A DNA stretch of 64,000 nucleotides. It comes from Prochlorococcus sp. AG-355-G23. Lineage in GTDB: Bacteria; Cyanobacteriota; Cyanobacteriia; PCC-6307; Cyanobiaceae. Location: NCBI GenBank assembly GCA_003278765.1, contig QCDK01000001.1, forward strand, positions 1 through 64,000. Direction: 5' to 3'. Within the stretch, counting starts at the first letter, position 1, and each line of letters starts with the position of its first letter. Of the stretch, positions 1-64,000 are shown piece by piece. The position numbers were made by a program, and so were the translations under genes. The notes under the pieces are model-generated. The model was not told the origin of the DNA. It was given only the letters and a program-made list of their open reading frames with translations, and did no database searches.

Positions 1-651
1 ATTTTCTGGAGTTATTCCATATCTATGCTTTCCATTCCCTCCCAATTTTAAATTTTTATTATTAATTTGATTAGATTGTTTTAAAGCTATTTCTATTGAT
101 ATTTCTAAAGATTTAATAACTTCACTAATTAGATCTCCTGGTATAGTCATGAATTGATCGAAAATTGGTTTATATTTTTGTCCCTTAAAATTATAAAATT
201 CGTTTGATACGAATGGTACTGTTATAGTTTTATTTTCAATTGAACGTTGGATTAGCATCATAATACTATTTGTAAAAAACCAATCGGTCCTAGTTAGTAA
301 AATAATTTGTTCGCTAAGATCGTTTTTTTCTTTTTTAAGATCGCATAAAATTTCGTATTTTTGTCTAATCAAATTCAACCAAATATTATTATATTTATGA
401 CTGTTGAATTTTATTGATGTTACGTCTTTATCATATTTTAATAGACCTAATCTTTGGAGGATTTTGGATCTATTATTTGATTTATATTTACTATCCAAAA
501 AAGACATTATATATCTACTTTCCACTTCAAAATTATAGATGCTATTTTGATTAAAAACTTTATTTCTTGATTTGATACCTTTGATAATTGATCTTGGTTC
601 TCCAGTAAAACAAAAAATAATTTTTTTATTTTCCTTGAAATTATTATTCAT
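1..651 (-). CDS. Hypothetical surface-polysaccharide locus protein (3' end cut by window edge)
   Basis: An open frame of 217 codons starts at the ATG at 651-649 and runs off the left edge without a stop, so the C-terminus is missing. The N-terminus is basic and polar (MNNNFKENKK), followed by a short hydrophobic strand and the motif FTGEPRS; further on there is LLTRTDWFF. The beginning resembles the nucleotide-binding start of a glycosyltransferase or a WavE-like LPS protein, and the DW pair could be a sugar-nucleotide site, but I do not recognise the family with certainty. It is divergent from the downstream gmm gene and belongs to the glycan island by position. Confidence 0.6.
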   Translation of the reverse strand, partial: MNNNFKENKKIIFCFTGEPRSIIKGIKSRNKVFNQNSIYNFEVESRYIMSFLDSKYKSNNRSKILQRLGLLKYDKDVTSIKFNSHKYNNIWLNLIRQKYEILCDLKKEKNDLSEQIILLTRTDWFFTNSIMMLIQRSIENKTITVPFVSNEFYNFKGQKYKPIFDQFMTIPGDLISEVIKSLEISIEIALKQSNQINNKNLKLGGNGKHRYGITPEN

Positions 652-801
652 ATATTTATTCTAGCTAGGGATGATTTTAAATTATAAAATATAATTAACT
701 TTAAAGATTTTTATTCTTAGCCAATACTTAGTAAGTTAATTCCTTTATTATTAATTTTAGGTCTTTCAAAAATTGTAAAATATTTTAGGCTTTGATTGAA
801 T

Positions 802-1299
802 ATGTTTTTGTCTAAATTTGAATTTGCAAAAGTAGTATCATGTAGTCCACTCGTATCCATAGATATTTGTATCTTAAAGGGTAGAGAGCTACTACTAGGA
901 AAAAGAATAAATTCTCCCGCTAAGAACTTTTTTTTTGTTCCTGGGGGTAGAATTCTAAAGTCTGAATTAATTAATAATGCCTTAAGAAGAATATTAAAGG
1001 ACGAATTGGGACTTTCAATAAAAAAAAATCATAATAATTCAAAACAATATCTAGGTACTTATGAGCACTTTTATGATGATAATTTTCTAGATAATAAAGA
1101 ATTTGGGACTCATTATATAGTTCTTGCTTATTTGTTACCTTATGAATCTCTAGAAACCTCGAGAGAGGAAATAATTAGTCAGCAGCATTCAAAATATATT
1201 TGGCTGGATATCGATAAATTTAAAGATAATTCTCTAGAAATTCATTGTTATACATTGGATTATTTGAAAAATCAAATTTTAATTAATTATCTTTTCTAA
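802..1299 (+). CDS. gmm: GDP-mannose mannosyl hydrolase (Nudix family)
   Basis: This protein of 165 residues matches the Gmm family along its whole length: MFLSKFEFAKVV at the start, GKRINSPAKNFFFVPGGR (about 33-50), the degenerate Nudix box up to DELG (about 48-70), EHFYDDNF (88-95) and THY (103-105). His129 in QQHSKYIWL occupies the place of the catalytic histidine. Gmm hydrolyses GDP-mannose (and GDP-glucose) to sugar plus GDP by inversion at C1, and the family characteristically lacks one of the usual Nudix glutamates. I chose ATG 802 rather than the in-frame TTG 796 because other Gmm proteins begin with MFL. Gmm is commonly encoded beside GDP-fucose genes; none is visible here, although a GT10 fucosyltransferase-like gene is present at 20453-21373. 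Confidence 0.9.
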   Translation: MFLSKFEFAKVVSCSPLVSIDICILKGRELLLGKRINSPAKNFFFVPGGRILKSELINNALRRILKDELGLSIKKNHNNSKQYLGTYEHFYDDNFLDNKEFGTHYIVLAYLLPYESLETSREEIISQQHSKYIWLDIDKFKDNSLEIHCYTLDYLKNQILINYLF

Positions 1300-1381
1300 G
1301 AGTTTATACGAAGATTATAATTGCTTAATTAAGGTAAAATTTAGTATCAATTTAAAAAACGATACTTCATTAGCTAAATTT

Positions 1382-2197
1382 TCAAAAACTTATCCTTTCA
1401 TCGAATAAATATGATAGGTGTGGGAATTTAGGTTCAGTAGTCCAAATACCTATTTTTTTTATAAAAGATTCTTTTTTACATAACCTTGAATTAATAACCC
1501 ATTTTTTATTTGGGTTAAGTTGAAACATTATCTGATTTGCGTAAATATTTTTTTTTGGTATCCCATCTCTATGACAACATATAGTTGGATTAAAACCATA
1601 AACTCTATCCCCTTTACCCTTAAATGTTATAGTTTTTTTTGAAGAAGATATTTTTCTAAAATTATTAATATTTTTGCTATCAATTTTGTTTATCACTTCT
1701 AGAGGACCTGAATCATCATTTATATCTAATGGAATAAATATTTTAAGCATATTGCTGCTATTAGGCTTATCAAAGTGCCATCTATATGAGTAAGGTTGCT
1801 TTAAAGTTGAGACTTCCCTAAGTTTAGGAGGTATGAATTTGCGCTCATAAAAAATTATAAAGTCAATAGAAAAATTAAAGCCTGTTATTTCAGTAATTTT
1901 ATTTCTTATATCTTTTGTAAAAATTTGCGTTATAAAATTATTTATTTGATTAATATTCAAGTTTTTAATATTTAGGAATTCATTTACTTTTGTTAATTCA
2001 AGAGTATCCTTTTTTTCTATAAGAATATCTTTATTAAGTGATAATTTAAAAATCCCTTTTTTATGGAAATCTGCTTGAGTAGGTTTTATTTTGATGAATA
2101 TATCTTCATAAATGGTTGTTATTGTCTGATAAATTTTGCAGATAGTCTTATAGATCTTTTTTGCAATTATTAATCTTAGTCTAAAATTTAAAATCAT
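1382..2197 (-). CDS. 2-oxoglutarate/Fe(II) oxygenase-like protein (phytanoyl-CoA dioxygenase fold)
   Basis: The protein has 271 residues. The C-terminal half contains RWHFDKP (His141, Asp143) and, about 66 residues later, CCHRDG (His209), which fit the HxD...H iron triad of double-stranded beta-helix oxygenases. The segment between them (IFIPLDINDDSGPLEVI) is typical of PhyH-like enzymes, where it precedes the distal histidine. The N-terminal third is basic and unassigned. Such enzymes hydroxylate small molecules or sugars; in a glycan island a modifying role is likely but is inference. It lies 76 bases from the phosphodiesterase gene on the same strand. Confidence 0.6.
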   Translation of the reverse strand: MILNFRLRLIIAKKIYKTICKIYQTITTIYEDIFIKIKPTQADFHKKGIFKLSLNKDILIEKKDTLELTKVNEFLNIKNLNINQINNFITQIFTKDIRNKITEITGFNFSIDFIIFYERKFIPPKLREVSTLKQPYSYRWHFDKPNSSNMLKIFIPLDINDDSGPLEVINKIDSKNINNFRKISSSKKTITFKGKGDRVYGFNPTICCHRDGIPKKNIYANQIMFQLNPNKKWVINSRLCKKESFIKKIGIWTTEPKFPHLSYLFDERISF

Positions 2198-2273
2198 AAA
2201 TTATCCTCAAAATATCATCTAACTAATTAAGAGTATTTGGGTAAGAAACTTTTTATGCATGGTTTGATAGATA

Positions 2274-2732
2274 TTAAGTTATTAAATTAGGATAATCCGT
2301 GCAAATTCCAGCTAATTGTTTATTTTTAAGATTGGAAAGTTTATTTATTGAAGTTGTCTGCTCTGGCATTACCCATATAGAATTTACACTTAAAAGTTCT
2401 CCTGGATAAGTCCAAATATAACCTTTACTGGTAAGGGTATATTTGTCATTTTCATGCCAAAAATAATTATACAATTCTCCAAATTGCTTAAAATAATTTA
2501 TTGCCTCTAAATTTTTACAGTGTATCCAGCATATTTCTTTTAATTCAAATATTTCTTTTTCTGTTATTTTTTCTTCTGGACAGTCATGTCCTAAAAAAAG
2601 ACTATTTTTTATTACTCTAATGTCTATCTCAACATCATATCCTAATTCAATACATTTTCTTATTTGTGATAAGCGATTCTCATTGGAAGAATTACTTCCA
2701 TTAATATTAGCTCTATGGGCAATAATTTTCAT
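2274..2732 (-). CDS. Short glycerophosphodiester phosphodiesterase-like protein
   Basis: The 152-residue protein begins MKIIAHRANINGSN and contains His6-Arg7, Asn17-Glu18-Asn19, Glu35-x-Asp37 and GHD (49-50 region). This is the order of catalytic and metal-binding residues in the GDPD family (HR, NE, ExD, GHD). It is much shorter than typical GDPD enzymes (around 230-350 residues), so only part of the TIM barrel is present. Its neighbours are a bifunctional phosphatase-nucleotidyltransferase (divergent) and the putative oxygenase, so it may act on a phosphodiester or cyclic phosphate intermediate of a surface glycan rather than on lipid breakdown products. That role is inference. Confidence 0.65.
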   Translation of the reverse strand: MKIIAHRANINGSNSSNENRLSQIRKCIELGYDVEIDIRVIKNSLFLGHDCPEEKITEKEIFELKEICWIHCKNLEAINYFKQFGELYNYFWHENDKYTLTSKGYIWTYPGELLSVNSIWVMPEQTTSINKLSNLKNKQLAGICTDYPNLIT

Positions 2733-2854
2733 TTATAAACTTTTAAGTATTTAAATTCTTACGCTGATAAATAATCTTACTATCTAGTATATAATTTAAT
2801 TGCTAAAATTAAATTTTTATAATTAACTTTTTAAAATATTATTAGGAGATTTGA

Positions 2855-4228
2855 GTGGTAAAACTTGTAATTTTTGATCTCGATGGTGTTTTAATTGACA
2901 GTAAAGAATATCATTATGAAGCCTTAAATCTTGCTTTAGGAGATGATTATAAAATAAGCAAAGAAGAGCATATAAGAAATTATGATGGATTACCGACTAG
3001 TGAAAAATTAAAACTTCTATCTGAAACTAAAGGTTTATCTCCAAGTAAATTTGATCAGATTTGGAAGGATAAACAAGAAAATACTTTAAATATCTTTAAA
3101 AATTCCATATCTAAAGATTATGAATTGATGAATTATTTTCAACAATTAGCTGATGAGAATTACAAGATAGCAGTAGCTTCTAATAGCATAAGAAATACAG
3201 TAAAAATTATTCTTTTAAGATTAGGCATCCTTGAATTCGTTGATATTTATATATCAAATGAAGATATTGTAAGGAACAAACCATATCCAGAGATGTATTG
3301 GAAATGCATGATTGCTTTAGGAGCACTCCCTGATCAAACAGTTATCGTTGAAGATAGTGTAGTTGGAATTCAAGGGGCATTAGATAGTAAATGTAATTTG
3401 ATAACTGTTCAAAATAGATCAGATCTAAATCAATCAAAAATAGATAATATTAAAAAAATACTTAATATCAAAAAGAAAAAAAGTTCTTGGGAAAATAGAA
3501 CTATGAATGTTCTGATTCCCATGGCTGGAAGAGGTAGTAGATTTGAAAGTCAAGGATATACTTTTCCAAAACCATTGATAGAGGTTAAGGGTAAACCAAT
3601 GATTCAGGTTGTAGTGGATAATTTAAATATAAAAGCAAATTATACTTTCATTGTCCAAAAGGAGCATTATGAAAAATATAATCTTCAATATCTATTAAAT
3701 TTAATTTCGCCAAATTGTAATATTGTCCAAGTTGATGGGATTACAGAGGGAGCTGCTTGTACCACTCTTTTAGCTAAAAGATTTATTGATAATGATCAAC
3801 CTTTGCTTATGGCTAATTCTGATCAATTTGTTGAATGGGACTCTAGTAAAATCCTTTATGCTTTCTCTAACGGGTCATCTGATGGAGGTATTTTAACCTT
3901 TCCAGCATCACACCCTAAATGGAGTTATGCCAGATTAGATAAAGAAGGATATGTTTCAGAAGTAGCGGAGAAGAAGCCCATATCTAATAATGCAACAGTT
4001 GGTATTTACTGGTGGAGAAAAGGTTCTGATTATGTAAAGTATGCCGAACAGATGATAAAAAAAGATATTAGAACAAATAATGAATTTTATGTATGTCCTG
4101 TATTTAATGAGGCTATTCAGGACGGTAAAAAAATTTCAATTAAAGAGATTGAAAAAGATGGAATGTGGGGAATAGGTACACCAGAAGATTTAAATTATTT
4201 TCTTAAAAACTATAGTGGAGAAGTTTAA
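2855..4228 (+). CDS. Bifunctional HAD phosphatase-sugar nucleotidyltransferase
   Basis: Two domains are fused in 457 residues. Residues 1 to about 205 are a HAD phosphatase of the beta-phosphoglucomutase/phosphoglycolate phosphatase type, with nucleophile motif FDLDGVL (Asp8, Asp10), VASNS, RNKPYP (Lys142) and VEDS (166-168). Residues from about 217 are an NTP-transferase domain with IPMAGRGSRF, FPKPLIEVKGKPM and MANSDQFV as the metal-binding aspartate region. The start is GTG at 2855 with a good AGGAG at 2844-2848. The linker is lysine-rich. The fusion suggests successive dephosphorylation and nucleotide activation of the same sugar or polyol phosphate, but the substrate is not determinable here. 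Confidence 0.8.
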   Translation: MVKLVIFDLDGVLIDSKEYHYEALNLALGDDYKISKEEHIRNYDGLPTSEKLKLLSETKGLSPSKFDQIWKDKQENTLNIFKNSISKDYELMNYFQQLADENYKIAVASNSIRNTVKIILLRLGILEFVDIYISNEDIVRNKPYPEMYWKCMIALGALPDQTVIVEDSVVGIQGALDSKCNLITVQNRSDLNQSKIDNIKKILNIKKKKSSWENRTMNVLIPMAGRGSRFESQGYTFPKPLIEVKGKPMIQVVVDNLNIKANYTFIVQKEHYEKYNLQYLLNLISPNCNIVQVDGITEGAACTTLLAKRFIDNDQPLLMANSDQFVEWDSSKILYAFSNGSSDGGILTFPASHPKWSYARLDKEGYVSEVAEKKPISNNATVGIYWWRKGSDYVKYAEQMIKKDIRTNNEFYVCPVFNEAIQDGKKISIKEIEKDGMWGIGTPEDLNYFLKNYSGEV

Positions 4229-4293
4229 TAATCCTATACTTTTGAAAATTTAATCTTATAAACCTTTTTACAAATTTTATAGTTTTATAAAAT

Positions 4294-5097
4294 TTAATTT
4301 TCTTTGAGTAAATACCAATCATCAAATTTAGATACTTTCTCAAGAACTCTTTCATAGCCATTTTTTTTAAGAAGTTTAAAAATCATATCTCTCTTACTTT
4401 TTACATTATTATGTTCTATACAAATTGATTTTATTTTATAATTTTTAAAGTTATATCCCTCAAGAATATCAAGCTCACTACCTTCAGTATCTATTGATAA
4501 AAATTGAATTTCATAAGGTGCTTTGTATTTTTCAAGTAAATCTTGAAGTGATAATGTCTCAACTTTATATTTTTTAGAGTTATCATATCTAATATTTTTG
4601 GCCCAGTCATTATTATCCGCAAATTTTTCTAAAGTAGATAATGAAGGAGAGCTTTCTTTTGAGTTAAAAACTTCTAAAAATTCATAAATTTCACCACTCT
4701 TTTTAGCTATACACTTGGTCTCAATATTGCAATTTCTATTAGAGTTTAAACTTTTATGCCAAACTTTAGCTGGTTCAACTAAGATCCCATCCCATCCTAA
4801 TTTTTTTTCTAATAGCCAAGTGTTACTACCATCTAAGCCATCGGTAGCTCCAAATTCAACAAAATACCCTGGTTCTTTTGAATAGTTAAACGCTAATGCA
4901 AATAAATCTTGTGCTAGCTGTGATTTGGAAAATGGCAGAAAAGGAGCAATTAACTCTCTTTGTTTCTTATTAAGTTGACTATATAAAAGAGAACAATTAT
5001 CTAAATCCCTAAAAAATTCTAATTCTTCTTTTCTAGCTAACTGGAGAGAAATACCTCCAATTCTCAATAATTTATTTATGATTCTTCTTAAAAACAT
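4294..5097 (-). CDS. FkbM-family methyltransferase
   Basis: This 267-residue protein has the SAM-binding segment GYFVEFGATDGLDGSNT (about 77-93), followed by WDGILVEPAKVW and, later, FLSIDTEGSELDILEGYNF, which together are diagnostic of FkbM methyltransferases. Members O-methylate sugars or polyketides. In this locus the likely target is a sugar hydroxyl of the surface glycan. It heads the same strand as the heptose genes, with a gap of about 70 bases to the next gene, and is probably part of that transcription unit. The specific acceptor is unknown. Confidence 0.85.
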   Translation of the reverse strand: MFLRRIINKLLRIGGISLQLARKEELEFFRDLDNCSLLYSQLNKKQRELIAPFLPFSKSQLAQDLFALAFNYSKEPGYFVEFGATDGLDGSNTWLLEKKLGWDGILVEPAKVWHKSLNSNRNCNIETKCIAKKSGEIYEFLEVFNSKESSPSLSTLEKFADNNDWAKNIRYDNSKKYKVETLSLQDLLEKYKAPYEIQFLSIDTEGSELDILEGYNFKNYKIKSICIEHNNVKSKRDMIFKLLKKNGYERVLEKVSKFDDWYLLKEN

Positions 5098-5165
5098 AGT
5101 CTTAATTTCAATTTAATATTTTAAAGTTGGTTTGAAAAGCATTTTATTAGGTGAAATTTTATAAA

Positions 5166-6434
5166 TCAGTCAAATTCATTTACATTTAAAAATTTCATTT
5201 TTAAATTTTCTGCTGCTTCTTTATCCCTCCATGAGTCGCCAATTAAGAGAGATTTTGTTAAATCTATATTTCTCTCGTATGAGGCTTTTAGGAACATTCC
5301 AGGAAGTGGTTTTCTGCAAAAACAATTAATCTTAAGTTCTTTAATCTCTTCTTTGAAACCCATATGATTATGATGAGGGCAAAGGTAAAATGCCGCGATA
5401 TTTAAATTATGATCCTGACATAAACGTATAATTTCACCATTTATCATTATTACTTTTTCCCAGGATACTTTTCCCATTGCAATTTGAGGTTGATTAGTTA
5501 TTAGGATAACTAAATCAAACTTATTTGCTATCTTACTAATTATTTTGACTCTGTTTGTAAGTAAATTTATTTGATCAAAATCTAAAATATATTCCCCATT
5601 TTTACACTTAATTATTGTGTTATCTCTATCAAGAAATAGAGCCTTTTGTCTCTTTAAGTATGAAAGACTTTTTACTTTACCTTTTTTAATATCATTTTTA
5701 ACATTTAATAATCTTTTTGGAGTCCCCATATCTTTCAGATATTCTGAAGTGTTGTAGCTAAAAGTTCTTAATTTTTGATTATGGCAGTTTATTATAATAT
5801 CCTTAAATAAGGATAATTCTTTGTTTGTTTTTATAAAACTTTTATCAATAATTTTAATCGCTTTTTTTGATAAAACTGACAAACCAGAATTACCTAAGTA
5901 AAATCCCTTTACATCATTTTTCTCATTTTTAAATTTATATTTATTAATAGATAAATTGGGACTTTCAATAATGCAATCTGAATCTTCGGGATGATTTGTT
6001 AGATGAGTTACAAAAGTAATTTGAGATTTGTTTAAGTTGTGAAATTTGTGAAGTCTTTTTATGTCAATATCGAAAATAATATCCCCATTTAAAAAAATGA
6101 ATTCCTCATCAAGTTTATCTACTAAATCAAAAAGGGAGCCCGCTTCGCCTTTTTTTACTTTTTCTTTATGGATGAAAATTTTAATTTGATAACAACTTAA
6201 AAGTTGTTTTGCTTCTTTCAAAAAAAATTCATGCTGATAATTTGTAATCCAAATAAATTTTGTTATACCTTGCTCATAAAGTACTTTTATTGAGCGTTCT
6301 AAAGTATGTAATCCATCAATTTTAAAAAGTGGTTTTGGCACCCCCATTGTTATTTCATTTAATCTCGATCCTGTGCCACCTAGAGTAATTACAGCTTGAT
6401 TGATTTGATTGTCTATATTACCCATGTTTTGCAA
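5166..6434 (-). CDS. Fused heptose-1-phosphate guanylyltransferase (HddC-like) and GmhB-like heptose bisphosphate phosphatase
   Basis: The 422-residue protein carries an N-terminal nucleotidyltransferase (TLGGTGSRL about 17-25, VPKPLFKIDG, FLNGDIIFDID) and a C-terminal HAD phosphatase of the GmhB/HisB-N type from about 263 (ALFLDRDNTI, Asp269/Asp271; ILITNQPQIA; zinc site CPHHNH...CFCRKP with Cys352, Cys371, Cys373; LIGDSWRD). Together with the two genes upstream it completes sedoheptulose-7-phosphate to GDP-D-glycero-D-manno-heptose. The kinase gene overlaps its start by 22 bases; ATG at 6425 is an alternative start. The domain order is the reverse of the fusion at 2855-4228. Confidence 0.85.
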   Translation of the reverse strand: MQNMGNIDNQINQAVITLGGTGSRLNEITMGVPKPLFKIDGLHTLERSIKVLYEQGITKFIWITNYQHEFFLKEAKQLLSCYQIKIFIHKEKVKKGEAGSLFDLVDKLDEEFIFLNGDIIFDIDIKRLHKFHNLNKSQITFVTHLTNHPEDSDCIIESPNLSINKYKFKNEKNDVKGFYLGNSGLSVLSKKAIKIIDKSFIKTNKELSLFKDIIINCHNQKLRTFSYNTSEYLKDMGTPKRLLNVKNDIKKGKVKSLSYLKRQKALFLDRDNTIIKCKNGEYILDFDQINLLTNRVKIISKIANKFDLVILITNQPQIAMGKVSWEKVIMINGEIIRLCQDHNLNIAAFYLCPHHNHMGFKEEIKELKINCFCRKPLPGMFLKASYERNIDLTKSLLIGDSWRDKEAAENLKMKFLNVNEFD

Positions 6435-7411
6435 CCTTCATAATCAATAGGGACTTGTTTAATAAATATATTTTGTTTGACTAATTTTTTTAGGCTTTTA
6501 TCTATATCACTACCTTGATATTTGGCAAGAAAATATCCTCCTCCTCCTGCCCCTAATATTTTTATTACCTTAAACCCTTCTTCAAACAAGATATCTTGTA
6601 TTTGTAATAATTGAGTATTCATAACACCTTTCATATCTTTTTTTATTTCCCAAGATTTACTTATTGCAATATCTAATTTATTTATTATTAAATCTATATC
6701 AGACAAATTTTTTGCTTCAGATATGAATTCTTCAGCTATATAAAGGATCTTTTCTATTAAATTAAAGGATTCTGGATCATTTTTTATAATTGAGAGTTGC
6801 AAAGATGCAGAACGAGAGATAGATGAATTGATAATATAAAGACTTTCTGCGTACTTAGAAATTGCCTTTGAAACTAATGGATAAGAATTATTTTTTACAA
6901 TGCCGTTTTTCTTGAAAGACAGGTAATTTATTCCTCCTAATGCACACATATATTGATCTTGTCTCCCAATTTTATCTTTAGCTTCCTGAAGTTCGATCTC
7001 ACAAGCTAATTCAGCTATTTTTTCATTTGGAATATCAAGATTTATGTTATGTAATTTTTTAATTGATTTTACTAATGCAACTATAAATGATGATGAACTC
7101 GCTAAACCCCCTCCAAGAAAAGATTCTCCAAAAGAAGCTAATTCAATTGGTTGATTTACAGAAAGTACCTGGAAGCATTTTCTTATAATTGGATGAGATA
7201 TCGAATCAATAGATATATATTCTTCTCTTGAACTATAGTTTAATAAGCCCCTTGAAGAGTTTTCTCCTCTATACCCTATTATTACTCTTGAATAACTTGC
7301 GACTGCAAAACCTATTGAAAAGCCTTTACCCTTCTTTTCTACAAACCAATCTAGGTCAGAGCTACCACCAATTAAGGATATTCGACATGGACATCTTGAA
7401 ATAACAATCAT
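6413..7411 (-). CDS. hddA: D-glycero-D-manno-heptose 7-phosphate kinase (GHMP family)
   Basis: This is a 332-residue GHMP kinase with N-terminal RCPCRISLIGGSSDL, the phosphate-binding loop GGGLASSSSF near residue 97, and the C-terminal motif KILGAGGGGYFLA. The length and the RISLIGGSSDL start match HddA, which phosphorylates heptose-7-phosphate at C1 in the GDP-heptose route. The start ATG overlaps the TGA of gmhA by four bases (ATGA), indicating translational coupling. The 3' end overlaps the HddC/GmhB fusion by 22 bases. The assignment rests on family resemblance plus the complete pathway context. Confidence 0.87.
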   Translation of the reverse strand: MIVISRCPCRISLIGGSSDLDWFVEKKGKGFSIGFAVASYSRVIIGYRGENSSRGLLNYSSREEYISIDSISHPIIRKCFQVLSVNQPIELASFGESFLGGGLASSSSFIVALVKSIKKLHNINLDIPNEKIAELACEIELQEAKDKIGRQDQYMCALGGINYLSFKKNGIVKNNSYPLVSKAISKYAESLYIINSSISRSASLQLSIIKNDPESFNLIEKILYIAEEFISEAKNLSDIDLIINKLDIAISKSWEIKKDMKGVMNTQLLQIQDILFEEGFKVIKILGAGGGGYFLAKYQGSDIDKSLKKLVKQNIFIKQVPIDYEGCKTWVI

Positions 7412-8031
7412 GCTATCAAATCTTCATTAACTCTCTTATTGTATTTGGAATTGTTATTTTTATTTTTGTCTAATTTTTTTTGAAGATTTTGTTTAATGTA
7501 GTGAAATATAGCCATTTGGGAATCTTCAGCAATCTCCATATCATTCATTTTGACATGTATTGGGATATCTACTAATTTTTTTAAAGCCCCTCCTGTATAA
7601 CCTACAATTGCAGCTGTTTTTATATTTTTTTTTAACGCACTTCTAGCAGCTTTAATCAAATTCATTGAATTGCCGCTACCAGATAAAAATATAAGTAAAT
7701 CTTTACTATTTACTTTTGTATTTATAAGAATTTCATAAACTTCTGAGTAATCAATATCGTTTGAAAGTGCAGTTATGTAGCATGAATTATCCGAAAGAGA
7801 AATAATATTAATAGATTTACCCAATACAGCAAATGTCTTTGAATAGTCACCCACAATATGATGTGCATTAGCAGCACTTCCTCCATTTCCTACCAAAAAT
7901 ATATTAGAAGAACCACCAATTCTCTTTGAAATTTCATCTTCCAAATTATCTACGAAAGATTGATCTATTTCATCAATCGCGTTTGAAAGACTTCTTCCAT
8001 AATCTTTAAGGCTTATGTAATTCAGGCCCAA
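7408..8031 (-). CDS. gmhA: Sedoheptulose-7-phosphate isomerase
   Basis: This 207-residue SIS-domain protein has VGNGGSAANAHHIVGD (phosphosugar-binding loop), FLSGSGNSMN, and EIAEDSQMAIFHYI, which carries the glutamate and histidine expected of GmhA. It converts sedoheptulose-7-phosphate to D-glycero-D-manno-heptose-7-phosphate, the first step towards activated heptose. The start is a TTG after a T run, with an in-frame TAG just upstream, so no better start exists. It is the first gene of the tightly packed gmhA-hddA-hddC/gmhB set. Confidence 0.9.
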   Translation of the reverse strand: MGLNYISLKDYGRSLSNAIDEIDQSFVDNLEDEISKRIGGSSNIFLVGNGGSAANAHHIVGDYSKTFAVLGKSINIISLSDNSCYITALSNDIDYSEVYEILINTKVNSKDLLIFLSGSGNSMNLIKAARSALKKNIKTAAIVGYTGGALKKLVDIPIHVKMNDMEIAEDSQMAIFHYIKQNLQKKLDKNKNNNSKYNKRVNEDLIA

Positions 8032-8092
8032 AAAAAAATTCTACTTCTATTATAGTCTATGAAGTTCATCAATTTTTTTTTGGGATAATTAT

Positions 8093-9256
8093 CTACTTTT
8101 TAAAAATATTTATAAATAATTTTATTTTAGATTTTATTTTGAAAGGTATCAATCTTAAAAAGGGCCTCTTTAAAATATTTAGTAATTTATCAAAATAAAT
8201 TTTGATTTCCCAAGGTAAATCTCTTATAAAATTATTCAATATATAAAATAAAGATTTTTTTCTTTCTTCTAGGCAAATACTATTAAATATTTTCATTACA
8301 TTTGCAGGCTCGTAATCTTTATAGGCATTCCATGAATTTTGTTTATTAATTGTTTCTGGTAATAATTCAAAAATTTTATTTAACTCATTTTCATTGCTAT
8401 AAAGTATTGCTTTATCTTTTAAGATTTTAAGGTGCTCTTTGTCTTTTGATTTTTTAAATGTTATTACTGGTTTATTTGCGGCAGAGAATTCAGCTATTGC
8501 TAATCCAAAGGTTTCTCCATGATATCTAGCATGTATCATTGCATCACAAGTGCTTATAAACTTTAAGACTTTATCATCAGTAAAATTTTCAAGAAAAATT
8601 ACTCTTTCATGATTAATAAATTGTTCAGTATTAAGAAATAGGAAAAAAATATTATTTTTTGTATTGATATAGTTTTTGATTACTCGTTTTACAAAATTGA
8701 TATCAAAAGTATCTTTACCGCCATGCCTACCAATTACAATTGAATCTTTTGGAATATTTAGTTCTTCTCTTAGATTTTCTGAGAATTTATGTTTTCTTAC
8801 TATAGGAGGGAGAACTGGGAGGTTTTTTAAAAAACGTTTATTCAAATAACTCCCGACTACACATCTTTCACTAGATCCTTGTCTGGCCATAGGCCCAAAA
8901 GCACAATGATAAATAGTTCTGCAATTGTTCCAAATTTTAGAATTATTGAATTTAAAAATATCTTTATAAAATCCGTGAGATTGGGTGTAAAAGTGAGTAA
9001 TATTATTAATTTCTAAAATTTGTTTTATTTCAAAAATACTTTCTATTTCAAAAACTTGAAATCTTTCAAAATATTTTTTCTTAATAAAATCTTTACTTGC
9101 AATATAATTATTTTTTTTAATGATATTTTCATTAAAACAAATTATAAAAGATTTATTACCAAGAATTATTTCATTAAAATCTGCATAATCATAAGTTGTT
9201 TTTTCTGTACCTCTTTCGCAAAAATGTTTAGTAAAAAAAGCTACCCTATATTCCAT
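8093..9256 (-). CDS. Glycosyltransferase, GT4-like (GT-B fold)
   Basis: The 387-residue protein has a C-terminal Rossmann domain typical of GT-B enzymes: VIGRHGGKDTFD, VIFLENFTDDKVLKFISTCDAMIHARYHGETFGLAIAEFSAANKPVIT in segments around residues 170-280. The final acidic-plus-glycine motif (GETFGLAIAEF) is the GT4 nucleotide-sugar site. The N-terminus (FFTKHFCERGTEKTTYDYA) resembles the acceptor-binding start of family 4 enzymes. The C-terminal 50 residues are strongly basic and may bind the membrane. Sugar specificity is unknown. It lies 62 bases upstream of gmhA on the same strand, so a heptose-using role is possible but unproven. Confidence 0.75.
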   Translation of the reverse strand: MEYRVAFFTKHFCERGTEKTTYDYADFNEIILGNKSFIICFNENIIKKNNYIASKDFIKKKYFERFQVFEIESIFEIKQILEINNITHFYTQSHGFYKDIFKFNNSKIWNNCRTIYHCAFGPMARQGSSERCVVGSYLNKRFLKNLPVLPPIVRKHKFSENLREELNIPKDSIVIGRHGGKDTFDINFVKRVIKNYINTKNNIFFLFLNTEQFINHERVIFLENFTDDKVLKFISTCDAMIHARYHGETFGLAIAEFSAANKPVITFKKSKDKEHLKILKDKAILYSNENELNKIFELLPETINKQNSWNAYKDYEPANVMKIFNSICLEERKKSLFYILNNFIRDLPWEIKIYFDKLLNILKRPFLRLIPFKIKSKIKLFINIFKK

Positions 9257-9373
9257 AAAACCCTTTTTTTTTATAATAAAGTAATAGAGAAGGTTTTTAA
9301 AAAAAATGTAGAATTAGTTATCTAAATTAATTAGCTTCATTCATTAAGATAAATAAAATAATTTCTTTCAGAT

Positions 9374-10279
9374 TTACCTTGATTCATTAATTAATTTTAT
9401 TAAATATTTTGCCCTTTCTTTTTCTGTATGATTTTCACTGACAATTTTGTAACTATTAGAGGCAATCTTTTTATATAATTCCGGCTTAATTTTTAATCTT
9501 ATTAAATTAAAAATTAAGTTGAAAAAATTATCATAGTATATAGCAGAGACGTTATGAGCAAAAATCGTTTCTATTTGTGTATGTGAAGGCAACCTATTTG
9601 TGACTATACAACATTCGCAAGCCGCGGCCTCAAATATTCTCCTCGTTATTTCATCCCATCTAGCATACTGGAATACGATTTTACTTTTTTGGTAAATAAT
9701 TGCATTTTTTTCTGGACTACATCTTTGATTTATATATGAATTGCCTAATAAAAATTTAAGTAAAAAATGATATTTTCTTAATCCCATACTAGTTCCAACA
9801 AATTTTTGTTTCTTCATTTTTTCATTTTTTTTATATATTGTTGAGTCTGCCCAATGATTAAACCATACTGCTTTATATCCTTGATTTTGCCAATATAGGG
9901 AACTTCTATAGTCTGGAGTTAGGCATAAATCTGAAATCTCTGCTCTCTTTGAGTTAAAAATTAAAGTTTGAGGTTCATCCCCTAATTCACATACTATAAA
10001 AATATTTAATTCTTTTTTAATTCTTGATAAATTTTCCTCTAGTATTTTGCAATGGCCTGCGCAGAAGGAAATTATTACTTTGATTTCGTTTTCGATAAAA
10101 TATTTATTTGAGGGAAAATTAAAATCAAGAGGATTAGCATATGTAAATTCAAAAACTTTAATGCCTAGTTTTTTTAACGCTGCTGAAAACCCCTTTGGTG
10201 TTGACCAGATATTAGGATTAACGGAATGGTAAATAAAAAACCATTTTTTATTTTCAAAAGAATTATCATCCCTAGTCAT
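9374..10279 (-). CDS. Glycosyltransferase, CgeB/Glyco_trans_1_2-like
   Basis: The 301-residue protein has a GT-B-like C-terminal half: KIVFQYARWDEITRRIFEAAACECCIVTNRLPSH appears in segments near 205-240, followed by a C-terminal SENHTEKERAKYLI helix. The RIFEAAACECCIVT segment corresponds to the nucleotide-binding E-A-x-A-C-G motif of CgeB-like transferases. The N-terminal domain is shorter than in classical GT4 proteins. It is one of a row of minus-strand transferase genes, and its donor and acceptor cannot be read from sequence. Confidence 0.65.
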   Translation of the reverse strand: MTRDDNSFENKKWFFIYHSVNPNIWSTPKGFSAALKKLGIKVFEFTYANPLDFNFPSNKYFIENEIKVIISFCAGHCKILEENLSRIKKELNIFIVCELGDEPQTLIFNSKRAEISDLCLTPDYRSSLYWQNQGYKAVWFNHWADSTIYKKNEKMKKQKFVGTSMGLRKYHFLLKFLLGNSYINQRCSPEKNAIIYQKSKIVFQYARWDEITRRIFEAAACECCIVTNRLPSHTQIETIFAHNVSAIYYDNFFNLIFNLIRLKIKPELYKKIASNSYKIVSENHTEKERAKYLIKLINESR

Positions 10280-10355
10280 TTTATAATTTTATTATGTTGC
10301 TTTATATAAATAATAATCTAATAACTCAGACTAATACTAATTAACATTGGATAAT

Positions 10356-11117
10356 TTATCTAATTGAGGATTTAAATAATTTTTCTGAGCCATGAATAAA
10401 TGCTGGTGGGACAGCCCAAGCAACTTTTAGTTTATTTTTAATGAAAAGGTTTTGGTACTTCCAATCAATTGGTAATGAGATTGGAAATAGGCCATTAGAT
10501 AATAATTTTGCTGTTTTTGGATTTAAAATATAAGCAGCTGTTGTCCTGCTCCTGGGGATATCAAGACATGTAAATCTTTTATCATTTTTATAGGGATTAT
10601 CTGCATGAAATAAGGGTAAATTGCACCCACCACCAAGGTCTATGTAATCAAAATTTTCATAACATAATTTTGATGCTTTATTTAATAGATCCTTAGTATT
10701 AGTATCTAGAAGAACATCATCTTCTATTATTAATCCTGGTTCATTGGATAATTCGATTTTTTTTAAAGCTATATAGTGTTTTAGGGATAGGCTTATTTCA
10801 GCAGGATTTAATTTTCTAAATTTAAAGGATTTCGGAAAAAATAGATTTTTTGAATTTTTTATTAAATACCAGTAAATTTTGCTTTTAATAGAAATATTTT
10901 TATTGTAAATTATGTTATTAATTAGAACATCTTTAATCTCCTTAATCTCTTTAATCCATATATATGGGGATTGTAAAAATTTTTTATCTTTGAGATCTAA
11001 TTTTTCTTTGTCAAATTTAGTTATAAATTCTGCTTCCAAGTTCAATTCTTTTAATAAAATTTCAATATTTCTTCTTCTATCAAATAAAGGGGTGTAGTGT
11101 ATTACATAAGTTTTCAT
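10356..11117 (-). CDS. Glycosyltransferase family 25 (LPS biosynthesis type)
   Basis: The 253-residue protein begins MKTYVIHYTPLFDRRRNIE, contains EISLSLKHYIALKKIE and LIIEDDVLLD (the metal-binding EDD), then RTTAAYILNPKTAKLL and a C-terminal PPAFIHGSEK. This is the order of conserved blocks in GT25 LPS glycosyltransferases (LgtB/LpsA type), which commonly add galactose or glucose to oligosaccharide cores. There is no signal peptide or membrane helix. Confidence in the family is high, and in the donor low. Confidence 0.85.
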   Translation of the reverse strand: MKTYVIHYTPLFDRRRNIEILLKELNLEAEFITKFDKEKLDLKDKKFLQSPYIWIKEIKEIKDVLINNIIYNKNISIKSKIYWYLIKNSKNLFFPKSFKFRKLNPAEISLSLKHYIALKKIELSNEPGLIIEDDVLLDTNTKDLLNKASKLCYENFDYIDLGGGCNLPLFHADNPYKNDKRFTCLDIPRSRTTAAYILNPKTAKLLSNGLFPISLPIDWKYQNLFIKNKLKVAWAVPPAFIHGSEKLFKSSIR

Positions 11118-11155
11118 AATTATTTAGATAATAAATTTCTTAATCAATAAAATTA

Positions 11156-11560
11156 TTATTTGAAAATAATTAATTTTTGTATTAAGTATGACCATGCGGC
11201 TATTAAAGGCAAGCTAATAATAGCTGATAAATTTTTAGGAACATATAAATCAAATGTTAAAAAATTGATAATTATCCAATTTAAATTCCATGAAGTAAAT
11301 GCGGTGATAATATAAAAAACTTTTTTATTTTTTGAGATATATTTTTTTCTGAAAACCTTTTTTTTATAGATGAAAAAGCCAAAAAGTAAATTAAAAATTT
11401 GAGCAATTAGTGTAGCAAAATAAACTTTGGAAAAAAAGAGAAGAATTTGAAGTATCAAATTAGTTATAAGGGTGTTAAAAAAACCGTAATATAAAAATCT
11501 TATTTTTTCTGATCTGTATAATTCTTTAAAGAAATATTTTTTTTTGTACCAATAAAGCAT
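11156..11560 (-). CDS. GtrA-family membrane protein
   Basis: This 134-residue protein has four predicted membrane segments and the GtrA-like pattern IRFLYYGFFNTLITNLI at the start, FNLLFGFFIYKKKVF in the middle, and SLPLIAAWSYLIQKLIIF at the end. GtrA proteins are thought to flip or present polyprenyl-linked sugars for surface glycosylation. The gene ends 2 bases after the ABC exporter on the same strand, so the two are likely co-expressed for export or modification of the glycan. Confidence 0.8.
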   Translation of the reverse strand: MLYWYKKKYFFKELYRSEKIRFLYYGFFNTLITNLILQILLFFSKVYFATLIAQIFNLLFGFFIYKKKVFRKKYISKNKKVFYIITAFTSWNLNWIIINFLTFDLYVPKNLSAIISLPLIAAWSYLIQKLIIFK

Positions 11561-11562
11561 TT

Positions 11563-13296
11563 TTAAATTTTAGATAAGTCTATAACCCTGTTGCAACTAA
11601 ATAATGTACTTGGTCTATGAGTAATTATTATTATTGTTAACTCTGAAGATAAATTATCAATTGTTTCTATTATTTCCCCTTCTGTTTTGATATCAAGTGC
11701 ACTTGTTGCTTCATCTAATATTAGTATATTTCCTCCCTTATAAATTGCTCTCGCAATCCCTATTCTTTGTCTTTGACCCCCACTTAGTTGTATCCCTCTT
11801 TCTCCAACTTTTGTATTAAAGGCCTCATTAGGATCTTTTATCAATTTTGATAAACTAGCAGAATGGATGGCTTTTAATAGTTTCTTTTTATTTATTCTCT
11901 CTGGAGGTATTCCAAAAGCGATATTTTCAGCAATATTTGTGTCAGATAAGTAAATGTCTTGAGGAACATGAGATATATTTCTAAACCAATCTTCTTTAGA
12001 GAAGAAATTATTACTGTGTAAATCAACACCGTCAATTTCAATTCTTCCATGTGTAGGCTTTATAAGGCCCATTATGATGTCTGCTATAGTACTTTTCCCT
12101 GAACCAGATGGACCTATGATTCCAATAATTTCACCTTTTTTTATTTCAAGATTAAAATTTGAAAATAAATTCTTTGAATAATGAGAGTAAGAAAAAGATA
12201 TGTTTATCAGTTTAATTTTATCCTCAAGAATTATTGACTGATTTTTATTTAAGTATTTATTATCAGATTGGTTTAAGAGACTTATAAGGTTTAATGCTGA
12301 ATCAGTATTTACAGAAATACTTACCCAAGCAGCATAACCACTTTGAAATATAGGAAGTAATCTCTGCAAACAAAGAACTATTGATCCTAATAAAGGGACT
12401 ATATTTGTAATTCCAAAGTATTGACTATAAATATAAGTTATTAAAACGATAATATAAATAGTAATTAATTCAAAAATATATCTTGGCGATGAAGATAAGA
12501 AAGCACTTTTTGCATTAATAAAACGAAGAGGTTTATCACTGCTGCTAAAAATCTTTGTATATAAATTTTGATTATTATCCAGAATTATATCTCTTATTGA
12601 ACCAAGCCCTTCTTGGAGTGCTTTAGTCTGCAATATTGTAAGATTTGCTTTTTTTTTGCTTATTCTATTAATTCTTCTCTTTAATATTTTTCCAAGAATC
12701 AAATATAAAGAAGTGAAGAGAAATACTATTAAAAAAGATAAAGACCAATTAATTAAAAATAAACTTGCTATTAAAGCAACTCCAATTACAATTGCTACAG
12801 AAAGTTGCAATATAGAGTCAATTATAGTTACTGTTCTTTCTGAATTTTGAATAATTGATGAAATTATTTCGCTACTATTCCTTTTTATATGAACACTATA
12901 AGGTTGGATTAAGGACAAACGATAAGCTTTGATACTGAAATCGCTCCCAATAGCTGCCGAAAAGTAATTTGAGCAAAGTAATGTTAAAAGCCTTAATATC
13001 GCAGACAACGATATAAAAACCAAAAAAGTGGTAATTAATAATAAAAAAGGATCTATTAAGTCTAAACCAGAAAATAATTTATTTAGATTTTCAATTAAGG
13101 GAAAATTTATATTTTCTGAATTGCCTGATAATGCATTTAAAAATGGTATGACAGATGCGATAGAAAAAATTTCAGATACCCCTGCAATAGATATAAGAAT
13201 AGGAAGTATTATCAATTGTTTCCTTCTTCTTTTAGATAGATGTTTCCAAATACCACTTAATAGAATAAGTTTTAACTTTTTAGGTTTATCTTGCAT
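11563..13296 (-). CDS. ABC exporter, fused permease and ATPase (MsbA/PglK type)
   Basis: The 577-residue protein has about six membrane helices in the N-terminal 320 residues and a C-terminal ABC ATPase with Walker A GPSGSGKST, signature LSGGQRQRIGIARA, Walker B ILILDEATSALD and the switch histidine in ITHRPST. Half-size exporters of this form move lipid-linked oligosaccharides, lipid A or peptides. Being within the glycan locus and next to gtrA, it is the best candidate for the flippase of the island. It is divergent from the GT2 gene at 13438. Confidence 0.88.
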   Translation of the reverse strand: MQDKPKKLKLILLSGIWKHLSKRRRKQLIILPILISIAGVSEIFSIASVIPFLNALSGNSENINFPLIENLNKLFSGLDLIDPFLLLITTFLVFISLSAILRLLTLLCSNYFSAAIGSDFSIKAYRLSLIQPYSVHIKRNSSEIISSIIQNSERTVTIIDSILQLSVAIVIGVALIASLFLINWSLSFLIVFLFTSLYLILGKILKRRINRISKKKANLTILQTKALQEGLGSIRDIILDNNQNLYTKIFSSSDKPLRFINAKSAFLSSSPRYIFELITIYIIVLITYIYSQYFGITNIVPLLGSIVLCLQRLLPIFQSGYAAWVSISVNTDSALNLISLLNQSDNKYLNKNQSIILEDKIKLINISFSYSHYSKNLFSNFNLEIKKGEIIGIIGPSGSGKSTIADIIMGLIKPTHGRIEIDGVDLHSNNFFSKEDWFRNISHVPQDIYLSDTNIAENIAFGIPPERINKKKLLKAIHSASLSKLIKDPNEAFNTKVGERGIQLSGGQRQRIGIARAIYKGGNILILDEATSALDIKTEGEIIETIDNLSSELTIIIITHRPSTLFSCNRVIDLSKI

Positions 13297-13437
13297 AAAT
13301 TTATTTTTAATTAATTGTATTTACTTTTTTAGGGGATGTTAAAATTAGATTATTTAAAATAATTAAACATCTTCAAATTTGATTTTATAATTAACAAAGA
13401 AAATTTTAATGCCAACTAAACAACATGATATCAATTT

Positions 13438-14469
13438 ATGAGTGAATTTAACCCTCAAAAACTAGAAATCAAAAGAAAGGTAGCAATTGTTATTCCATGT
13501 TATAAAGCAAGTGATAGTATTGATTTAGTGGTTAATAGTTGTCTTTCTTATTTAAAAGAACTTGATAAATTAATCATTTATAAGATCATAGTTATAAATG
13601 ATGCTTGTCCAGATGAAAGTTGCAAAAATATTAAAGAAAGTGCCTTTATTAAGTTGATTCATAATAAAAAGAATTTAGGAGTAGGTGCATCTACTATTAA
13701 AGGAATAAAATATGCTTTAGAAAAAAAATTTGATATTTTTATAAAATTAGATGCTGATGGCCAACATCCTCCAAAATATCTTGTTGATTTAATACCATTT
13801 ATAGAAAGATTACCTAAATTTCAACTTTTTCTAACCAAAGGGACAAGATATAAAATAAGAATTTCTAACAATAAAGTCCCCTTTTCAAGAAAAATTGGAA
13901 CCTTATTTCTAGATCCTATAGCTAGATCAGCTTTGAACTATAGAGGTTTATCTGATGTTACCAATGGTTTTTTAGGAATGGATTCAAATACTGCAAAGCT
14001 TTTGATTTATAGTAAGAGATCTGATATTGAACCAAGATACCTATTCGAGAGTAGTTTGCTAGCTAAATGTAGTGAATTAGAAATAGGATTAAATGAGTTC
14101 TATATGATTCCTTATTATGGAGTTAATTGGAATTCTTCTATGAATGCTTTATCAATGGTATTCCCTTTATTTTATTTTTGGCTAAAAACTACCTTTAGAA
14201 GAATATTTAGAAAATATTTAATATCATTTAATTTAGGCACACTTTTACTTCTAATAACTACTTCTAGCTCATCTATATCCTTAATATTATTTTTTAATAA
14301 AATTTTACCTGAAATTAAGAAAGATATTTTTGTTACTGCAGGGACTTCCTCTGCTTTTACAAGTTCTGGTGTTTTGGCAATCATATCACTAGCTCTCTTT
14401 TTCTTTTATGATTATGCTTCTGCAATAAAAGTAAAAACAGTTTTTTTTGAAGCAATTAATAATGATTGA
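13438..14469 (+). CDS. Polyprenyl-phosphate glycosyltransferase, GT2 (DPM1-like) with C-terminal membrane helices
   Basis: The 343-residue protein has a GT-A domain: VAIVIPCYKASDSID, VINDACPDES, KNLGVGASTIKGIKYAL, and IKLDADGQHPP carrying the DxD-like metal site near residue 105. Two long hydrophobic segments near 255-280 and 300-325 anchor the C-terminus. This arrangement is common in enzymes that load a sugar onto undecaprenyl phosphate for later use by GT-C transferases. The next gene encodes a polytopic membrane protein and overlaps this one by 8 bases, consistent with such a pair. Confidence 0.85.
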   Translation: MSEFNPQKLEIKRKVAIVIPCYKASDSIDLVVNSCLSYLKELDKLIIYKIIVINDACPDESCKNIKESAFIKLIHNKKNLGVGASTIKGIKYALEKKFDIFIKLDADGQHPPKYLVDLIPFIERLPKFQLFLTKGTRYKIRISNNKVPFSRKIGTLFLDPIARSALNYRGLSDVTNGFLGMDSNTAKLLIYSKRSDIEPRYLFESSLLAKCSELEIGLNEFYMIPYYGVNWNSSMNALSMVFPLFYFWLKTTFRRIFRKYLISFNLGTLLLLITTSSSSISLILFFNKILPEIKKDIFVTAGTSSAFTSSGVLAIISLALFFFYDYASAIKVKTVFFEAINND

Positions 14470-15550
14470 TAAAATTTTTAAGTTTAAGAAATCATTTCTT
14501 TTTCAATTATCGGTATTCATTTTCGCTAGATTTATTTCCTGTACCCTTATTTTTTTATATCTCCCTTTATATGATCCTAGATTTTTTACTTTTAAAGATT
14601 TAGAGTTTTATAAAGAAGTTTCCGCGGGGATATTTACACCTAACTTTTTATATGCATATTTAATAAAATTTATAGGATATAACTCTAGTAATATTCATTC
14701 ATATAGTTCTTTAATTATTTCTTTCATAATTTCAATTATCATATTTTCACCTTGGATTTTTATTTCTAGAAAAATACTGAAAAGTAATTTAGCAATTTTA
14801 TATTCTATATTTTTGGGTTTACATCCATATTTGTCTCTTTATTCGTTGAAATTTGATTCAACTACTTTTGCAGTTTTGCCAGTAGCCTTTTTTGCTTTAC
14901 AAAGATTTTTGCCTTCTAAAAAATTTAATATAGTGCCTTTATTTACAACAACAATTAGTTCATTTTTTAGGTCTCAAATTCTATTATTAGCCTGGGCTCA
15001 ACTATTTCAAATATCAATTAATAAAAACTCGGGATTTCTTAGAAAAATTGAATTAAAAAAATTTCTTATTCTAATATTGTTAGTTTTTTGTAGCCTAATT
15101 CAATTTGGATATGGAGCAGATATTTTAACTCAAAATTTTGGATGCTACACTTTACCTAATATAAAAAACTTCTTTTTGGAAAAAGGGTTTTTTGAACCAA
15201 TTTCTATCTTTCTGGCATACCTATTTACTCCAATAATCCATTTGATTTTATTATTAAGTGCTAGAGAATCTATAGCGATTTATTGTATAAATTTGCCAAA
15301 ACAACTAGCAAGTTTTTGGCAACTAAATATTTTTAGTACTATTTCTTTTTTATCTTTCCATGCCTATTGTTTATTTAAAATGCTTAAGTGGATATTTTTC
15401 AATAATAAATATAAGGATTATTTTTTACTAATTCCCTTCATATTGATCTTACCTAATTTATATGGGATGTCTCATATGCGATATTTTATATGTTTTATTC
15501 CTTATGTAATGCTGTTCTTGTTTGATATAAAAAATCTTAGAAATATTTGA
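14462..15550 (+). CDS. Polytopic membrane protein, possible GT-C glycosyltransferase
   Basis: About 362 residues with roughly eight to ten hydrophobic segments and few soluble stretches. The start was placed at ATG 14462, which overlaps the upstream stop by 8 bases; an upstream TTG at 14447 is possible. The first predicted loop contains acidic residues (DPRFFTFKDLEFYKE), as in GT-C enzymes that use a polyprenyl-phosphate sugar donor, and the coupling to a DPM1-like gene supports that. I do not recognise a named family, so the function is inference. Confidence 0.6.
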   Translation: MIDKIFKFKKSFLFQLSVFIFARFISCTLIFLYLPLYDPRFFTFKDLEFYKEVSAGIFTPNFLYAYLIKFIGYNSSNIHSYSSLIISFIISIIIFSPWIFISRKILKSNLAILYSIFLGLHPYLSLYSLKFDSTTFAVLPVAFFALQRFLPSKKFNIVPLFTTTISSFFRSQILLLAWAQLFQISINKNSGFLRKIELKKFLILILLVFCSLIQFGYGADILTQNFGCYTLPNIKNFFLEKGFFEPISIFLAYLFTPIIHLILLLSARESIAIYCINLPKQLASFWQLNIFSTISFLSFHAYCLFKMLKWIFFNNKYKDYFLLIPFILILPNLYGMSHMRYFICFIPYVMLFLFDIKNLRNI

Positions 15551-15676
15551 TATAAAAATAATCTTTAAATAAGGAAATATTTTCAAGAATTAAATTAGTT
15601 TTATTTTATCGTCTGTATTTATTTTTCATTAATTGTAGTAATTGTAGTAATCTATATTTATGTACTTTGTAATAGG

Positions 15677-16600
15677 ATGCAAGGGTTTGTTATTGGTATC
15701 GTAGTTACATATTTCTTTCTAAAGGTTTCTATACCTTTTCTTCTTGTACTTGCGCCTGATAAACCAAATAAAAGAAGTTCACATAACACCATTACGCCAG
15801 GATCAGGAGGGGTTTCATTTGTTTTTACAACATTATTATTAGCCTTAATTCAGGGAGAATTTCAATGGTTTTTGTGTTTACCTATTGCTGTTGTTGGTTT
15901 AATTGATGATCGTATAAAATTATCCGCTTCAATAAGGTATTTAGCTCAACTTTTAACAGTTTATTTAATAGTTAATAATACTATTTATCAAGATTATCAA
16001 ATAGTAGGGTTTGCAGATTATTTAAATATTGCTTTTTTATTATTTTTTGGAACAGCCATTATTAACTTTGTTAATTTCATGGACGGTGTAGATGGGCTAG
16101 TTGCAGGCTGTTTTTTTATAATAACTTTATTTGCTTCTATTTATTCGCAATCTTTTCTCATAGTTTTGGCAGCCTCCTTACTAGCTTTTTTATTTTTTAA
16201 TTGGCAACCCGCCAAAGTTTTTATGGGCGATGTAGGAAGTACTTACTTAGGTTCTATTTTTGTAATGCTTGTTTATGGACAGAACAATATACAAGAAGCT
16301 ATAAGATATTTATTGTTAGCATCGCCAATATTTCTTGATGCTGCAAGTACTGTATTAATAAGATACAGATTAAATCAAAATATTTTTAAGGCGCATAAAT
16401 CTCATCTTTTTCAAAGACTATATGACGCTGGATGGAGTCACTCAAAAATTTCATTAATTTACATATTTTTTACTTTGCTAACTACTTTTTCAGTGATTAT
16501 AAATAATTACCCAATAATATTTATTACTATTTTTTTTACTATCATTTCTGGAATATTCTTAAATCACAAATACGCTACTCCATTTGAAAAAAGTATTTAG
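15677..16600 (+). CDS. WecA/MraY-like polyprenyl-phosphate sugar-1-phosphate transferase
   Basis: The 307-residue protein has about nine to ten hydrophobic segments and the conserved cytoplasmic motifs of the family: PNKRSSHN...PGSGG, GLIDDRIKL (the DD pair), NFVNFMDGVDGL, MGDVGSTYLG and the C-terminal HKSHLFQRL. It transfers a HexNAc-1-phosphate from a UDP-sugar to undecaprenyl phosphate and so would start the glycan on its lipid carrier. The length suits WecA/WbpL more than MraY. It converges with the GT2 gene ending at 16601. Confidence 0.9.
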   Translation: MQGFVIGIVVTYFFLKVSIPFLLVLAPDKPNKRSSHNTITPGSGGVSFVFTTLLLALIQGEFQWFLCLPIAVVGLIDDRIKLSASIRYLAQLLTVYLIVNNTIYQDYQIVGFADYLNIAFLLFFGTAIINFVNFMDGVDGLVAGCFFIITLFASIYSQSFLIVLAASLLAFLFFNWQPAKVFMGDVGSTYLGSIFVMLVYGQNNIQEAIRYLLLASPIFLDAASTVLIRYRLNQNIFKAHKSHLFQRLYDAGWSHSKISLIYIFFTLLTTFSVIINNYPIIFITIFFTIISGIFLNHKYATPFEKSI

Positions 16601-17401
16601 TTATTTTCTTAAAAATCTATAAATTAAAAAAAGAATTTTTTTTGGTAAAAAACTTCTTGTTATGAATAAAATTGAAAATGATATGCAGTATGTTAATTTA
16701 TTAATTAATTTTAATTCAAGAAGAATTACTAAACATTTATTTATTTCTTCAAAATATCTTTTTCCATGTCTTCTTCTTATGAAATCTTGACCTGTGAAAA
16801 CTTTTACTAATTCTACATCTGAAATAGAAATTTTAAGTTCTTTCTTTAATATTTTACCCATTAATACCCAATCCTCAGCAACTCTTAAATTGGCGTATCC
16901 ACCTATCTCCAAAAATGACTTCTTTTTTATTGCCATAGTAACGTTATTAAATGGATTTCTAAAACCGATTATTCTTTTTGCTCTTAAATATGTAGATGAT
17001 CCCTTTCTTATTGATTCTCTCCCTGAGGGAGATATTTCTCTGATATTACCAAATGAAACATCATCTTTTTTAAGACTTTTAATTTGTATCTTGGCTCTGT
17101 TTGACACAGATTGATCTCCACAGTCTAGAAAAAGGATATATTCGCTTTTGGAGAATAGCACCCCTTTATTTCTTGCAATTCCAGGTCCATTATTAATTCC
17201 ACAATAGATAAATTTAAGCTTTTTGAAGAACTTTTTTGGAAAAATAATTTCTTTATTAAATGATTCATATCCATCAAATACTATAAGAATTTCTTGAATT
17301 AGAGGATCTTCAGGGATTAAAGAATTGATGCTAGATTCTAATTCCTCTACAGAAGATTTTTCCCAGATTGGGATTATGTAGCTTACTAATTTGCTTTCCA
17401 A
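16601..17401 (-). CDS. Glycosyltransferase family 2
   Basis: The 266-residue protein starts SYIIPIWEKSSVEELESSI, then EILIVFDGYESF, GINNGPGIARNKGV, and YILFLDCGDQ as the DxD-like site, followed by RNPFNNVTMAIKK and VAEDWVLMGKIL with the ED pair typical of GT2 catalysis. The start is a TTG at 17401 that overlaps the upstream GT gene by 16 bases; no ATG lies close enough. The C-terminus has a hydrophobic segment followed by basic residues. The sugar is unknown. Confidence 0.85.
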   Translation of the reverse strand: MESKLVSYIIPIWEKSSVEELESSINSLIPEDPLIQEILIVFDGYESFNKEIIFPKKFFKKLKFIYCGINNGPGIARNKGVLFSKSEYILFLDCGDQSVSNRAKIQIKSLKKDDVSFGNIREISPSGRESIRKGSSTYLRAKRIIGFRNPFNNVTMAIKKKSFLEIGGYANLRVAEDWVLMGKILKKELKISISDVELVKVFTGQDFIRRRHGKRYFEEINKCLVILLELKLINKLTYCISFSILFITRSFLPKKILFLIYRFLRK

Positions 17402-18150
17402 AATATATTGCTTACTTTTTTAAGAGTATGCCAAAAGTATAAAAAGATTTCAGCGACGCCAAAAAATTTGTAAATAATTTTTATATTTTCAATGTTCTTA
17501 GAAATTCTTGATTTTGAACTTAAACCATATTTAGATTCAAATTCAATAAAAATACTTTCTTGGAAACTTTGTAAAAGGTTTTGCTTAGTTAAGTTATAAT
17601 TTTTTATGTATTTTAGAAAGTGATAATAGTCTGCTGATATTTTGTAATTACTTTCGTATTTACTTCCATCATTTAAATATGCAATTGCATTGTGGCAGTA
17701 GGGCATACCACTAAAAATACTTCTTATTTTCCTTATATATTTATTATCCATTGAATTAGACAACTTGTATGGAAAAAATATTATATTATTTTCTGGGCAT
17801 TCAATAGAGCTTCTTATCTTTATAAAAATGTCTCCTGCTCCAATTACTATATAATACGAATTAATAGGAATCAGATTTAATGCTTCATTAATAGCGGAAT
17901 ATATACCTGCAGATTTTGATTTAATAAATTTATTAAAGTAAGAAGTTTTGTTTTGTTTAATTGGGCAATCAGTTTTATATTTCTTTATCATCTTTGAACA
18001 TGATTTATCATAAATAATAAGTTGTAAAATATTGAAATTTGTTTTTTTATTAGATAAACTTTTGATGGTTTTTTTTAATAATTTCAGATTATTATCTTTG
18101 AAAGGTGTAATTATATAGAGCTTATGAAGTAATTTTTTTTTATCAGGCAT
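17386..18150 (-). CDS. Glycosyltransferase family 2-like (colanic-acid type)
   Basis: This 254-residue protein has KLYIITPFKDNNLKLLKKTI at the start, SKSAGIYSAINEALNLI, and YYIVIGAGDIF in place of the usual DxD, then YCHNAIAYL and YKISADYYHFLKYI. The GIYSAINEAL-GDI-CHN-SADY series is that of the WcaE-like GT2 subgroup, in which one aspartate (here in GAGD) serves the metal. It overlaps the following GT2 gene by 16 bases, so the two are translationally linked. Confidence 0.75.
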   Translation of the reverse strand: MPDKKKLLHKLYIITPFKDNNLKLLKKTIKSLSNKKTNFNILQLIIYDKSCSKMIKKYKTDCPIKQNKTSYFNKFIKSKSAGIYSAINEALNLIPINSYYIVIGAGDIFIKIRSSIECPENNIIFFPYKLSNSMDNKYIRKIRSIFSGMPYCHNAIAYLNDGSKYESNYKISADYYHFLKYIKNYNLTKQNLLQSFQESIFIEFESKYGLSSKSRISKNIENIKIIYKFFGVAEIFLYFWHTLKKVSNIFWKAN

Positions 18151-18159
18151 TTCAATTCA

Positions 18160-19401
18160 CTAATTTAAAATTTTTAAATAGAGATCAATATATTTTTTAG
18201 AAATAGCTTCATAGGACCATAGTTTTAATGCTCTTTTTCTACAAGCTACTTTGAATTGATTTATTTTTGAATCATTTTTTAGAAGTTTTATTATAGATTT
18301 CCCTAAATTAACATAGTCGTATGGTTCTACCAAAAAGCCAGTTTCATCATTTTTTATTACATCTTTAAGTCCTGTACAATCGAAAGCAATTGCTGGCGTA
18401 CCACAACTAATTGATTCGCTTGCGATTTGACCAAATGATTCTATTCTTGAAGGCACAATTGTAATATCTGCCGCAGAATATAGCATTGCTAATGATTGAG
18501 GATCATTTAATTTCCCAACATAAATTATAGGCATGTTAATTTCTGAAGAATGATCACTATCAGATTGTCCAAAGATAACTGATATTGCATCTGGTATTTT
18601 TTGAGCAACTATTTTTAATGCCTTTGACAACAAATCCCATCCTTTATTTTTATTATTAGTGCCATCCATTGAGCCAAATAAAATAATTTTTTTGTCCTTT
18701 GGGAGATTGAATAATTCTCTTGCTATTTTCATATCAAATGGTTTAAATATTTCAACATCTAAAGGATTAGGAATTACATTAACTGGCCATGATTTCATTA
18801 ATGCTGATTGCTTTACACAATTTGCAAGCCATTCGCTAGGACAAACGATGGGAATCTCTTTAACCCAGTTCTTTTTTTTTCTTTCCCAGCACCAGCGATC
18901 AAAATCAAACAATTTATGCCCCTTTGGTTTATTACTCTTTAGATAACCTTCTCTATATCTAATATCAGATTCATTTAGCGGCAAATGCTCACTGCCTAAG
19001 AAAGCCCAATTATCATGTAGAGTCCAAACTAAAGGTTTATTTATTCTCCCAATTGATTCTATTGAGAGCATTTCTCCTTGTACCCAATGTAAATGCACAA
19101 GATCAAAAGAACTTCTATTAATAAATTTTTCAAGTCTGCTGGGAATAAAAGATATGGAGTGAAGTACATTATTTTCAGTTAGCTGTAATTTAGTTACTTT
19201 TGCACCAATGCCAGTTTTTATTAATGCATACAATTTTGTAATATTATTTTTATAACTAAATACTTTTGGTTGGTCACTAATTTTTTTTGCAACAAACATC
19301 GAGCTATCAATATTTGAAGTATTTAAAGATTGATGAATTCTAAACGCTGCTATTGCGGCCCCACCGCCTCCATCAGAACTAGAAATATGAAGAATCTTCA
19401 T
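18160..19401 (-). CDS. Glycosyltransferase family 4
   Basis: The 413-residue GT-B protein has an N-terminal MKILHISSSDGGGGAAIAAFRIHQSL, DLVHLHWVQGEM, and the WTLHDNWAFLGSEH block seen in enzymes of the WcaC/Wcs type. The C-terminal half has ILFGSMDGTNNKNKGWDLL and VPSRIESFGQIASESISCGTPAIAFD, the EX7E-type nucleotide-sugar motif. It is cytosolic or peripheral at the inner membrane. It is ordered with the other minus-strand transferases between the fucosyltransferase-like gene and the WecA-like gene. Confidence 0.88.
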   Translation of the reverse strand: MKILHISSSDGGGGAAIAAFRIHQSLNTSNIDSSMFVAKKISDQPKVFSYKNNITKLYALIKTGIGAKVTKLQLTENNVLHSISFIPSRLEKFINRSSFDLVHLHWVQGEMLSIESIGRINKPLVWTLHDNWAFLGSEHLPLNESDIRYREGYLKSNKPKGHKLFDFDRWCWERKKKNWVKEIPIVCPSEWLANCVKQSALMKSWPVNVIPNPLDVEIFKPFDMKIARELFNLPKDKKIILFGSMDGTNNKNKGWDLLSKALKIVAQKIPDAISVIFGQSDSDHSSEINMPIIYVGKLNDPQSLAMLYSAADITIVPSRIESFGQIASESISCGTPAIAFDCTGLKDVIKNDETGFLVEPYDYVNLGKSIIKLLKNDSKINQFKVACRKRALKLWSYEAISKKYIDLYLKILN

Positions 19402-19453
19402 TAATTTATTAACATTTTGATTTTGGGTAAATGGTATTATAGATTTTCATAAT

Positions 19454-20434
19454 TTAAATTTTTTTTTTTAGTAATTTTTTCCTATTTATTAAAAAAAATT
19501 TAAACTTTGAAGTTAATTTATTAGCATTTTTTTTAAAACCTTTTAATGAAAATTTTGGGTATCCTGAATAAGTAAGAAACTCGATTTTTTCATCAGCTGA
19601 TTTTGATATTGTTATTTGTTGCGGATGTATTAGGGGAAAAATTCCACTTTCTTCTAATTCTAATTCTTTATTTTTTGTAAAATATGAATCATTTTTTGTA
19701 TGGGTAGCTTCTGAATCAAAACCAATATTATGTATTAAATTTATATTAGGTATTATTGTTAAACCAGAATTTATAAAACATAGATAACTCCATTGGTAGT
19801 CCCATGTATTTGGTTTTGATTTATAGTAGATATTATCAAAAATTCTTTCCCAAAATCTAATAATCTCCTTTTTATAGAAAATATTATTTAAAATTTTCCC
19901 CTTTTTTATTTCAGGCCAATTTTTTATGTAGGGATCATACAATTTCCAACATCTTCTCCAACTAGCCCAACCCCAACAATGACTATATCTACTGAAATAG
20001 TAGGAGCCATTTCCTTGTTTTTCTCCACCTTGATTATTATGAGCACTTATGCACCATATTCGTGAATCATTCTTATATTTTTCTAATAAAATGGAGCAAA
20101 AGTTAAAAAAATCTTTGTGGGGAATGCAGTCGTCCTCGAGAATTATACCTTTTTCTTCATTTTTGAAAAACCAAGTTATTGCTTTGCTTACCCCAATCTT
20201 GCAACCATTGTTAGTATCGCTATAAAGTCTGTTTATTTCACAATGCCAGTCTATTTCGTTATTAAGAATTTTTCTAGTTTGCAAAACTTTTTCTTTATTA
20301 ACTGGATCATTTTTTATAGGACCGTCGCAAGCAAGGTATATTTTTGTGGGAGAAATTTTTCTTATTTCATTTAAAACCTTTAATGTTTTTTGTGGTCTTT
20401 TCCAGCTAATTAGTAATATCGGCGTTTGAAACAT
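19454..20434 (-). CDS. GT-A glycosyltransferase of the HlpA-like family
   Basis: The 326-residue protein contains TPILLISWKRPQKTLKVL, IYLACDGPIKNDP, NNGCKIGVSKAITWFF, KGIILEDDCIPHKDFF (EDD metal site), and SRYSHCWGWASWRRCW. The EDDC and CWGWATW-like blocks are hallmarks of the family annotated as nucleotide-diphospho-sugar transferase or hemolytic protein HlpA-like. It probably adds one sugar to the glycan. No membrane helix is evident. Confidence 0.8.
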   Translation of the reverse strand: MFQTPILLISWKRPQKTLKVLNEIRKISPTKIYLACDGPIKNDPVNKEKVLQTRKILNNEIDWHCEINRLYSDTNNGCKIGVSKAITWFFKNEEKGIILEDDCIPHKDFFNFCSILLEKYKNDSRIWCISAHNNQGGEKQGNGSYYFSRYSHCWGWASWRRCWKLYDPYIKNWPEIKKGKILNNIFYKKEIIRFWERIFDNIYYKSKPNTWDYQWSYLCFINSGLTIIPNINLIHNIGFDSEATHTKNDSYFTKNKELELEESGIFPLIHPQQITISKSADEKIEFLTYSGYPKFSLKGFKKNANKLTSKFKFFLINRKKLLKKKI

Positions 20435-20452
20435 AAGAAAATAGCTGAGTAA

Positions 20453-21373
20453 TTATTTGCGTATAGAAGTGATTGATTTTAAAAGAAAATCTTTGATGGA
20501 ATTTAGTTTAGGAATACTTTTTAGTAATGGTTCATTTGCTAATTTTGCTAAATGACTATAATCTTTTTTTACTTCCGACAAATATTTTGATAGATCTTGA
20601 AATTCTAAATAATCATACATATTAATAAAAGATTCTTTTCTAAAATCATTATGCACATGATAGTCAGCAAAATATATAGGAATACAACCTGCTATCTTTG
20701 CATGAAAACATTTTTCTGTATAGTAACCAGGGAATAGGGAGTTTTCTGGACAAAAATTAAATTTGAAATTAGTCATCTTTTCTATCTTTGATTGGTAGTC
20801 TGAATATACAGGGAAAAATTTATTAATAAAACTTTTATTTGTTTTTGGACCTAAAGGATTATGAAATAAAGTTCCATATTTTTCAACGTACATTATTTTT
20901 TCAAGTTCTTTAAGCATATCCATTCTTGACCCTTCTGGATTATTAAAAATTGTTATACAGTCTTTTCTATTTGCAATATCATCAGCTGTTAATTGACCAT
21001 AATTTATTAATTTTTTCTCAATTTCATCAACCTTAATTATTCCAATATTGGTTCTGAACCAATCAATCTCAAAGTACCAAAGAGGCAATCTCATATTAGT
21101 CCCTCCATAGCTATTAAAGTCAGATGTTAATGAAAAGGGGACTTTATATTTATTAGGTCTAATATTTTCTCCTAAGAATAAAATACATTTTTCGTTATAT
21201 TTTTCAATTACTTTTTTATGTTTTTTTCCACAAATAGATACAAAACAAACGTCTGCTTTATTGGGTTTAGTGAATAAAATTTCTGAGTTAAAAAGTTCAT
21301 TAAGAATATTGGTGATTAAATTATTTTTCTCATTAAAATCAATCCAGAAATCAGTAAATGAAATTTTTAGCAT
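20453..21373 (-). CDS. Family GT10 alpha-1,3/4-fucosyltransferase-like protein
   Basis: The 306-residue protein carries the GT10 donor-binding signature: FNFCPENSLFPGYYTEK followed by CFHAKIAGCIPIYFA, which fits FxxxxENSxxxxYxTEKxxxAxxxGxxPI. Upstream LFLGENIRPN and YGGTNMRLPLWYFEID match the acceptor domain of the family. The usual donor is GDP-fucose, but no GDP-fucose synthesis genes (gmd, fcl) are visible in this window; they may lie beyond the left edge or elsewhere. The gene is next to ugd on the same strand with a gap of 6 bases. Confidence 0.85.
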   Translation of the reverse strand: MLKISFTDFWIDFNEKNNLITNILNELFNSEILFTKPNKADVCFVSICGKKHKKVIEKYNEKCILFLGENIRPNKYKVPFSLTSDFNSYGGTNMRLPLWYFEIDWFRTNIGIIKVDEIEKKLINYGQLTADDIANRKDCITIFNNPEGSRMDMLKELEKIMYVEKYGTLFHNPLGPKTNKSFINKFFPVYSDYQSKIEKMTNFKFNFCPENSLFPGYYTEKCFHAKIAGCIPIYFADYHVHNDFRKESFINMYDYLEFQDLSKYLSEVKKDYSHLAKLANEPLLKSIPKLNSIKDFLLKSITSIRK

Positions 21374-21379
21374 AAATCT

Positions 21380-22789
21380 TTAATTTGCTTTGCCAACTGT
21401 CCAAACATTAATCCCCAAAGATATTAACTTTTGTAAGTTGATTATTCCCCTAGTATCGAAAAGCCATGCTGGTTTTCTCATTAAAGGTACTAATTTATCC
21501 CAATTAATTTTTTTGAATTCTTCCCACTCAGTTAAGATTATTATTGCATCAGCATGCTCTACAGATTCTTGGATTGTGGAAGCAACACAAACTCTTGAAT
21601 TGTCATCGCCATTTTTGAAAAGATCATTTTGGATTTGATTTATTTCAACTTTTGGATCATATATTGATAAAAAAGCCCCTTCCAATAATAAATCTTTGCA
21701 AATAGAGATAGCAGGTGATTCTCTCGTATCATTTGTATCGGCTTTAAATGCAAAACCAAGTATTGCTAACCTCTTATTGAACAAATTCCCGAATAATTTA
21801 CTAATAATTATTTTAGAAATTCTTTTTTGCTGCCAATTGTTCAATTCTAAAACCTTTTCCCAATAACTACCAACTTCTTCTAAACCATAAAAATTACATA
21901 GATATACTAAATTTAAGATGTCTTTTTTAAAACAACTACCTCCAAATCCTGGTCCGGAATTTAAGAATTTAGAACCTATCCTTTTATCCATTCCTATCGC
22001 CTTTGAGACTTCTTCAATATCAGCACCAGTTTCTTCGCATAAAGAAGAGATTGAATTAATAGAACTGATCCTTTGAGCTAAAAAGGCGTTTGCGGTTAAT
22101 TTTGATAATTCTGAGCTCCATAAATTCGTTCTAAGAATTTTCTTCTTATCAACCCAATTTAAATAAACCTTTTCTAATGCGATAATGGCATCATTATCAT
22201 CTCCTCCAATTAATACTCTATCAGGATTTTCAAGGTCATTTATTGCAGATCCCTCAGCTAAGAATTCGGGACTTGATAAAACATAAAAATTATTAATCTC
22301 TTTTTTTAAATTATTTTTTGAATATTTTTTAGAGGACTCAAGTATTGTTTTAATAGTTTCAGCAGTTTTTACTGGTAAAGTACTTTTTTCTACAACTATG
22401 GTTGTGCCTTTAGCATTCTCTGAAATTCTTCGTGCAGATGCCTCCACCCATTTTAAATCACTAGCCTGACCAGCTCCAATTCCTTTCTCTTTAGTAGGGG
22501 TATTGACTGAGATAAAAATCATATCGGCTTTTGAAATTTCATCATCAACATTTGTTGAAAAATGAAGATTTCTATTTCTACATTCTTTAATAATTTCTTT
22601 TAAACCTGGTTCATAAATTGGTAACTTATTAAGATCTTTATCATTCCACAAAGATATTCTTTCCTTATTTATATCAACCACATTAACTTGTATATGATCG
22701 CAATGTTTGGCAATTACCGCCATTGTTGGCCCACCTACATAACCAGCACCGATACAACAGATATTCTTTATATTGAAATTTTCAATCAC
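21380..22789 (-). CDS. ugd: UDP-glucose 6-dehydrogenase, animal-type
   Basis: The 469-residue enzyme oxidises UDP-glucose to UDP-glucuronate with two NAD. The NAD-binding start is KNICCIGAGYVGGPTMAVIA, followed by VNVVDINKERISLWN, IFISVNTPTK, VEKSTLPVKTAE, LSSPEFLAEGSAI, the central SSELSKLTANAFLAQRISS and the catalytic cysteine in GFGGSCFKKD. These strings agree with the animal UGDH subgroup rather than with the shorter E. coli Ugd. The start is GTG at 22789. It is divergent from the UDP-glucuronate decarboxylase gene, so the two successive steps to UDP-xylose sit back to back around a 171-base gap. Confidence 0.93.
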   Translation of the reverse strand: MIENFNIKNICCIGAGYVGGPTMAVIAKHCDHIQVNVVDINKERISLWNDKDLNKLPIYEPGLKEIIKECRNRNLHFSTNVDDEISKADMIFISVNTPTKEKGIGAGQASDLKWVEASARRISENAKGTTIVVEKSTLPVKTAETIKTILESSKKYSKNNLKKEINNFYVLSSPEFLAEGSAINDLENPDRVLIGGDDNDAIIALEKVYLNWVDKKKILRTNLWSSELSKLTANAFLAQRISSINSISSLCEETGADIEEVSKAIGMDKRIGSKFLNSGPGFGGSCFKKDILNLVYLCNFYGLEEVGSYWEKVLELNNWQQKRISKIIISKLFGNLFNKRLAILGFAFKADTNDTRESPAISICKDLLLEGAFLSIYDPKVEINQIQNDLFKNGDDNSRVCVASTIQESVEHADAIIILTEWEEFKKINWDKLVPLMRKPAWLFDTRGIINLQKLISLGINVWTVGKAN

Positions 22790-22960
22790 AGAATTTTAAA
22801 TTACTCAGCCTTTTTAATTAAATATATATTACTCCAATGCAAAAAATATGTCTTAAGAGTTTTTTTTAAACTTCTAAAAATTAATAAAAAATATTTATTT
22901 TGAATTTTAAAATTTAAAATACCTTTATCTATTTAAATTAGGGATTAATATTAAAAAGAA

Positions 22961-23902
22961 TTGAAAACCACAAAGAATAGAAATCTAGTAACTGGCGGCG
23001 CTGGCTTCCTAGGTTCCCATTTAATTGATAAATTAATGGAGAGTGGGGAAGATGTTATTTGTCTTGATAATTACTTTACAGGAAGAAAAAGTAATATTTT
23101 TAAATGGATAAGTAATCCAAATTTTGAATTAATTAGACATGATGTTACTAATACAATTAATTTAGAAGTTGATAATATATGGCATTTGGCTTGTCCTGCT
23201 TCTCCTATTCATTATCAGCTAAATCCAATAAAAACAGCAAAAACAAGTTTCTTGGGAACAATTAATATGCTTGGGTTAGCAAAAAGAACAGGAGCTAAGA
23301 TTTTGTTGGCTAGCACAAGCGAAGTATATGGAGACCCAGAAGTTCATCCTCAGCCAGAAGAATATAGAGGTTGTGTAAATAGCATTGGGATTAGAAGTTG
23401 TTACGATGAAGGGAAAAGGATAGCAGAAACACTTTGTTTCGACTATCAAAGAATGCATAATGTAGATATAAAAGTAATGAGAATTTTTAATACATATGGT
23501 CCAAGAATGGTTCCAAATGATGGAAGAGTAGTTAGCAACTTTATTTGTCAAGCACTTCAAGGTAAGTCACTATCAATTTATGGAGATGGTTCCCAAACTA
23601 GATCTTTTTGTTAGGTTGATGATCTTATTAAAGGAATGATGCTATTGATGGAATCAGATCAGCATGGACCCATAAATTTCGGAAATCCAGATGAATTTAC
23701 TATCAGGAATCTTGCAGAATTAATAATTCAGAAAATTGATCCAAAATTAGAGTTATTATTTGAACCATTACCCCAAGATGATCCTTTGCAGAGGAAACCT
23801 GTCATTGATAAGGCAAAGGCTAAACTAAAATGGGAGCCAAAAATAGGAATAAATGATGGTTTGGATAAAACAATAAGTTACTTTAAAAGAGTTTTAAATT
23901 AA
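22961..23902 (+). CDS. UDP-glucuronate decarboxylase (UDP-xylose synthase), interrupted by in-frame TAG
   Basis: The frame would encode 313 residues. It has [14 protein letters not shown] for NAD binding, [35 protein letters not shown] as the YxxxK catalytic pair, and IFNTYGPRM, all specific to UDP-xylose synthase. Codon 218 (23612-23614) is TAG in SQTRSFC[12 protein letters not shown], where the family has tyrosine (FCYVDDL). Translation continues in the same frame to 23902 with fully conserved sequence, so this is a single substitution and no frameshift. Either the sequence is wrong at 23614, the gene was lost recently, or the stop is read through. The start is TTG at 22961. Confidence 0.88.
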
Positions 23903-23938
23903 CTTTTTTTTATATAATTTTAAAATTTTTCGTAGATT

Positions 23939-25231
23939 TTATAACTCTTTATTTTTTACACTTTCTCTGAGGATATTTCTTAAACCTCCTAGTAAGATCC
24001 AAAAAACCAATCCTATTCTTATATCAAAAAATTGTAAATCAAACATATGACAAAAGAAAATAATAGTAGCTGAAACCCACCATGCTTTGTCATAGTCAGC
24101 ATAATTTTTAAATTTAAAGATCCTTTTTCTGGAATAATAAAGAATAAAAATTATTAGGATTATAATTAAAAAAGCTGTTGGAATTCCAAAACTTAAGGCT
24201 ATTTCTAAAGGTAAATTATGTGTGTGAAAAAATTTTTCATCTAAATCGCTTCTGAATAATTGTGGGAAAGATGATGATCCCCATCCAATTAATGGTCTTT
24301 GTGAAATTAAATTTATTGAGGAATTCCATATTTGAACTCTTATAAATGAAGAGAAATTTTCAAAACCTAAACCACCAAATTGATGAAAAATTATTCCAGG
24401 GATAAATTTCTTAGTAACATCTAATAAAGGATTGTTTGGAAAGATTCCAAGACCAATTAAAACTGGAGTTATTAATAAACTTAAAACAGGTATTAGCCAT
24501 TTTAGACTTCTAAAGCCAAGTATTAAAATAGTCGATAGTACAATACCTAACCAAGAATTTCTAGAAAAGGTTAATAGGGTACCTATAAAAATTGAAACTA
24601 GAAGTAGTGAAGATATAGTCCTTTTACTTGAGGTTTTTAAACTATCTCTAAAAAAAACAATTGAAAATGGCCAAATAATATTTAGCCACATACCTAAATA
24701 ATTTGAATTGTTAAATAATCCTGTCATACCATCCCCAGGGTGAATCTCCCTGGAATACCAAGTTATAAACCCATTTAAAAAAACAAAAGGACCATGAAAT
24801 TTAAAAAAATATTGTAAAAATCCTGAAATAATTACTGGGATACTGCCTAATAAAAAAATAATAATTATTTTTTTTCTTGTGCTTGGATTTTTTGAATAAC
24901 TCTGAAATATCCAAAAAATCCAGAAATATGGCAGCCAATTGGATATTCCAATCCAGAGTTGTTCGATTTCGTATTCACCTTTATAAAAATTGGCTGGCGA
25001 AATTGTATTTAAAATGCAACTTACTAGAATAAGTATGCTGCTTAAAATTAGGGGATAATTATACTTATCTTCTAAATATGATTCCTTTTTTAAGGTTAAA
25101 TAAATAAATGATATAAAAAGAAAAATAGATGATATTGAAGGTAGAGAAGGAAGAAGAAATAATCCTATATAAAATATCTTGGTATCTAATTTTTTTTTAT
25201 TTAAATTTATAAAAACATTTTCTAAAAACAT
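23939..25231 (-). CDS. O-antigen ligase/polymerase family membrane protein (Wzy_C)
   Basis: The 430-residue protein has about eleven hydrophobic segments. The large periplasmic loop contains WYSREIHPGDGMTGLF and, near the end, RPLIGWGSSSFPQLF...FHTHNLPLEIALSFGIP, the HNxxLE-type signature of WaaL/Wzy proteins; TFSRNSWLGIVLS is also characteristic. It either joins the lipid-linked glycan to lipid A-core or polymerises repeat units in the periplasm. It is the last island gene before the tRNA-Arg. Confidence 0.85.
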   Translation of the reverse strand: MFLENVFINLNKKKLDTKIFYIGLFLLPSLPSISSIFLFISFIYLTLKKESYLEDKYNYPLILSSILILVSCILNTISPANFYKGEYEIEQLWIGISNWLPYFWIFWIFQSYSKNPSTRKKIIIIFLLGSIPVIISGFLQYFFKFHGPFVFLNGFITWYSREIHPGDGMTGLFNNSNYLGMWLNIIWPFSIVFFRDSLKTSSKRTISSLLLVSIFIGTLLTFSRNSWLGIVLSTILILGFRSLKWLIPVLSLLITPVLIGLGIFPNNPLLDVTKKFIPGIIFHQFGGLGFENFSSFIRVQIWNSSINLISQRPLIGWGSSSFPQLFRSDLDEKFFHTHNLPLEIALSFGIPTAFLIIILIIFILYYSRKRIFKFKNYADYDKAWWVSATIIFFCHMFDLQFFDIRIGLVFWILLGGLRNILRESVKNKEL

Positions 25232-25307
25232 ATTTTTCGTTATTTAAAGTTGAAATATGAATTATAAATTGAACAAAATTTTTTTAAAAATAATTTTTTA
25301 AAATTTA

Positions 25308-25381
<74 letters not shown>

Positions 25382-25517
25382 ATCTTTTTATTATATCCGA
25401 CACTATAGGCCTAAACAATCAAAGTAAATTCTTTTTATGATTTAGTAAATATCCTTTTTTTTTTATTCTCTTTCCAGAATAAATTACATAAAATTAGAGA
25501 ATGAGGCAATGTGAATT

Positions 25518-26201
25518 TTGAACAAAAGACTGACTGAAAAACAAAAAGAAGAGATATTGAAAAGTTTTAAATCTGGTGTATCTATTGATGTTTTGTCACG
25601 AACGTATAATTTTACTAATTCAACTATTACTAGAAATCTAAAAAAAATTCTTGGAGAATTTGAATATATGGAGTTATTAAATAAAAGTAAACCTTTAAAA
25701 AATAAATCTAAAATTTATAAAAAGCATAAAAAAGATTTAAAAAAAACAAAATTTGATATTGAAGAATTTAATAATGATGGCAATGAACTTAACATTCTAA
25801 ATGAAAATATAGATGTTTCGAATTTTACGCCGAGTGATTCTTTTTTTGAAATTGCTCCAATAGATTATACGATTGATAATTTATCTCGCAAAGAACTTAG
25901 TTCAGTTCCCTTATCAAAAGTAGATTTCCCTAAAGTTGTTTATATGATTGTTGATAAGAAAATTGAGTTACAAATAAAACTATTAAAAGATTTCCCAGAA
26001 TGGGAATTTTTACCTCATGATGATTTGAATAGAAAAACTTTAGAAATATTCTTTGATTTAAATCTTGCAAAAAAATCTTGTAATAAAGAGCAAAAGGTAC
26101 TTAAAGTCCCAAATACTGATGTATTTAGAATTGCAGCACCTATTCTTATTGAGAGAGGGATTTCAAGAATTGTCTGCCCTGAAAATCTAATAGCTCTTTG
26201 A
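25518..26201 (+). CDS. Conserved helix-turn-helix protein of unknown function
   Basis: The 227-residue protein begins NKRLTEKQKEEILKSFKSGVSIDVLSRTYNFTNSTITRNLKKIL, which appears in segments as a transposase-like or resolvase-like HTH of about 45 residues. A lysine-rich linker (about 50-80) and an acidic stretch follow. The C-terminal domain (DFPKVVYMIVDKKIEL...FRIAAPILIERGISRIVCPE) looks like a separate conserved domain. I believe this pairing is widespread in picocyanobacteria, but I cannot name it. The start is TTG at 25518; a GTG just upstream at 25511 is out of frame. A DNA-binding regulatory role is inference. Confidence 0.75.
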   Translation: MNKRLTEKQKEEILKSFKSGVSIDVLSRTYNFTNSTITRNLKKILGEFEYMELLNKSKPLKNKSKIYKKHKKDLKKTKFDIEEFNNDGNELNILNENIDVSNFTPSDSFFEIAPIDYTIDNLSRKELSSVPLSKVDFPKVVYMIVDKKIELQIKLLKDFPEWEFLPHDDLNRKTLEIFFDLNLAKKSCNKEQKVLKVPNTDVFRIAAPILIERGISRIVCPENLIAL

Positions 26202-26208
26202 GCTGTAG

Positions 26209-26421
26209 TTATTCATTGTTGAAAACTAAAAAGGTTCCCAAAATAGAACCTAATATAAAACTTGAGCCAACTATAAAACTAATTGGGAGTTCAATAGTTT
26301 CCTCTATTAATAAATCTACTTTGCGTTTGTTTGAACTATTTTGTATCCCAATAAATAGGACTAAAAGTAAACAAAAGTTGAAAATTGATGACAAGAATAA
26401 TTTTTTAACTAGTAAGTTCAT
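26209..26421 (-). CDS. Small LapA-like membrane protein
   Basis: The 70-residue protein has two hydrophobic helices (about 8-25 and 48-66) separated by a charged loop with the sequence NSSNKRKVDLLI. The second helix, SFIVGSSFILGSILGTFLV, is followed by a short tail. This layout matches the LapA domain of small inner-membrane assembly factors. It converges on the HTH gene with a gap of 7 bases. An overlapping plus-strand frame was not accepted because it has no such structure. Confidence 0.65.
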   Translation of the reverse strand: MNLLVKKLFLSSIFNFCLLLVLFIGIQNSSNKRKVDLLIEETIELPISFIVGSSFILGSILGTFLVFNNE

Positions 26422-26446
26422 TTAAATTAGTCTTATATTTTAAATT

Positions 26447-27310
26447 TTAGATCATATTATAAATTTCGCTTTTTTTAAATCCATTTTTCTTCGCTAGGTA
26501 TTTAGAAGCTGCTGATAAGCTTAATCCTGCATTTATTAAATCATTAAGATCTTTTTTTATAATTAATTTATCGTGATTTAAATCTCTTTTCTTATTTATC
26601 CCTTTTAACACTATTGTAATTTCACCAATAATATCTTTATCTTTTAATAATTCTATAACTTCATTAATATTATTCCCAACATGTTCTTCGAATTTCTTAG
26701 TTAATTCTCTGGCTACCATAATTTCTCGATCTCCTCCGCAGAATTCAAGTAATTCCTTTAGTAATTTACAAAGTCGCTTAGGTGATTCATAAATTATAGT
26801 GGTTTTTTCATTTTTACTTATCTTTAATAAAATTTTTTCTCTATCGCTCTGCTTTCTAGGAAGAAAACCTTCAAATACAAAACTAGAGGAGGGCAGACCA
26901 CTTGAAACAAGAGCTGTTATTGCAGCACATGCTCCTGGAACGCAAATTATATCAATACCTTCTAATTTTACACTTTTAGTAATATCTTCCCCTGGATCGC
27001 AGATCCCTGGCATTCCAGCATCACTAACAATTGCTATAGATTTTCCTTCTTTGAGGGCTTTTACAATTTTTGGAATTTTTATTGCAGAATTATGTTTATT
27101 AAAACTTATAAGTTTATTTGAAATATTAAACTTGCTCATTATTTTTTTTGTTTGTCTTGTATCTTCACAAGCAACTATAGAAACCTTTTTGAGGATGTTT
27201 AATGCTCTTTGGGAAATATCATTTAAATTACCAATTGGCGTTCCAACTATATATAAAACTCCATTTTCAGGTTCTTCTTTTCTGTGGGATAATAAGGAAT
27301 TATTATTCAT
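26447..27310 (-). CDS. rsmI: 16S rRNA (cytidine-1402 2'-O)-methyltransferase
   Basis: The 287-residue protein shows the tetrapyrrole-methylase fold signatures LYIVGTPIGNLNDISQRAL, VACEDTRQTKKI, ISFNKHN, VSDAGMPGICDPGEDI, VPGACAAITALVSSGLP and FEGFLPRK. RsmI methylates the ribose of C1402 in 16S rRNA. The C-terminus keeps the short family tail ending in SKYLAKKNGFKKSEIY. It is divergent from cysQ, with 3 bases between the two ATG codons. Confidence 0.95.
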   Translation of the reverse strand: MNNNSLLSHRKEEPENGVLYIVGTPIGNLNDISQRALNILKKVSIVACEDTRQTKKIMSKFNISNKLISFNKHNSAIKIPKIVKALKEGKSIAIVSDAGMPGICDPGEDITKSVKLEGIDIICVPGACAAITALVSSGLPSSSFVFEGFLPRKQSDREKILLKISKNEKTTIIYESPKRLCKLLKELLEFCGGDREIMVARELTKKFEEHVGNNINEVIELLKDKDIIGEITIVLKGINKKRDLNHDKLIIKKDLNDLINAGLSLSAASKYLAKKNGFKKSEIYNMI

Positions 27311-27313
27311 TTA

Positions 27314-28213
27314 ATGATTAAATTACCTTCTGGTGTAAATATTAATAATCTTATCGATGATATAAGAATTTTAAGCTGGGAAGTAGCAGATATTTTGCTT
27401 TATTACACTAAATTGTTAGATGATTCGAATGTTAGTCAAAATATTTTAAAAAATACTAATGCAGATGACCCTGTTACTTTAGCTGATTTAAAAGTAAATG
27501 AAATTATTATCAAAAGAATAAATGAAAAATATAAAAATATTAACTGGGATATTTTGAGCGAAGAAAATTTTAAAACTTCAAAAACCTTTGTTACTAAGAA
27601 TGATTGGCTATGGGTTCTTGATCCTCTTGATGGAACAAAAGATTTCATCCAAGGCACAGGTAATTATGCAATGCATTTGGCATTGAACTTTAAACAAAAA
27701 CCATATATAGGTTTTGTTTTAATTCCAGATAAAAATCAATTGTGGATTACAGATGGAAAAACAACTTGGTGTGAAAAAAGAGATGGCACAAAATGTAAAC
27801 CGACTCTATTAAATAATAAGAATCTTCAAGAAATGACTTTAGTAACAAGTAAAAATCATGGAAATCAAGTTTTGAGAAATTTAATTCAGAAAATTAATTT
27901 TTGCAAAGTACAAATAATGGGTAGTATTGGATGCAAAATAGCATCTATAGTTCAGGGAGAAAGTGATATTTATATATGTCTAAGTTTGCCCGGTAAAAGC
28001 TCACCAAAAGATTGGGATTTTGCTGCCCCTGATTCAATTTTGAAAGCAGCTGGTGGAGCAATTACAAATTTAGATAATCAAGAATTGTCTTACGGGAAAA
28101 CTAATTTTGAGCAAGGAGGTATTATAGTTGCCACAAATGACAAGAAAAATCACAAATGTATTTGCCTTGAAATAAAGAAAATTATTCAGAAAAATAGAAT
28201 TTATCCCACTTAG
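27314..28213 (+). CDS. cysQ: 3'(2'),5'-bisphosphate nucleotidase / inositol monophosphatase family
   Basis: This 299-residue member of the inositol monophosphatase family has LSEEN (metal-binding glutamate), VLDPLDGTKDFIQG, MGSIGCKIASIVQGESDIY and PKDWDFAAPD. The DPLDGT and WDxAAP motifs and the length fit CysQ, which removes the 3' phosphate from PAP produced during sulfate assimilation. Substrate assignment within the family is less certain than the fold. It converges with pnp, the stops being 3 bases apart. Confidence 0.88.
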   Translation: MIKLPSGVNINNLIDDIRILSWEVADILLYYTKLLDDSNVSQNILKNTNADDPVTLADLKVNEIIIKRINEKYKNINWDILSEENFKTSKTFVTKNDWLWVLDPLDGTKDFIQGTGNYAMHLALNFKQKPYIGFVLIPDKNQLWITDGKTTWCEKRDGTKCKPTLLNNKNLQEMTLVTSKNHGNQVLRNLIQKINFCKVQIMGSIGCKIASIVQGESDIYICLSLPGKSSPKDWDFAAPDSILKAAGGAITNLDNQELSYGKTNFEQGGIIVATNDKKNHKCICLEIKKIIQKNRIYPT

Positions 28214-28216
28214 TTC

Positions 28217-30382
28217 TTAATTAAGAGGTGCAACTGGAGTAGGCGTTGGTTCGGGGTAAGACATCCCATTATTTTGTCCTACACCTCTTAAAGTAAGATT
28301 AATTCTCCCCCTGCTATCTATCTCTCTAACTCGCACGGTTACTTCATCACCTTGTCTTACTACATCTTCGACTCTTTCAACCCTTGCTTCAGATAACTGT
28401 GAAATGTGAACCATCCCCTCTTTGCCAGGTAATATTTCTACGAAAGCACCTATAGGAATTATTCTTGTAACAACTCCGGAAAAGATTTCACCTTCATGAA
28501 CCTTGCGGGTTAATCCTTCTATTATCTTTTGAGCTTCTTCTGCAGCAGCTCCGTCATGAGATGCAATAGTTACAATCCCTCCATCTTCTATATCTATTTT
28601 TGTATTGGTCCTTTCTGTGATGCCTTTTATAGTTCTACCACCAGGTCCAATAACTGTTCCTATAAGCTCAGGGTCAATTCTAAAGCTTAAAAGTCTGGGA
28701 GCATGTGGAGAAAGGGATTCTTGAGGTTTATCTATTGCCGCTTGCATCTTTTCTAGTATGTGTAATCTTGCAGGTCGAGCTTTTTTAATTGCATCAGAAA
28801 TAATAGAGACAGGCAGACCTGTAATTTTCATATCCATTTGTAACGCTGTAATTCCTTTATCAGTACCAGCGACTTTAAAGTCCATATCTCCAAGAAAGTC
28901 TTCAATTCCTTGAATATCTGTAAGAATTCGAACTTCTTTACCATCTTTGATTAAACCCATAGCAGTACCACTTACAGGTGCTTTTAGAGGAACGCCTGCA
29001 TCTAATAATGAAAGCGTGCTTCCACATACTGAACCCATTGAAGTTGATCCGTTAGAACTTAAAACTTCACTTACTACTCTTAAAACATAAGGAAATGTTT
29101 CTTTCCCAGGCAGCACGGGTATTATTGCTCTTTCAGCTAGTGCTCCATGGCCAATTTCTCTTCTGCCAGGAGTTCTCATAGGCCTAGTTTCACCAACTGA
29201 ATAAGGCGGAAAGTTGTAGTGATGCAAATATGTTTTTTCAGTACTTGGATTTAAATCATCCATCTCTTGAGCATCGCTTGGTGTACCAAGAGTAGTAGTA
29301 GATAAGACTTGAGTCAGACCTCTTTGGAAAAGTGCAGAGCCATGAACTCTTTTTGGAAGAATGCCAGCAGAGGCCGTTATTTTTCTAACTTCATCAAGTT
29401 CTCTGCCATCAACTCTTTTCCCATCGTTTATGATTTGCGACCTCATTAATTTTTTTGTTAATTTTTTAAAGTCGGAATGTATTAATTTTTCATTTGCAGA
29501 AGTTAGAACTTTTACTTGATTATCATCTTTAAGTGAATCAATTTTGCTTTGAGTTTCAGTTTTAATTTTTTCGAGTTCTAGATCTCTCTCTTCCTTTGAA
29601 AGGTCAAATTTCTTTAAAACTAACTCAATAGGTTTTGTGCAATTTTTCTCTAAATAAGAGGGCAATGTCTTATCTTCTTCAGGGTCAGATGGCTTAATTT
29701 GTTTTATGCCTAAATCTTGAAGTAAATCTTCTTGCGATTTAATAAGTTCAGTAACCGCCTCATATCCGAAATCTATAGCTTCGATTGTATCTTGCTCAGA
29801 TAATTGATTTGCACCTGCTTCAATCATGACGATACCGTCTTGTGATCCTGCAACAACAATGTCTAAATCTCCTTTCTCAATCTCTCTATAGCTAGGATTT
29901 AAGATGAAATCATCCCCTATAAGCCCAACTCTTACCGCAGCCATTGGTCCATAGAATGGAATCTCTCCAACTAAAGTTGCTATTGAAGCACCCGTGACAG
30001 CTAAAATATCTGCTGGAACTCTTTCATCTAAAGAAAGGCATGATGCGACTATTTGAATCTCATCCCTCATCCATGTGGGGAAAAGTGGCCTCATTGGTCT
30101 ATCAATTAATCTCGCAATTAAAGTCGCTCTTTCTGGTGGGCGACCTTCTCTCCTCATAAAACCCCCAGGAATTCTCCCTGCAGCATAAAGTTTTTCTTCA
30201 TAGTCGCATATCAGAGGTAGAAAGTCTGATGGTTCTTTTTTTGCAGTTTTTGTCGCTGTAACTAATAGTGAGGTATCACCACACTCAATCATTACTGATC
30301 CACTTGCTTGAGGAGCATAAAGTCCTGTAGTTAGTCGTATCTCTCGTCCGTCAAACGTGATCGACTTATTTTGTCCTTCCAC
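28217..30382 (-). CDS. pnp: Polyribonucleotide nucleotidyltransferase (PNPase)
   Basis: The 721-residue enzyme has two RNase PH-like domains ([22 protein letters not shown] in segments near 80; [17 protein letters not shown] near 400), a KH domain with [10 protein letters not shown] near 570, and an S1 domain ([26 protein letters not shown]) near 640-700, ending in a proline-rich tail. It degrades RNA from the 3' end using phosphate. The start is GTG at 30382. The 168-base gap before rpsN holds no recognisable gene. Confidence 0.97.
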
Positions 30383-30551
30383 TTTTAAATTATAAATCTA
30401 TACAAAGTCTATTCTTACATTTAATAGGGACATATTGAGTAAATTATTTGGATAAGCTATAAAAATTTTTAAAAATGTTCTAAAAATGAGTTTAGTTTCT
30501 AAAAGTATTATTTTTTCTTGAGAAATATATTACTTCAGTTAAAAAATTCCA

Positions 30552-30855
30552 CTACCAACTTGATTTAACTACTCCAGGAAGTTCACCGTTATGAGCTCTT
30601 TGCCTTAACTGATTCCTGCAAAGACCAAAATCTCTATATACTCCTCTAGGTTTACCAGTTGCCCAACACCTATTTCTTACTCTATTCGGTGCAGAATTCC
30701 TTGGCAGACCTTGAATCTTTCTATGAATTTCTAACCTTTCCATTGGATCTTTTGCGGCATTAAATTCATCTAATAATGATTTCCTTTTTGCGGCATATTT
30801 TTGTACAAGCTTTTTGCGTTTAACTTCTCTCGCAATCATGGACTTTTTTTGCCAT
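30552..30855 (-). CDS. rpsN: 30S ribosomal protein S14 (frameshifted near the start)
   Basis: The body is clear S14: [55 protein letters not shown] and GVVKSSW. The natural start should be ATG at 30855 followed by GCA AAA AAG TCC (MAKKS). Here seven A residues (30844-30850 on the plus strand as T) put that ATG one base out of frame. Removing one A gives exactly 100 residues, the normal S14 length. Without correction the frame would have to start at ATT or at the internal ATG of MIAREVK. S14 is essential, so a sequence error is likeliest. Confidence 0.93.
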
Positions 30856-30920
30856 TTAATCAAAATATTTAAAACTAATAATTATATTAACAGCTTGGAG
30901 AACAGTTTTTAAAAATTTAT

Positions 30921-32001
30921 TTATTGGTTTAATAATCTTTGGACGATTAATAGTTGACTAGTATCTCTGATAATAAGCAGAACGCTTAGTCCAACTAAAA
31001 GAAAAAAACTGGACTGAGTAACAACCATTTGTACCTTGACTGGAACAGGTTTCCCTCTGAAACCTTCAATTATAGTGAAAACAAGTTGTCCACCATCCAA
31101 CAATGGTAAAGGTAATGAATTAAGTACTGCTAAATTAATAGAAATTAAAGCCGCAAATAATAATATTCCTGTTCCACCTTGTTGAGATAATTGTGCCCCG
31201 ATTTCAACAATTTTTACCGGCCCACTTAATTGTTGAGCTGTTGAAGAGAAATTTGTTATTAAACCTTTATAACCTTGAATTGTTTTTACCAAAAGTGATG
31301 AAAATTCATTATTAGTGTATTTAAAAAGTTCGAAAACGTTTGTTGTCTTTTTAGTTTCTTTTCTTATATTCGGTTGCAATTGAGCACCTATTGTTCCTTT
31401 CCCATCAATATTTTTTGGTACCAAAGTCAAATCTTTGAAACTCCCATCCCTTTCAATTTTTATTGAAATTGGTTCGTCTGATGAATTTTGGATTTTTTTT
31501 ACTAAAGTGGAAACAGCTCGATCTCCAACTCCTAAAGTTATGGTTTCGATTTCTAATATTTTATCCCCTGGTTTTAAACCAGAGAGAGAGGCCGCCTTCT
31601 CAGGTTGAGTAGCCAAAACTAAAATGCCTGGTTCTGGATCAAATGGAATACCAACTGTAGTTACATTTATAATCAAGATTGAGTAAGCAAGTATTAAGTT
31701 GGCAAATACTCCAGCGGAAATTACAATAACTCTTTGAAGTATTGGCCTATTTTTTAAAAGATTTGGATCTTTAGGGTCAATATTATTTAGTTCTTCATCA
31801 GGGAAGGATACAAAGCCTCCAAGAGGAAAGGCTCTGAATGAATAAGTAATATCTTTAAATTTTTTTTTGAATAATTGAGGGCCCAAATCCGATTGAAAAT
31901 CCATCAACATAAATACCTTGTAAAATTGCCGCAAGAAAATGCCCCATCTCATGAAAAAATATGAGGAATCCAAGTACTGTTATTGAGGTTAAAACATTCA
32001 T
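30921..32001 (-). CDS. rseP: Site-2 (RseP-type) membrane zinc metalloprotease, frameshifted
   Basis: Starting at ATG 32001 the frame reads MNVLTSITVLGFLIFFHEMG with the zinc motif HEMGH at residues 17-21, then GFSIGFG. It breaks at 31879-31884 (GGGCCC), where one extra base shifts into the frame that continues GPQLFKKKFKD, a PDZ domain around 125-200, and the second metal motif PLPLLDGGQL near 295. Removing one base gives 359 residues, the usual size. The enzyme cuts membrane-anchored regulators within the inner membrane. Annotating only the downstream frame from 31973 would miss the catalytic HExxH. Confidence 0.9.
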
Positions 32002-32005
32002 TTTT

Positions 32006-33289
32006 TTATATTAAGCAGTTTTTAAAAAAATTTGATCCAAAATATGGAACCAGAGCATCTGGAATCTTAACGCTACCATCTGTTTGTTGGCCATTTTCAA
32101 GAATTGCTGCCATTGTCCTTCCAATAGCAAGACCACTTCCATTAAGGGTATGAAGATATGTATTTTTTTTATCAATTTTTGATCTTATTGATGATCTACG
32201 TGCTTGAAAGTCAAGGCAATTACTGCAACTTGAAATTTCTCTATAACATTTACTACTGGGTAGCCAAACTTCAAGATCAAAAGTTCTACTAGAAGAAAAG
32301 CCTAAATCTCCAGTACAAATATCTACTAATCTGTAGGGTAAGTTGAGCTTTTTTAAAATGCTTTCTGCATCAGAAGTAATCTTTTTATGAGCTTCTAAAG
32401 ATTTACTTGGCTCACAAAACCAATAAAGCTCAACTTTATTAAATTGATGAAGTCTTATTAAACCTTTAGTATCCCTTCCATAACTTCCAGCTTCTCTCCT
32501 AAAACATGGACTATATGCAACGTATTTAATAGGTAACAGCTTGGGATCAATAAGCTCGTTTCTATGAAAAGCAGTTAGTGGAACTTCAGCTGTTGGAGAA
32601 AGCCATAAATCGTCATCGGAACACTTAAAACTTTCATTTGAAAATTTAGGTAATTGTCCAGATCCCCTCAGACTTTCTGAATTCACTAAAGCTGGCGGCA
32701 TTAACTCCAAGTAACCATTTTTAGTATGCATATCGAGCATAAAATTTATTAATGCCCTCTCTAATCTGGCACCATCACCTGTAAGAGTGATAAAACGACT
32801 TTTTGATATTTTTGTTGATTTGACAGAGTCAAAAAGATTAAGACTTTCGCCTATTTCCCAGTGAGATTTAAGATTTTCTGTTACAAATGGATCTCCCCAA
32901 GTTTTTACTTGGACATTATGACTTTCATTTTTTCCAATAGGAGCATCTTTGCTAGGTAAATTTGGTAAATTGCAAATTTCATTATGTATATTTTGATCTA
33001 AGGTTCTTTTTCTCTCTTCAAATTCTGAAATTTTGGTTCTGTATTCATTTCCTTTTTTCTTTAAGTTATTTACTTCTGGAGAATCATAGTTTTTAGATTT
33101 GCTGATTTCTTGACCTATTAATTTACTTAACTTTTTACTCTCAGATTGGAGAGTTGATATTTCTATATCAATTTCCTTTTTTTGAAGAGTTAATTCTTGT
33201 ATCTGGGAAATATTAAAAACTTTTCCTCTTAAGGATAAACTTTCTTCAACTGAAGTTGGATTTTCTCTTATTAATTTTTGATCTAACAC
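32006..33289 (-). CDS. serS: Seryl-tRNA synthetase
   Basis: The 427-residue class II synthetase has the N-terminal coiled-coil arm (about 28-105), motif 2 [20 protein letters not shown], the serine pocket [12 protein letters not shown], and motif 3 [19 protein letters not shown]. It charges tRNA-Ser; the window also encodes tRNA-Ser(CGA). The start is GTG at 33289. The 3' end is 4 bases from the rseP ATG, so the two are probably co-transcribed. Confidence 0.97.
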
Positions 33290-33412
33290 TATTTTTTTTT
33301 TATATCTTATTAAAGTAGTTATTCTAAATTCAATATTAGGGATTTTTGACTAAAAATTAACTAAATTAATGATTCCTAACTTACGTATTATTTTTAAATA
33401 AAAGATTTATAG

Positions 33413-34879
33413 CTACGATGCAGATCTAGCCCTCCCTGTAGATGACCATTCTTTTAGTAAATTAATTTGCTCCTTGGCGGTTCTGGATAAGGGAACTAAT
33501 TCAGAAACTGCTTTTATTAAATCTTTCTCCATAAGTTCTCTATTTTCAGAGAATGAAATATGCATCGCCTCTATCACTGCTTGTTCAAGTTCTGCCCCAG
33601 AGAACCCATCTGTTCTATCTATGATGGTGGAAAGAGGAAAACTGTAACTTGGTCTTCTCTTTTTTAAGTGCAAATCCAGAATACTTAATCTTTCTTCAGA
33701 ATTTGGTAAATCAAGAAAAAATATCTCATCAAATCTACCTTTTCTTAATAATTCAGCAGGAAGCTTATCTATCGCATTAGCAGTAGCTATAACAAATACG
33801 GCGGATTCTTTTTCAGCCATCCAAGTTAGCAAACTTGCCAAAACCCTTTGACTTGTCCCTCCATCACTTCTGGCATCGCCCCCAAAGCCCTTGTCAATTT
33901 CATCGATCCACAGGATACAAGGAGACATGGCCTCAGCTCTCGATATTGTTTCTCTTGTTCTTGCTTCGCTTGAACCAACAAGACTAGAAAATAGCCTTCC
34001 AACATCTAACCTAAGCAAAGGCATCGACCAACTCTTAGAAATTGATTTTGCAGTTAGTGATTTCCCTGTCCCTTGAGCTCCAACGAGTAAGACTCCCTTG
34101 GGAATAGGTAATCCATAGTCTCTAGCTTCTTTAGAAAAGGCTCTGTATCTTTGATTAAGCCACACTTTTAAAACACTTAAACCACCAATATCATCTTGAC
34201 TTGATTTAGCTTCGAAAAATTCTAAAATCTCACTTCTAGCGATTACTTGTTTTTTCTCTTCAAGAATATCTTTAATATCTTCTTTACTTATTTTTCCTCT
34301 TTGGGCAAGAGCCTTAGCAGTGACTTGCTTGACTTTTATTTCAGTAAGTCCACTCGAAGCTATAGAAAGTTCATTTAAGTCTTGTTCATCAAGATTTGAA
34401 TTGGTATTGATAGCAATTTTTTTTATTAGATTTTTTAATTCTTTTTGATCAGGTAAGGGTAAATTCAAAATTGCCATTAATTCATCCAACTCTTCTGATG
34501 ATGGAAATAAATGAGAACTAATAATTAAATTATGACTAGTTTTTTTAAGCACCGAAGATAGTTCTTTAATAGTTCTATTGATAGATGGATCATCATAAAA
34601 TTTATGAAAATCTTTAACTAATAAAACTGTTGAAAGTTCAGAACGTTGTTCTTTAAGCCAATTAAGTACTCCTAACGGGTTGTTAGAAAATTTACCTTCT
34701 TCATTCATTAATCCTTTTATACCGCTAACACAATCCCAGGAAAGGAATCTTTTTATATTTAGTCTTTCACAAGAGAAATTAACTAATTTTTCTAGTCTTT
34801 CCTCTTCTTTACTCCTGATCCATATTAGTGAGGTTCTTGATTTTATGAGTAATTCTAAATTTCTACACCAAGAATTCAT
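33413..34879 (-). CDS. ycf46: Ycf46-like AAA+ ATPase
   Basis: The 488-residue protein has a C-terminal AAA module with LLVGAQGTGKSLTAKSIS (Walker A near 262), CILWIDEIDKGF (Walker B), RSDGGTSQRVLASLLTWM and the arginine-finger region LLRKGRFDEIFF. The N-terminal domain begins MNSWCRNLELLIKSRTSLIW, as in cyanobacterial and plastid Ycf46. The family has been linked to CO2 uptake and photosynthesis regulation in cyanobacteria; its molecular target is not settled. Confidence 0.88.
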   Translation of the reverse strand: MNSWCRNLELLIKSRTSLIWIRSKEEERLEKLVNFSCERLNIKRFLSWDCVSGIKGLMNEEGKFSNNPLGVLNWLKEQRSELSTVLLVKDFHKFYDDPSINRTIKELSSVLKKTSHNLIISSHLFPSSEELDELMAILNLPLPDQKELKNLIKKIAINTNSNLDEQDLNELSIASSGLTEIKVKQVTAKALAQRGKISKEDIKDILEEKKQVIARSEILEFFEAKSSQDDIGGLSVLKVWLNQRYRAFSKEARDYGLPIPKGVLLVGAQGTGKSLTAKSISKSWSMPLLRLDVGRLFSSLVGSSEARTRETISRAEAMSPCILWIDEIDKGFGGDARSDGGTSQRVLASLLTWMAEKESAVFVIATANAIDKLPAELLRKGRFDEIFFLDLPNSEERLSILDLHLKKRRPSYSFPLSTIIDRTDGFSGAELEQAVIEAMHISFSENRELMEKDLIKAVSELVPLSRTAKEQINLLKEWSSTGRARSAS

Positions 34880-34908
34880 TATTTAAGATTAAGACTATTT
34901 TTTTACTG

Positions 34909-36040
34909 TTAGGTTCGAAAGGTAATCTTTTTTTCTGAAATAGTTGAAGCAGAAGTAGTTATCACTTCATTTTTTGCCAATAATTGTTGATCCAAAATTT
35001 TCTGTAAATTCTCTGGAAGAGCTTCTTTATTTAGCAGAAAAGTCTGAAATGCCTGGAAAATATTAGCAACAACCATGTATAGCAAGACTCCAGCTGGTAG
35101 TGGGAAAAACAAAAACATCCCAGTTATCATAACTGGGGTAATTTTGTTTGCTGTTGATTGCTGTGGATTTGCAGGCATCCCCTGACTGGATAAAACCTGA
35201 GAAAGAAGTAGGGTTAATCCAAAGGCACCTACTAATGCAGCAATATCCCAATTAATTGCCCCATCTACATAAAAACCAACTTGACCAAGAGCTTTAATAA
35301 ATAAAAAACCACTCTTAGCAGCTAAACCTGGGATTTTCGCCTCAATTGTTGCATCGCCAGGTTTAATTGCTGTTACTACGCCGTCTTGGGAAACTTTAAG
35401 ATTTTCGGATCCTTTTGATACCTTCCAAGTAGGAAGAAATTTTGAACCATTATCGTATTTAGATAAAACTTCCGAATAGCTATTACCATTTGTTGTTTGT
35501 AAATTTACTTTTATAGATTCTTCTGTTCCCAATTTTGTTCCACTAGGTATAGTGGCTACAACAGGAAAATGTGATTTTTCTGTAATAAATATAGAGTGTC
35601 GTGGGGATTTGTAGGGTTTTGGATCAATGGCTGCAACTTGATCCTGTGGGACTACCTTGAGATTTATGTTGTAAGGGACATCAGCGAATGGAGAGCCCCT
35701 TAGGGTTGCAAACAATGCGAATAACACGGGCATTTGGACAATCAGGGGGGAGGCAACCTGCGAGGGGACTGCCAAACTCATTCATTAATTTTCCAAGTTC
35801 TTCTTGCTGTTTTTTTGGATCACCTGAAAACTTAGATTTTATTTCTGCTTGCCTTTTTTGCATTACTGGTTGGGCAATCTTCATTCTTCTTGCACTTCTA
35901 ATAGAACCAGCGCTTAGAGGGAAAAGTGCAATTCTAATAACAACTGTTAATGCAACAATCGCTAAACCATAACTAGGGACTAAACCGTAGAAAAAATCTA
36001 GAATAGGGATAAGTAGTTTTTCAGAAATGAACCCTATCAC
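34909..36040 (-). CDS. yidC: Membrane protein insertase YidC/Oxa1, frameshifted
   Basis: From GTG 36040 the protein begins [20 protein letters not shown] and continues through [20 protein letters not shown] to [10 protein letters not shown]. The frame then fails at a run of six C residues (G on the plus strand, 35745-35750), where five would read [15 protein letters not shown], exactly as the second frame continues. Removing one base gives 376 residues with five membrane segments and a periplasmic insert typical of cyanobacterial YidC. It inserts thylakoid and plasma membrane proteins and sits in the conserved rpmH-rnpA-yidC order. Confidence 0.93.
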
Positions 36041-36112
36041 GATATTAAAAAGAGTGTAATTTTACTAGACATTTTATTTTACAGGAAAAAGAGATTTTTG
36101 TAATTAATTTAT

Positions 36113-36526
36113 TTAGGATTTAGTAGCAAAACCTTCTACCTCGTTAAGATTTGAGATTTGTGATCTTTTATTTATATTTTCTTCAATAAATTTTTGCTTT
36201 TCTCGGAATAAAGGTAATGATTTCATCTCAACCTTTGATCCATCGTTAAGGATAAGAACCATATCACCATATGAACCAAATCCCCTTGGTATAGATCTGA
36301 TTTCTTCAATGTTACTTAATGAGACCTGTGTTTTGTTTTTACCAAACCAACCACCATCTATTGTAATTCTTTTGTTTGTGATTTTATATCTTAACCACAA
36401 TGCTCTAACTATTGCGGCAAAGGTAAATGGCAAACCAAGTATAGTTATCCCTGCTAAAAGGTTAATTATTAAATCACTTTTAGCAGGACCACCTTCATAA
36501 AAGGTTTCTTCATTCATGTTAATCAT
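36113..36526 (-). CDS. PH-domain membrane protein (YdbT/bPH2-like)
   Basis: The 137-residue protein has two hydrophobic segments at about 20-48 (LIINLLAGITILGLPFTFAA and following residues) and then a bacterial PH-like beta domain, RYKITNKRITIDGGWFGKNK, with VSLSNIEEIRSIPRGFGSYGDM. Such proteins are common between rnpA and yidC in cyanobacteria. Its start overlaps the rnpA stop by 4 bases (ATGA), so it is translationally coupled. The function is unknown. Confidence 0.8.
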   Translation of the reverse strand: MINMNEETFYEGGPAKSDLIINLLAGITILGLPFTFAAIVRALWLRYKITNKRITIDGGWFGKNKTQVSLSNIEEIRSIPRGFGSYGDMVLILNDGSKVEMKSLPLFREKQKFIEENINKRSQISNLNEVEGFATKS

Positions 36527-36909
36527 TTGATTAGACGAGATTTGAACATTAAGTTTTGAAATTCCTCCAAAAGTCTATTTTTATCATTGCAGAAATCTCC
36601 AAATTTAAGGTTAACAAGTAACCAATAAGGTTTGTGGTTATTAATTTTTTGAATGTTTGATAATAACCACTCTTGCAGAATTCTTCTTAATTTATTCCTT
36701 TCGACAGCTTTTTTTGAAACTTTTTTGCTTACAGCAATTGCAACCCTAAATTTGTTTGAGTTATTTGTGAATTTATGGGTTAAGAGTATTTCTGGATTTG
36801 ATCTCGCAACTTTAAAAGTCATTAATTCCCCATGATATATTTTGGAATTTTTATGAATATAGTTAAAAGTCCTATGACCTTTTAAACGCATATCCTTTGG
36901 TAAGGCCAT
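36523..36909 (-). CDS. rnpA: Ribonuclease P protein component
   Basis: The 128-residue protein starts MALPKDMRLKGHRTFNYIHK and contains VAIAVSKKVSKKAVERNKLRRILQEW, which appears here in segments with the RNR-type RNA-binding motif. It is the protein cofactor of RNase P, which matures tRNA 5' ends. It follows rpmH by 12 bases as in nearly all bacteria. The lysine and arginine content is high throughout. Confidence 0.95.
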   Translation of the reverse strand: MALPKDMRLKGHRTFNYIHKNSKIYHGELMTFKVARSNPEILLTHKFTNNSNKFRVAIAVSKKVSKKAVERNKLRRILQEWLLSNIQKINNHKPYWLLVNLKFGDFCNDKNRLLEEFQNLMFKSRLIK

Positions 36910-36921
36910 TTAAATTTGAAT

Positions 36922-37059
36922 TTATACAGCTATCCTTTCTCTACCTTTTTGTCTTCTGCTTTTAATAACTCTTCTACCTGTATGAGAACGCATTCTTACT
37001 CTAAAACCAGATACACGTTTTCTTTTTCTTGAAGTCCCACCAAAAGTTCTTTTAGTCAT
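36922..37059 (-). CDS. rpmH: 50S ribosomal protein L34
   Basis: This frame of 45 codons begins [19 protein letters not shown], continues [20 protein letters not shown] and ends RERIAV. That is L34 in full, including the conserved RMxTxxGR-type block, here RMRSHTGRR. It is too short for most open-frame filters. It starts the rpmH-rnpA-PH-yidC series. Confidence 0.97.
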
Positions 37060-37089
37060 TTGTTTAAATATCCTTATTTAATTTATCAC

Positions 37090-37669
37090 TTAATCGATCA
37101 CTATAGTCCAGCTTCCTAAATAACTTGAAAATGATTTCCCTTTAGGTTGACCAAATGAATGAAATTGATATAAACCTGATTTTTTTGGATTAAAGACTTT
37201 TAAGACGATTGCATAACTTTCTTTATTAGAGGGTATTGGGCTGTAAGGGTAAATATCTAGTGACCGTAAGCCTGATTCATCAGTATTGATTTCTAAATCA
37301 GCTGGAATATCTTCTAAGCATTTAGTTCTACCCTCAAAACCACCTATTTTGACTTTGCAAAAACTAATTTTTTCGTTTTTTAAAGTGGATTTAAAGGTCT
37401 TAGGAATTGCTAGATTAATTTTTAAGAGATCAGTTCTTCTATCAGATGGCCTTAAGAAAAAATAAATTGTATTTCTAAATTTCCTTCTATTTTCTTTTTG
37501 AAACCACTTTAATCTTCTAAAAACTATCGTCTTGATCCCACTGGAATTCCAAACCCGCTTTAGCATCTTGGATGTTATTAAAAAAAGGAGTTAGAACTAA
37601 AATTGTAGGGATAATAAAAAATCTTAAAATTTTAAGATTTAAAATATTTCTATTTGTGATTTTTAACAT
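37090..37669 (-). CDS. DUF2808-like exported protein, frameshifted
   Basis: From ATG 37669 the frame gives MLKITNRNILNLKILRFF, a hydrophobic signal segment, then a cleavage-like DAKAG and LEFQWDQDDSF before a stop. One T too many in the run at 37519-37523 shifts it; the other frame continues RRLKWFQKENRRKFRNTIYF, then RPSDRRTDLLKINLAIPK. Corrected length is 192 residues. The RPSxRxTDLLKI and IPKTFKS blocks suggest the cyanobacterial DUF2808 family, whose function is unknown. The signal peptide is missed if only the downstream frame is annotated. Confidence 0.75.
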
Positions 37670-37738
37670 TGAAAAAAAATGTAATTTAAAGGTTGGGTTA
37701 GTGCTATCTAAATTTAGAGCAGAATAATTTCACTAAGG

Positions 37739-38128
37739 TTAACATCTATCTGCTCTTAATTTTGCAGCTCCTCTTAAATAAGGGTGCTTTATTGCATAAT
37801 TTGGTGGCAATAAAACTTGAGCCATTATTCTTATACAAAAATCAACATCATTTGAAACGTACATTTGTTGGCAGTCTAAAAAGGCAACTGAATCAAGTCC
37901 ATTAAATTTCCTTGCAATTGAAGCGGGGAAACATGCATTTAAATCTTTTGTCGCTGTGAAAGTAATGGAAAGTATGTTTGTTTTTATTAAATTGTTTCGT
38001 GAAATTAATTCATCAATTAATTCCACTACGGCAACTTCTATTTCCTGAATAGAATTCCCAGATGCTGTTGTAGCTCCACGAATAAATGTAATTTTATAAT
38101 CATCTTTCATTTTTTCATACATATACAT
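37739..38128 (-). CDS. aroH: Chorismate mutase, AroH class
   Basis: The 129-residue protein has ITFIRGATTASGNSIQEIEV, NILSITFTATKDLNACFPAS (with the catalytic Arg/Lys/Glu framework) and LRGAAKLRADRC at the end. AroH enzymes are small trimers that convert chorismate to prephenate for phenylalanine and tyrosine. The first ATG (38128) directly follows the sppA stop; the in-frame ATG at 38110 (MKDDYK) is an alternative start. Confidence 0.92.
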   Translation of the reverse strand: MYMYEKMKDDYKITFIRGATTASGNSIQEIEVAVVELIDELISRNNLIKTNILSITFTATKDLNACFPASIARKFNGLDSVAFLDCQQMYVSNDVDFCIRIMAQVLLPPNYAIKHPYLRGAAKLRADRC

Positions 38129-38938
38129 TTATGGCTTGTATAACCAAAGTACTTTATTAGATGAGTCAAACTCAAAAAAGATATTATTGATAATTTTATC
38201 AATCATTCTACTTCCAGGAATTAGTCCAAGTATTTTTTTCTTCTTTTTCCCGAATGTTAGGGGCTGAATTTTTGGATCAATATTAACCATTTCTGCAGCT
38301 AGCTCCCTTGCAACAAATTCATCTCCAACCTTATCAACAAGACCAAGTTCGAGTGCTTGTGTTCCAGTGAAAATTCTTCCATCAGCAAATTTTCTTACTT
38401 CTTCAACAGGCAAATTCCTTCCATCAGCAACAGCTTCAGTAAATTGTTTATAACTTTCATCTATAAGTCCTTGGAGTAGACCTCTACCTTCCTCACTTAA
38501 AGGTTTATCTGGAGAAAGTATGTCTTTAAATACACCGCTTTTAACAGTCTCAAATTTAATGCCGATTTTATCTAATAATTCAGATAAATTATTTCCTCTT
38601 ATAATCACACCAATAGATCCTGTAATTGTGCCTGGATTAGCAACTATTTTGTCAGATGCAACACCAATGTAAACTCCTCCTGATGCTGAGATGTTCCCAA
38701 AACTAGCGATGACTTTACATCCTTTATCTTTTAGTCTTTTAATAGCAGAGTATATTTCTTGGCTATCCCCAACAGTACCCCCTGGAGAATCAATTCTCAC
38801 GATTAAAGCAGGAAATTCTCTATCCTCAATTTGTTTAAGAGCTTTAAGGACTGAAACTCTTGTTGAACTTGTAATAGGCTCATCAATTACTATACGAGCT
38901 ATTCTTTTTTTTGACTTTCGTCTAAAAGGCCAAATCAT
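38129..38938 (-). CDS. sppA: Signal peptide peptidase SppA-type serine protease
   Basis: The 269-residue protein contains RIDSPGGTVGDSQEIYSAI, then ASFGNISASGGVYIGVASDK with the nucleophilic serine in SASGG, and GSIGVIIRG. A downstream lysine in KSGVFKD fits the Ser-Lys dyad of short SppA enzymes, which degrade residual signal peptides at the membrane. The start near IWPFRRKSKKRIARIV has no long membrane helix. It runs directly into aroH. Confidence 0.92.
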   Translation of the reverse strand: MIWPFRRKSKKRIARIVIDEPITSSTRVSVLKALKQIEDREFPALIVRIDSPGGTVGDSQEIYSAIKRLKDKGCKVIASFGNISASGGVYIGVASDKIVANPGTITGSIGVIIRGNNLSELLDKIGIKFETVKSGVFKDILSPDKPLSEEGRGLLQGLIDESYKQFTEAVADGRNLPVEEVRKFADGRIFTGTQALELGLVDKVGDEFVARELAAEMVNIDPKIQPLTFGKKKKKILGLIPGSRMIDKIINNIFFEFDSSNKVLWLYKP

Positions 38939-38990
38939 TCTTTTAAGGTAAATTCATAAAACTACTTTAAAAAGATTATCAGCAGACCTA

Positions 38991-39932
38991 ATGAATTCAA
39001 TCCTAAATTGGTTTTTAATGATACTCCCTTTTGCACTTTGGGGGACTTCAATGGCGGCAATGACTCCTTTAGTATCTAGTGCTGGGCCAGAGTTTGTGGC
39101 TTCTTTAAGATTACTTCCTGCAGGGATTCTTGTTCTAATAACAACATATTTGTTTAAAAGAGATTTAAAAATTTATAAGTGCGATTTGAAGTGGTTTTTT
39201 GTTTTTACGATTGTAGATGCTACTTTTTTTCAGTTGTTTTTAACTTATGGTATTGAAAAAACTGGAGCAGGTTTAGGTTCTGTCTTAATTGATTCTCAAC
39301 CGCTTTTGGTAGCTATCTTAGCTAGGGCAATTTTTGGGAATTTAATTAATCCAATAGGATGGTTAGGTCTCCTTTTTGGCTTAGGAGGAATAGTATTTTT
39401 AGGAGTTCCACAAGAAATTTTAGGAAATTGGTGGTTGATGTCTGATAAGTCTATAAATGATGTCGCTTTTAACTTTGGAGAACTTTGGATGCTTGCAGCT
39501 TCTCTTGCTATGGCATTAGGAACAATTTTAATTAGATTCACCTGCACTAAAAGTGATCCAGTAGCAGTTACAGGTTGGCATATGGTTTTAGGGAGTTTGC
39601 CCTTAATTATTAAGCACTGCTTACAATCAAATTTCACAAAAATTCCAGATTGGTCAATATTTGATTGGGGACTTATGTCATTTGCAAGTATTTTTGGAGG
39701 AGCAATAGCGTATGGATTGTTTTTCTACTTTGCTAATAATAAAGAAATAACTGGATTTAGCACTCTTGCATTTTTAACACCTGTATTTGCTCTTATAAGT
39801 GGAGGTGTTTGGCTAGATGAAAGACTCACTATTCTGCAGTGGATAGGAGTGGTATTTGTTCTTATCTCAGTATTTTTTGTTTGCCAGAGAAAGAGTTTAT
39901 GGGAAAAAAATTTTTCTGATACTACTATTTAA
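38991..39932 (+). CDS. EamA/DMT-family transporter
   Basis: The 313-residue protein has about ten hydrophobic helices in two repeats, with MILPFALWGTSMAAMTPLVS at the start and GELWMLAASLAMALGTILIR beginning the second half. The last helices (LAFLTPVFALISGGVWLDE, IGVVFVLISVFFV) are typical of EamA exporters of metabolites or amino acids. The substrate is not predictable. It is divergent from sppA. Confidence 0.87.
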   Translation: MNSILNWFLMILPFALWGTSMAAMTPLVSSAGPEFVASLRLLPAGILVLITTYLFKRDLKIYKCDLKWFFVFTIVDATFFQLFLTYGIEKTGAGLGSVLIDSQPLLVAILARAIFGNLINPIGWLGLLFGLGGIVFLGVPQEILGNWWLMSDKSINDVAFNFGELWMLAASLAMALGTILIRFTCTKSDPVAVTGWHMVLGSLPLIIKHCLQSNFTKIPDWSIFDWGLMSFASIFGGAIAYGLFFYFANNKEITGFSTLAFLTPVFALISGGVWLDERLTILQWIGVVFVLISVFFVCQRKSLWEKNFSDTTI

Positions 39933-39960
39933 TTAGTTTCTTTTTGAGAAAAGTCCAATA

Positions 39961-41038
39961 ATGCGAATAGTTTTGATTAGTACTCCAATAGGGTTCTTAG
40001 GGAGTGGTAAAGGTGGTGGAGTTGAATTAACTTTAAATTCTTTAGTTTCAGGTTTAATTTCTTTAGGTCATTCTGTTGATGTTGTAGCTCCAAAAAATTC
40101 TAAGTTACTTGAAAGTAATGTAAAAGCAACACTACATTTTGTGGAGGGTGAAGATCAAATTAGCTGGCAGCATCAAAATTATAATTCTCCTGTAATTATC
40201 CCAGACAATTCTCTTTTAACCGGAATGCTTGAAAAGGGAATAGATATCGCTAAACATTCAGATGTATTGTTAAACATGTCCTATGATTGGTTGCCTATCT
40301 GGATGACTCTAAATTTAGAGATACCCATTGCACATATTATTAGTATGGGTTCTGAAAGTTCAGTAATTAGTAATTTAATCTCTAGGGTATATGCTAAATA
40401 TCCAAATAATTTTGCTTTTCATTCGAAAATGCAAGCTAATGATTATCCATTCATAAAAAAAACCAACAATTATTGGGAATGGGTTTAATTTAGATAATTA
40501 TATTTTTCAAGACTCAGTTAAGGGACCCTTAGCATGGGTTGGAAGAGTGGCTCCTGAGAAAGGTTTGGAGGATGCAGTTTATGTAGCAGATCAACTTGGT
40601 GAAAAATTAAAAGTTTGGGGAGTTATAGAAGATGAGATGTATGCCTCAAAGATAGAAAAATCATTCCCTCAAGGAGCTATAGATTGGATGGGGTTTTTAT
40701 CAACCGATGAATTACAAAAAGAACTTGGCAAATGCAGAGGGTTGCTAAATACGCCGAAGTGGAATGAGGCGTATGGGAACGTTATTGTTGAAGCATTAGC
40801 CTGTGGGGTGCCTGTTGTAGCTTATAAAAGGGGAGGGCCAAGTGAAATTATTCAGCATGGCCAAACAGGTTATCTTGCTGATCCTGATGATAAAAAAAAT
40901 ATGCTTTCTTATGTTGAGATTATTGATAAAATAAATCGTCGGAAATGTAGAGAATGGGTAGAAAAAAATGCCTCCGCAGATATATTTGCTAACAAGGTTG
41001 TGAACTGGCTTAATAAGGTAATGCATGAATATAAATAG
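39961..41038 (+). CDS. Glycosyltransferase family 4, frameshifted
   Basis: The N-terminal frame begins MRIVLISTPIGFLGSGKGGG and runs to ANDYPFIKK. Eight A residues at 40455-40462 shift it into a stop; with seven, it reads KKPTIIGNGFNLDNYIFQDS and joins LAWVGRVAPEKGLEDA. The C-terminal domain has the GT4 signature NVIVEALACGVPVVAY and SEIIQHGQTGYL. Corrected length is 358 residues. It ends 6 bases before an ArnT-like GT-C gene, so the pair may modify a cell-envelope glycan outside the main island. Confidence 0.87.
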
Positions 41039-41044
41039 TATTAA

Positions 41045-42883
41045 ATGATTATTCTTAACTCACAAAAAAGGCTTATAACCATACTGATAGTTTTAGTTTG
41101 TGGGATTATTATATTTATTTTAGGTTTAGGTACTACAGGGCTGGTGGATGAAACGCCCCCTTTATTTGCCGCTGCGGCAAGGGCAATGAGTGAATCTGGT
41201 GATTGGATAACTCCAAAGGTTAATGGAATATTCCGTTTTGATAAGCCTCCACTAATATATTGGCTAATGGGTTTTTTTTACTCATTACCGAAAAACGAGA
41301 TCTGGGATAGTTACGGGACACTCTCAGCAAGACTGCCTTCAGCTTTGGGATCATTATTTTTAATGTTGGTGATTGCAGATACTTTGTTTTGTTGGCCACA
41401 AAAGAGTGATAGGCAATTTCTCACTCCAATAGTTGCATCATTAGGCTTTGCTTTGTCTCCACTAATAATTATCTGGAGTAGAACTGCCGTGAGTGATGCT
41501 CTTTTGACTGGAACCTTGGGGATTAGCCTTCTTTTGTTTTGGAGAAGAATGGCAAGTGAAAATAATGACCAATGTATTTCAGCTTGGGTATTTTTAGGAT
41601 TCGCAATTTTAACTAAAGGACCTGTTGCATTTGTCCTAGCATTATTGACTATTACATCGTTCTTTTTTAGTCAGAAGGATTGGAAAACATTGCTCTGTAA
41701 GATAAATCCTAAGAAAGGTTTTTTAATAACATTACTTATAAGTGTTCCATGGTACATATTGGAACTCATAAAAGAGGGAAAGCCTTTTTGGGACAATTTT
41801 TTTGGTTACCATAATTTTCAAAGATATACCTCAGTTGTAAATAATCATGCCGAACCATTCTGGTTTTTTCTTTACATAATGGTATTGGCTTCATTACCAT
41901 TTACTCCTTTTTTGTATCACGGGATATTCAAAGCCTTTAAGGATTTCTTGAAAAGTTCAAAACAAAGTTGCAATGTCACTGAGACCCTTTATACCTATTC
42001 TCTATGTTGGTTAATATCAGTTTTAATTTTCTTTAGCCTTTCTGCAACGAAGCTACCAAGCTATTGGCTGCCAGCAATTCCAGCAGCGGCAATCTTAATT
42101 AGCAATAGCTTTGTAAACTTAAAAAATTCAAGTAAAAAATATATTTATTTATGGATTTTTAATATTCTAATTTTGTTCGGTGTTTCAATAGCATTCTTTT
42201 TCTCAAATATTTGGTTAAGTTCAATAAATGATCCAGAAATGCCTAAGCTTGCAACTGAATTAATAAGCTCTGGGATAATTTTTAAAACTAAATTATTCTT
42301 CTCTTCATTTACACTGCTTGCAATAATTTTATTTTCTTTAAAATCCAGAAATATCCTTCTTTATCTACAAATTTTACTTTTAATTGGACAATCCTTTTTG
42401 ATGTCGCCAATTAGAAAATTAGCAGATACTTCTAGGCAATTACCTTTGAGGAATATATCAAAATTAATTTCAGATATTCGCAAGGAGAGGGAAACCTTAG
42501 CAATGATTGGTATAAGAAAGCCTTCATTGCATTTTTATTCAAGGCAAATAGTTTTTTATGAACCAAGCACTGAAGAAGGATTAATTAATCTGTCAGATAG
42601 GCTTAATACTGATAAGAGAGAAAATTATGAGGATCAACCCGATTATGAAAACAAATCTCTATTGGTCGTCATAGATGAATACTCTTCCCGCCAAAAGCAA
42701 TGGTCAAAAATTAATCATCAAAAATTGGGCAAATTTGGGATTTATAATTTATGGCGTATTCAAAAAAGTGATTTAAATAAGTATTCGAAATTTTTAGTGA
42801 ATAGTGGTTACAAATCCGACTGGAAAAATAGAAAAGTTGAAAAAATTTTAACAAAGGCGTTTTTTAAGAAGAGCTTTTTTTAG
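41045..42883 (+). CDS. ArnT/PMT-like GT-C glycosyltransferase
   Basis: The 612-residue protein has about twelve membrane helices and the first-loop catalytic block LVDETPPLFAAAARAMSESG followed by DKPPLIYWLMG, typical of the ArnT/GT39 superfamily (DE near residue 36). The soluble C-terminal part from about 470 is likely periplasmic. These enzymes take a sugar from a polyprenyl-phosphate donor and attach it to lipid A, glycan or protein. It overlaps the end of the converging small gene by 36 bases. Confidence 0.87.
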   Translation: MIILNSQKRLITILIVLVCGIIIFILGLGTTGLVDETPPLFAAAARAMSESGDWITPKVNGIFRFDKPPLIYWLMGFFYSLPKNEIWDSYGTLSARLPSALGSLFLMLVIADTLFCWPQKSDRQFLTPIVASLGFALSPLIIIWSRTAVSDALLTGTLGISLLLFWRRMASENNDQCISAWVFLGFAILTKGPVAFVLALLTITSFFFSQKDWKTLLCKINPKKGFLITLLISVPWYILELIKEGKPFWDNFFGYHNFQRYTSVVNNHAEPFWFFLYIMVLASLPFTPFLYHGIFKAFKDFLKSSKQSCNVTETLYTYSLCWLISVLIFFSLSATKLPSYWLPAIPAAAILISNSFVNLKNSSKKYIYLWIFNILILFGVSIAFFFSNIWLSSINDPEMPKLATELISSGIIFKTKLFFSSFTLLAIILFSLKSRNILLYLQILLLIGQSFLMSPIRKLADTSRQLPLRNISKLISDIRKERETLAMIGIRKPSLHFYSRQIVFYEPSTEEGLINLSDRLNTDKRENYEDQPDYENKSLLVVIDEYSSRQKQWSKINHQKLGKFGIYNLWRIQKSDLNKYSKFLVNSGYKSDWKNRKVEKILTKAFFKKSFF

Positions 42884-43099
42884 ATCATCAAGGCTGCACT
42901 TGCTGGGGATATTGATGTTAGTTAAATCTTCCATTAATTCGAGATCGATGACAGAATCTTCGGCTAAAAAACTAAAAACTTCATTAATACTTATCCCCAT
43001 ATCTTGAGCCATTTCAGAGATAAGCCGTAGAGTATCCCTTCTCACAGAAATCCTAAGATCTAAAGGAATATATTCATTTTCAGGGTTTGCTGACTTCAT
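42848..43099 (-). CDS. Conserved small protein, ribbon-helix-helix-like
   Basis: The 83-residue protein has an N-terminal segment YIPLDLRISVRRDTLRLISE, then MAQDMGISINEVFSFLAEDS, which resembles a beta strand followed by two helices as in CopG/Arc repressors. The C-terminus, CSLDDLKKALLKKRLC, is helical. No partner toxin is visible. The 3' end overlaps the ArnT-like gene by 36 bases on the other strand. It is probably a picocyanobacterial protein of unknown function. Confidence 0.6.
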   Translation of the reverse strand: MKSANPENEYIPLDLRISVRRDTLRLISEMAQDMGISINEVFSFLAEDSVIDLELMEDLTNINIPSKCSLDDLKKALLKKRLC

Positions 43100-43189
43100 A
43101 ACCTAAATCTTAAGACATTATTTAGTTATCAGGATAAAATCTTTACAATATTCATTAATCATGCTCATAAAAGTTCTCTTTGAAGTTAC

Positions 43190-44111
43190 TTAAATAAATG
43201 AACTCATAAATATTTTTAAAAGAGGAATTGTAATTATTGAAATTAAAGTTGTAGTAAAAAGAATTTTTGAAGCTATTTTTTGTTTCACACCATAAGCCTC
43301 TGCCATTAATATTGTAGATATTGCTGTTGGTGTTGCCGCCTGAAGAATTACTGCAGATGATTGATAGAAGTTAAAATTTAAGAATTTACATACTAAAAAA
43401 ATAATAAAGGGAAGAATAAATAACTTTAAAAAAAATTGAAAATTTAATTTCTTCATTTAGATCCAAAATCCTTTCATTTTGATTTGTGATTATTCCAAGT
43501 CTTGTTCCCACAATTATTATTGCCAAAGCAATAACTATTCTTGCAGGAATCCAAAGATAATTGCCTAAAATTTTATCTATTTGAAAAAGATATGCGAGAA
43601 ATACACCAATGATCCCTCTTGATGCAGGGCTATTTATCAATGCATTAAATAGTCCTTTGATGTTTGGGATGTTATTGATGTTGGATTTTTCTTGAAGAAA
43701 AAAAGGTCCAAATATCCAAGCGAAAAGTGTTGTTCCTAAATCAAATCCAATAGTGAAATTTATAGTTGTTGAGGGCAGAAGAGCTAGCGCAATTGGTATT
43801 CCAAGAAATGATGTATTTCCTATTAGGCCTGCTAGCTGCAATGTGTAATTTGGAAGCCTCTTCTTAAATATTGGGATTATATTTATTAAAGTTATTAAAA
43901 ATCCAATTACAGAGAATGCTAAAAATGCACTTTTAATTAGGTTTATATCTATACCTTCCTTTAAAAGGAGACCCATTACGCTTAATGGAATGCCAAATCT
44001 TATTAGGGGTCTTGCTATGTATTTTGAAATCTTTGGATTCTTTTTCCCCAGAATAAAACCAAAAATTAAAAAAGGGATAATATTTATAAAAAGAGAGTAG
44101 ATGGTATTAAT
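43190..44111 (-). CDS. AEC-family (auxin efflux carrier) transporter, frameshifted
   Basis: In-frame codons from 44111 read INTIYSLFINIIPFLIFGF, KKNPKISKYIARPLIRFGIP, then MGLLLKEG and on through LIGNTSFLGIPIALALLP to EEIKFSIF. A run of eight A residues at 43428-43435 (T on the coding strand) shifts it; with seven, it continues LKLFILPFIIFLVCKFL to the AEC end motif ILQAATPTAISTILMAEAYG. Corrected length is about 306 residues with ten helices. No ATG, GTG or TTG precedes residue 45; the apparent initiator is ATT directly after an in-frame stop. Substrate unknown. Confidence 0.8.
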
Positions 44112-44181
44112 TCAATATTTATTAAAGCAATATTAACTCGCCGTAGTGCAGTCAAAAAGTTTTTTATTATTAATTGAGAAT

Positions 44182-44406
44182 TTAAATTATTTTCCAGATT
44201 GCCTTGTCAGGAATTAGAGGAGATTTATATAAATTTTCTGGTTCTTTAGTCAAAACTCTCCATGTAGGAACCCGACAAGTTACGTATGCAGGACTTTCTA
44301 TTAAAACTCCTGGGTTCTCATCAAAAGTACATGTAAAACCTTCTTTCCAATATCCGCCATTGTTAAGGCTTCCTTTAAACCAAACCCAGCATTTTGAAGT
44401 TTTCAA
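44182..44406 (-). CDS. Conserved small hypothetical protein
   Basis: The 74-residue protein is rich in tryptophan and glycine, with KCWVWFKGSLNNGGYWKEGF, FDENPGVLIESPAYVTCRVP and a C-terminal KAIWKII. No membrane helix or signal peptide is present, and two cysteines in FTCTF and VTCRV could pair. I do not recognise a family, but residue composition favours this strand over the overlapping plus-strand frame at 44204-44434. Confidence 0.6.
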   Translation of the reverse strand: MKTSKCWVWFKGSLNNGGYWKEGFTCTFDENPGVLIESPAYVTCRVPTWRVLTKEPENLYKSPLIPDKAIWKII

Positions 44407-44481
44407 GATCAGTAAATTCTTTGTACTATTTTAATCAAGATTTAAGTAATAAATCTAAAGTTTATTACTTTTAAAAAATTT

Positions 44482-44748
44482 TTACTTATTTAAGATTTTT
44501 GAAAAATATATTTTAGAGATTAATATCAATAAATTTAAGATCAGGGTAATTGAATTTGCTATCAATATTGGTGTAGAAGAAATTTTAAAACCGTAAATAA
44601 TCCAAGACAAAACACCGATAATAAACATTATTAATGTTGTCAAAGAAACATCATCGGCCTTTTTTGTTTTTAAAGTTTTTATCAATTGAGGTAGAAATGC
44701 TGCTGTTGTTAATATCGCTGCAAAATATCCAAATATATCTACATTCAT
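44482..44748 (-). CDS. SemiSWEET-type sugar transporter (PQ-loop)
   Basis: The 88-residue protein has three hydrophobic helices. The first contains IFGYFAAILTTAAFLPQLIK with the Pro-Gln of the PQ motif near residues 20-21, followed by TKKADDVSLTTLIMFIIGVL and SWIIYGF. That is the bacterial SemiSWEET fold, which dimerises to move sugars through the membrane. It lies 16 bases after the peroxiredoxin-like gene, on the same strand. Confidence 0.88.
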   Translation of the reverse strand: MNVDIFGYFAAILTTAAFLPQLIKTLKTKKADDVSLTTLIMFIIGVLSWIIYGFKISSTPILIANSITLILNLLILISKIYFSKILNK

Positions 44749-44764
44749 ATAAATAATTTAAAAA

Positions 44765-45502
44765 CTATTCTTTAATTAAATCATTCAAAAATCCTAAGGG
44801 ATCCCTCATGTTTGATGAATATCCAAGTATATCGTTTGAAAAAAATTTATAAATAATTTGATTTTTATTATTTAATAGAAAAGTAGCACCTCTGTGAGGA
44901 AGGTATTTTTCATTAAGAATATAATCGCTCCAATTTTGAATTATTTCATTCATATTATTTAATCTAAATGTTGCTAATTCAAATGGTCTCAAATAACCAT
45001 CCCCGAAAACCTTTTTAAAAGAATTACCCGAAAATTTTAAAAATTTTAAAACATCAATTTTGTCAAATTCTGAATAGATTTGCTTTGCGTTTCGGTCGCC
45101 GGTATAACCTCTAATAACTTCTTTAATCGTTTTAAAAGAATTTATGCCTGATAACATCAAAAGCATATTGATCCATCCTCCTAAACCAATATCTAATCCT
45201 CTCGAGACTTTTAGATTTTTATGAATTTGATTATCAGAAACAACTATTAAATTTTCTTTGCGAAAGCCAGTAAATTTACAGAATTTTTCTTTCCCATTTT
45301 GGTTTCCAATAGCAATTGCAAAAATATCTAAATTTTTATCTTGATTCTTATTGATGTAATTTTTCAAATTTATTGCATATTCAAAGCTATCAAAATCTCC
45401 TAATAAACCAAATAAAATAATTAATTTAAACTTTTTCTGCCCATTAAATTTGTATTCATCAATGATTTTATTTAGATTGTTATCAGAAGTTTTACTATTC
45501 AT
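44765..45502 (-). CDS. AhpC/TSA-like thioredoxin-fold protein without the peroxidatic cysteine
   Basis: The 245-residue protein has KLIILFGLLGDFDSFEYAIN, NLDIFAIAIGNQNGKEKFC and KYLPHRGATFLLNNKNQII, the strand and helix pattern of the AhpC/TSA fold. Where peroxiredoxins have PxxxTxxC, it has LLGDFDSFE, so there is no peroxidatic cysteine at the usual site. The two cysteine-containing positions visible, in EKFCKF and nearby, are not at the canonical place. It is probably redox-related or a structural paralogue; confidence in function is low. Confidence 0.6.
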   Translation of the reverse strand: MNSKTSDNNLNKIIDEYKFNGQKKFKLIILFGLLGDFDSFEYAINLKNYINKNQDKNLDIFAIAIGNQNGKEKFCKFTGFRKENLIVVSDNQIHKNLKVSRGLDIGLGGWINMLLMLSGINSFKTIKEVIRGYTGDRNAKQIYSEFDKIDVLKFLKFSGNSFKKVFGDGYLRPFELATFRLNNMNEIIQNWSDYILNEKYLPHRGATFLLNNKNQIIYKFFSNDILGYSSNMRDPLGFLNDLIKE

Positions 45503-45641
45503 GCTTAAAGATTTTTGAGTAGATTATTTTTAAAAGCTTTTTCTTACCTTTATTAGTATAAAATTTAACTTGAAAAAGTCTTTTTTGGAGAAATTTTTCG
45601 TTTGTTTGTTTCTATTATTTTAAAGAAAACAATTTAAATTT

Positions 45642-46166
45642 ATGACAGTAGGAATTTATTACGCAACTACAACTGGAAAAACTGAAGATGTCGCAGATCG
45701 TCTTCACAACTTTATTCCTTCAGCAGAATCACCAAAAGATGTATCAGATGTTGATGATCTTTCAGAATTTGAAAATCTTGAAGGTATTATTTGTGGCCTG
45801 CCAACTTGGAATACTGGAGCGGACGAGGAGAGATCTGGAACTTCGTGGGATTCAATATTAGAAGATATAGGCAAACTAAATTTATCAGGAAAAAAAGTAG
45901 CAATTTTTGGTTTAGGAGATTCTTCTACCTATACTGAAAATTATTGTGATGCAATGGAAGAACTTCATAGCTACTTCACAAAAGCAGGCGCTGAAATGGT
46001 CGGTTACGTAGATAAATCTTCTTATACATTTGATGAATCTAAAAGTGTTATAGGGGAAAGCTTTTGTGGATTACCTCTTGATGAGGATAGTGAATCTGAT
46101 TTGACCGATTCGCGTCTTGAGGCATGGGCTTCTCAGCTTAAAGGTGAAATCCCCTCTTTGGCTTAA
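45642..46166 (+). CDS. isiB: Flavodoxin
   Basis: The 174-residue protein begins MTVGIYYATTTGKTEDVADR with the FMN phosphate-binding TTTGKT loop, then GLPTWNTGADEERSGTSWDS (first flavin-stacking Trp) and FGLGDSSTYTENYCDAMEE (Tyr-stacking loop). It is the iron-free replacement for ferredoxin as electron carrier from photosystem I. In the same window futA encodes an iron-uptake protein, in keeping with an iron-limited lifestyle. The upstream 139 bases are AT-rich and no Fur box is obvious to me. Confidence 0.95.
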   Translation: MTVGIYYATTTGKTEDVADRLHNFIPSAESPKDVSDVDDLSEFENLEGIICGLPTWNTGADEERSGTSWDSILEDIGKLNLSGKKVAIFGLGDSSTYTENYCDAMEELHSYFTKAGAEMVGYVDKSSYTFDESKSVIGESFCGLPLDEDSESDLTDSRLEAWASQLKGEIPSLA

Positions 46167-46270
46167 ATTTTTGACAAAAAACCTAAAAAAATAGTCAATT
46201 TAATAAATTAAAACTTTCTATCCCAATTAGAGATGCCTTTTTGTATGATTGCTTGTAAATCTTAAAAATA

Positions 46271-46924
46271 ATGAAAAATTTAAAAGAACAGAGTTGCAAA
46301 GATATTTTTAAAAATGCTTATGAAAAAAGATATACATGGAATACTGATTTCAAAGGCTATAAAGGCAAGTGTACTTATTTATTTGAAGATAATTCTTATG
46401 AGGGTGAGTTCTTATTAGGTGAAGACTTTAAACCTGAGATTAAAAATATAGATGAAGAAAACATAAAGAAAGGTATTGCTTCTCAATTGTTTGAAGTGTG
46501 TATTCACAGGGTAAAAAGAGAATTTAATTCAGTTCATTCAGAAAATAATTTTAATTTACTTAAAAGTTCTGAAAATGGGATTGAAATGAATGTTTCTGGG
46601 AGAAATGAAGGAGATAAGTATAGGGTTAAAGATGATTGTATTAATATGGTTTATAGAAAAATTCATGGAACAATTATTGAGATTTTTGTTGAGGAATTTT
46701 TTGATACTGGAGTTGGTTTTCTTAGTAAGAAATATACTAGTCAACAAATTAATCCAAAAACCCTAGAATCAAATTCTCAAAAAATTGAATACCAAGATGA
46801 ATTTATAAATATAGGTAAAAAAGATTATTGGATTTTAAATTCGAGATCAATAAAATATTTAAACCAAAATCAAGAAGAAGAAATACAAAAGTTTGTTTTC
46901 GAGGATTTAAGTTTATTGAAATAA
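46271..46924 (+). CDS. DUF3386-type cyanobacterial protein
   Basis: The 217-residue protein begins MKNLKEQSCKDIFKNAYEKR and continues YTWNTDFKGYKGKCTYLFED, matching the start of the cyanobacterial family I know as DUF3386 (AYxxRYTWxxxFxGY). The C-terminal half contains FFDTGVGFLSKKYTSQQI and DYWILNSRSIKYL. It has no signal peptide or membrane segment. The function is unknown, and the family assignment is from memory. Confidence 0.65.
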   Translation: MKNLKEQSCKDIFKNAYEKRYTWNTDFKGYKGKCTYLFEDNSYEGEFLLGEDFKPEIKNIDEENIKKGIASQLFEVCIHRVKREFNSVHSENNFNLLKSSENGIEMNVSGRNEGDKYRVKDDCINMVYRKIHGTIIEIFVEEFFDTGVGFLSKKYTSQQINPKTLESNSQKIEYQDEFINIGKKDYWILNSRSIKYLNQNQEEEIQKFVFEDLSLLK

Positions 46925-46929
46925 GTTTT

Positions 46930-47175
46930 TTATTCAACCAATCTAAATCCTTTATCAAGTAGTTTTTGATAAAGAAGTCTTGCTCTGAAGGCTAAAATTT
47001 GTTCTTCATTTTCATTACTAATTACATGAAAATAATTATTGTCTAATTTGTTTTTGCTAAAACACACGTTTGCTTCACCTAATCTTAAAGTCCAGTTTTC
47101 TTCTTTAGCTAAGTGTTGATTAGGTCCTAGATCCCAAGGGCATTTTTCAGGATATTTTTCTCTTTTAGAGCCCAT
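46930..47175 (-). CDS. Conserved small hypothetical protein
   Basis: The 81-residue protein reads MGSKREKYPEKCPWDLGPNQ at the start, then NWTLRLGEANVCFSKNKLDN and a C-terminal ILAFRARLLYQKLLDKGFRL helix. Tryptophan and cysteine placement and a clean ATG start indicate a real gene. It converges with the DUF3386 gene, with 5 bases between stops. I do not recognise it. Confidence 0.6.
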   Translation of the reverse strand: MGSKREKYPEKCPWDLGPNQHLAKEENWTLRLGEANVCFSKNKLDNNYFHVISNENEEQILAFRARLLYQKLLDKGFRLVE

Positions 47176-47271
47176 ATTTTTAATATTATCTATCCAATAT
47201 TAGTAAAAATTTAAAAGTATGGCTATAGATCTTTGTTCAAAGCTTTATCTGAAATGCAGTAAAGGTATTAT

Positions 47272-47911
47272 TTACTTTTTACTTGCAATCAAGCAATAAA
47301 ATGGGTCTTTACTAAAAAAATTGAAGATATTTTGGACTGGTTCATTAAACTTTTTAATTATTCTTGGCTCATTAAATCCGTTTGATATTAAGACTTTTCT
47401 TACATATTTAATTCTCTCTTCTTCAGTGGATGAAGTCCAAATGTTGGGAGCCTTATGCCAAAATGCTCTATTTGAAAAAGATATTATAAACTTGCCATCA
47501 TTACTCAAAATTCTTACGATTTCTCTAGATAAATTTTCTGGGTATTGTAAATATTGCCAAGCTGCGACCATTAAACAGAAATCAACACTTTCATTACCTA
47601 AAGGAATTTCTTGATTTAAATTGAAATTTTGTATCCAATAAGTATCAAAAATTTTATTTTTCTCAAGTTCTTGTTTGTTTAATCCATGCCCAATAACTTT
47701 TTTATATTTTTTTCTCTTGAGGTAAGTAACTATCCCAGCTGGACATTAAATCTAGGACAGTTGAATTGTCTGAAATTTCTTTTTTATAAACATTTGATAG
47801 ATATTGCCTGAAGTTCGCATCTAAATGATAAACAAATTTTGGGTCAGAATAAAATTCTTCATCATTGCTCTCATCAAGTTTTTTTCTTTGATAATTATTT
47901 AGAACTTCCAA
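47272..47911 (-). CDS. SAM-dependent methyltransferase-like protein, frameshifted
   Basis: The N-terminal frame from 47911 is MEVLNNYQRKKLDESNDEEF, then DNSTVLDLMSSWDSYLPQEK (SAM motif I-like TVLDLMSSW). Seven A residues at 47707-47713 (T on the plus strand) cause a stop; with six the frame continues KKYKKVIGHGLNKQELEKN, then VDFCLMVAAWQYLQYPENL and FIISFSNRAFWHKAPNIW. Corrected length is 212 residues. The second half resembles class I methyltransferases acting on small molecules. The substrate is unknown. Confidence 0.72.
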
Positions 47912-48063
47912 AACGATTATTAAGTGATCTAATTCAAATTTAATAAATAGTTATTCATATTGTGATTCAGAAATATATTTTGCATTTAATTAATTAAAGA
48001 TTTTTAAAAAAGCTAGACATCTATTAAAAAAAAGTTAAATTAATAATTAATAATTTTGTAAAA

Positions 48064-48186
48064 ATGATTGAATTCAAAAGGAGCAAAAAAAGTAGATCTA
48101 AAAATGCCCTTTTTAATCCCTATAAAAACGGAATAAGTCAATACGATATGGCATATCTTTCATCAAAAAAAAGTTTTAAAAAATAA
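48064..48186 (+). CDS. Possible 40-residue small protein
   Basis: An ATG-initiated frame encodes MIEFKRSKKSRSKNALFNPY and KNGISQYDMAYLSSKKSFKK before a TAA. It is basic, lacks a membrane segment, and is the only open frame between the methyltransferase and MIF genes. There is no convincing Shine-Dalgarno, but many genes here lack one. Whether it is translated is uncertain. Confidence 0.35.
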   Translation: MIEFKRSKKSRSKNALFNPYKNGISQYDMAYLSSKKSFKK

Positions 48187-48237
48187 AACTTTTAATCTAC
48201 AAAATGATTTTCAAAAAGATAATTTAGCTGCATAAAT

Positions 48238-48570
48238 ATGCCTTATATTAATGTTTCTACTTCAGCAAAAATAGAGGATAAGAAGAAATTACTTGAAGAA
48301 ATTTCAATATTAGTCGCGTCTTTAACAAATAAATCAAAAAGATTTGTTATGGCTAAGTTAGATGATAATTTAGAAATGTATTTTGATGATGAAAGACCTT
48401 GTTGTTTTTTAGAAATTAAGTCGATAGGCTCTTTAAATCCTTCAGAGATGGCAAAGCAAATATCTAATTTTGTTTATGAAAAAATTGGAATTCCAATAGA
48501 TAAAATTTATATTTCTTTCGAGGATGTGCCCGCTTCATTATGGGCTTGGAATGGAAGAACCTTTGGTTAA
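48238..48570 (+). CDS. Macrophage migration inhibitory factor (MIF)-like tautomerase
   Basis: The 110-residue protein begins MPYINVSTSAKIEDKKKLLE, so removal of Met leaves the catalytic Pro1 of the MIF/D-dopachrome tautomerase family. KRFVMAKLDDNLEMYFDD follows and FEDVPASLWAWNGRTFG ends it, as in eukaryotic MIF. A MIF homologue of this kind is established in Prochlorococcus. The physiological substrate in bacteria is not known. The gene lies 27 bases upstream of a DUF1824-like gene. Confidence 0.92.
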   Translation: MPYINVSTSAKIEDKKKLLEEISILVASLTNKSKRFVMAKLDDNLEMYFDDERPCCFLEIKSIGSLNPSEMAKQISNFVYEKIGIPIDKIYISFEDVPASLWAWNGRTFG

Positions 48571-48597
48571 TAATTTATTATTTTAGGTACTAATTTA

Positions 48598-48984
48598 ATG
48601 GAAATAAATAAATTAGCTGATTTAAACAGTCTTAGAACTGCTCCTCATTTAAGCAGTAGTCAAGAAAAAAAACTATTAATAGAATTAGAAACTAATATTT
48701 ATAATGCCGATTGGATAACAATAGGAATAATGGCAGCTTCTGATACCAAAGCTATTGAAGCACTGAAATCAATTTCTAATAAATATTCCTCAATAAAATT
48801 TGGTAATTTAGATTCGCTTCATGCTGATGGATATGTTTTTTTAAAAGGCAACCAAAAAACTGGTAATGTTTTTGTTAGATCTGAGAATGGTCTGGGAGAA
48901 GGAATTTTAATAACTTGCCAATATGATGAAGATGCAGAAGAATCTAATACTTTTGGACCTTTGCCATTAGATTTTTTTTCATGA
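48598..48984 (+). CDS. DUF1824-like cyanobacterial protein
   Basis: The 128-residue protein begins MEINKLADLNSLRTAPHLSS and contains NADWITIGIMAASDTKAIEA, NLDSLHADGYVFLKGNQKTG and GEGILITCQYDEDAEES, then a C-terminal TFGPLPLDFF. This matches, from memory, the conserved cyanobacterial family DUF1824. No membrane segment or signal peptide is present. It probably shares a transcript with the MIF-like gene. Confidence 0.7.
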   Translation: MEINKLADLNSLRTAPHLSSSQEKKLLIELETNIYNADWITIGIMAASDTKAIEALKSISNKYSSIKFGNLDSLHADGYVFLKGNQKTGNVFVRSENGLGEGILITCQYDEDAEESNTFGPLPLDFFS

Positions 48985-49139
48985 TTAATTTCTAATTTAT
49001 GTTTATATTGGATTAAGTTTTATGCTATCCAAATACCAGATAATGCTTCTCAGAAATTAGAGTTAAAAATATTTTTTGTTTTAAGCTTTGTTATTATGTT
49101 TAATGGCATTGATCTAAATTCTAAACTTCTTAAAATTTG

Positions 49140-50006
49140 ATGTTTTTTCAGGATATAATTCAAAATTTAAATAATTTTTGGTCCAAAGAGGGTTGTTTAA
49201 TTATGCAGCCATATGATACTGAAAAGGGTGCTGGTACAATGAGTCCTCATACTTTTTTGAGGGCAATTGGACCCGAACCTTGGTCTGTTGCATATGCTGA
49301 GCCCTGTAGAAGACCCACAGACGGAAGATTTGGTGATAACCCTAATCGTGCACAACATTATTTTCAATATCAAGTAATAATTAAGCCTTCCCCAGATGGG
49401 ATCCAAGAAAAATATTTGAAATCTCTGGAATCTCTTGGAATAGAGGCTAAAAATCATGACATAAGATTTGTTGAAGATAATTGGGAGTCGCCAACTCTTG
49501 GAGCTTGGGGCGTAGGTTGGGAAGTATGGCTAGACGGAATGGAAGTTACTCAATTCACTTATTTTCAACAATGCGGGGGAGTTGATTGTCAACCAATACC
49601 AATTGAAATTACATACGGTTTAGAGAGAATTGCAATGTTTTTGCAGGATAAAGAAAGTATCTGGGACTTAAATTGGAATAAAGATCTGAAATACAGCGAT
49701 ATTTGGCTTGAATTTGAAAAAGGTCAATGTTCATATAATTTCTCTGAATCAAATCCTGAAAATCTCAGAAAATTATTTGAGATATATCAAGATGAAGCAA
49801 ATTCATTAATTGAAAAGAAGCTAACTTACCCCGCGCTTGATTATGTTTTAAAGTGTAGTCATAGCTTTAATTTGCTTGATGCTAGAGGCGTAATATCAGT
49901 AACTGATCGTGCCCAGTATATAGAAAAAATCAGAAAGTTAGCTAGAGAAGTCGCGTCTTCATGGATACTAGAGAGGGAACGCATGGGCTTTCCCTTAGTA
50001 AAGTAA
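49140..50006 (+). CDS. glyQ: Glycyl-tRNA synthetase alpha subunit
   Basis: The 288-residue protein starts [20 protein letters not shown] and includes [40 protein letters not shown] and [17 protein letters not shown], which are diagnostic of the alpha subunit of the tetrameric bacterial enzyme. It carries the ATP and glycine site; glyS is not in the window. I start at ATG 49140 rather than the in-frame TTG three bases upstream. Confidence 0.96.
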
Positions 50007-50138
50007 GATTTATATCTCGAAAGTATCAGAATGTTATTTCCTAAGGTAAAGAAATATACATGACAAAGTGATTTTTTATTTTTGGATTATTTCTACCAAA
50101 TTTTTGTTGTAAGGTAACAAAAATAACAATTTTAATAA

Positions 50139-51167
50139 ATGAAATTAAAGAATTATTTAAAAAAGCTATTTTTTGCTTCAGTGACATTATCGCTACTTCT
50201 AAATAATCAACCTGTAAATTCTGCAGAGAAAGAGGTTAGGTTATTTTCTGGTAGACATTACAATACAGATAAAGAGGTTTATCAAAAATTTCAAGAACAA
50301 ACTGGCATCAAAGTTAGATATATAGAAACAGATGGAAAAGCTATAATTGAGCGCTTAAAAAGAGAGGGTAAAAATTCTCAGGCTGATTTAGTAATTCTTG
50401 TTGATGCAGCAAGAATTGAAAATGCATCAAAGGCAAATTTATTTCAAAAAATTAATTCAAATATTCTAGAAAATAGTGTTCCAAATAATTTAAGAGATCC
50501 TAGAAATAAATGGTTTGGCCTTACTAGGCGATTAAGGGTAATCATCACAAATCCGGATATTGTGGATATTACAAAAATCAAAAATTTTGAGGATCTAACC
50601 AATCCTTCTTTTAAAGGAAAAGTATGTCTAAGAAATAGAAAAAGTCCTTATAATCAATCTTTGGTTTCTAATCAAATAGCAAAGAAAGGCGTTGGCCAAA
50701 CAAAAATTTGGCTTAAGGGTTTGATATCAAATGTCTCCACTCCCTATTTTTCTGGAGATTCTTCATTAATAAGAGCTGTAGGGCAGGGAACGTGCGGTAT
50801 TGGAATCGTTAATCATTATTATGTCGCAAGGATGCTTGATGGAGTTAAAGGCCCAAGAGATGCTTCTTTAGCAGAAAAAATAAAATTAATAATACCCAAT
50901 CCTGCGCATGTAAATATAACTGCTGGGGGCGTATATAAATATGCAGAAAACAAGACTGAGGCTATTAAACTTCTTGAATATTTAGCTTCTAGTGAAGGTA
51001 GTCAAGGTTTAGCTAATAAAACTTATGAGCACCCTTTAAAGGAATCAAGTCAAAATAGAATTGTTAGTAAATTTGGAGATTTCACTCCAGATAAAGTGAC
51101 TATAAAAGAAATTGGCAAATTCAATAGTAAGGCAATAGAAATAATGAAAGAAACTGGTTGGAATTAA
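50139..51167 (+). CDS. futA: Ferric iron ABC transporter, periplasmic binding protein
   Basis: The 342-residue protein has a signal peptide at about 1-29 (LKKLFFASVTLSLLLNNQPV, cleaved near NSA) and then VRLFSGRHYNTDKEVYQKF, GKAIIERLKREGKNSQADL, NKWFGLTRRLRVIITN and GSQGLANKTYEHPL. These blocks match FutA/IdiA, where the tyrosines in the two lobes (GRHYNT, NHYYVAR) bind Fe3+. It would deliver iron to the FutB-FutC permease, which is not encoded here. Confidence 0.93.
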   Translation: MKLKNYLKKLFFASVTLSLLLNNQPVNSAEKEVRLFSGRHYNTDKEVYQKFQEQTGIKVRYIETDGKAIIERLKREGKNSQADLVILVDAARIENASKANLFQKINSNILENSVPNNLRDPRNKWFGLTRRLRVIITNPDIVDITKIKNFEDLTNPSFKGKVCLRNRKSPYNQSLVSNQIAKKGVGQTKIWLKGLISNVSTPYFSGDSSLIRAVGQGTCGIGIVNHYYVARMLDGVKGPRDASLAEKIKLIIPNPAHVNITAGGVYKYAENKTEAIKLLEYLASSEGSQGLANKTYEHPLKESSQNRIVSKFGDFTPDKVTIKEIGKFNSKAIEIMKETGWN

Positions 51168-51221
51168 CAAAAATCTAAATATATTTTTAGTATAAATTTT
51201 TTAATTTATATTTTAAATATG

Positions 51222-51306
51222 GGAGAGGTGGCTGAGTGGTCGAAAGCGAACGACTCGAAATCGTTTAATAGGTAACTATTCGTGGGTTCGAATCCCACCC
51301 TCTCCG
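51222..51306 (+). tRNA. tRNA-Ser (anticodon CGA)
   Basis: The sequence folds as a class II tRNA: acceptor GGAGAGG pairs with CCTCTCC, D arm TGGCTGAGTGGTCGAAAGC, anticodon stem-loop ACGA-CTCGAAA-TCGT with anticodon CGA, a long variable arm (AATAGGTAACTATTC), and T arm GTGGGTTCGAATCCCAC. The discriminator is G. The 85-base length and variable arm fit tRNA-Ser. Confidence 0.97.
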
Positions 51307-51342
51307 TTAATTTATCGTTTCTGGAAGTCCCAATAATAAAAT

Positions 51343-51366
51343 AAGAGGGCATTTATTTGCCCTCTT
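51343..51366. terminator. Hairpin behind tRNA-Ser
   Basis: A perfect stem AAGAGGGC / GCCCTCTT with loop ATTTATTT lies 37 bases after the tRNA. On the plus strand it is followed by CGAGTC rather than a T run; read from the minus strand the stem is followed by ATTTTATTATT. It could therefore end transcription in either direction, more convincingly on the minus strand. Confidence 0.55.
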
Positions 51367-51403
51367 CGAGTCTTATGCACCTCGCTGTCCACAAAGTCGA
51401 TGA

Positions 51404-51548
51404 AGTGCTTTTGACTCCTGAATTATTTCTACTCCTACTTAATTAGAAAAGATAGTAGCGACAACCGCAAAGCACTAATACTCGGGTATTAATACTCTAT
51501 TAATTTCATATGAATAAGAGGATAATAAAGGAGTAGAGATATAGGAGG
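51404..51548 (+). promoter_or_regulatory. Structured leader RNA upstream of the 52-residue peptide (candidate glutamine-type riboswitch)
   Basis: The stem AGTGCTTT (51404-51411) pairs with AAAGCACT (51469-51476) and encloses a three-way junction. Its second arm is GCG-ACAAC-CGC at 51458-51468, directly abutting the closing stem. The other arm region holds two ACTCCT elements (51414-51419, 51431-51436). Downstream there are two AGGAG elements, one at 51529-51533 and one in the Shine-Dalgarno AGGAGG (51543-51548); TCTACTCCT (51428-51436) is a perfect 9-base match to AGGAGTAGA (51529-51537). The AGTAG...CCG-AAAG arrangement recalls the glnA/Downstream-peptide RNAs. The structure is seen; the class is inference. 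Confidence 0.4.
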
Positions 51549-51552
51549 TTTT

Positions 51553-51711
51553 ATGAGACTCACCACTCCATTCACTGCCCTTAGAAATGCGACTTCAGAT
51601 ATTTGGAGAATGCATGATTTTAATTATCAACTGCCAAAAGATTCAAGACAAGATTATTGGGAGAAAGAGTGCATAGATCACCCAACAAGTTCTCATTGCA
51701 AAGTTTACTAA
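51553..51711 (+). CDS. 52-residue protein with a CP12-like C-terminal motif
   Basis: An ATG with a near-perfect Shine-Dalgarno (AGGAGG, 51543-51548) begins MRLTTPFTALRNATSDIWRM. The C-terminus, YWEKECIDHPTSSHCKVY, has the Cys-x3-Pro-x4-Cys-x2-Tyr spacing of the CP12 tail that binds GAPDH (CxxxPxxxxCxxY). The N-terminal half is not CP12-like and there is no PRK-binding cysteine pair. A strong RBS, its own leader and a terminator at 51736-51759 argue for real expression. A role in redox-controlled protein binding is inference. Confidence 0.75.
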   Translation: MRLTTPFTALRNATSDIWRMHDFNYQLPKDSRQDYWEKECIDHPTSSHCKVY

Positions 51712-51735
51712 AGGTAATATAAATTCAAGACATTA

Positions 51736-51759
51736 AAAAGACCCTTTTGAGGGTCTTTT
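51736..51759 (+). terminator. Rho-independent terminator of the 52-residue gene
   Basis: A nine-base stem AAAAGACCC / GGGTCTTTT with loop TTTTGA lies 24 bases after the stop and is followed by CTTCT. The A-rich 5' arm and T-rich 3' arm fit a factor-independent terminator. Confidence 0.8.
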
Positions 51760-51804
51760 CTTCTGAGTAAGTAGGTATTCTTTTATTATAGAACTAAAGA
51801 AAAT

Positions 51805-52407
51805 ATGGCTTTTAATAATTTAATATCTAAATATGATTGGCAATATCTTGTAACAGGATTTTTTTTAATTTCAATTTTTATTTTTACAGATTTAATTGGC
51901 GTTATTGATAAAGAATATTTTTACTTTGTACCAAGATTAATTAGTGATCAACCCCATAGGATTTTCACATCAATTCTAATCCACGCAGATTTAAATCATT
52001 TACTAAGTAATCTTGGAGGAATAATTATCACCAGATATTTTTTGATGAGACTTGGAATTACAAGCAGATTTTTTTATTTGAAATTTATTTTTATTTGTTC
52101 TTTTTTAAATTTTTTTATAATCTGGGTTTACGAAAAGATCTTATCCTACTTTAATATCTTTCCCAACTATGTTGCTTTAGGATTTAGTGGAATAATTTAT
52201 GCTTTATTTGGATTCTTACTATTTACTTCTTTTTATGGAAAGAAATATTTTTTAGGTAAAGAAATCGGTTTGAAGTCCAATTATGAAGTTCAAAAAATGT
52301 CAAAGACAATATGCATTATAGGTTTTATCTTCTCTTTTTTGCCAGGGGTAAGTTTATTAGGTCATTTAAGTGGATTTATTGCTGGGTGTTTTTTAATCTT
52401 AATCTAG
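51805..52407 (+). CDS. Rhomboid-family intramembrane serine protease
   Basis: The 200-residue protein has six hydrophobic helices, HADLNHLLSNLGGIII in the first half, the catalytic serine in VALGFSGIIYALFGF and the catalytic histidine in GHLSGFIAG. Rhomboids cleave membrane helices within the bilayer. The substrate is unknown. It follows the small-peptide terminator and shares strand with the next membrane gene. Confidence 0.88.
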   Translation: MAFNNLISKYDWQYLVTGFFLISIFIFTDLIGVIDKEYFYFVPRLISDQPHRIFTSILIHADLNHLLSNLGGIIITRYFLMRLGITSRFFYLKFIFICSFLNFFIIWVYEKILSYFNIFPNYVALGFSGIIYALFGFLLFTSFYGKKYFLGKEIGLKSNYEVQKMSKTICIIGFIFSFLPGVSLLGHLSGFIAGCFLILI

Positions 52408-52465
52408 TTAAGATTAATTATTATTTGATCAAATTAATAACTTTATTTGAAATAGTTGAACTTAT

Positions 52466-53014
52466 ATGAGTAAAAAAGAAAAAAATTTAAAATCAGTAAT
52501 TCTTAAAATCTTTTTTACCTATTTATTTGTATATATTTTGGCATTAGTATTCAGATATAACAATGATGTTGAATCTGTATTAAATAATATTCAATACAGA
52601 TATTTGATAGTTTTGAACTTAATCTCTATCTTTTTAGGTTTACCTTTATCGATTATATTTGATTTTATATTAATAAAGCTATTTGGGTTATATTATGTTT
52701 TATTTTTTTCTCCTTCTTTAACTATTTTGAGTTTTGTTCAAGTTCTTATTATGAGAAAAATTAATTTAAAACTCTTAAATAGAACATATTTTTTTAAAAA
52801 AATAGAAAATAATTATCTTTTAAAATTATTTAAAAACATTACTTTTAGATCTTCTTATATTTTAATTTTAAGGTCATTCCCAATTTTGCCTCACATATTT
52901 GGTAGTTATATTATTGCCTCTTCACAAATCAAAAAAAATGAAATTTTAATATATACTTTTTTAGGTTCAGTTTTTTATTATATTTTTTTATATTTAATAA
53001 TTTCGAATGTCTAG
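52466..53014 (+). CDS. Polytopic membrane protein, possibly TVP38/VTT-like
   Basis: The 182-residue protein has four to five hydrophobic segments and a central basic stretch. The segment RSFPILPHIFGSYIIASSQI near residues 145-165 resembles the conserved RxxPxxP...SxxxG...I of SNARE-associated (VTT) proteins, but the rest is poorly conserved in my judgement. It may be a lipid-scramblase-like membrane protein. Confidence is limited. Confidence 0.55.
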   Translation: MSKKEKNLKSVILKIFFTYLFVYILALVFRYNNDVESVLNNIQYRYLIVLNLISIFLGLPLSIIFDFILIKLFGLYYVLFFSPSLTILSFVQVLIMRKINLKLLNRTYFFKKIENNYLLKLFKNITFRSSYILILRSFPILPHIFGSYIIASSQIKKNEILIYTFLGSVFYYIFLYLIISNV

Positions 53015-53219
53015 TAAAACTTATCCATGGATTCTCGAAAACTTAGCAAAATTCTATACAAGTTTTATCCCCTTATACGCAGGTGAATTTATAATATATA
53101 ATTATTAAAATCTTTTTTACTACTGGTGAAATTATTTTCTAGGAAACATTGAGATTGATTAAATTTTTTCCCATTACTTATAATGAAAAAATTACTTTGA
53201 CAATATAAGAAGTTTTTAC

Positions 53220-55043
53220 ATGAGGTTGATTTTTTACTTATTTTTGATTAGTCAATTATTAAATTATATTGGGGTATTTGCAGAAAAAACAAGAGAAGAT
53301 TCGTCAGGATTAAATTCGATTAAATGGGAAAAGGTAAAGGAAAATAATTCTGAACCAGAAAAACAGATTATCTGGAGATCTTACAAGAATGATGAATCTT
53401 ATTTTGAAAATAAAAAACAAAAAAGTTCAGTAAAAAATAGAAATTACTCTTCAAGCGAGGAAAAAATATTTGAATCCACAAAAAATTCAGGTTTTTTTAC
53501 TACTCAAATAGAACCTTTTTTACCACTCAATAATTTTCATAAATATGGTAATTTCCAAACCTCCATAAGGTGGAAATCATCTTTTCAAGGAGGAGCAGCA
53601 GGTGGAACTGGGCAACAAAACCCTTCATTCGTTTTTGATTATGGGATTTCGGATACTGCCCTAATGACCATTTATTTTTCGGAGGCTGATGATGACTTAT
53701 ATAATTTGATTGATGGTCAAAAAGTAAATTACCATTGGCAAAATTATGCCTTTTCATTTAAGAAAGAACTATTAAATAATAATGAAAATAGCTTTGGAAT
53801 ATCAATAGTACCAACCTTTGAATATTGGCGGCACTCTAGCGGATCTAAGGATTCTAAAAGTATTTATAATCAACAAGATAGTTTAAATGGTAAAGATCAA
53901 TTCGATAATTTGGTTGGATCCTTATCCTTACCAATATCAAAAGAATTAAGTGAAAAATTAACAGCTTTATTCGTTCCAGGAATTAATTTCTTGCCTGAAA
54001 AATTAGGTTCAAAAGGAATTGGTAAAAATGCGTATGGTAATAATTTCTATATTGGAAGTGGTCTTGTTTTTGATGTTGCGGAAGATTTTAATCTCCTTTT
54101 CTCTTACACAACCCCTTTAGGTCCAGGTTTTAATCATTTTGATAAAGACTTAAATTACACCAGAAAGCCCATATACAGCTTTGGCTTAGGGTGGGATATT
54201 AATCCTCAGATTGGAATTGAAGGGAAAATTACAAACTCATATGGGAGTACTCCGTCCACTGGATTACTAACTATTCCATCAGATAATTTGCCACTATACT
54301 CGGCTAACATAATTTATAGGCCCTATCAAAAAGATACATATCTTACTTTGTTAAATGAGAGAGATAAATCAATAAGTAATGGAGGGATTACTGTGAATAA
54401 TGCCTTAATTCCAAAAGCTGGAACCTCACAGGTTAACTTAAATTATGATGAGGGAGGAACTTTGTTTGGTTTTTATGGATATTCTTTATCAAATATTTTC
54501 CAAGTTGAGCTTCTAAATATAGGTAGTTTTGATGAATTAAATTTTGGAGGAGATAAGAACTCAAATTTATATTCAACTTATTTAAGTGATAATAATTTTA
54601 ATTTCAGATTGGGAGGAAAACTATTATTATTTAGCCCACAAAAAAATGACCTTTTTTGGGTTTCACTAAGATCATCAGTCGGAAGAAATAATGATACTAA
54701 TCAAGGTTATGTTTTCTCAGAATTTATAAATACTTTTAGAGTCAATAATTGGTTAGCCTTTAATGTTAGTCCAAAATACTTTTTTAGTGGGGTTGAAAGT
54801 TTCGGAGGGATAGGTTTCTCAAGTTACATAAATTTATTTGATAATTTAATGCTAATACCAGAAATAAATACTTCAATTAAAAATAACTCAGATTTAAATT
54901 CTACTATTGCATTAAGATATAGTTTTTCACCTGAAAAGTCATTAGATTTATATTATTCAAATGCTGCTGGAGTCCAAGATATTGGACAACTTATTAAAGT
55001 TGAAGATTATAGATTAGGATTTAGGTTTAATTTTTTATTATAA
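53220..55043 (+). CDS. Outer-membrane beta-barrel protein
   Basis: The 607-residue protein has a signal peptide (MRLIFYLFLISQLLNYIGVF, cleaved near FAEK), a charged linker of about 75 residues rich in Lys, Glu and Ser, and then alternating amphipathic strands ending EDYRLGFRFNFLL, a typical barrel C-terminus. Strands such as YNFDLNFRLGGKLLLFS-type repeats are evident across 100-607. It is probably a large porin-like or LPS-related barrel of the outer membrane. Function is unknown. Confidence 0.7.
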   Translation: MRLIFYLFLISQLLNYIGVFAEKTREDSSGLNSIKWEKVKENNSEPEKQIIWRSYKNDESYFENKKQKSSVKNRNYSSSEEKIFESTKNSGFFTTQIEPFLPLNNFHKYGNFQTSIRWKSSFQGGAAGGTGQQNPSFVFDYGISDTALMTIYFSEADDDLYNLIDGQKVNYHWQNYAFSFKKELLNNNENSFGISIVPTFEYWRHSSGSKDSKSIYNQQDSLNGKDQFDNLVGSLSLPISKELSEKLTALFVPGINFLPEKLGSKGIGKNAYGNNFYIGSGLVFDVAEDFNLLFSYTTPLGPGFNHFDKDLNYTRKPIYSFGLGWDINPQIGIEGKITNSYGSTPSTGLLTIPSDNLPLYSANIIYRPYQKDTYLTLLNERDKSISNGGITVNNALIPKAGTSQVNLNYDEGGTLFGFYGYSLSNIFQVELLNIGSFDELNFGGDKNSNLYSTYLSDNNFNFRLGGKLLLFSPQKNDLFWVSLRSSVGRNNDTNQGYVFSEFINTFRVNNWLAFNVSPKYFFSGVESFGGIGFSSYINLFDNLMLIPEINTSIKNNSDLNSTIALRYSFSPEKSLDLYYSNAAGVQDIGQLIKVEDYRLGFRFNFLL

Positions 55044-55049
55044 AAAAAT

Positions 55050-55301
55050 TTAGATTTCCCAAAAAGGATCTGTAGTTAATGAAACCCTTAATGGACATTT
55101 TTTTTTATTTTTAATTTCACTGATACATGCCCTCACTGTTTCACCGTTTACATCTATTTCGCAGGCTCCACAACTTCCTGTAAGACAGCCAGTCGGTATT
55201 TCTAAACCTGCTTTTTCAGCAGAAGAGAACCAATCATCTCCCTCAGAAACAAATGTTTCATTATTATTTGACCATATAATTTTAATGTTTTTTTCTTTCA
55301 A
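55050..55301 (-). CDS. Small [2Fe-2S] ferredoxin-like protein
   Basis: The 83-residue protein has the cluster motif GCLTGSCGACEIDVNGETVR followed by AC, giving Cys-x4-Cys-x2-Cys with the fourth cysteine only about 11 residues later. That spacing resembles the small-subunit clusters of molybdenum hydroxylases more than plant-type ferredoxin (about 29 residues to the last Cys). The start is TTG at 55301, overlapping the cobQ stop by 4 bases (TTGA), so expression is probably coupled. Its redox partner is unknown. Confidence 0.85.
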   Translation of the reverse strand: MKEKNIKIIWSNNNETFVSEGDDWFSSAEKAGLEIPTGCLTGSCGACEIDVNGETVRACISEIKNKKKCPLRVSLTTDPFWEI

Positions 55302-56827
55302 CTTAAAAATAATTTGAGATTTAAATGTTTATCGAATTCATTAGCAAGATTATTAATAATGGATTCTCTCTTTTTTTTATAAGATATTGATTCTCTATTT
55401 AATAATGGTAAATTTTTACTCTTCCTTATTAAATTAATATATTTATCTCTCCAACTATCATTTTCGAATATCCCATGAATATATGTTCCTGCAATAGTCC
55501 CACCCCCATTATTTTCTTTATACCAACCTAGATCCAAGTCTTTGAAGATAGGTTTTATATCGAAAGTTTTTTGAGTTATATCTAATTTTGTTTGTCCATT
55601 GTGAATCTCAAATCCATTAATTTTTGCTTGGCATGGCCATAAAGATTGGGAGTTGATTTGACGTGTTATTTTTTTTTCAAGAAAAGTGGTTTTTAATGGA
55701 AGTAATCCAATTCCTTTAGTTTTTTGTTCAGAATAATTTTTAGAACCCTCTTTTGAATAAGGATCCTCAAGTACTGTTCCTAACATTTGTAAACCTCCAC
55801 AGATCCCAACTATATTTCCATTACTATTTGCATATTCTCTTATATCTTGAGAGAGCCCTGAATTCTCAAGATATATTTGATCTTTAATAGTCTGTTTACT
55901 CCCAGGAAGAATAATAAAGTCATACTTTCTCAAGTTTTGCGATTCTCTAATCCATTCAATTAATAATGATTTTTCATTTTCTAATGGATCAAAATCTGAA
56001 AAGTTACTTATAGATGGCAATTTTATAATTCCAACTTTGATCTCAGGATCTGAGAAAAGTGGTTTTTTTTCTATTAAATCTAAAGAATCTTCAGGAGGGA
56101 ATGAATCATTTAACCATGGAATAATCCCAAGAACAGGTATTTTAGTTTTACTTTCTATCCATTTTTTCCCTTCTTCAAATAATGAAAAATCTCCTCTATA
56201 TCTATTTATAATAATTCCTTTAATAAGCTTCTTTTCTTCGGGTTTCATTAATTCAAGAGTACCAATTATTTGTGCGAATACGCCTCCCCTTTCAATATCA
56301 GTGACCAAAATGCAATTTGCATTTAAATACTTAGCAACTCTTAAATTAGTCAGATCTCTATGTATTAAATTCATCTCTACCGGACTTCCAGCCCCTTCGA
56401 TAATTAAACGGCAATGAGGATTTCTTTTATAAATAGAATTTAAACTTTTTTCAATTACTTTCCAGCCAGGGACAAACCAATCTTTATAGTAATTTTGTGC
56501 GGTTGTAGTACCTATGCTTTTGCCAAGGTGAATCACCTCGCTTGTTGAGTTTCCTTGTGGTTTTAATAAAATGGGATTCATCTCTGCAGAGGGATTAATA
56601 CCACAAGCAAAAGCTTGAAGTGCTTGTGAATATGCCATCTCCCCACCTTCCCAATCAACCCAAGCATTGTTACTCATATTTTGTCCTTTAAAAGGTATTG
56701 GTTCTTCTCCTAAATTTTTAAGAATCCTGCAAATAGCAGTAACTGTTAAAGATTTCCCTGCGCCACTGGAAGTGCCTAAGACCATTATTGGTTTCCTTCT
56801 TTCATGTGATTTCACTTCTAAATCCAT
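55298..56827 (-). CDS. cobQ: Cobyric acid synthase
   Basis: The 509-residue amidotransferase has an N-terminal P-loop (VLGTSSGAGKSLTVTAICRI), RLIIEGAGSPVEMNL, ILVTDIERGGVFAQIIGTLE, and a C-terminal type I glutaminase with the nucleophile in GNIVGICGGLQMLG and YIHGIFEND. It amidates adenosylcobyrinic acid a,c-diamide, a step of B12 synthesis. It is divergent from maf. Confidence 0.95.
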   Translation of the reverse strand: MDLEVKSHERRKPIMVLGTSSGAGKSLTVTAICRILKNLGEEPIPFKGQNMSNNAWVDWEGGEMAYSQALQAFACGINPSAEMNPILLKPQGNSTSEVIHLGKSIGTTTAQNYYKDWFVPGWKVIEKSLNSIYKRNPHCRLIIEGAGSPVEMNLIHRDLTNLRVAKYLNANCILVTDIERGGVFAQIIGTLELMKPEEKKLIKGIIINRYRGDFSLFEEGKKWIESKTKIPVLGIIPWLNDSFPPEDSLDLIEKKPLFSDPEIKVGIIKLPSISNFSDFDPLENEKSLLIEWIRESQNLRKYDFIILPGSKQTIKDQIYLENSGLSQDIREYANSNGNIVGICGGLQMLGTVLEDPYSKEGSKNYSEQKTKGIGLLPLKTTFLEKKITRQINSQSLWPCQAKINGFEIHNGQTKLDITQKTFDIKPIFKDLDLGWYKENNGGGTIAGTYIHGIFENDSWRDKYINLIRKSKNLPLLNRESISYKKKRESIINNLANEFDKHLNLKLFLS

Positions 56828-56893
56828 TAGTAATTTATATTAATTTTAAAATTTATTAATTATTAAATTGAATTATAATTTGATAAAAAATTT

Positions 56894-57505
56894 GTGTTAA
56901 TTCTAGCTTCTGCTTCTCAATCTAGAAAGAAATTACTAGAAAATTGTCAAATTGAATTTATTCAAATATCAAGTGACTTTGATGAAACTACTATTAAAGA
57001 AAAGAATATATTTAATTTAGCTTTGGAACTATCTTTTCAAAAGGCTAATAGTTTATCTGAAAATATTCAAAACATATCATTTCCAGAAGAATTTAATTAT
57101 GGTCCTTTGGAAATACTTGGCTGCGATTCAATTTTTGAATTTAAAGGAGAAGCTTATGGAAAACCAACTAATAAAGAGGAGGCATTTTTAAGATGGAAAA
57201 AAATGTCTGGAGAATTTGGATTTTTACATACTGGTCATACTCTAATAATTGGGAATTTTGATTCAACTTCCAAAATTTTTAAAATAGTTGAAATAATAAA
57301 AAAAACAGTAAGTTCAAAAGTTTATTTTTCTAAGTTGGAAGATTGGGAAATTAAGAGTTATGTAGATACAAATGAACCTTTATATTGCGCCGGAGGATTT
57401 GCCTTAGAAGGTATAGGCGGTAAATATATAGAAAAAATAGAGGGTTGCTTCAGTAATGTAATGGGTTTAAGTTTGCCATGGCTTAGAGAAAATTTATATA
57501 GATAA
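56894..57505 (+). CDS. maf: Maf-family nucleotide pyrophosphatase
   Basis: The 203-residue protein begins [20 protein letters not shown] (the SxxR signature), continues [21 protein letters not shown] and [16 protein letters not shown], the last being the typical E-P-x-x-x-A-G-x-F segment. Maf proteins are house-cleaning pyrophosphatases for non-canonical or canonical nucleotides; older annotations call them septum-formation inhibitors. The start is GTG at 56894. Confidence 0.93.
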
Positions 57506-57520
57506 TAAAATTGGCAAAAA

Positions 57521-57550
57521 AAAACCCTACCTTTATTTAGGTAGGGTTTT
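57521..57550. terminator. Bidirectional terminator between maf and psbC
   Basis: The stem AAAACCCTACCT / AGGTAGGGTTTT with loop TTATTT is perfect over 12 pairs. It is followed by TT on the plus strand and preceded by a long A run, which reads as T on the minus strand, so it can end both maf and psbC transcripts. Confidence 0.88.
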
Positions 57551-57567
57551 TTAATTAGAGATAGATA

Positions 57568-58950
57568 TTAATCTAAATCTGGCATTTCTAGAGCTGGTTC
57601 ACTCTTTCTGTCGATTCCTTTTTCGAAACCAGCAGCGGCTGCTCTAGCACGTCCAGCATGCCAAAGATGACCAATGAATGTAAACCATCCTAGGAAGAAT
57701 TGAGCTGCAGCTAACCATTGTCTTAAATTAACGAAGTTAACAGCATTAGGCTCTGTGATGATTCCACCAACAGAGTTGATAGAAGCGTTAGGAGCATGAG
57801 TCATATATTCAGCTGCTCTTCTTACCTGCCAAGGCTGAATATCATTTTGGATTTTCTCAAGGCTCAAACCGTTAGGTCCTCTTAGAGGCTCTAACCATGG
57901 ACCTCTGAAATCCCAAAATCTCATTGTTTCACCACCAAATATAATTTCACCAGTAGGAGATCTCATGAGATACTTACCCAGACCAGTTGGTCCCATTGTT
58001 GAACCTACGTTAGCCCCAATTCTTTGATCTCTCACGAGGAAAGTAAAGCTTTGAGCCTGTGAAGCCTCAGCGTTTGTTGGGCCATAAAATTCTGAAGGGT
58101 AAGCAGTGTTGTTAAACCAGATGAATGTTGAAGCAATAAAACTTGCTACACAAATTCCACCGAGAGCGTAACTTAATAGTCCTTCACCATTCCAGATGAA
58201 TGCTCTTCTTGCCCATCCAAAAGGTTTGGTAAAGATGTGGAATATTCCTCCAATAATTGCAGTAATACCCACGTAGACATGTCCACCAACAATATCTTCA
58301 ATGGAGTTAACACCGATTATTGAACCAGCTCCTCCCCATGGAGATCTAAACAGATAACCAAGAATAACTCTTGGATCTAAGGTTGGATTTACAAGTCTAA
58401 CTTCACCACCACCTGGTGCCCATGTATCATATGCACCGCCAATAAAACACCAGTTTACTGACCATGCTAATGCACCTACACCTAAAACAATCAAATGATA
58501 TCCAAGGATATTTGTCATTTGATTTTTATCTCTCCAATCGGTTGAGAAAAATGGAAAATCTTCTTCAAGTTTTTCTGGACCTGCTAATGAATGGTAGATA
58601 CCACCAAAACCAAGAACAGCGGAAGCTATTAAGTGAACCACGCCTGCTTGGAAGAAAGGCATGATATCAGTAACTTCACCACCTGGGCCTATTCCATAGC
58701 CAAACATAGCGACGTGTGGCATACAGATTAAACCTTGCTCCCACATTGGTTTATCAAAAGTAAAATGATTAACCTCAAAGAGCATCATTGCTCCCGCCCA
58801 AAAGACTATAAGTCCAGAGTGAGCAATGTGAGCTCCTAATAAACGTCCAGATAAATTGATTAATCTAGCATTACCTACATACCAGGCGTAACCAGTTTCC
58901 TCAATACTTTGGTTTGGAGCTCTTAATAGATTATTAAAGGGCGTTTCCAC
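57568..58950 (-). CDS. psbC: Photosystem II chlorophyll-binding protein CP43
   Basis: The 460-residue protein begins at the GTG of [15 protein letters not shown] (58950) and has six membrane helices with the chlorophyll-ligand histidines ([29 protein letters not shown]) plus the large lumenal loop containing [20 protein letters not shown]. It binds antenna chlorophyll and helps ligate the Mn cluster. The GTG start overlaps the psbD end by 17 bases, as is universal in cyanobacteria; the longer frame from 58977 is not the protein start. Confidence 0.98.
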
Positions 58951-60010
58951 GTGGAAGAACCTCCTCAGGGAATACAAAGTTTTCGTGTGGTTGATCCACA
59001 GAAGACATCCATGCTCGCATACCTTCGTTCAAAAGTATATTTTTTGTATAGAAAGTTTCAAATTCTGGATCTTCTGCTGCACGGATTTCTTGGCTTACGA
59101 AATCATAAGCTCTTAAGTTTAGTGCTAAGCCTACAATACCAATTGAAGATGTCCACATACCCATAACAGGTACAAATAGCATCAAGAAATGTAAGAAACG
59201 CTTGTTTGAGAAAGCAATACCGAAGATTTGACTCCAGAATCTATTCGCTGTAATCATTGAATAAGTTTCTTCTTCTTGTGTTGGATCAAAAGCTCTAAAT
59301 GTAGAACTTTGAACCTTACCATCTGTATAAATACTTGTGTCTTCATACAGAGTGTTTTGTACTGTAGCTCCGTGTATAGCGCAAAGTAGAGCACCACCTA
59401 GAATTCCAGCAACACCCATCATGTGGAATGGATTTAAAGTAATATTGTGAAAACCTTGAATGAACAGAATGTAACGGAAGATTGCTGCTACACCGAATGA
59501 AGGTGCGAAGAACCAACTATGCTGTCCTAAAGGATAAATAAGGAAAATACTAGTGAATACTGCAATTACTGCTGAGAATGCTAAAGCGTTGTATGGTCTA
59601 ATTCCAACAAGGCCGGCAATTTCAAACTGACGAAGCATAAAACCAATTAGGCCAAATACTCCATGTAATGCAACGAAATTCCAAAGTCCACCAAGCTGTA
59701 GCCATCTTACGAAGCTACCTTGGGCTTCAGGACCCCATAAAAATAGAAGACTGTGTCCCATGGCATCACCAGGGGTGCTTACAGCTGCTGTTAAAAAGTT
59801 ACAACCTTCAAGGTATGAGCTTGCAACTCCATGTGTGTACCAAGAGGTAACAAATGTTGTTCCGACGAACCAACCACCTATAGCAAGATATGCACAAGGA
59901 AGTAAAAGTAGTCCGGACCAACCAATAAATACAAAGCGGTCGCGCTTCAACCAATCATCGAGGACATCAAACCATCCTCTTTGTGGGGCGCTGCCAACTG
60001 CGATCGTCAT
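58934..60010 (-). CDS. psbD: Photosystem II reaction centre protein D2
   Basis: The 358-residue protein begins [20 protein letters not shown] and has five helices with [20 protein letters not shown] carrying the P680/pheophytin histidine region and [13 protein letters not shown] near the non-haem iron. It binds the primary electron acceptor quinone QA. The C-terminus reads [13 protein letters not shown]. Its last codons overlap the psbC start. The 182-base gap to ycf4 would contain divergent promoters, not resolvable by eye. Confidence 0.99.
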
Positions 60011-60192
60011 GAGAAATCGTTTTTTAGCTTCGGGATACGCAGTGACTGTAACAAAGATTGAGAGTAATGTGGGGAAATATTTGTATATCTGAAATGCCTT
60101 GTAAAGCTTTCCTGACTTTTTTATTAAAAATTAGGTAAGAATACTCGTTTAGTTTGTTAAATTATCTGAATTAGGCTTTAAAAAAGATAAAA

Positions 60193-60750
60193 ATGAATTC
60201 AGACCTCACGTCATTCGATAAAATCGAACAAAAAATTGGTGGATCAAGAAAAATTTCAAATTATATTATTGGAGGAATGTTGACTATAGGAGGTATTGGT
60301 TTTCTTTTAGCCTCTATATCTAGCTACACAGGAAGGGATTTATTACCTTTAGGTAATCCTTCAACTTTGTTGTTTATCCCTCAAGGAATAATAATGGGAG
60401 CATATGGAGTAATAGCTAATTTATTAAATTTTTACTTGTGGTATTTGGTGTACATAAACTTTGGTTCAGGAAGTAATTATTTTGATAAATCCTCAAAATC
60501 TGTAGAAATAAAAAGAAAGGGATTATTTAAAGATGTTGAAGTTAAATTAAATTTTGATGAGATTAAATCTGTTAAGTTGGATATAAGTGAGGGATTTAAT
60601 CCTAGAAGAAGAATTGCTTTAGTACTAAAAGGTAGAAAAAAACCTCTCCCTTTAAGCGGAGCAGGTGAACTTAAACCACTGCTTCAGGTTGAAGAAGAAG
60701 GAGCTCGTCTAGCTAAATTTTTAGATGTTAATTTGGAGGGCCTAAAATAA
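60193..60750 (+). CDS. ycf4: Photosystem I assembly protein Ycf4
   Basis: The 185-residue protein has two membrane helices at about 22-42 and 62-85 (LTIGGIGFLLASISSYTGRD; FIPQGIIMGAYGVIANLLNF) and a soluble C-terminus with ISEGFNPRRRIALVLKGRKK and PLLQVEEEGARLAKFL, as in Ycf4. It helps assemble photosystem I. Its stop is TAA where the following gene's expected ATG would overlap, as described for that gene. Confidence 0.95.
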   Translation: MNSDLTSFDKIEQKIGGSRKISNYIIGGMLTIGGIGFLLASISSYTGRDLLPLGNPSTLLFIPQGIIMGAYGVIANLLNFYLWYLVYINFGSGSNYFDKSSKSVEIKRKGLFKDVEVKLNFDEIKSVKLDISEGFNPRRRIALVLKGRKKPLPLSGAGELKPLLQVEEEGARLAKFLDVNLEGLK

Positions 60751-61403
60751 AAAAAAAATATTTTTTAAAAACATTATCTTTAATACAAGTTTTGTTTTTG
60801 GTTCAAGCTTGTAGTTATAAAAGTAAGATTGATTCAAATTATTACTGCCAAAAACATAAATTTAATTGTATTGAGAGTAATAAAATAGTTAATTTTAAAA
60901 CTTCAAAAGGTGATTTTGAGGTAAAATTATATGGTAAAGATAACCCAGTAACTGTATCAAATTTTCTGGAAAACATAGACAATAATATTTATGAAAATAA
61001 AAAATTTTATAAAATAATAAATTATCCCCAAATAAGGTTTATACATGGCGGGGTTAATCCAGAAAATAAATCTTATATAGGACGAAAACAAAACCTGAAT
61101 AAGACAAGTCCAACAATACCTTTAGAAATAAAATACAAAGAAGAAATAAAACCAAGATATAATTATCAAATAAAAAATCCTAGTGAATCAGTAAATTTAG
61201 TTAATACTTTTGAGAGTGGATCAATCGCTATGGTTAAAAGCGGTAAGAATAAGTCTTCATCTACTGAATTTTTTTTTGTAACTAGTAAGATCCCAGAACT
61301 AGATGGAAGATATTCAATTTTTGGAAAGATTATTAAAGGATTAGACGTACTTGAAAAAATTAATAAAGAAGACTACATCAAGGCAGTACAGATATCTAAT
61401 TAA
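60747..61403 (+). CDS. Cyclophilin-type peptidyl-prolyl isomerase, lipoprotein-like, with a non-canonical start
   Basis: The domain from about residue 45 has [40 protein letters not shown] and [16 protein letters not shown], a cyclophilin-like PPIase. Upstream in frame the codons from ATA 60747 read [20 protein letters not shown], a lipoprotein signal ending in a lipobox-like VQAC. Without it, a TTG at 60792 would remove the signal. In the expected arrangement the ycf4 end would be CTAAAATGA with ATGA overlap; here CTAAAATAA replaces G by A. The 3' end overlaps ilvH by 4 bases. Confidence 0.75.
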
Positions 61404-61924
61404 ATTTCTAGAGAATACTTATTTATCTTTAACATTTCTGTATTAACTCCTGAAGAGCGTTTAAGAGCTACCTTGCCAGTCCTCGCTATTTCAAGGATGC
61501 CGTATGGCTCGAGTAATTTCTCTAGAGCAACTAACTTCCCAGGATCTCCAACTACCTCGAGAGTTAAGGCCATATCTGATACATCAACAACTTTTGCACG
61601 GAAAATCTGTACTATATCAAGGATATTACTCCTAGTGTCTTCTTTCGATGAAACTTTTAGTAACATCAATTCCCTTTCAACAGCTGCGAGATTAGTAAAA
61701 TCTACAACTCCCAGAACATTAAATAACTTATTAAGTTGCTTAGTCATTTGTTGAAGAGTTTCATCATCACCCTCTACTACCATTGTTAACCTTGAAATCC
61801 CTTTAGATTCTGCAGGTCCTACTGCAAGACTATCTATGTTGAATCCCCTTCTGGCGAAGAGACCTGAGATTCTACTCAAGGCTCCTGATTCGTCTTCTAC
61901 AAGAACTGATAATGTATGTTTCAT
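61400..61924 (-). CDS. ilvH: Acetolactate synthase small subunit
   Basis: The 174-residue protein has the N-terminal ACT domain: [52 protein letters not shown], then [18 protein letters not shown] and the C-terminal half ending in [15 protein letters not shown]. It confers valine feedback on acetohydroxyacid synthase in branched-chain amino acid synthesis. It sits 5 bases downstream of the hydrolase gene on the same strand. Confidence 0.97.
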
Positions 61925-61929
61925 ATTTT

Positions 61930-62871
61930 TTAAAGGGTTTTTAAATCTCTAATCCATTCATAAGAAATTCTATTGAATACTGAAGGGTCTTCATCATGGA
62001 TACAATGCCCTGAATTGGATACTATTTTTAATTTTACCCATCTATGGAAATTTGCAATCTTTTTACCAACAAACAAAGGTATGAAATTATCTTTTTCGCC
62101 CCAAATCAATAAAAAAGGGACTTTTTTTGAGGCGCTAAGTTTTCTCAAAAGGTGAGAAGCTTTAAATTTTTCATCTCTGGAAGACATTCCAATACACATT
62201 GCTCTTAATGATCTAGCTGAAGTTCTCCTTAAAACTGGTTTTGTTACCAAATCTATGAGTTCAGGATCAATATTATCTTTTTTGAAATAGGCAGAATTAA
62301 TTCCCAATTTAATAACCCCTAATTTAGTTATTAAAAATAAAATAATCTCCAAAGGGAAAAACAAAAAAAATATTGTTATGAATCTATCTTGAAATTTCTT
62401 AAATGATGAATTTTTTGTTATGGACTTTTTATTTCCTTGAATTTGATCTGGCAAAGGCGATGCGATAACTGTTGCAATCTGATCCTCTAATAAAACAGCA
62501 CATGTTAAAGCAACTAGTGATCCAAGGGAATTGCCAATAAGAATTACTTTCCCAGAATTCTTTGGTCTTATTACCTGTGCAATAAAGTCTTTCACTTGAT
62601 CACACCAAATCTCATTATTTAATCTTCCAATTTGTCTAATCCCAGGTTGATCTGAATCCCCAAATCCTATTAAATCCAAAGAATAAGTGGCAAAATTCTT
62701 TTTCGCAAAATAATCTAAATTGTTTCTCCAATGTTTTCGACTTGCTCCAAATCCATGGAGAAAGATAATTGGAATCTCATTTTCTTCGCCTGTAACACTC
62801 CAACAAATTTTAAACCCATTCCAAATCCAGTATTTAGGAATGTTTTTATTTTTTTTAAAATAATTATTCAT
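61930..62871 (-). CDS. Alpha/beta-hydrolase
   Basis: The 313-residue protein has [20 protein letters not shown] (oxyanion region), the nucleophile elbow [30 protein letters not shown] with the acid and [11 protein letters not shown] with the histidine. A hydrophobic stretch at about 165-185 ([20 protein letters not shown]) suggests membrane association. Proteins of this sort in cyanobacteria are often annotated as chlorophyllide- or pheophytin-related hydrolases, but I cannot assign a substrate. Confidence 0.85.
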
Positions 62872-62962
62872 ATTTAAAAATTTTCAAGATATTTGAATTA
62901 TCTACATTTTTAACAAATTAATGTATTTTGATTGTAAATTATAGTAATCATTCAATTTTACT

Positions 62963-63061
62963 ATGGCTAAAGAAATTTTTAGTATTGCAGCAGTTTTTTG
63001 GATACTGATACCAATAGGATTAGTTGGTGGTGCTTTGTTATTAAAGTTTCAGGGAGACTGA
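62963..63061 (+). CDS. petM: Cytochrome b6f subunit VII
   Basis: The 32-residue peptide begins [20 protein letters not shown] and ends in LLLKFQGD, with one membrane helix. This is PetM, a small stabilising subunit of cytochrome b6f. It is too short for standard filters and lies between the hydrolase gene and ycf39. Confidence 0.96.
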
Positions 63062-63118
63062 TTCTCACGGATACATCACAATTTGAGTTATGGTCTTAAA
63101 GTTAAGTAAATCTTAAGT

Positions 63119-64000
63119 ATGAAGATTCTTTTAGTAGGAGCAACAGGGACACTTGGTAGACAAATAGCAAAGCAAGCTATAGAGGAGGGACATGAAGTAA
63201 GATGTTTTGTAAGAAATCCAAGAAAAGCTTCCTTTCTACAAGAATGGGGTTGTGAGCTAACAAAAGGAAATTTATTAAATTCTGCTGATATCGAATATGC
63301 ATTGCAAGATATTGAAGTAGTTATTGATGCAGCGACTAGTAGGCCGGATGATCCTAAAAGTATTTATGAAATTGATTGGGACGGAAAACTTAACTTATTC
63401 AATGCTTGCGAATCTCTAAACGTAAAAAGGGTAATATTCCTCTCTATCCTTCTAACAGAAAAGTTTAGGAATGTTCCTTTAATGGACATTAAATTTTGCA
63501 CTGAAAAACTTCTTGAAAAATCTGATTTAGACTATACAATCTTCAAATGTGCAGCTTTTATGCAAGGAGTTATTGGTCAATTCGCAATCCCTATCTTGGA
63601 TAGCCAAGCAGTGTGGATGAGTGGGACTCCAACTAAAATTGCTTATATGAATACTCAAGATATGGCGAAAGTTGTAGTAGCAGCAGTAAATAATCCAAAA
63701 ACTCACAAAACATCTTTGCCATTAGTAGGTCCCAAAGCATGGGATTCAAATGAAGTTATATCCTTATGTGAAAAATTTAGTGAAAAAAAAGCGAAAATTT
63801 TTAGAGTTTCCCCCTTCCTCATTAGTGTCACTCAAAAAGTAGTTTCCTTTTTCCAAGATTCTCTTAATGTTGCTGAGCGATTGGCTTTTGCTGAAGTAAC
63901 TAGTAGTGGTGAATCATTAGATGCTGACATGAGTAAAACTTACGAAATATTGGAACTTAAAAAAGAGGATATGACCTCACTAGAGAGTTACATAAAGGAG
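63119..64000 (+). CDS. ycf39: Ycf39-like NmrA-type protein (3' end cut by window edge)
   Basis: At least 294 codons are open and the frame continues past the window. The N-terminus is ILLVGATGTLGRQIAKQAIE for NAD(P) binding, then VRCFVRNPRKASFLQEWGCE, IDAATSRPDDP and VKRVIFLSILLTEKF in place of the classical YxxxK. This matches Ycf39/HCF244, an atypical short-chain dehydrogenase relative that helps D1 assembly into photosystem II, fitting the neighbouring psb and ycf4 genes. Confidence 0.92.
   Translation, partial: MKILLVGATGTLGRQIAKQAIEEGHEVRCFVRNPRKASFLQEWGCELTKGNLLNSADIEYALQDIEVVIDAATSRPDDPKSIYEIDWDGKLNLFNACESLNVKRVIFLSILLTEKFRNVPLMDIKFCTEKLLEKSDLDYTIFKCAAFMQGVIGQFAIPILDSQAVWMSGTPTKIAYMNTQDMAKVVVAAVNNPKTHKTSLPLVGPKAWDSNEVISLCEKFSEKKAKIFRVSPFLISVTQKVVSFFQDSLNVAERLAFAEVTSSGESLDADMSKTYEILELKKEDMTSLESYIKE

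Follow-up and report, generated by a model that had tools for sequence, protein, structure and literature searches.

A HAD-nucleotidyltransferase fusion and a short GDPD-like protein form a conserved pair of ocean bacteria, archaea and cyanobacterial viruses with a probable role in making an activated cell-surface sugar

The window analysed here, a stretch of 64,000 nucleotides from Prochlorococcus sp. AG-355-G23, carries two genes in which a nucleotidyltransferase (NTase) is fused to a HAD domain. An earlier note had described these fusions as having opposite domain order, and this is indeed the case, with HAD followed by NTase at 2855..4228 (forward strand, 457 aa) and NTase followed by a GmhB-type HAD at 5166..6434 (reverse strand, 422 aa). 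Divergent from the HAD-NTase lies a short GDPD-like phosphodiesterase gene (2274..2732, reverse strand, 152 aa), and according to the ORF coordinates the two genes are separated by a gap of 122 bp (2733..2854), a putative site for the promoters of both. The same divergent layout was found in another genome of the family (G419, locus L033), with a 104-bp gap, and in AG-892-C17 (L050), with a 121-bp gap. An oxygenase-like ORF of 271 aa (1382..2197, reverse strand) is a neighbour outside the conserved cassette.

The NTase-GmhB fusion combines an HddC-like NTase (NTP_transferase at residues 14-251, 1.1e-19) with a HAD-IIIA phosphatase (HAD-IIIA/GmhB models at about 262-419), and is accompanied on the same strand by an HddA-like GHMP kinase (6413..7411) and a GmhA-like SIS isomerase (7408..8031), both assigned from Pfam/NCBIfam matches. 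Judged by sequence, it belongs to a GDP-heptose-like operon separate from the HAD-NTase cassette. The fusion passes the HAD-IIIA subfamily-domain models TIGR01656 and TIGR01662, and the cut-offs of the GDP-heptose equivalogs were not reached (GmhA 88 of 209.45 bits, HddA 79.6 of 600, GmhB 89.4 of 178, HddC 53.3 of 300). Full-length relatives with 40-45% identity occur in 3 other genomes among the 201 searched, and polyol- and choline-phosphate cytidylyltransferases appeared as weak matches. A permutation of one gene as the origin of the opposite domain orders was ruled out, because the HAD domains belong to different classes (IA versus IIIA).

The identity of the HAD-NTase rests on Pfam/NCBIfam matches, a PDB profile search, an AlphaFold model compared by Foldseek and conserved catalytic residues. 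It starts with a GTG codon, and the same Met is where the alignment of the compared relatives begins. A beta-phosphoglucomutase-like HAD-IA domain (residues ~1-205, 2855-3469; HAD_2 at residues 5-185, 6.9e-27) precedes an RmlA-like NTase domain (residues ~217-452, 3503-4210; NTP_transferase at residues 223-426, 1.5e-10), which scored 41.5 bits against a PF00483 gathering threshold of 21.2. The model is of high confidence inside the domains (mean pLDDT 93.3, pTM 0.65). In the HAD domain, which contains the DxD, Ser/Thr, Lys and Glu-Asp motifs of HAD-IA members, positions D8, D10, S/T109, K142, E166 and D167 are conserved in 137 of 137 fused copies, as are G225, G227, K239, D323, E372 and K373 of the NTase, with R229 in 136; the window's protein shows the PF00483 signature G-x-G-S-R...PKP, Asp, Glu-Lys. 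Since the main catalytic positions of both domains are invariant, the HAD-NTase is no chance reading frame. RmlA-type sugar-1-phosphate nucleotidyltransferases carry near their C-terminus the Asp of W-x-D-x-G-T, which has a role in metal binding; the corresponding position 439 is Gly in 136 fused copies and Ser in one. Furthermore, the cap region of the HAD domain contains an invariant set, H20/H39/T48/K51/K73, that suits a substrate bearing a second charged group. Among the matches listed, the best solved structure for the NTase is 4evw, a protein of unknown function, followed by sugar-phosphate enzymes. A similar N-terminal HAD is also found in the bifunctional mannitol-1-phosphate dehydrogenase/phosphatase MtlD (7ocn), whose partner domain is a dehydrogenase instead of an NTase. 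Among the 25 of 39 NCBIfam matches listed, the only model passed is the general HAD-IA subfamily TIGR01509 (38.7 versus 29.4 bits), and no equivalog cut-off was reached, in agreement with the earlier view that this fusion lacks an obvious pathway.

The short GDPD carries the motif series HR..N..ExD..GHD..HxK, invariant in 37 copies. Its model is confident and matches GDPD structures, which make up most of the top rows among the matches listed; against 1o1z, the predicted structure gave a VIA Z of 10.9 over 142 aligned residues (rmsd 3.2 A). Together with motifs and co-occurrence, the model indicates that the gene is real, encoding what is predicted to be a compact, single-domain, miniature GDPD barrel. 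While the predicted structure has the fold of PF03009 and shares the HR / ExD / HD / K signature with its members (1o1z, 2pz0), the 152-aa protein gave no Pfam GDPD match at E 10; longer relatives pass the family threshold of 23.6 bits (52.1 for the 284-aa protein of L115, 48.6 for the 286-aa protein of L099). The compared short copies measure about 140-175 aa, whereas GDPDs of PF03009 such as 1o1z and 2pz0 have at least 218 aa. In GDPDs, the Glu of the Glu-x-Lys motif is a metal ligand. The short protein has H71-C-K73 instead, with both H71 and K73 invariant in the 37 copies, and 26 aligned longer relatives have N-, H- or Q-x-K, versus IEIK in 1o1z and 2pz0. Activity on ordinary GDPD substrates is therefore uncertain.

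Co-occurrence marks the HAD-NTase and the short GDPD as a conserved pair and not a local oddity. Out of 400 genomes of the family, only three (G000, G419, G124) encode the HAD-NTase as a single full-length frame, and a separate search found the short GDPD in the same three, an overlap with a chance of ~9e-8 if both searches drew the same 400 genomes. In phages, every one of the 11 records that contain 80% or more of the HAD-NTase also has the GDPD, and a related NTase accompanies it in the 5 further GDPD records. The 137 fused copies come from SAR11, SAR86, cyanobacteria, archaea and viruses; 116 of them have a GDPD-like ORF no more than 2 kb away, and 10 more have one at 2.0-2.9 kb. These counts are not independent, because the genome loci were limited to the best 80 of 116 matches, 37 of them Pelagibacter-type, and the viral loci to the best 80 of at least 591, picked for likeness to the window. 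With profiles for GDPD, WavE, HAD and NTase that were built from the same loci as they scored, GDPD-like ORFs accounted for 161 of 1,349 ORFs within 3 kb of the NTase versus 0 of 1,621 farther off. In five SAR11 loci (L062, L065, L069, L076, L079), GDPD, HAD-NTase and WavE genes adjoin or overlap. The GDPD is missing at 11 of the 137 copies, nine of which are on contigs ending less than 1.5 kb away, while L073 and L096 lack it although their contigs are not cut within 1.5 kb. The simple ORF caller missed some true genes, e.g., the annotated phosphodiesterase of L027, which we aligned from its annotated coordinates, and L127 yielded no NTase ORF. A further 29 genome loci, mostly of CPR bacteria and archaea, have only a separate NTase, with GDPD in 20, HAD in 17, WavE in 9 and all three in 8 within 3 kb; the nine without GDPD include four Rhizobium loci and Micrarchaeota L092.

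The earlier note had proposed a conserved trio of GDPD, oxygenase and HAD-NTase, of which the GDPD/HAD-NTase pair holds and the oxygenase does not. Apart from the three genes adjoining in the window, nothing joins the oxygenase to the pair: a search for it at E 1e-3 through the 3,211 ORFs from the compared loci turned up no homologue, and of the 5 out of 400 family genomes that encode it only the window's own has the pair, leaving a single pathway of the three genes with next to no probability. We therefore ruled it out as a cassette member. Its '2OG-oxygenase-like' label derives from an HxD...H...R pattern judged by eye, and no Pfam family matched the ORF above chance.

In other loci, the cassette has further partners, namely a separate second HAD and WavE-superfamily transferases, neither of which was found in the window's neighbourhood. 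A WavE-superfamily ORF, with an invariant R-x-D motif, lies within 4 kb of 84 of the 137 fused copies, as compared to 1 of 998 ORFs farther off. A Pfam search of the window's genome returned no WavE gene, a weak negative, as the control was likewise without a match anywhere. Among plasmids, WavE was found in 2 records and the short GDPD gave no match. A possible role of WavE as a fructosyltransferase in the Vibrio core was considered as a guide and set aside when the literature search returned nothing usable. Relatives of the NTase occur in other contexts. Fusions with an RpiB-type isomerase are found in SynMITS9220M01 and Bellamy, both phages, and at L171, where the fusion lies ~1 kb from a HAD-NTase and the two are separate paralogues; tandem-NTase loci contain aldolase-II, PRK-like kinase and RuBP-5-phosphatase-like HAD genes. 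The enzymes associated with these relatives, which differ in gene content, hint at C5 sugar phosphates.

Taken together, the HAD-NTase and its own conserved GDPD partner, outside the GDP-heptose operon, are best read as the separate activated-sugar or polyol branch that the earlier note had suggested. The most likely product is a single nucleotide-activated precursor of surface glycans, for which we can name candidate substrates only. With somewhat better than even confidence, we propose a mobile glycan-precursor cassette, in which the GDPD-fold phosphodiesterase would cleave or open a phosphodiester and so release a small sugar or polyol in phosphorylated form, one phosphate would be taken off (or moved) by the HAD domain, and the fused NTase would couple the remaining phosphate with a nucleotide to yield NDP-X; a transferase, of the WavE superfamily in many genomes and phages, would then add X to a surface glycan. 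While domain content, catalytic residues, the predicted phosphodiesterase fold, tight linkage, the absence of the oxygenase from the cassette and separate histories of the two genes are established, we infer the order of steps, the nucleotide and the nature of X, for which the enzymes associated with relatives favor a C5 sugar or polyol phosphate.

Another reading has the HAD act as a mutase, shifting the phosphate from C5/C6 to C1 (e.g., ribose-5-phosphate to ribose-1-phosphate), so that the NTase makes an NDP-furanose from which WavE adds the furanose. NDP-furanose sugars shed a 1,2-cyclic phosphate, which the GDPD would open. Among the 25 of 39 NCBIfam matches listed, the HAD scores highest with models of beta-PGM type (TIGR02009, 99 bits), solved beta-PGMs are among the best HAD matches listed, three-gene operons would need no extra kinase, and relatives contain the RpiB-NTase fusion. 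Nevertheless, we consider this rather unlikely, as TIGR02009 (99 of 153.35 bits) and the beta-PGM equivalog TIGR01990 (88.5 of 189.4) both stay below their cut-offs, and in the PDB profile search the phosphatases TM_1254 (100.1 bits) and MtlD (90.2) score about like beta-PGM (94.5). In addition, R49 of beta-PGM, which we take to be the phosphate-binding arginine, aligns to Thr48, invariant in the 137 copies, while chain 6hdi shows Ala there.

Agrocinopine synthase is a GDPD-fold protein that forms a phosphodiester. By the same token, the short GDPD could be a transferase that passes the phosphorylated moiety of NDP-X to a glycan, with a different role for WavE; the greater constancy of GDPD-like than of WavE-superfamily genes and the change of the Glu in Glu-x-Lys to His, Asn or Gln would fit. 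The predicted compact barrel with its standard GDPD signature, and the presence of WavE-superfamily genes with invariant R-x-D as ordinary transferase candidates, make it improbable. Equally improbable is the salvage of lipid headgroups, in which the GDPD releases glycerol-3-phosphate (or choline/ethanolamine phosphate) from glycerophosphodiesters for a donor of the CDP-glycerol or CDP-choline type. It would accord with the GDPD fold of the model and with the existence of polyol- and choline-phosphate cytidylyltransferases in the NTase superfamily, yet it leaves the HAD without a role, the NTase resembles 4evw and sugar-phosphate enzymes, with LicC and IPCT absent among the matches listed, and the genes that accompany relatives speak for C5 sugar phosphates.

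Compared with known systems, the proposed glycan-precursor cassette shares with the known HAD-IIIA phosphatase/NTase system a sugar-phosphate substrate and the fusion of both activities, but differs in its HAD-IA class, domain order and GDPD-like partner, and lacks both a kinase and an SIS isomerase. CDP-6-D-glucitol of C. jejuni HS:5 and CDP-mannitol of S. pneumoniae are made by an NTase (PF01128) and an NAD(P)-dependent reductase (PMC10918830), comparable to our cassette in that an NTase and a further enzyme supply the polyol donor from which a surface polymer is built; the NTase of the HAD-NTase is PF00483, and the passages searched mention no GDPD or HAD. The pneumococcal CDP-2-glycerol genes were dropped as a guide, since the set given in the excerpts includes a dehydrogenase but neither GDPD nor HAD (PMC5207522, PMC3493582). 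Table 4 of another report lists in the HS1/8 capsule insert of C. jejuni IA3902 three consecutive genes, CJSA_1360-1362, for a 'glycosyl transferase' (241 aa), a haloacid dehalogenase (219 aa) and an unknown protein (212 aa), and that report observed no second capsule from the insert (PMC7901785); by size and neighborhood alone, they resemble the NTase, HAD and GDPD of L028. Judged by search listings and abstract openings, a direct description of the cassette was not found in the open-access literature, a weak result as subscription journals are mostly outside it and 'HAD' and 'WavE' are also ordinary words.

The cassette is located between glycan genes in marine bacteria of very high abundance and in the viruses infecting them, a setting in which phage adsorption can hinge on surface sugars. 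The cassette predicts a new activated sugar and offers a miniature version of a classical enzyme fold; as its core proteins are small, the product is open to direct assay. In the trees, with AU-test groups defined after inspection, the Prochlorococcus HAD-NTase falls within viral copies and its GDPD within cyanobacterial copies, so the two genes have different histories, a case of phage-host gene exchange inside a two-gene module, with transfer from virus to Prochlorococcus as the inferred direction. As a tentative and rather doubtful extension, SAR11, Prochlorococcus, archaea and T4-like cyanophages might share an unrecognised pathway whose product is a nucleotide-activated pentose, pentulose or the corresponding polyol, the miniature GDPD acting on a cyclic or diester phosphate intermediate; phages might use it to modify the glycans of their hosts or virions, and in Prochlorococcus a viral HAD-NTase might have displaced the native one, with the GDPD retained.

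ORF and domain searches bore out two fusions of nucleotidyltransferase (NTase) and phosphatase domains, with the make-up described in the earlier note. The first (HAD-NTase, 2855-4228, + strand, 457 aa) belongs to an unnamed NDP-sugar-type cassette, whose components are individually of known kinds; no description of its gene combination or product was found in the open-access literature searched. The cassette is noteworthy for its spread over SAR11, cyanobacteria, archaea and cyanophages, and for its miniature GDPD, encoded in the window by a divergent neighbour (2274-2732, - strand, 152 aa). Three concordant tests, on 400 genomes of the family, 50,697 phage records and the fetched loci, showed this short GDPD to be the conserved partner of the HAD-NTase.

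A full-length single-frame fusion was present in three of the 400 family genomes (G000, G419 and G124), and the short GDPD in the identical set, while in G114 and G441 both fusion domains aligned, split over separate reading frames. Among the 50,697 phage records, 11 covered at least 80% of the fusion and 16 carried the GDPD, every one a Synechococcus phage: the 11 with the fusion were joined by SynMITS9220M01, two Bellamy and two S-SM2 records, all five of which have a related NTase; two S-SKS1 records had no GDPD match despite an NTase match. Across the fetched loci, a GDPD-like ORF lay within 2 kb of 116 of the 137 fused copies (window 1/1, annotated phages 5/5, family genomes 2/2, other genomes 46/50, viral contigs 62/79), and none of the 1,621 ORFs located beyond 3 kb of an NTase was GDPD-like. 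For the remaining 21 copies, the GDPD was located at 2.0-2.9 kb in ten and absent from the locus in 11, nine of them on sequence ending within 1.5 kb and two (Pelagibacter L073 and L096) not so cut. Five Pelagibacteraceae loci (L062, L065, L069, L076 and L079) show a compact run of GDPD, HAD-NTase and WavE, bordered in L062 by gyrB-like and lepA-like genes as read by eye. Two differing HAD-NTase copies, kin to bacterial ones, occur in the Lokiarchaeota MAG Hel_238_bin13 (L053 and L057) and may reflect a binning error or transfer.

Where genome loci had only a separate NTase, a GDPD was found within 3 kb in 20 of 29, a HAD in 17 and both in 16, the GDPD being absent from L092, L102, L103, L114, L122, L124, L126, L128 and L129. 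Rows of NTase, GDPD and HAD also occur on plasmids of Pseudomonas aeruginosa (NZ_CP017294.1, L027:7998-11148) and Acetobacter (L032:8007-10947), in whose records the first NTase is annotated 'glycosyltransferase family 2'.

Among the matches listed, the HAD-IA domain of the first fusion is nearest to the TM_1254 phosphatase, beta-phosphoglucomutases and the MtlD phosphatase, and its NTase to 4evw, a protein from Vibrio whose sole designation is nucleoside-diphosphate-sugar pyrophosphorylase, followed by RmlA and GlmU. HAD residues D8, D10, K142, E166 and D167, cap-region residues H20, H39, T48, K51 and K73, and NTase residues G225, G227, K239, D323, E372 and K373 are invariant in all 137 fused copies, and judged by sequence both domains look active. 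RmlA-type enzymes carry a W-x-D-x-G-T motif with a functional Asp; 136 of the 137 copies have Gly at this position. The domain folds of the predicted structure are reliable and their relative placement less so, given a mean pLDDT of 93.3 and a pTM of 0.65.

The short GDPD has no significant Pfam match, and HR, N, ExD, GHD and HxK motifs are common to 37 relatives. Its predicted structure (pLDDT 93.7, pTM 0.88) matched GDPD structures with VIA Z up to 10.9 among the matches listed, over 142 of its 152 residues; the matched chains have at least 218 residues, and the short protein would be a miniature barrel. Split loci encode forms of 210-230 aa or about 285 aa, and both of the latter examined (n = 2) passed the Pfam GDPD cut-off. 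The Glu of the Glu-x-Lys motif is substituted in every aligned form, short and longer. PHROGs includes the short form among its families of unknown function.

The pair has WavE-like genes (PF07507) nearby in SAR11, CPR bacteria, G124 and Ruegeria, with a PF07507 match at E 0.01 in 15 of 16 aligned members. A chiefly phage-borne family of 216-269-aa proteins, often in several copies per cluster, proved by profile comparison to be a relative of WavE (hhalign probability 95.7%, E 1e-8). One or the other occurs within 4 kb of 84 of the 137 fused copies (genomes 22/50, viral contigs 56/79, annotated phages 5/5, family genomes 1/2) as against 1 of 998 more distant ORFs; no WavE-type ORF lies within 4 kb of the window's own fusion.

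The two genes of the pair gave different trees. In the HAD-NTase tree (44 rows), the Prochlorococcus copies of the window, G419 and L050 fall within an 18-row clade containing 15 viral rows (support 100/100), and holding them together with G124 was rejected (p-AU 0.0007). In the GDPD tree, covering 42 of these rows (L057 and L162, without GDPD, left out), the same four form one clade (100/99), and forcing the GDPDs of the window, G419 and L050 beside the viruses neighbouring their HAD-NTase was rejected (p-AU 0.001). At HAD-NTase identities of 76-84%, GDPD identity was 60-64% between hosts (3 pairs), 41-51% between host and virus (median 46%, 45 pairs) and 59% in the median between viruses (372 pairs). 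The simplest account would be that a viral HAD-NTase copy was exchanged in next to a resident Prochlorococcus GDPD, a direction that we infer. It is weakened by the wide scatter of GDPD identities in viral pairs (34-85%, lowest tenth below about 44%); also counting against it, the viral rows were selected for likeness to the window and the AU-test groups were named once the trees had been seen.

Enzymes associated with relatives jointly point to C5 sugar phosphates, which would be candidate substrates of the window's enzyme. In cyanophage glycan clusters (L222:3775-4932, L048:8004-9161 and L171:3724-4878), a related NTase and an RpiB/LacA/LacB isomerase domain form one protein, seen in phages SynMITS9220M01 and Bellamy and in contig L171, with 40% identity to the window's NTase domain in SynMITS9220M01 and 38% in Bellamy. 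The one isomerase domain tested, that of SynMITS9220M01, passes TIGR00689 (109.8 over 88.3 bits). Since L171 has this fusion about 1 kb before a HAD-NTase, the two are paralogues in one cluster. The L222 neighbourhood additionally contains a KdsC-like phosphatase, a GHMP kinase and a GDPD. Four cyanobacterial tandem-NTase loci (L043, L044, L045 and L046, in family genomes G429, G022, G016 and G099) each contain an aldolase-II-like gene and a HAD, most like ribulose-1,5-bisphosphate 5-phosphatase in L044 (5.6e-54, 183 of 330 bits), and in three a large protein carries a kinase domain, PRK-like in L044. The nearest model of the aldolase-II gene of S-SM2 and Bellamy is L-ribulose-5-P 4-epimerase, with a score under cut-off. 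L043-L046 thereby represent another module, made up of aldolase-II-like, tandem double NTase, GT2-type, 195-201-aa GDPD-like and RuBP-5-phosphatase-like HAD genes, with the PRK-like kinase-domain protein in three of the four.

The second fusion (5166-6434, - strand, 422 aa) combines an HddC-like NTase with a GmhB-type HAD-IIIA domain; its gene overlaps that of an HddA-like kinase (6413-7411, -), which in turn overlaps a GmhA-like isomerase gene (7408-8031, -). Its proposed role in GDP-heptose synthesis held in part: the domain content of the operon is GDP-heptose-like, but none of the four components (HddC-like, GmhB-type, HddA-like and GmhA-like) passed its equivalog cut-off.

The window sequence, from a genome of 1.35 Mb, is cyanobacterial and Prochlorococcus-like: the photosystem II genes psbD/psbC were recognised by eye at 57.6-60.0 kb, and the closest named genome relative of the first fusion, among the matches listed, is an uncultured Prochlorococcus. 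GC content is 0.24-0.30 across the first 24 kb, where glycan genes are numerous, ORFs outside those tested being judged by eye. A NUDIX protein (796-1299, +), nearest to the GDP-mannose mannosyl hydrolase model (121 bits, cut-off 146), adjoins the oxygenase-like ORF (1382-2197, -). A tRNA-Arg(tct) lies at 25307-25382 (-), by the end of the low-GC glycan block, as at a genomic island edge.
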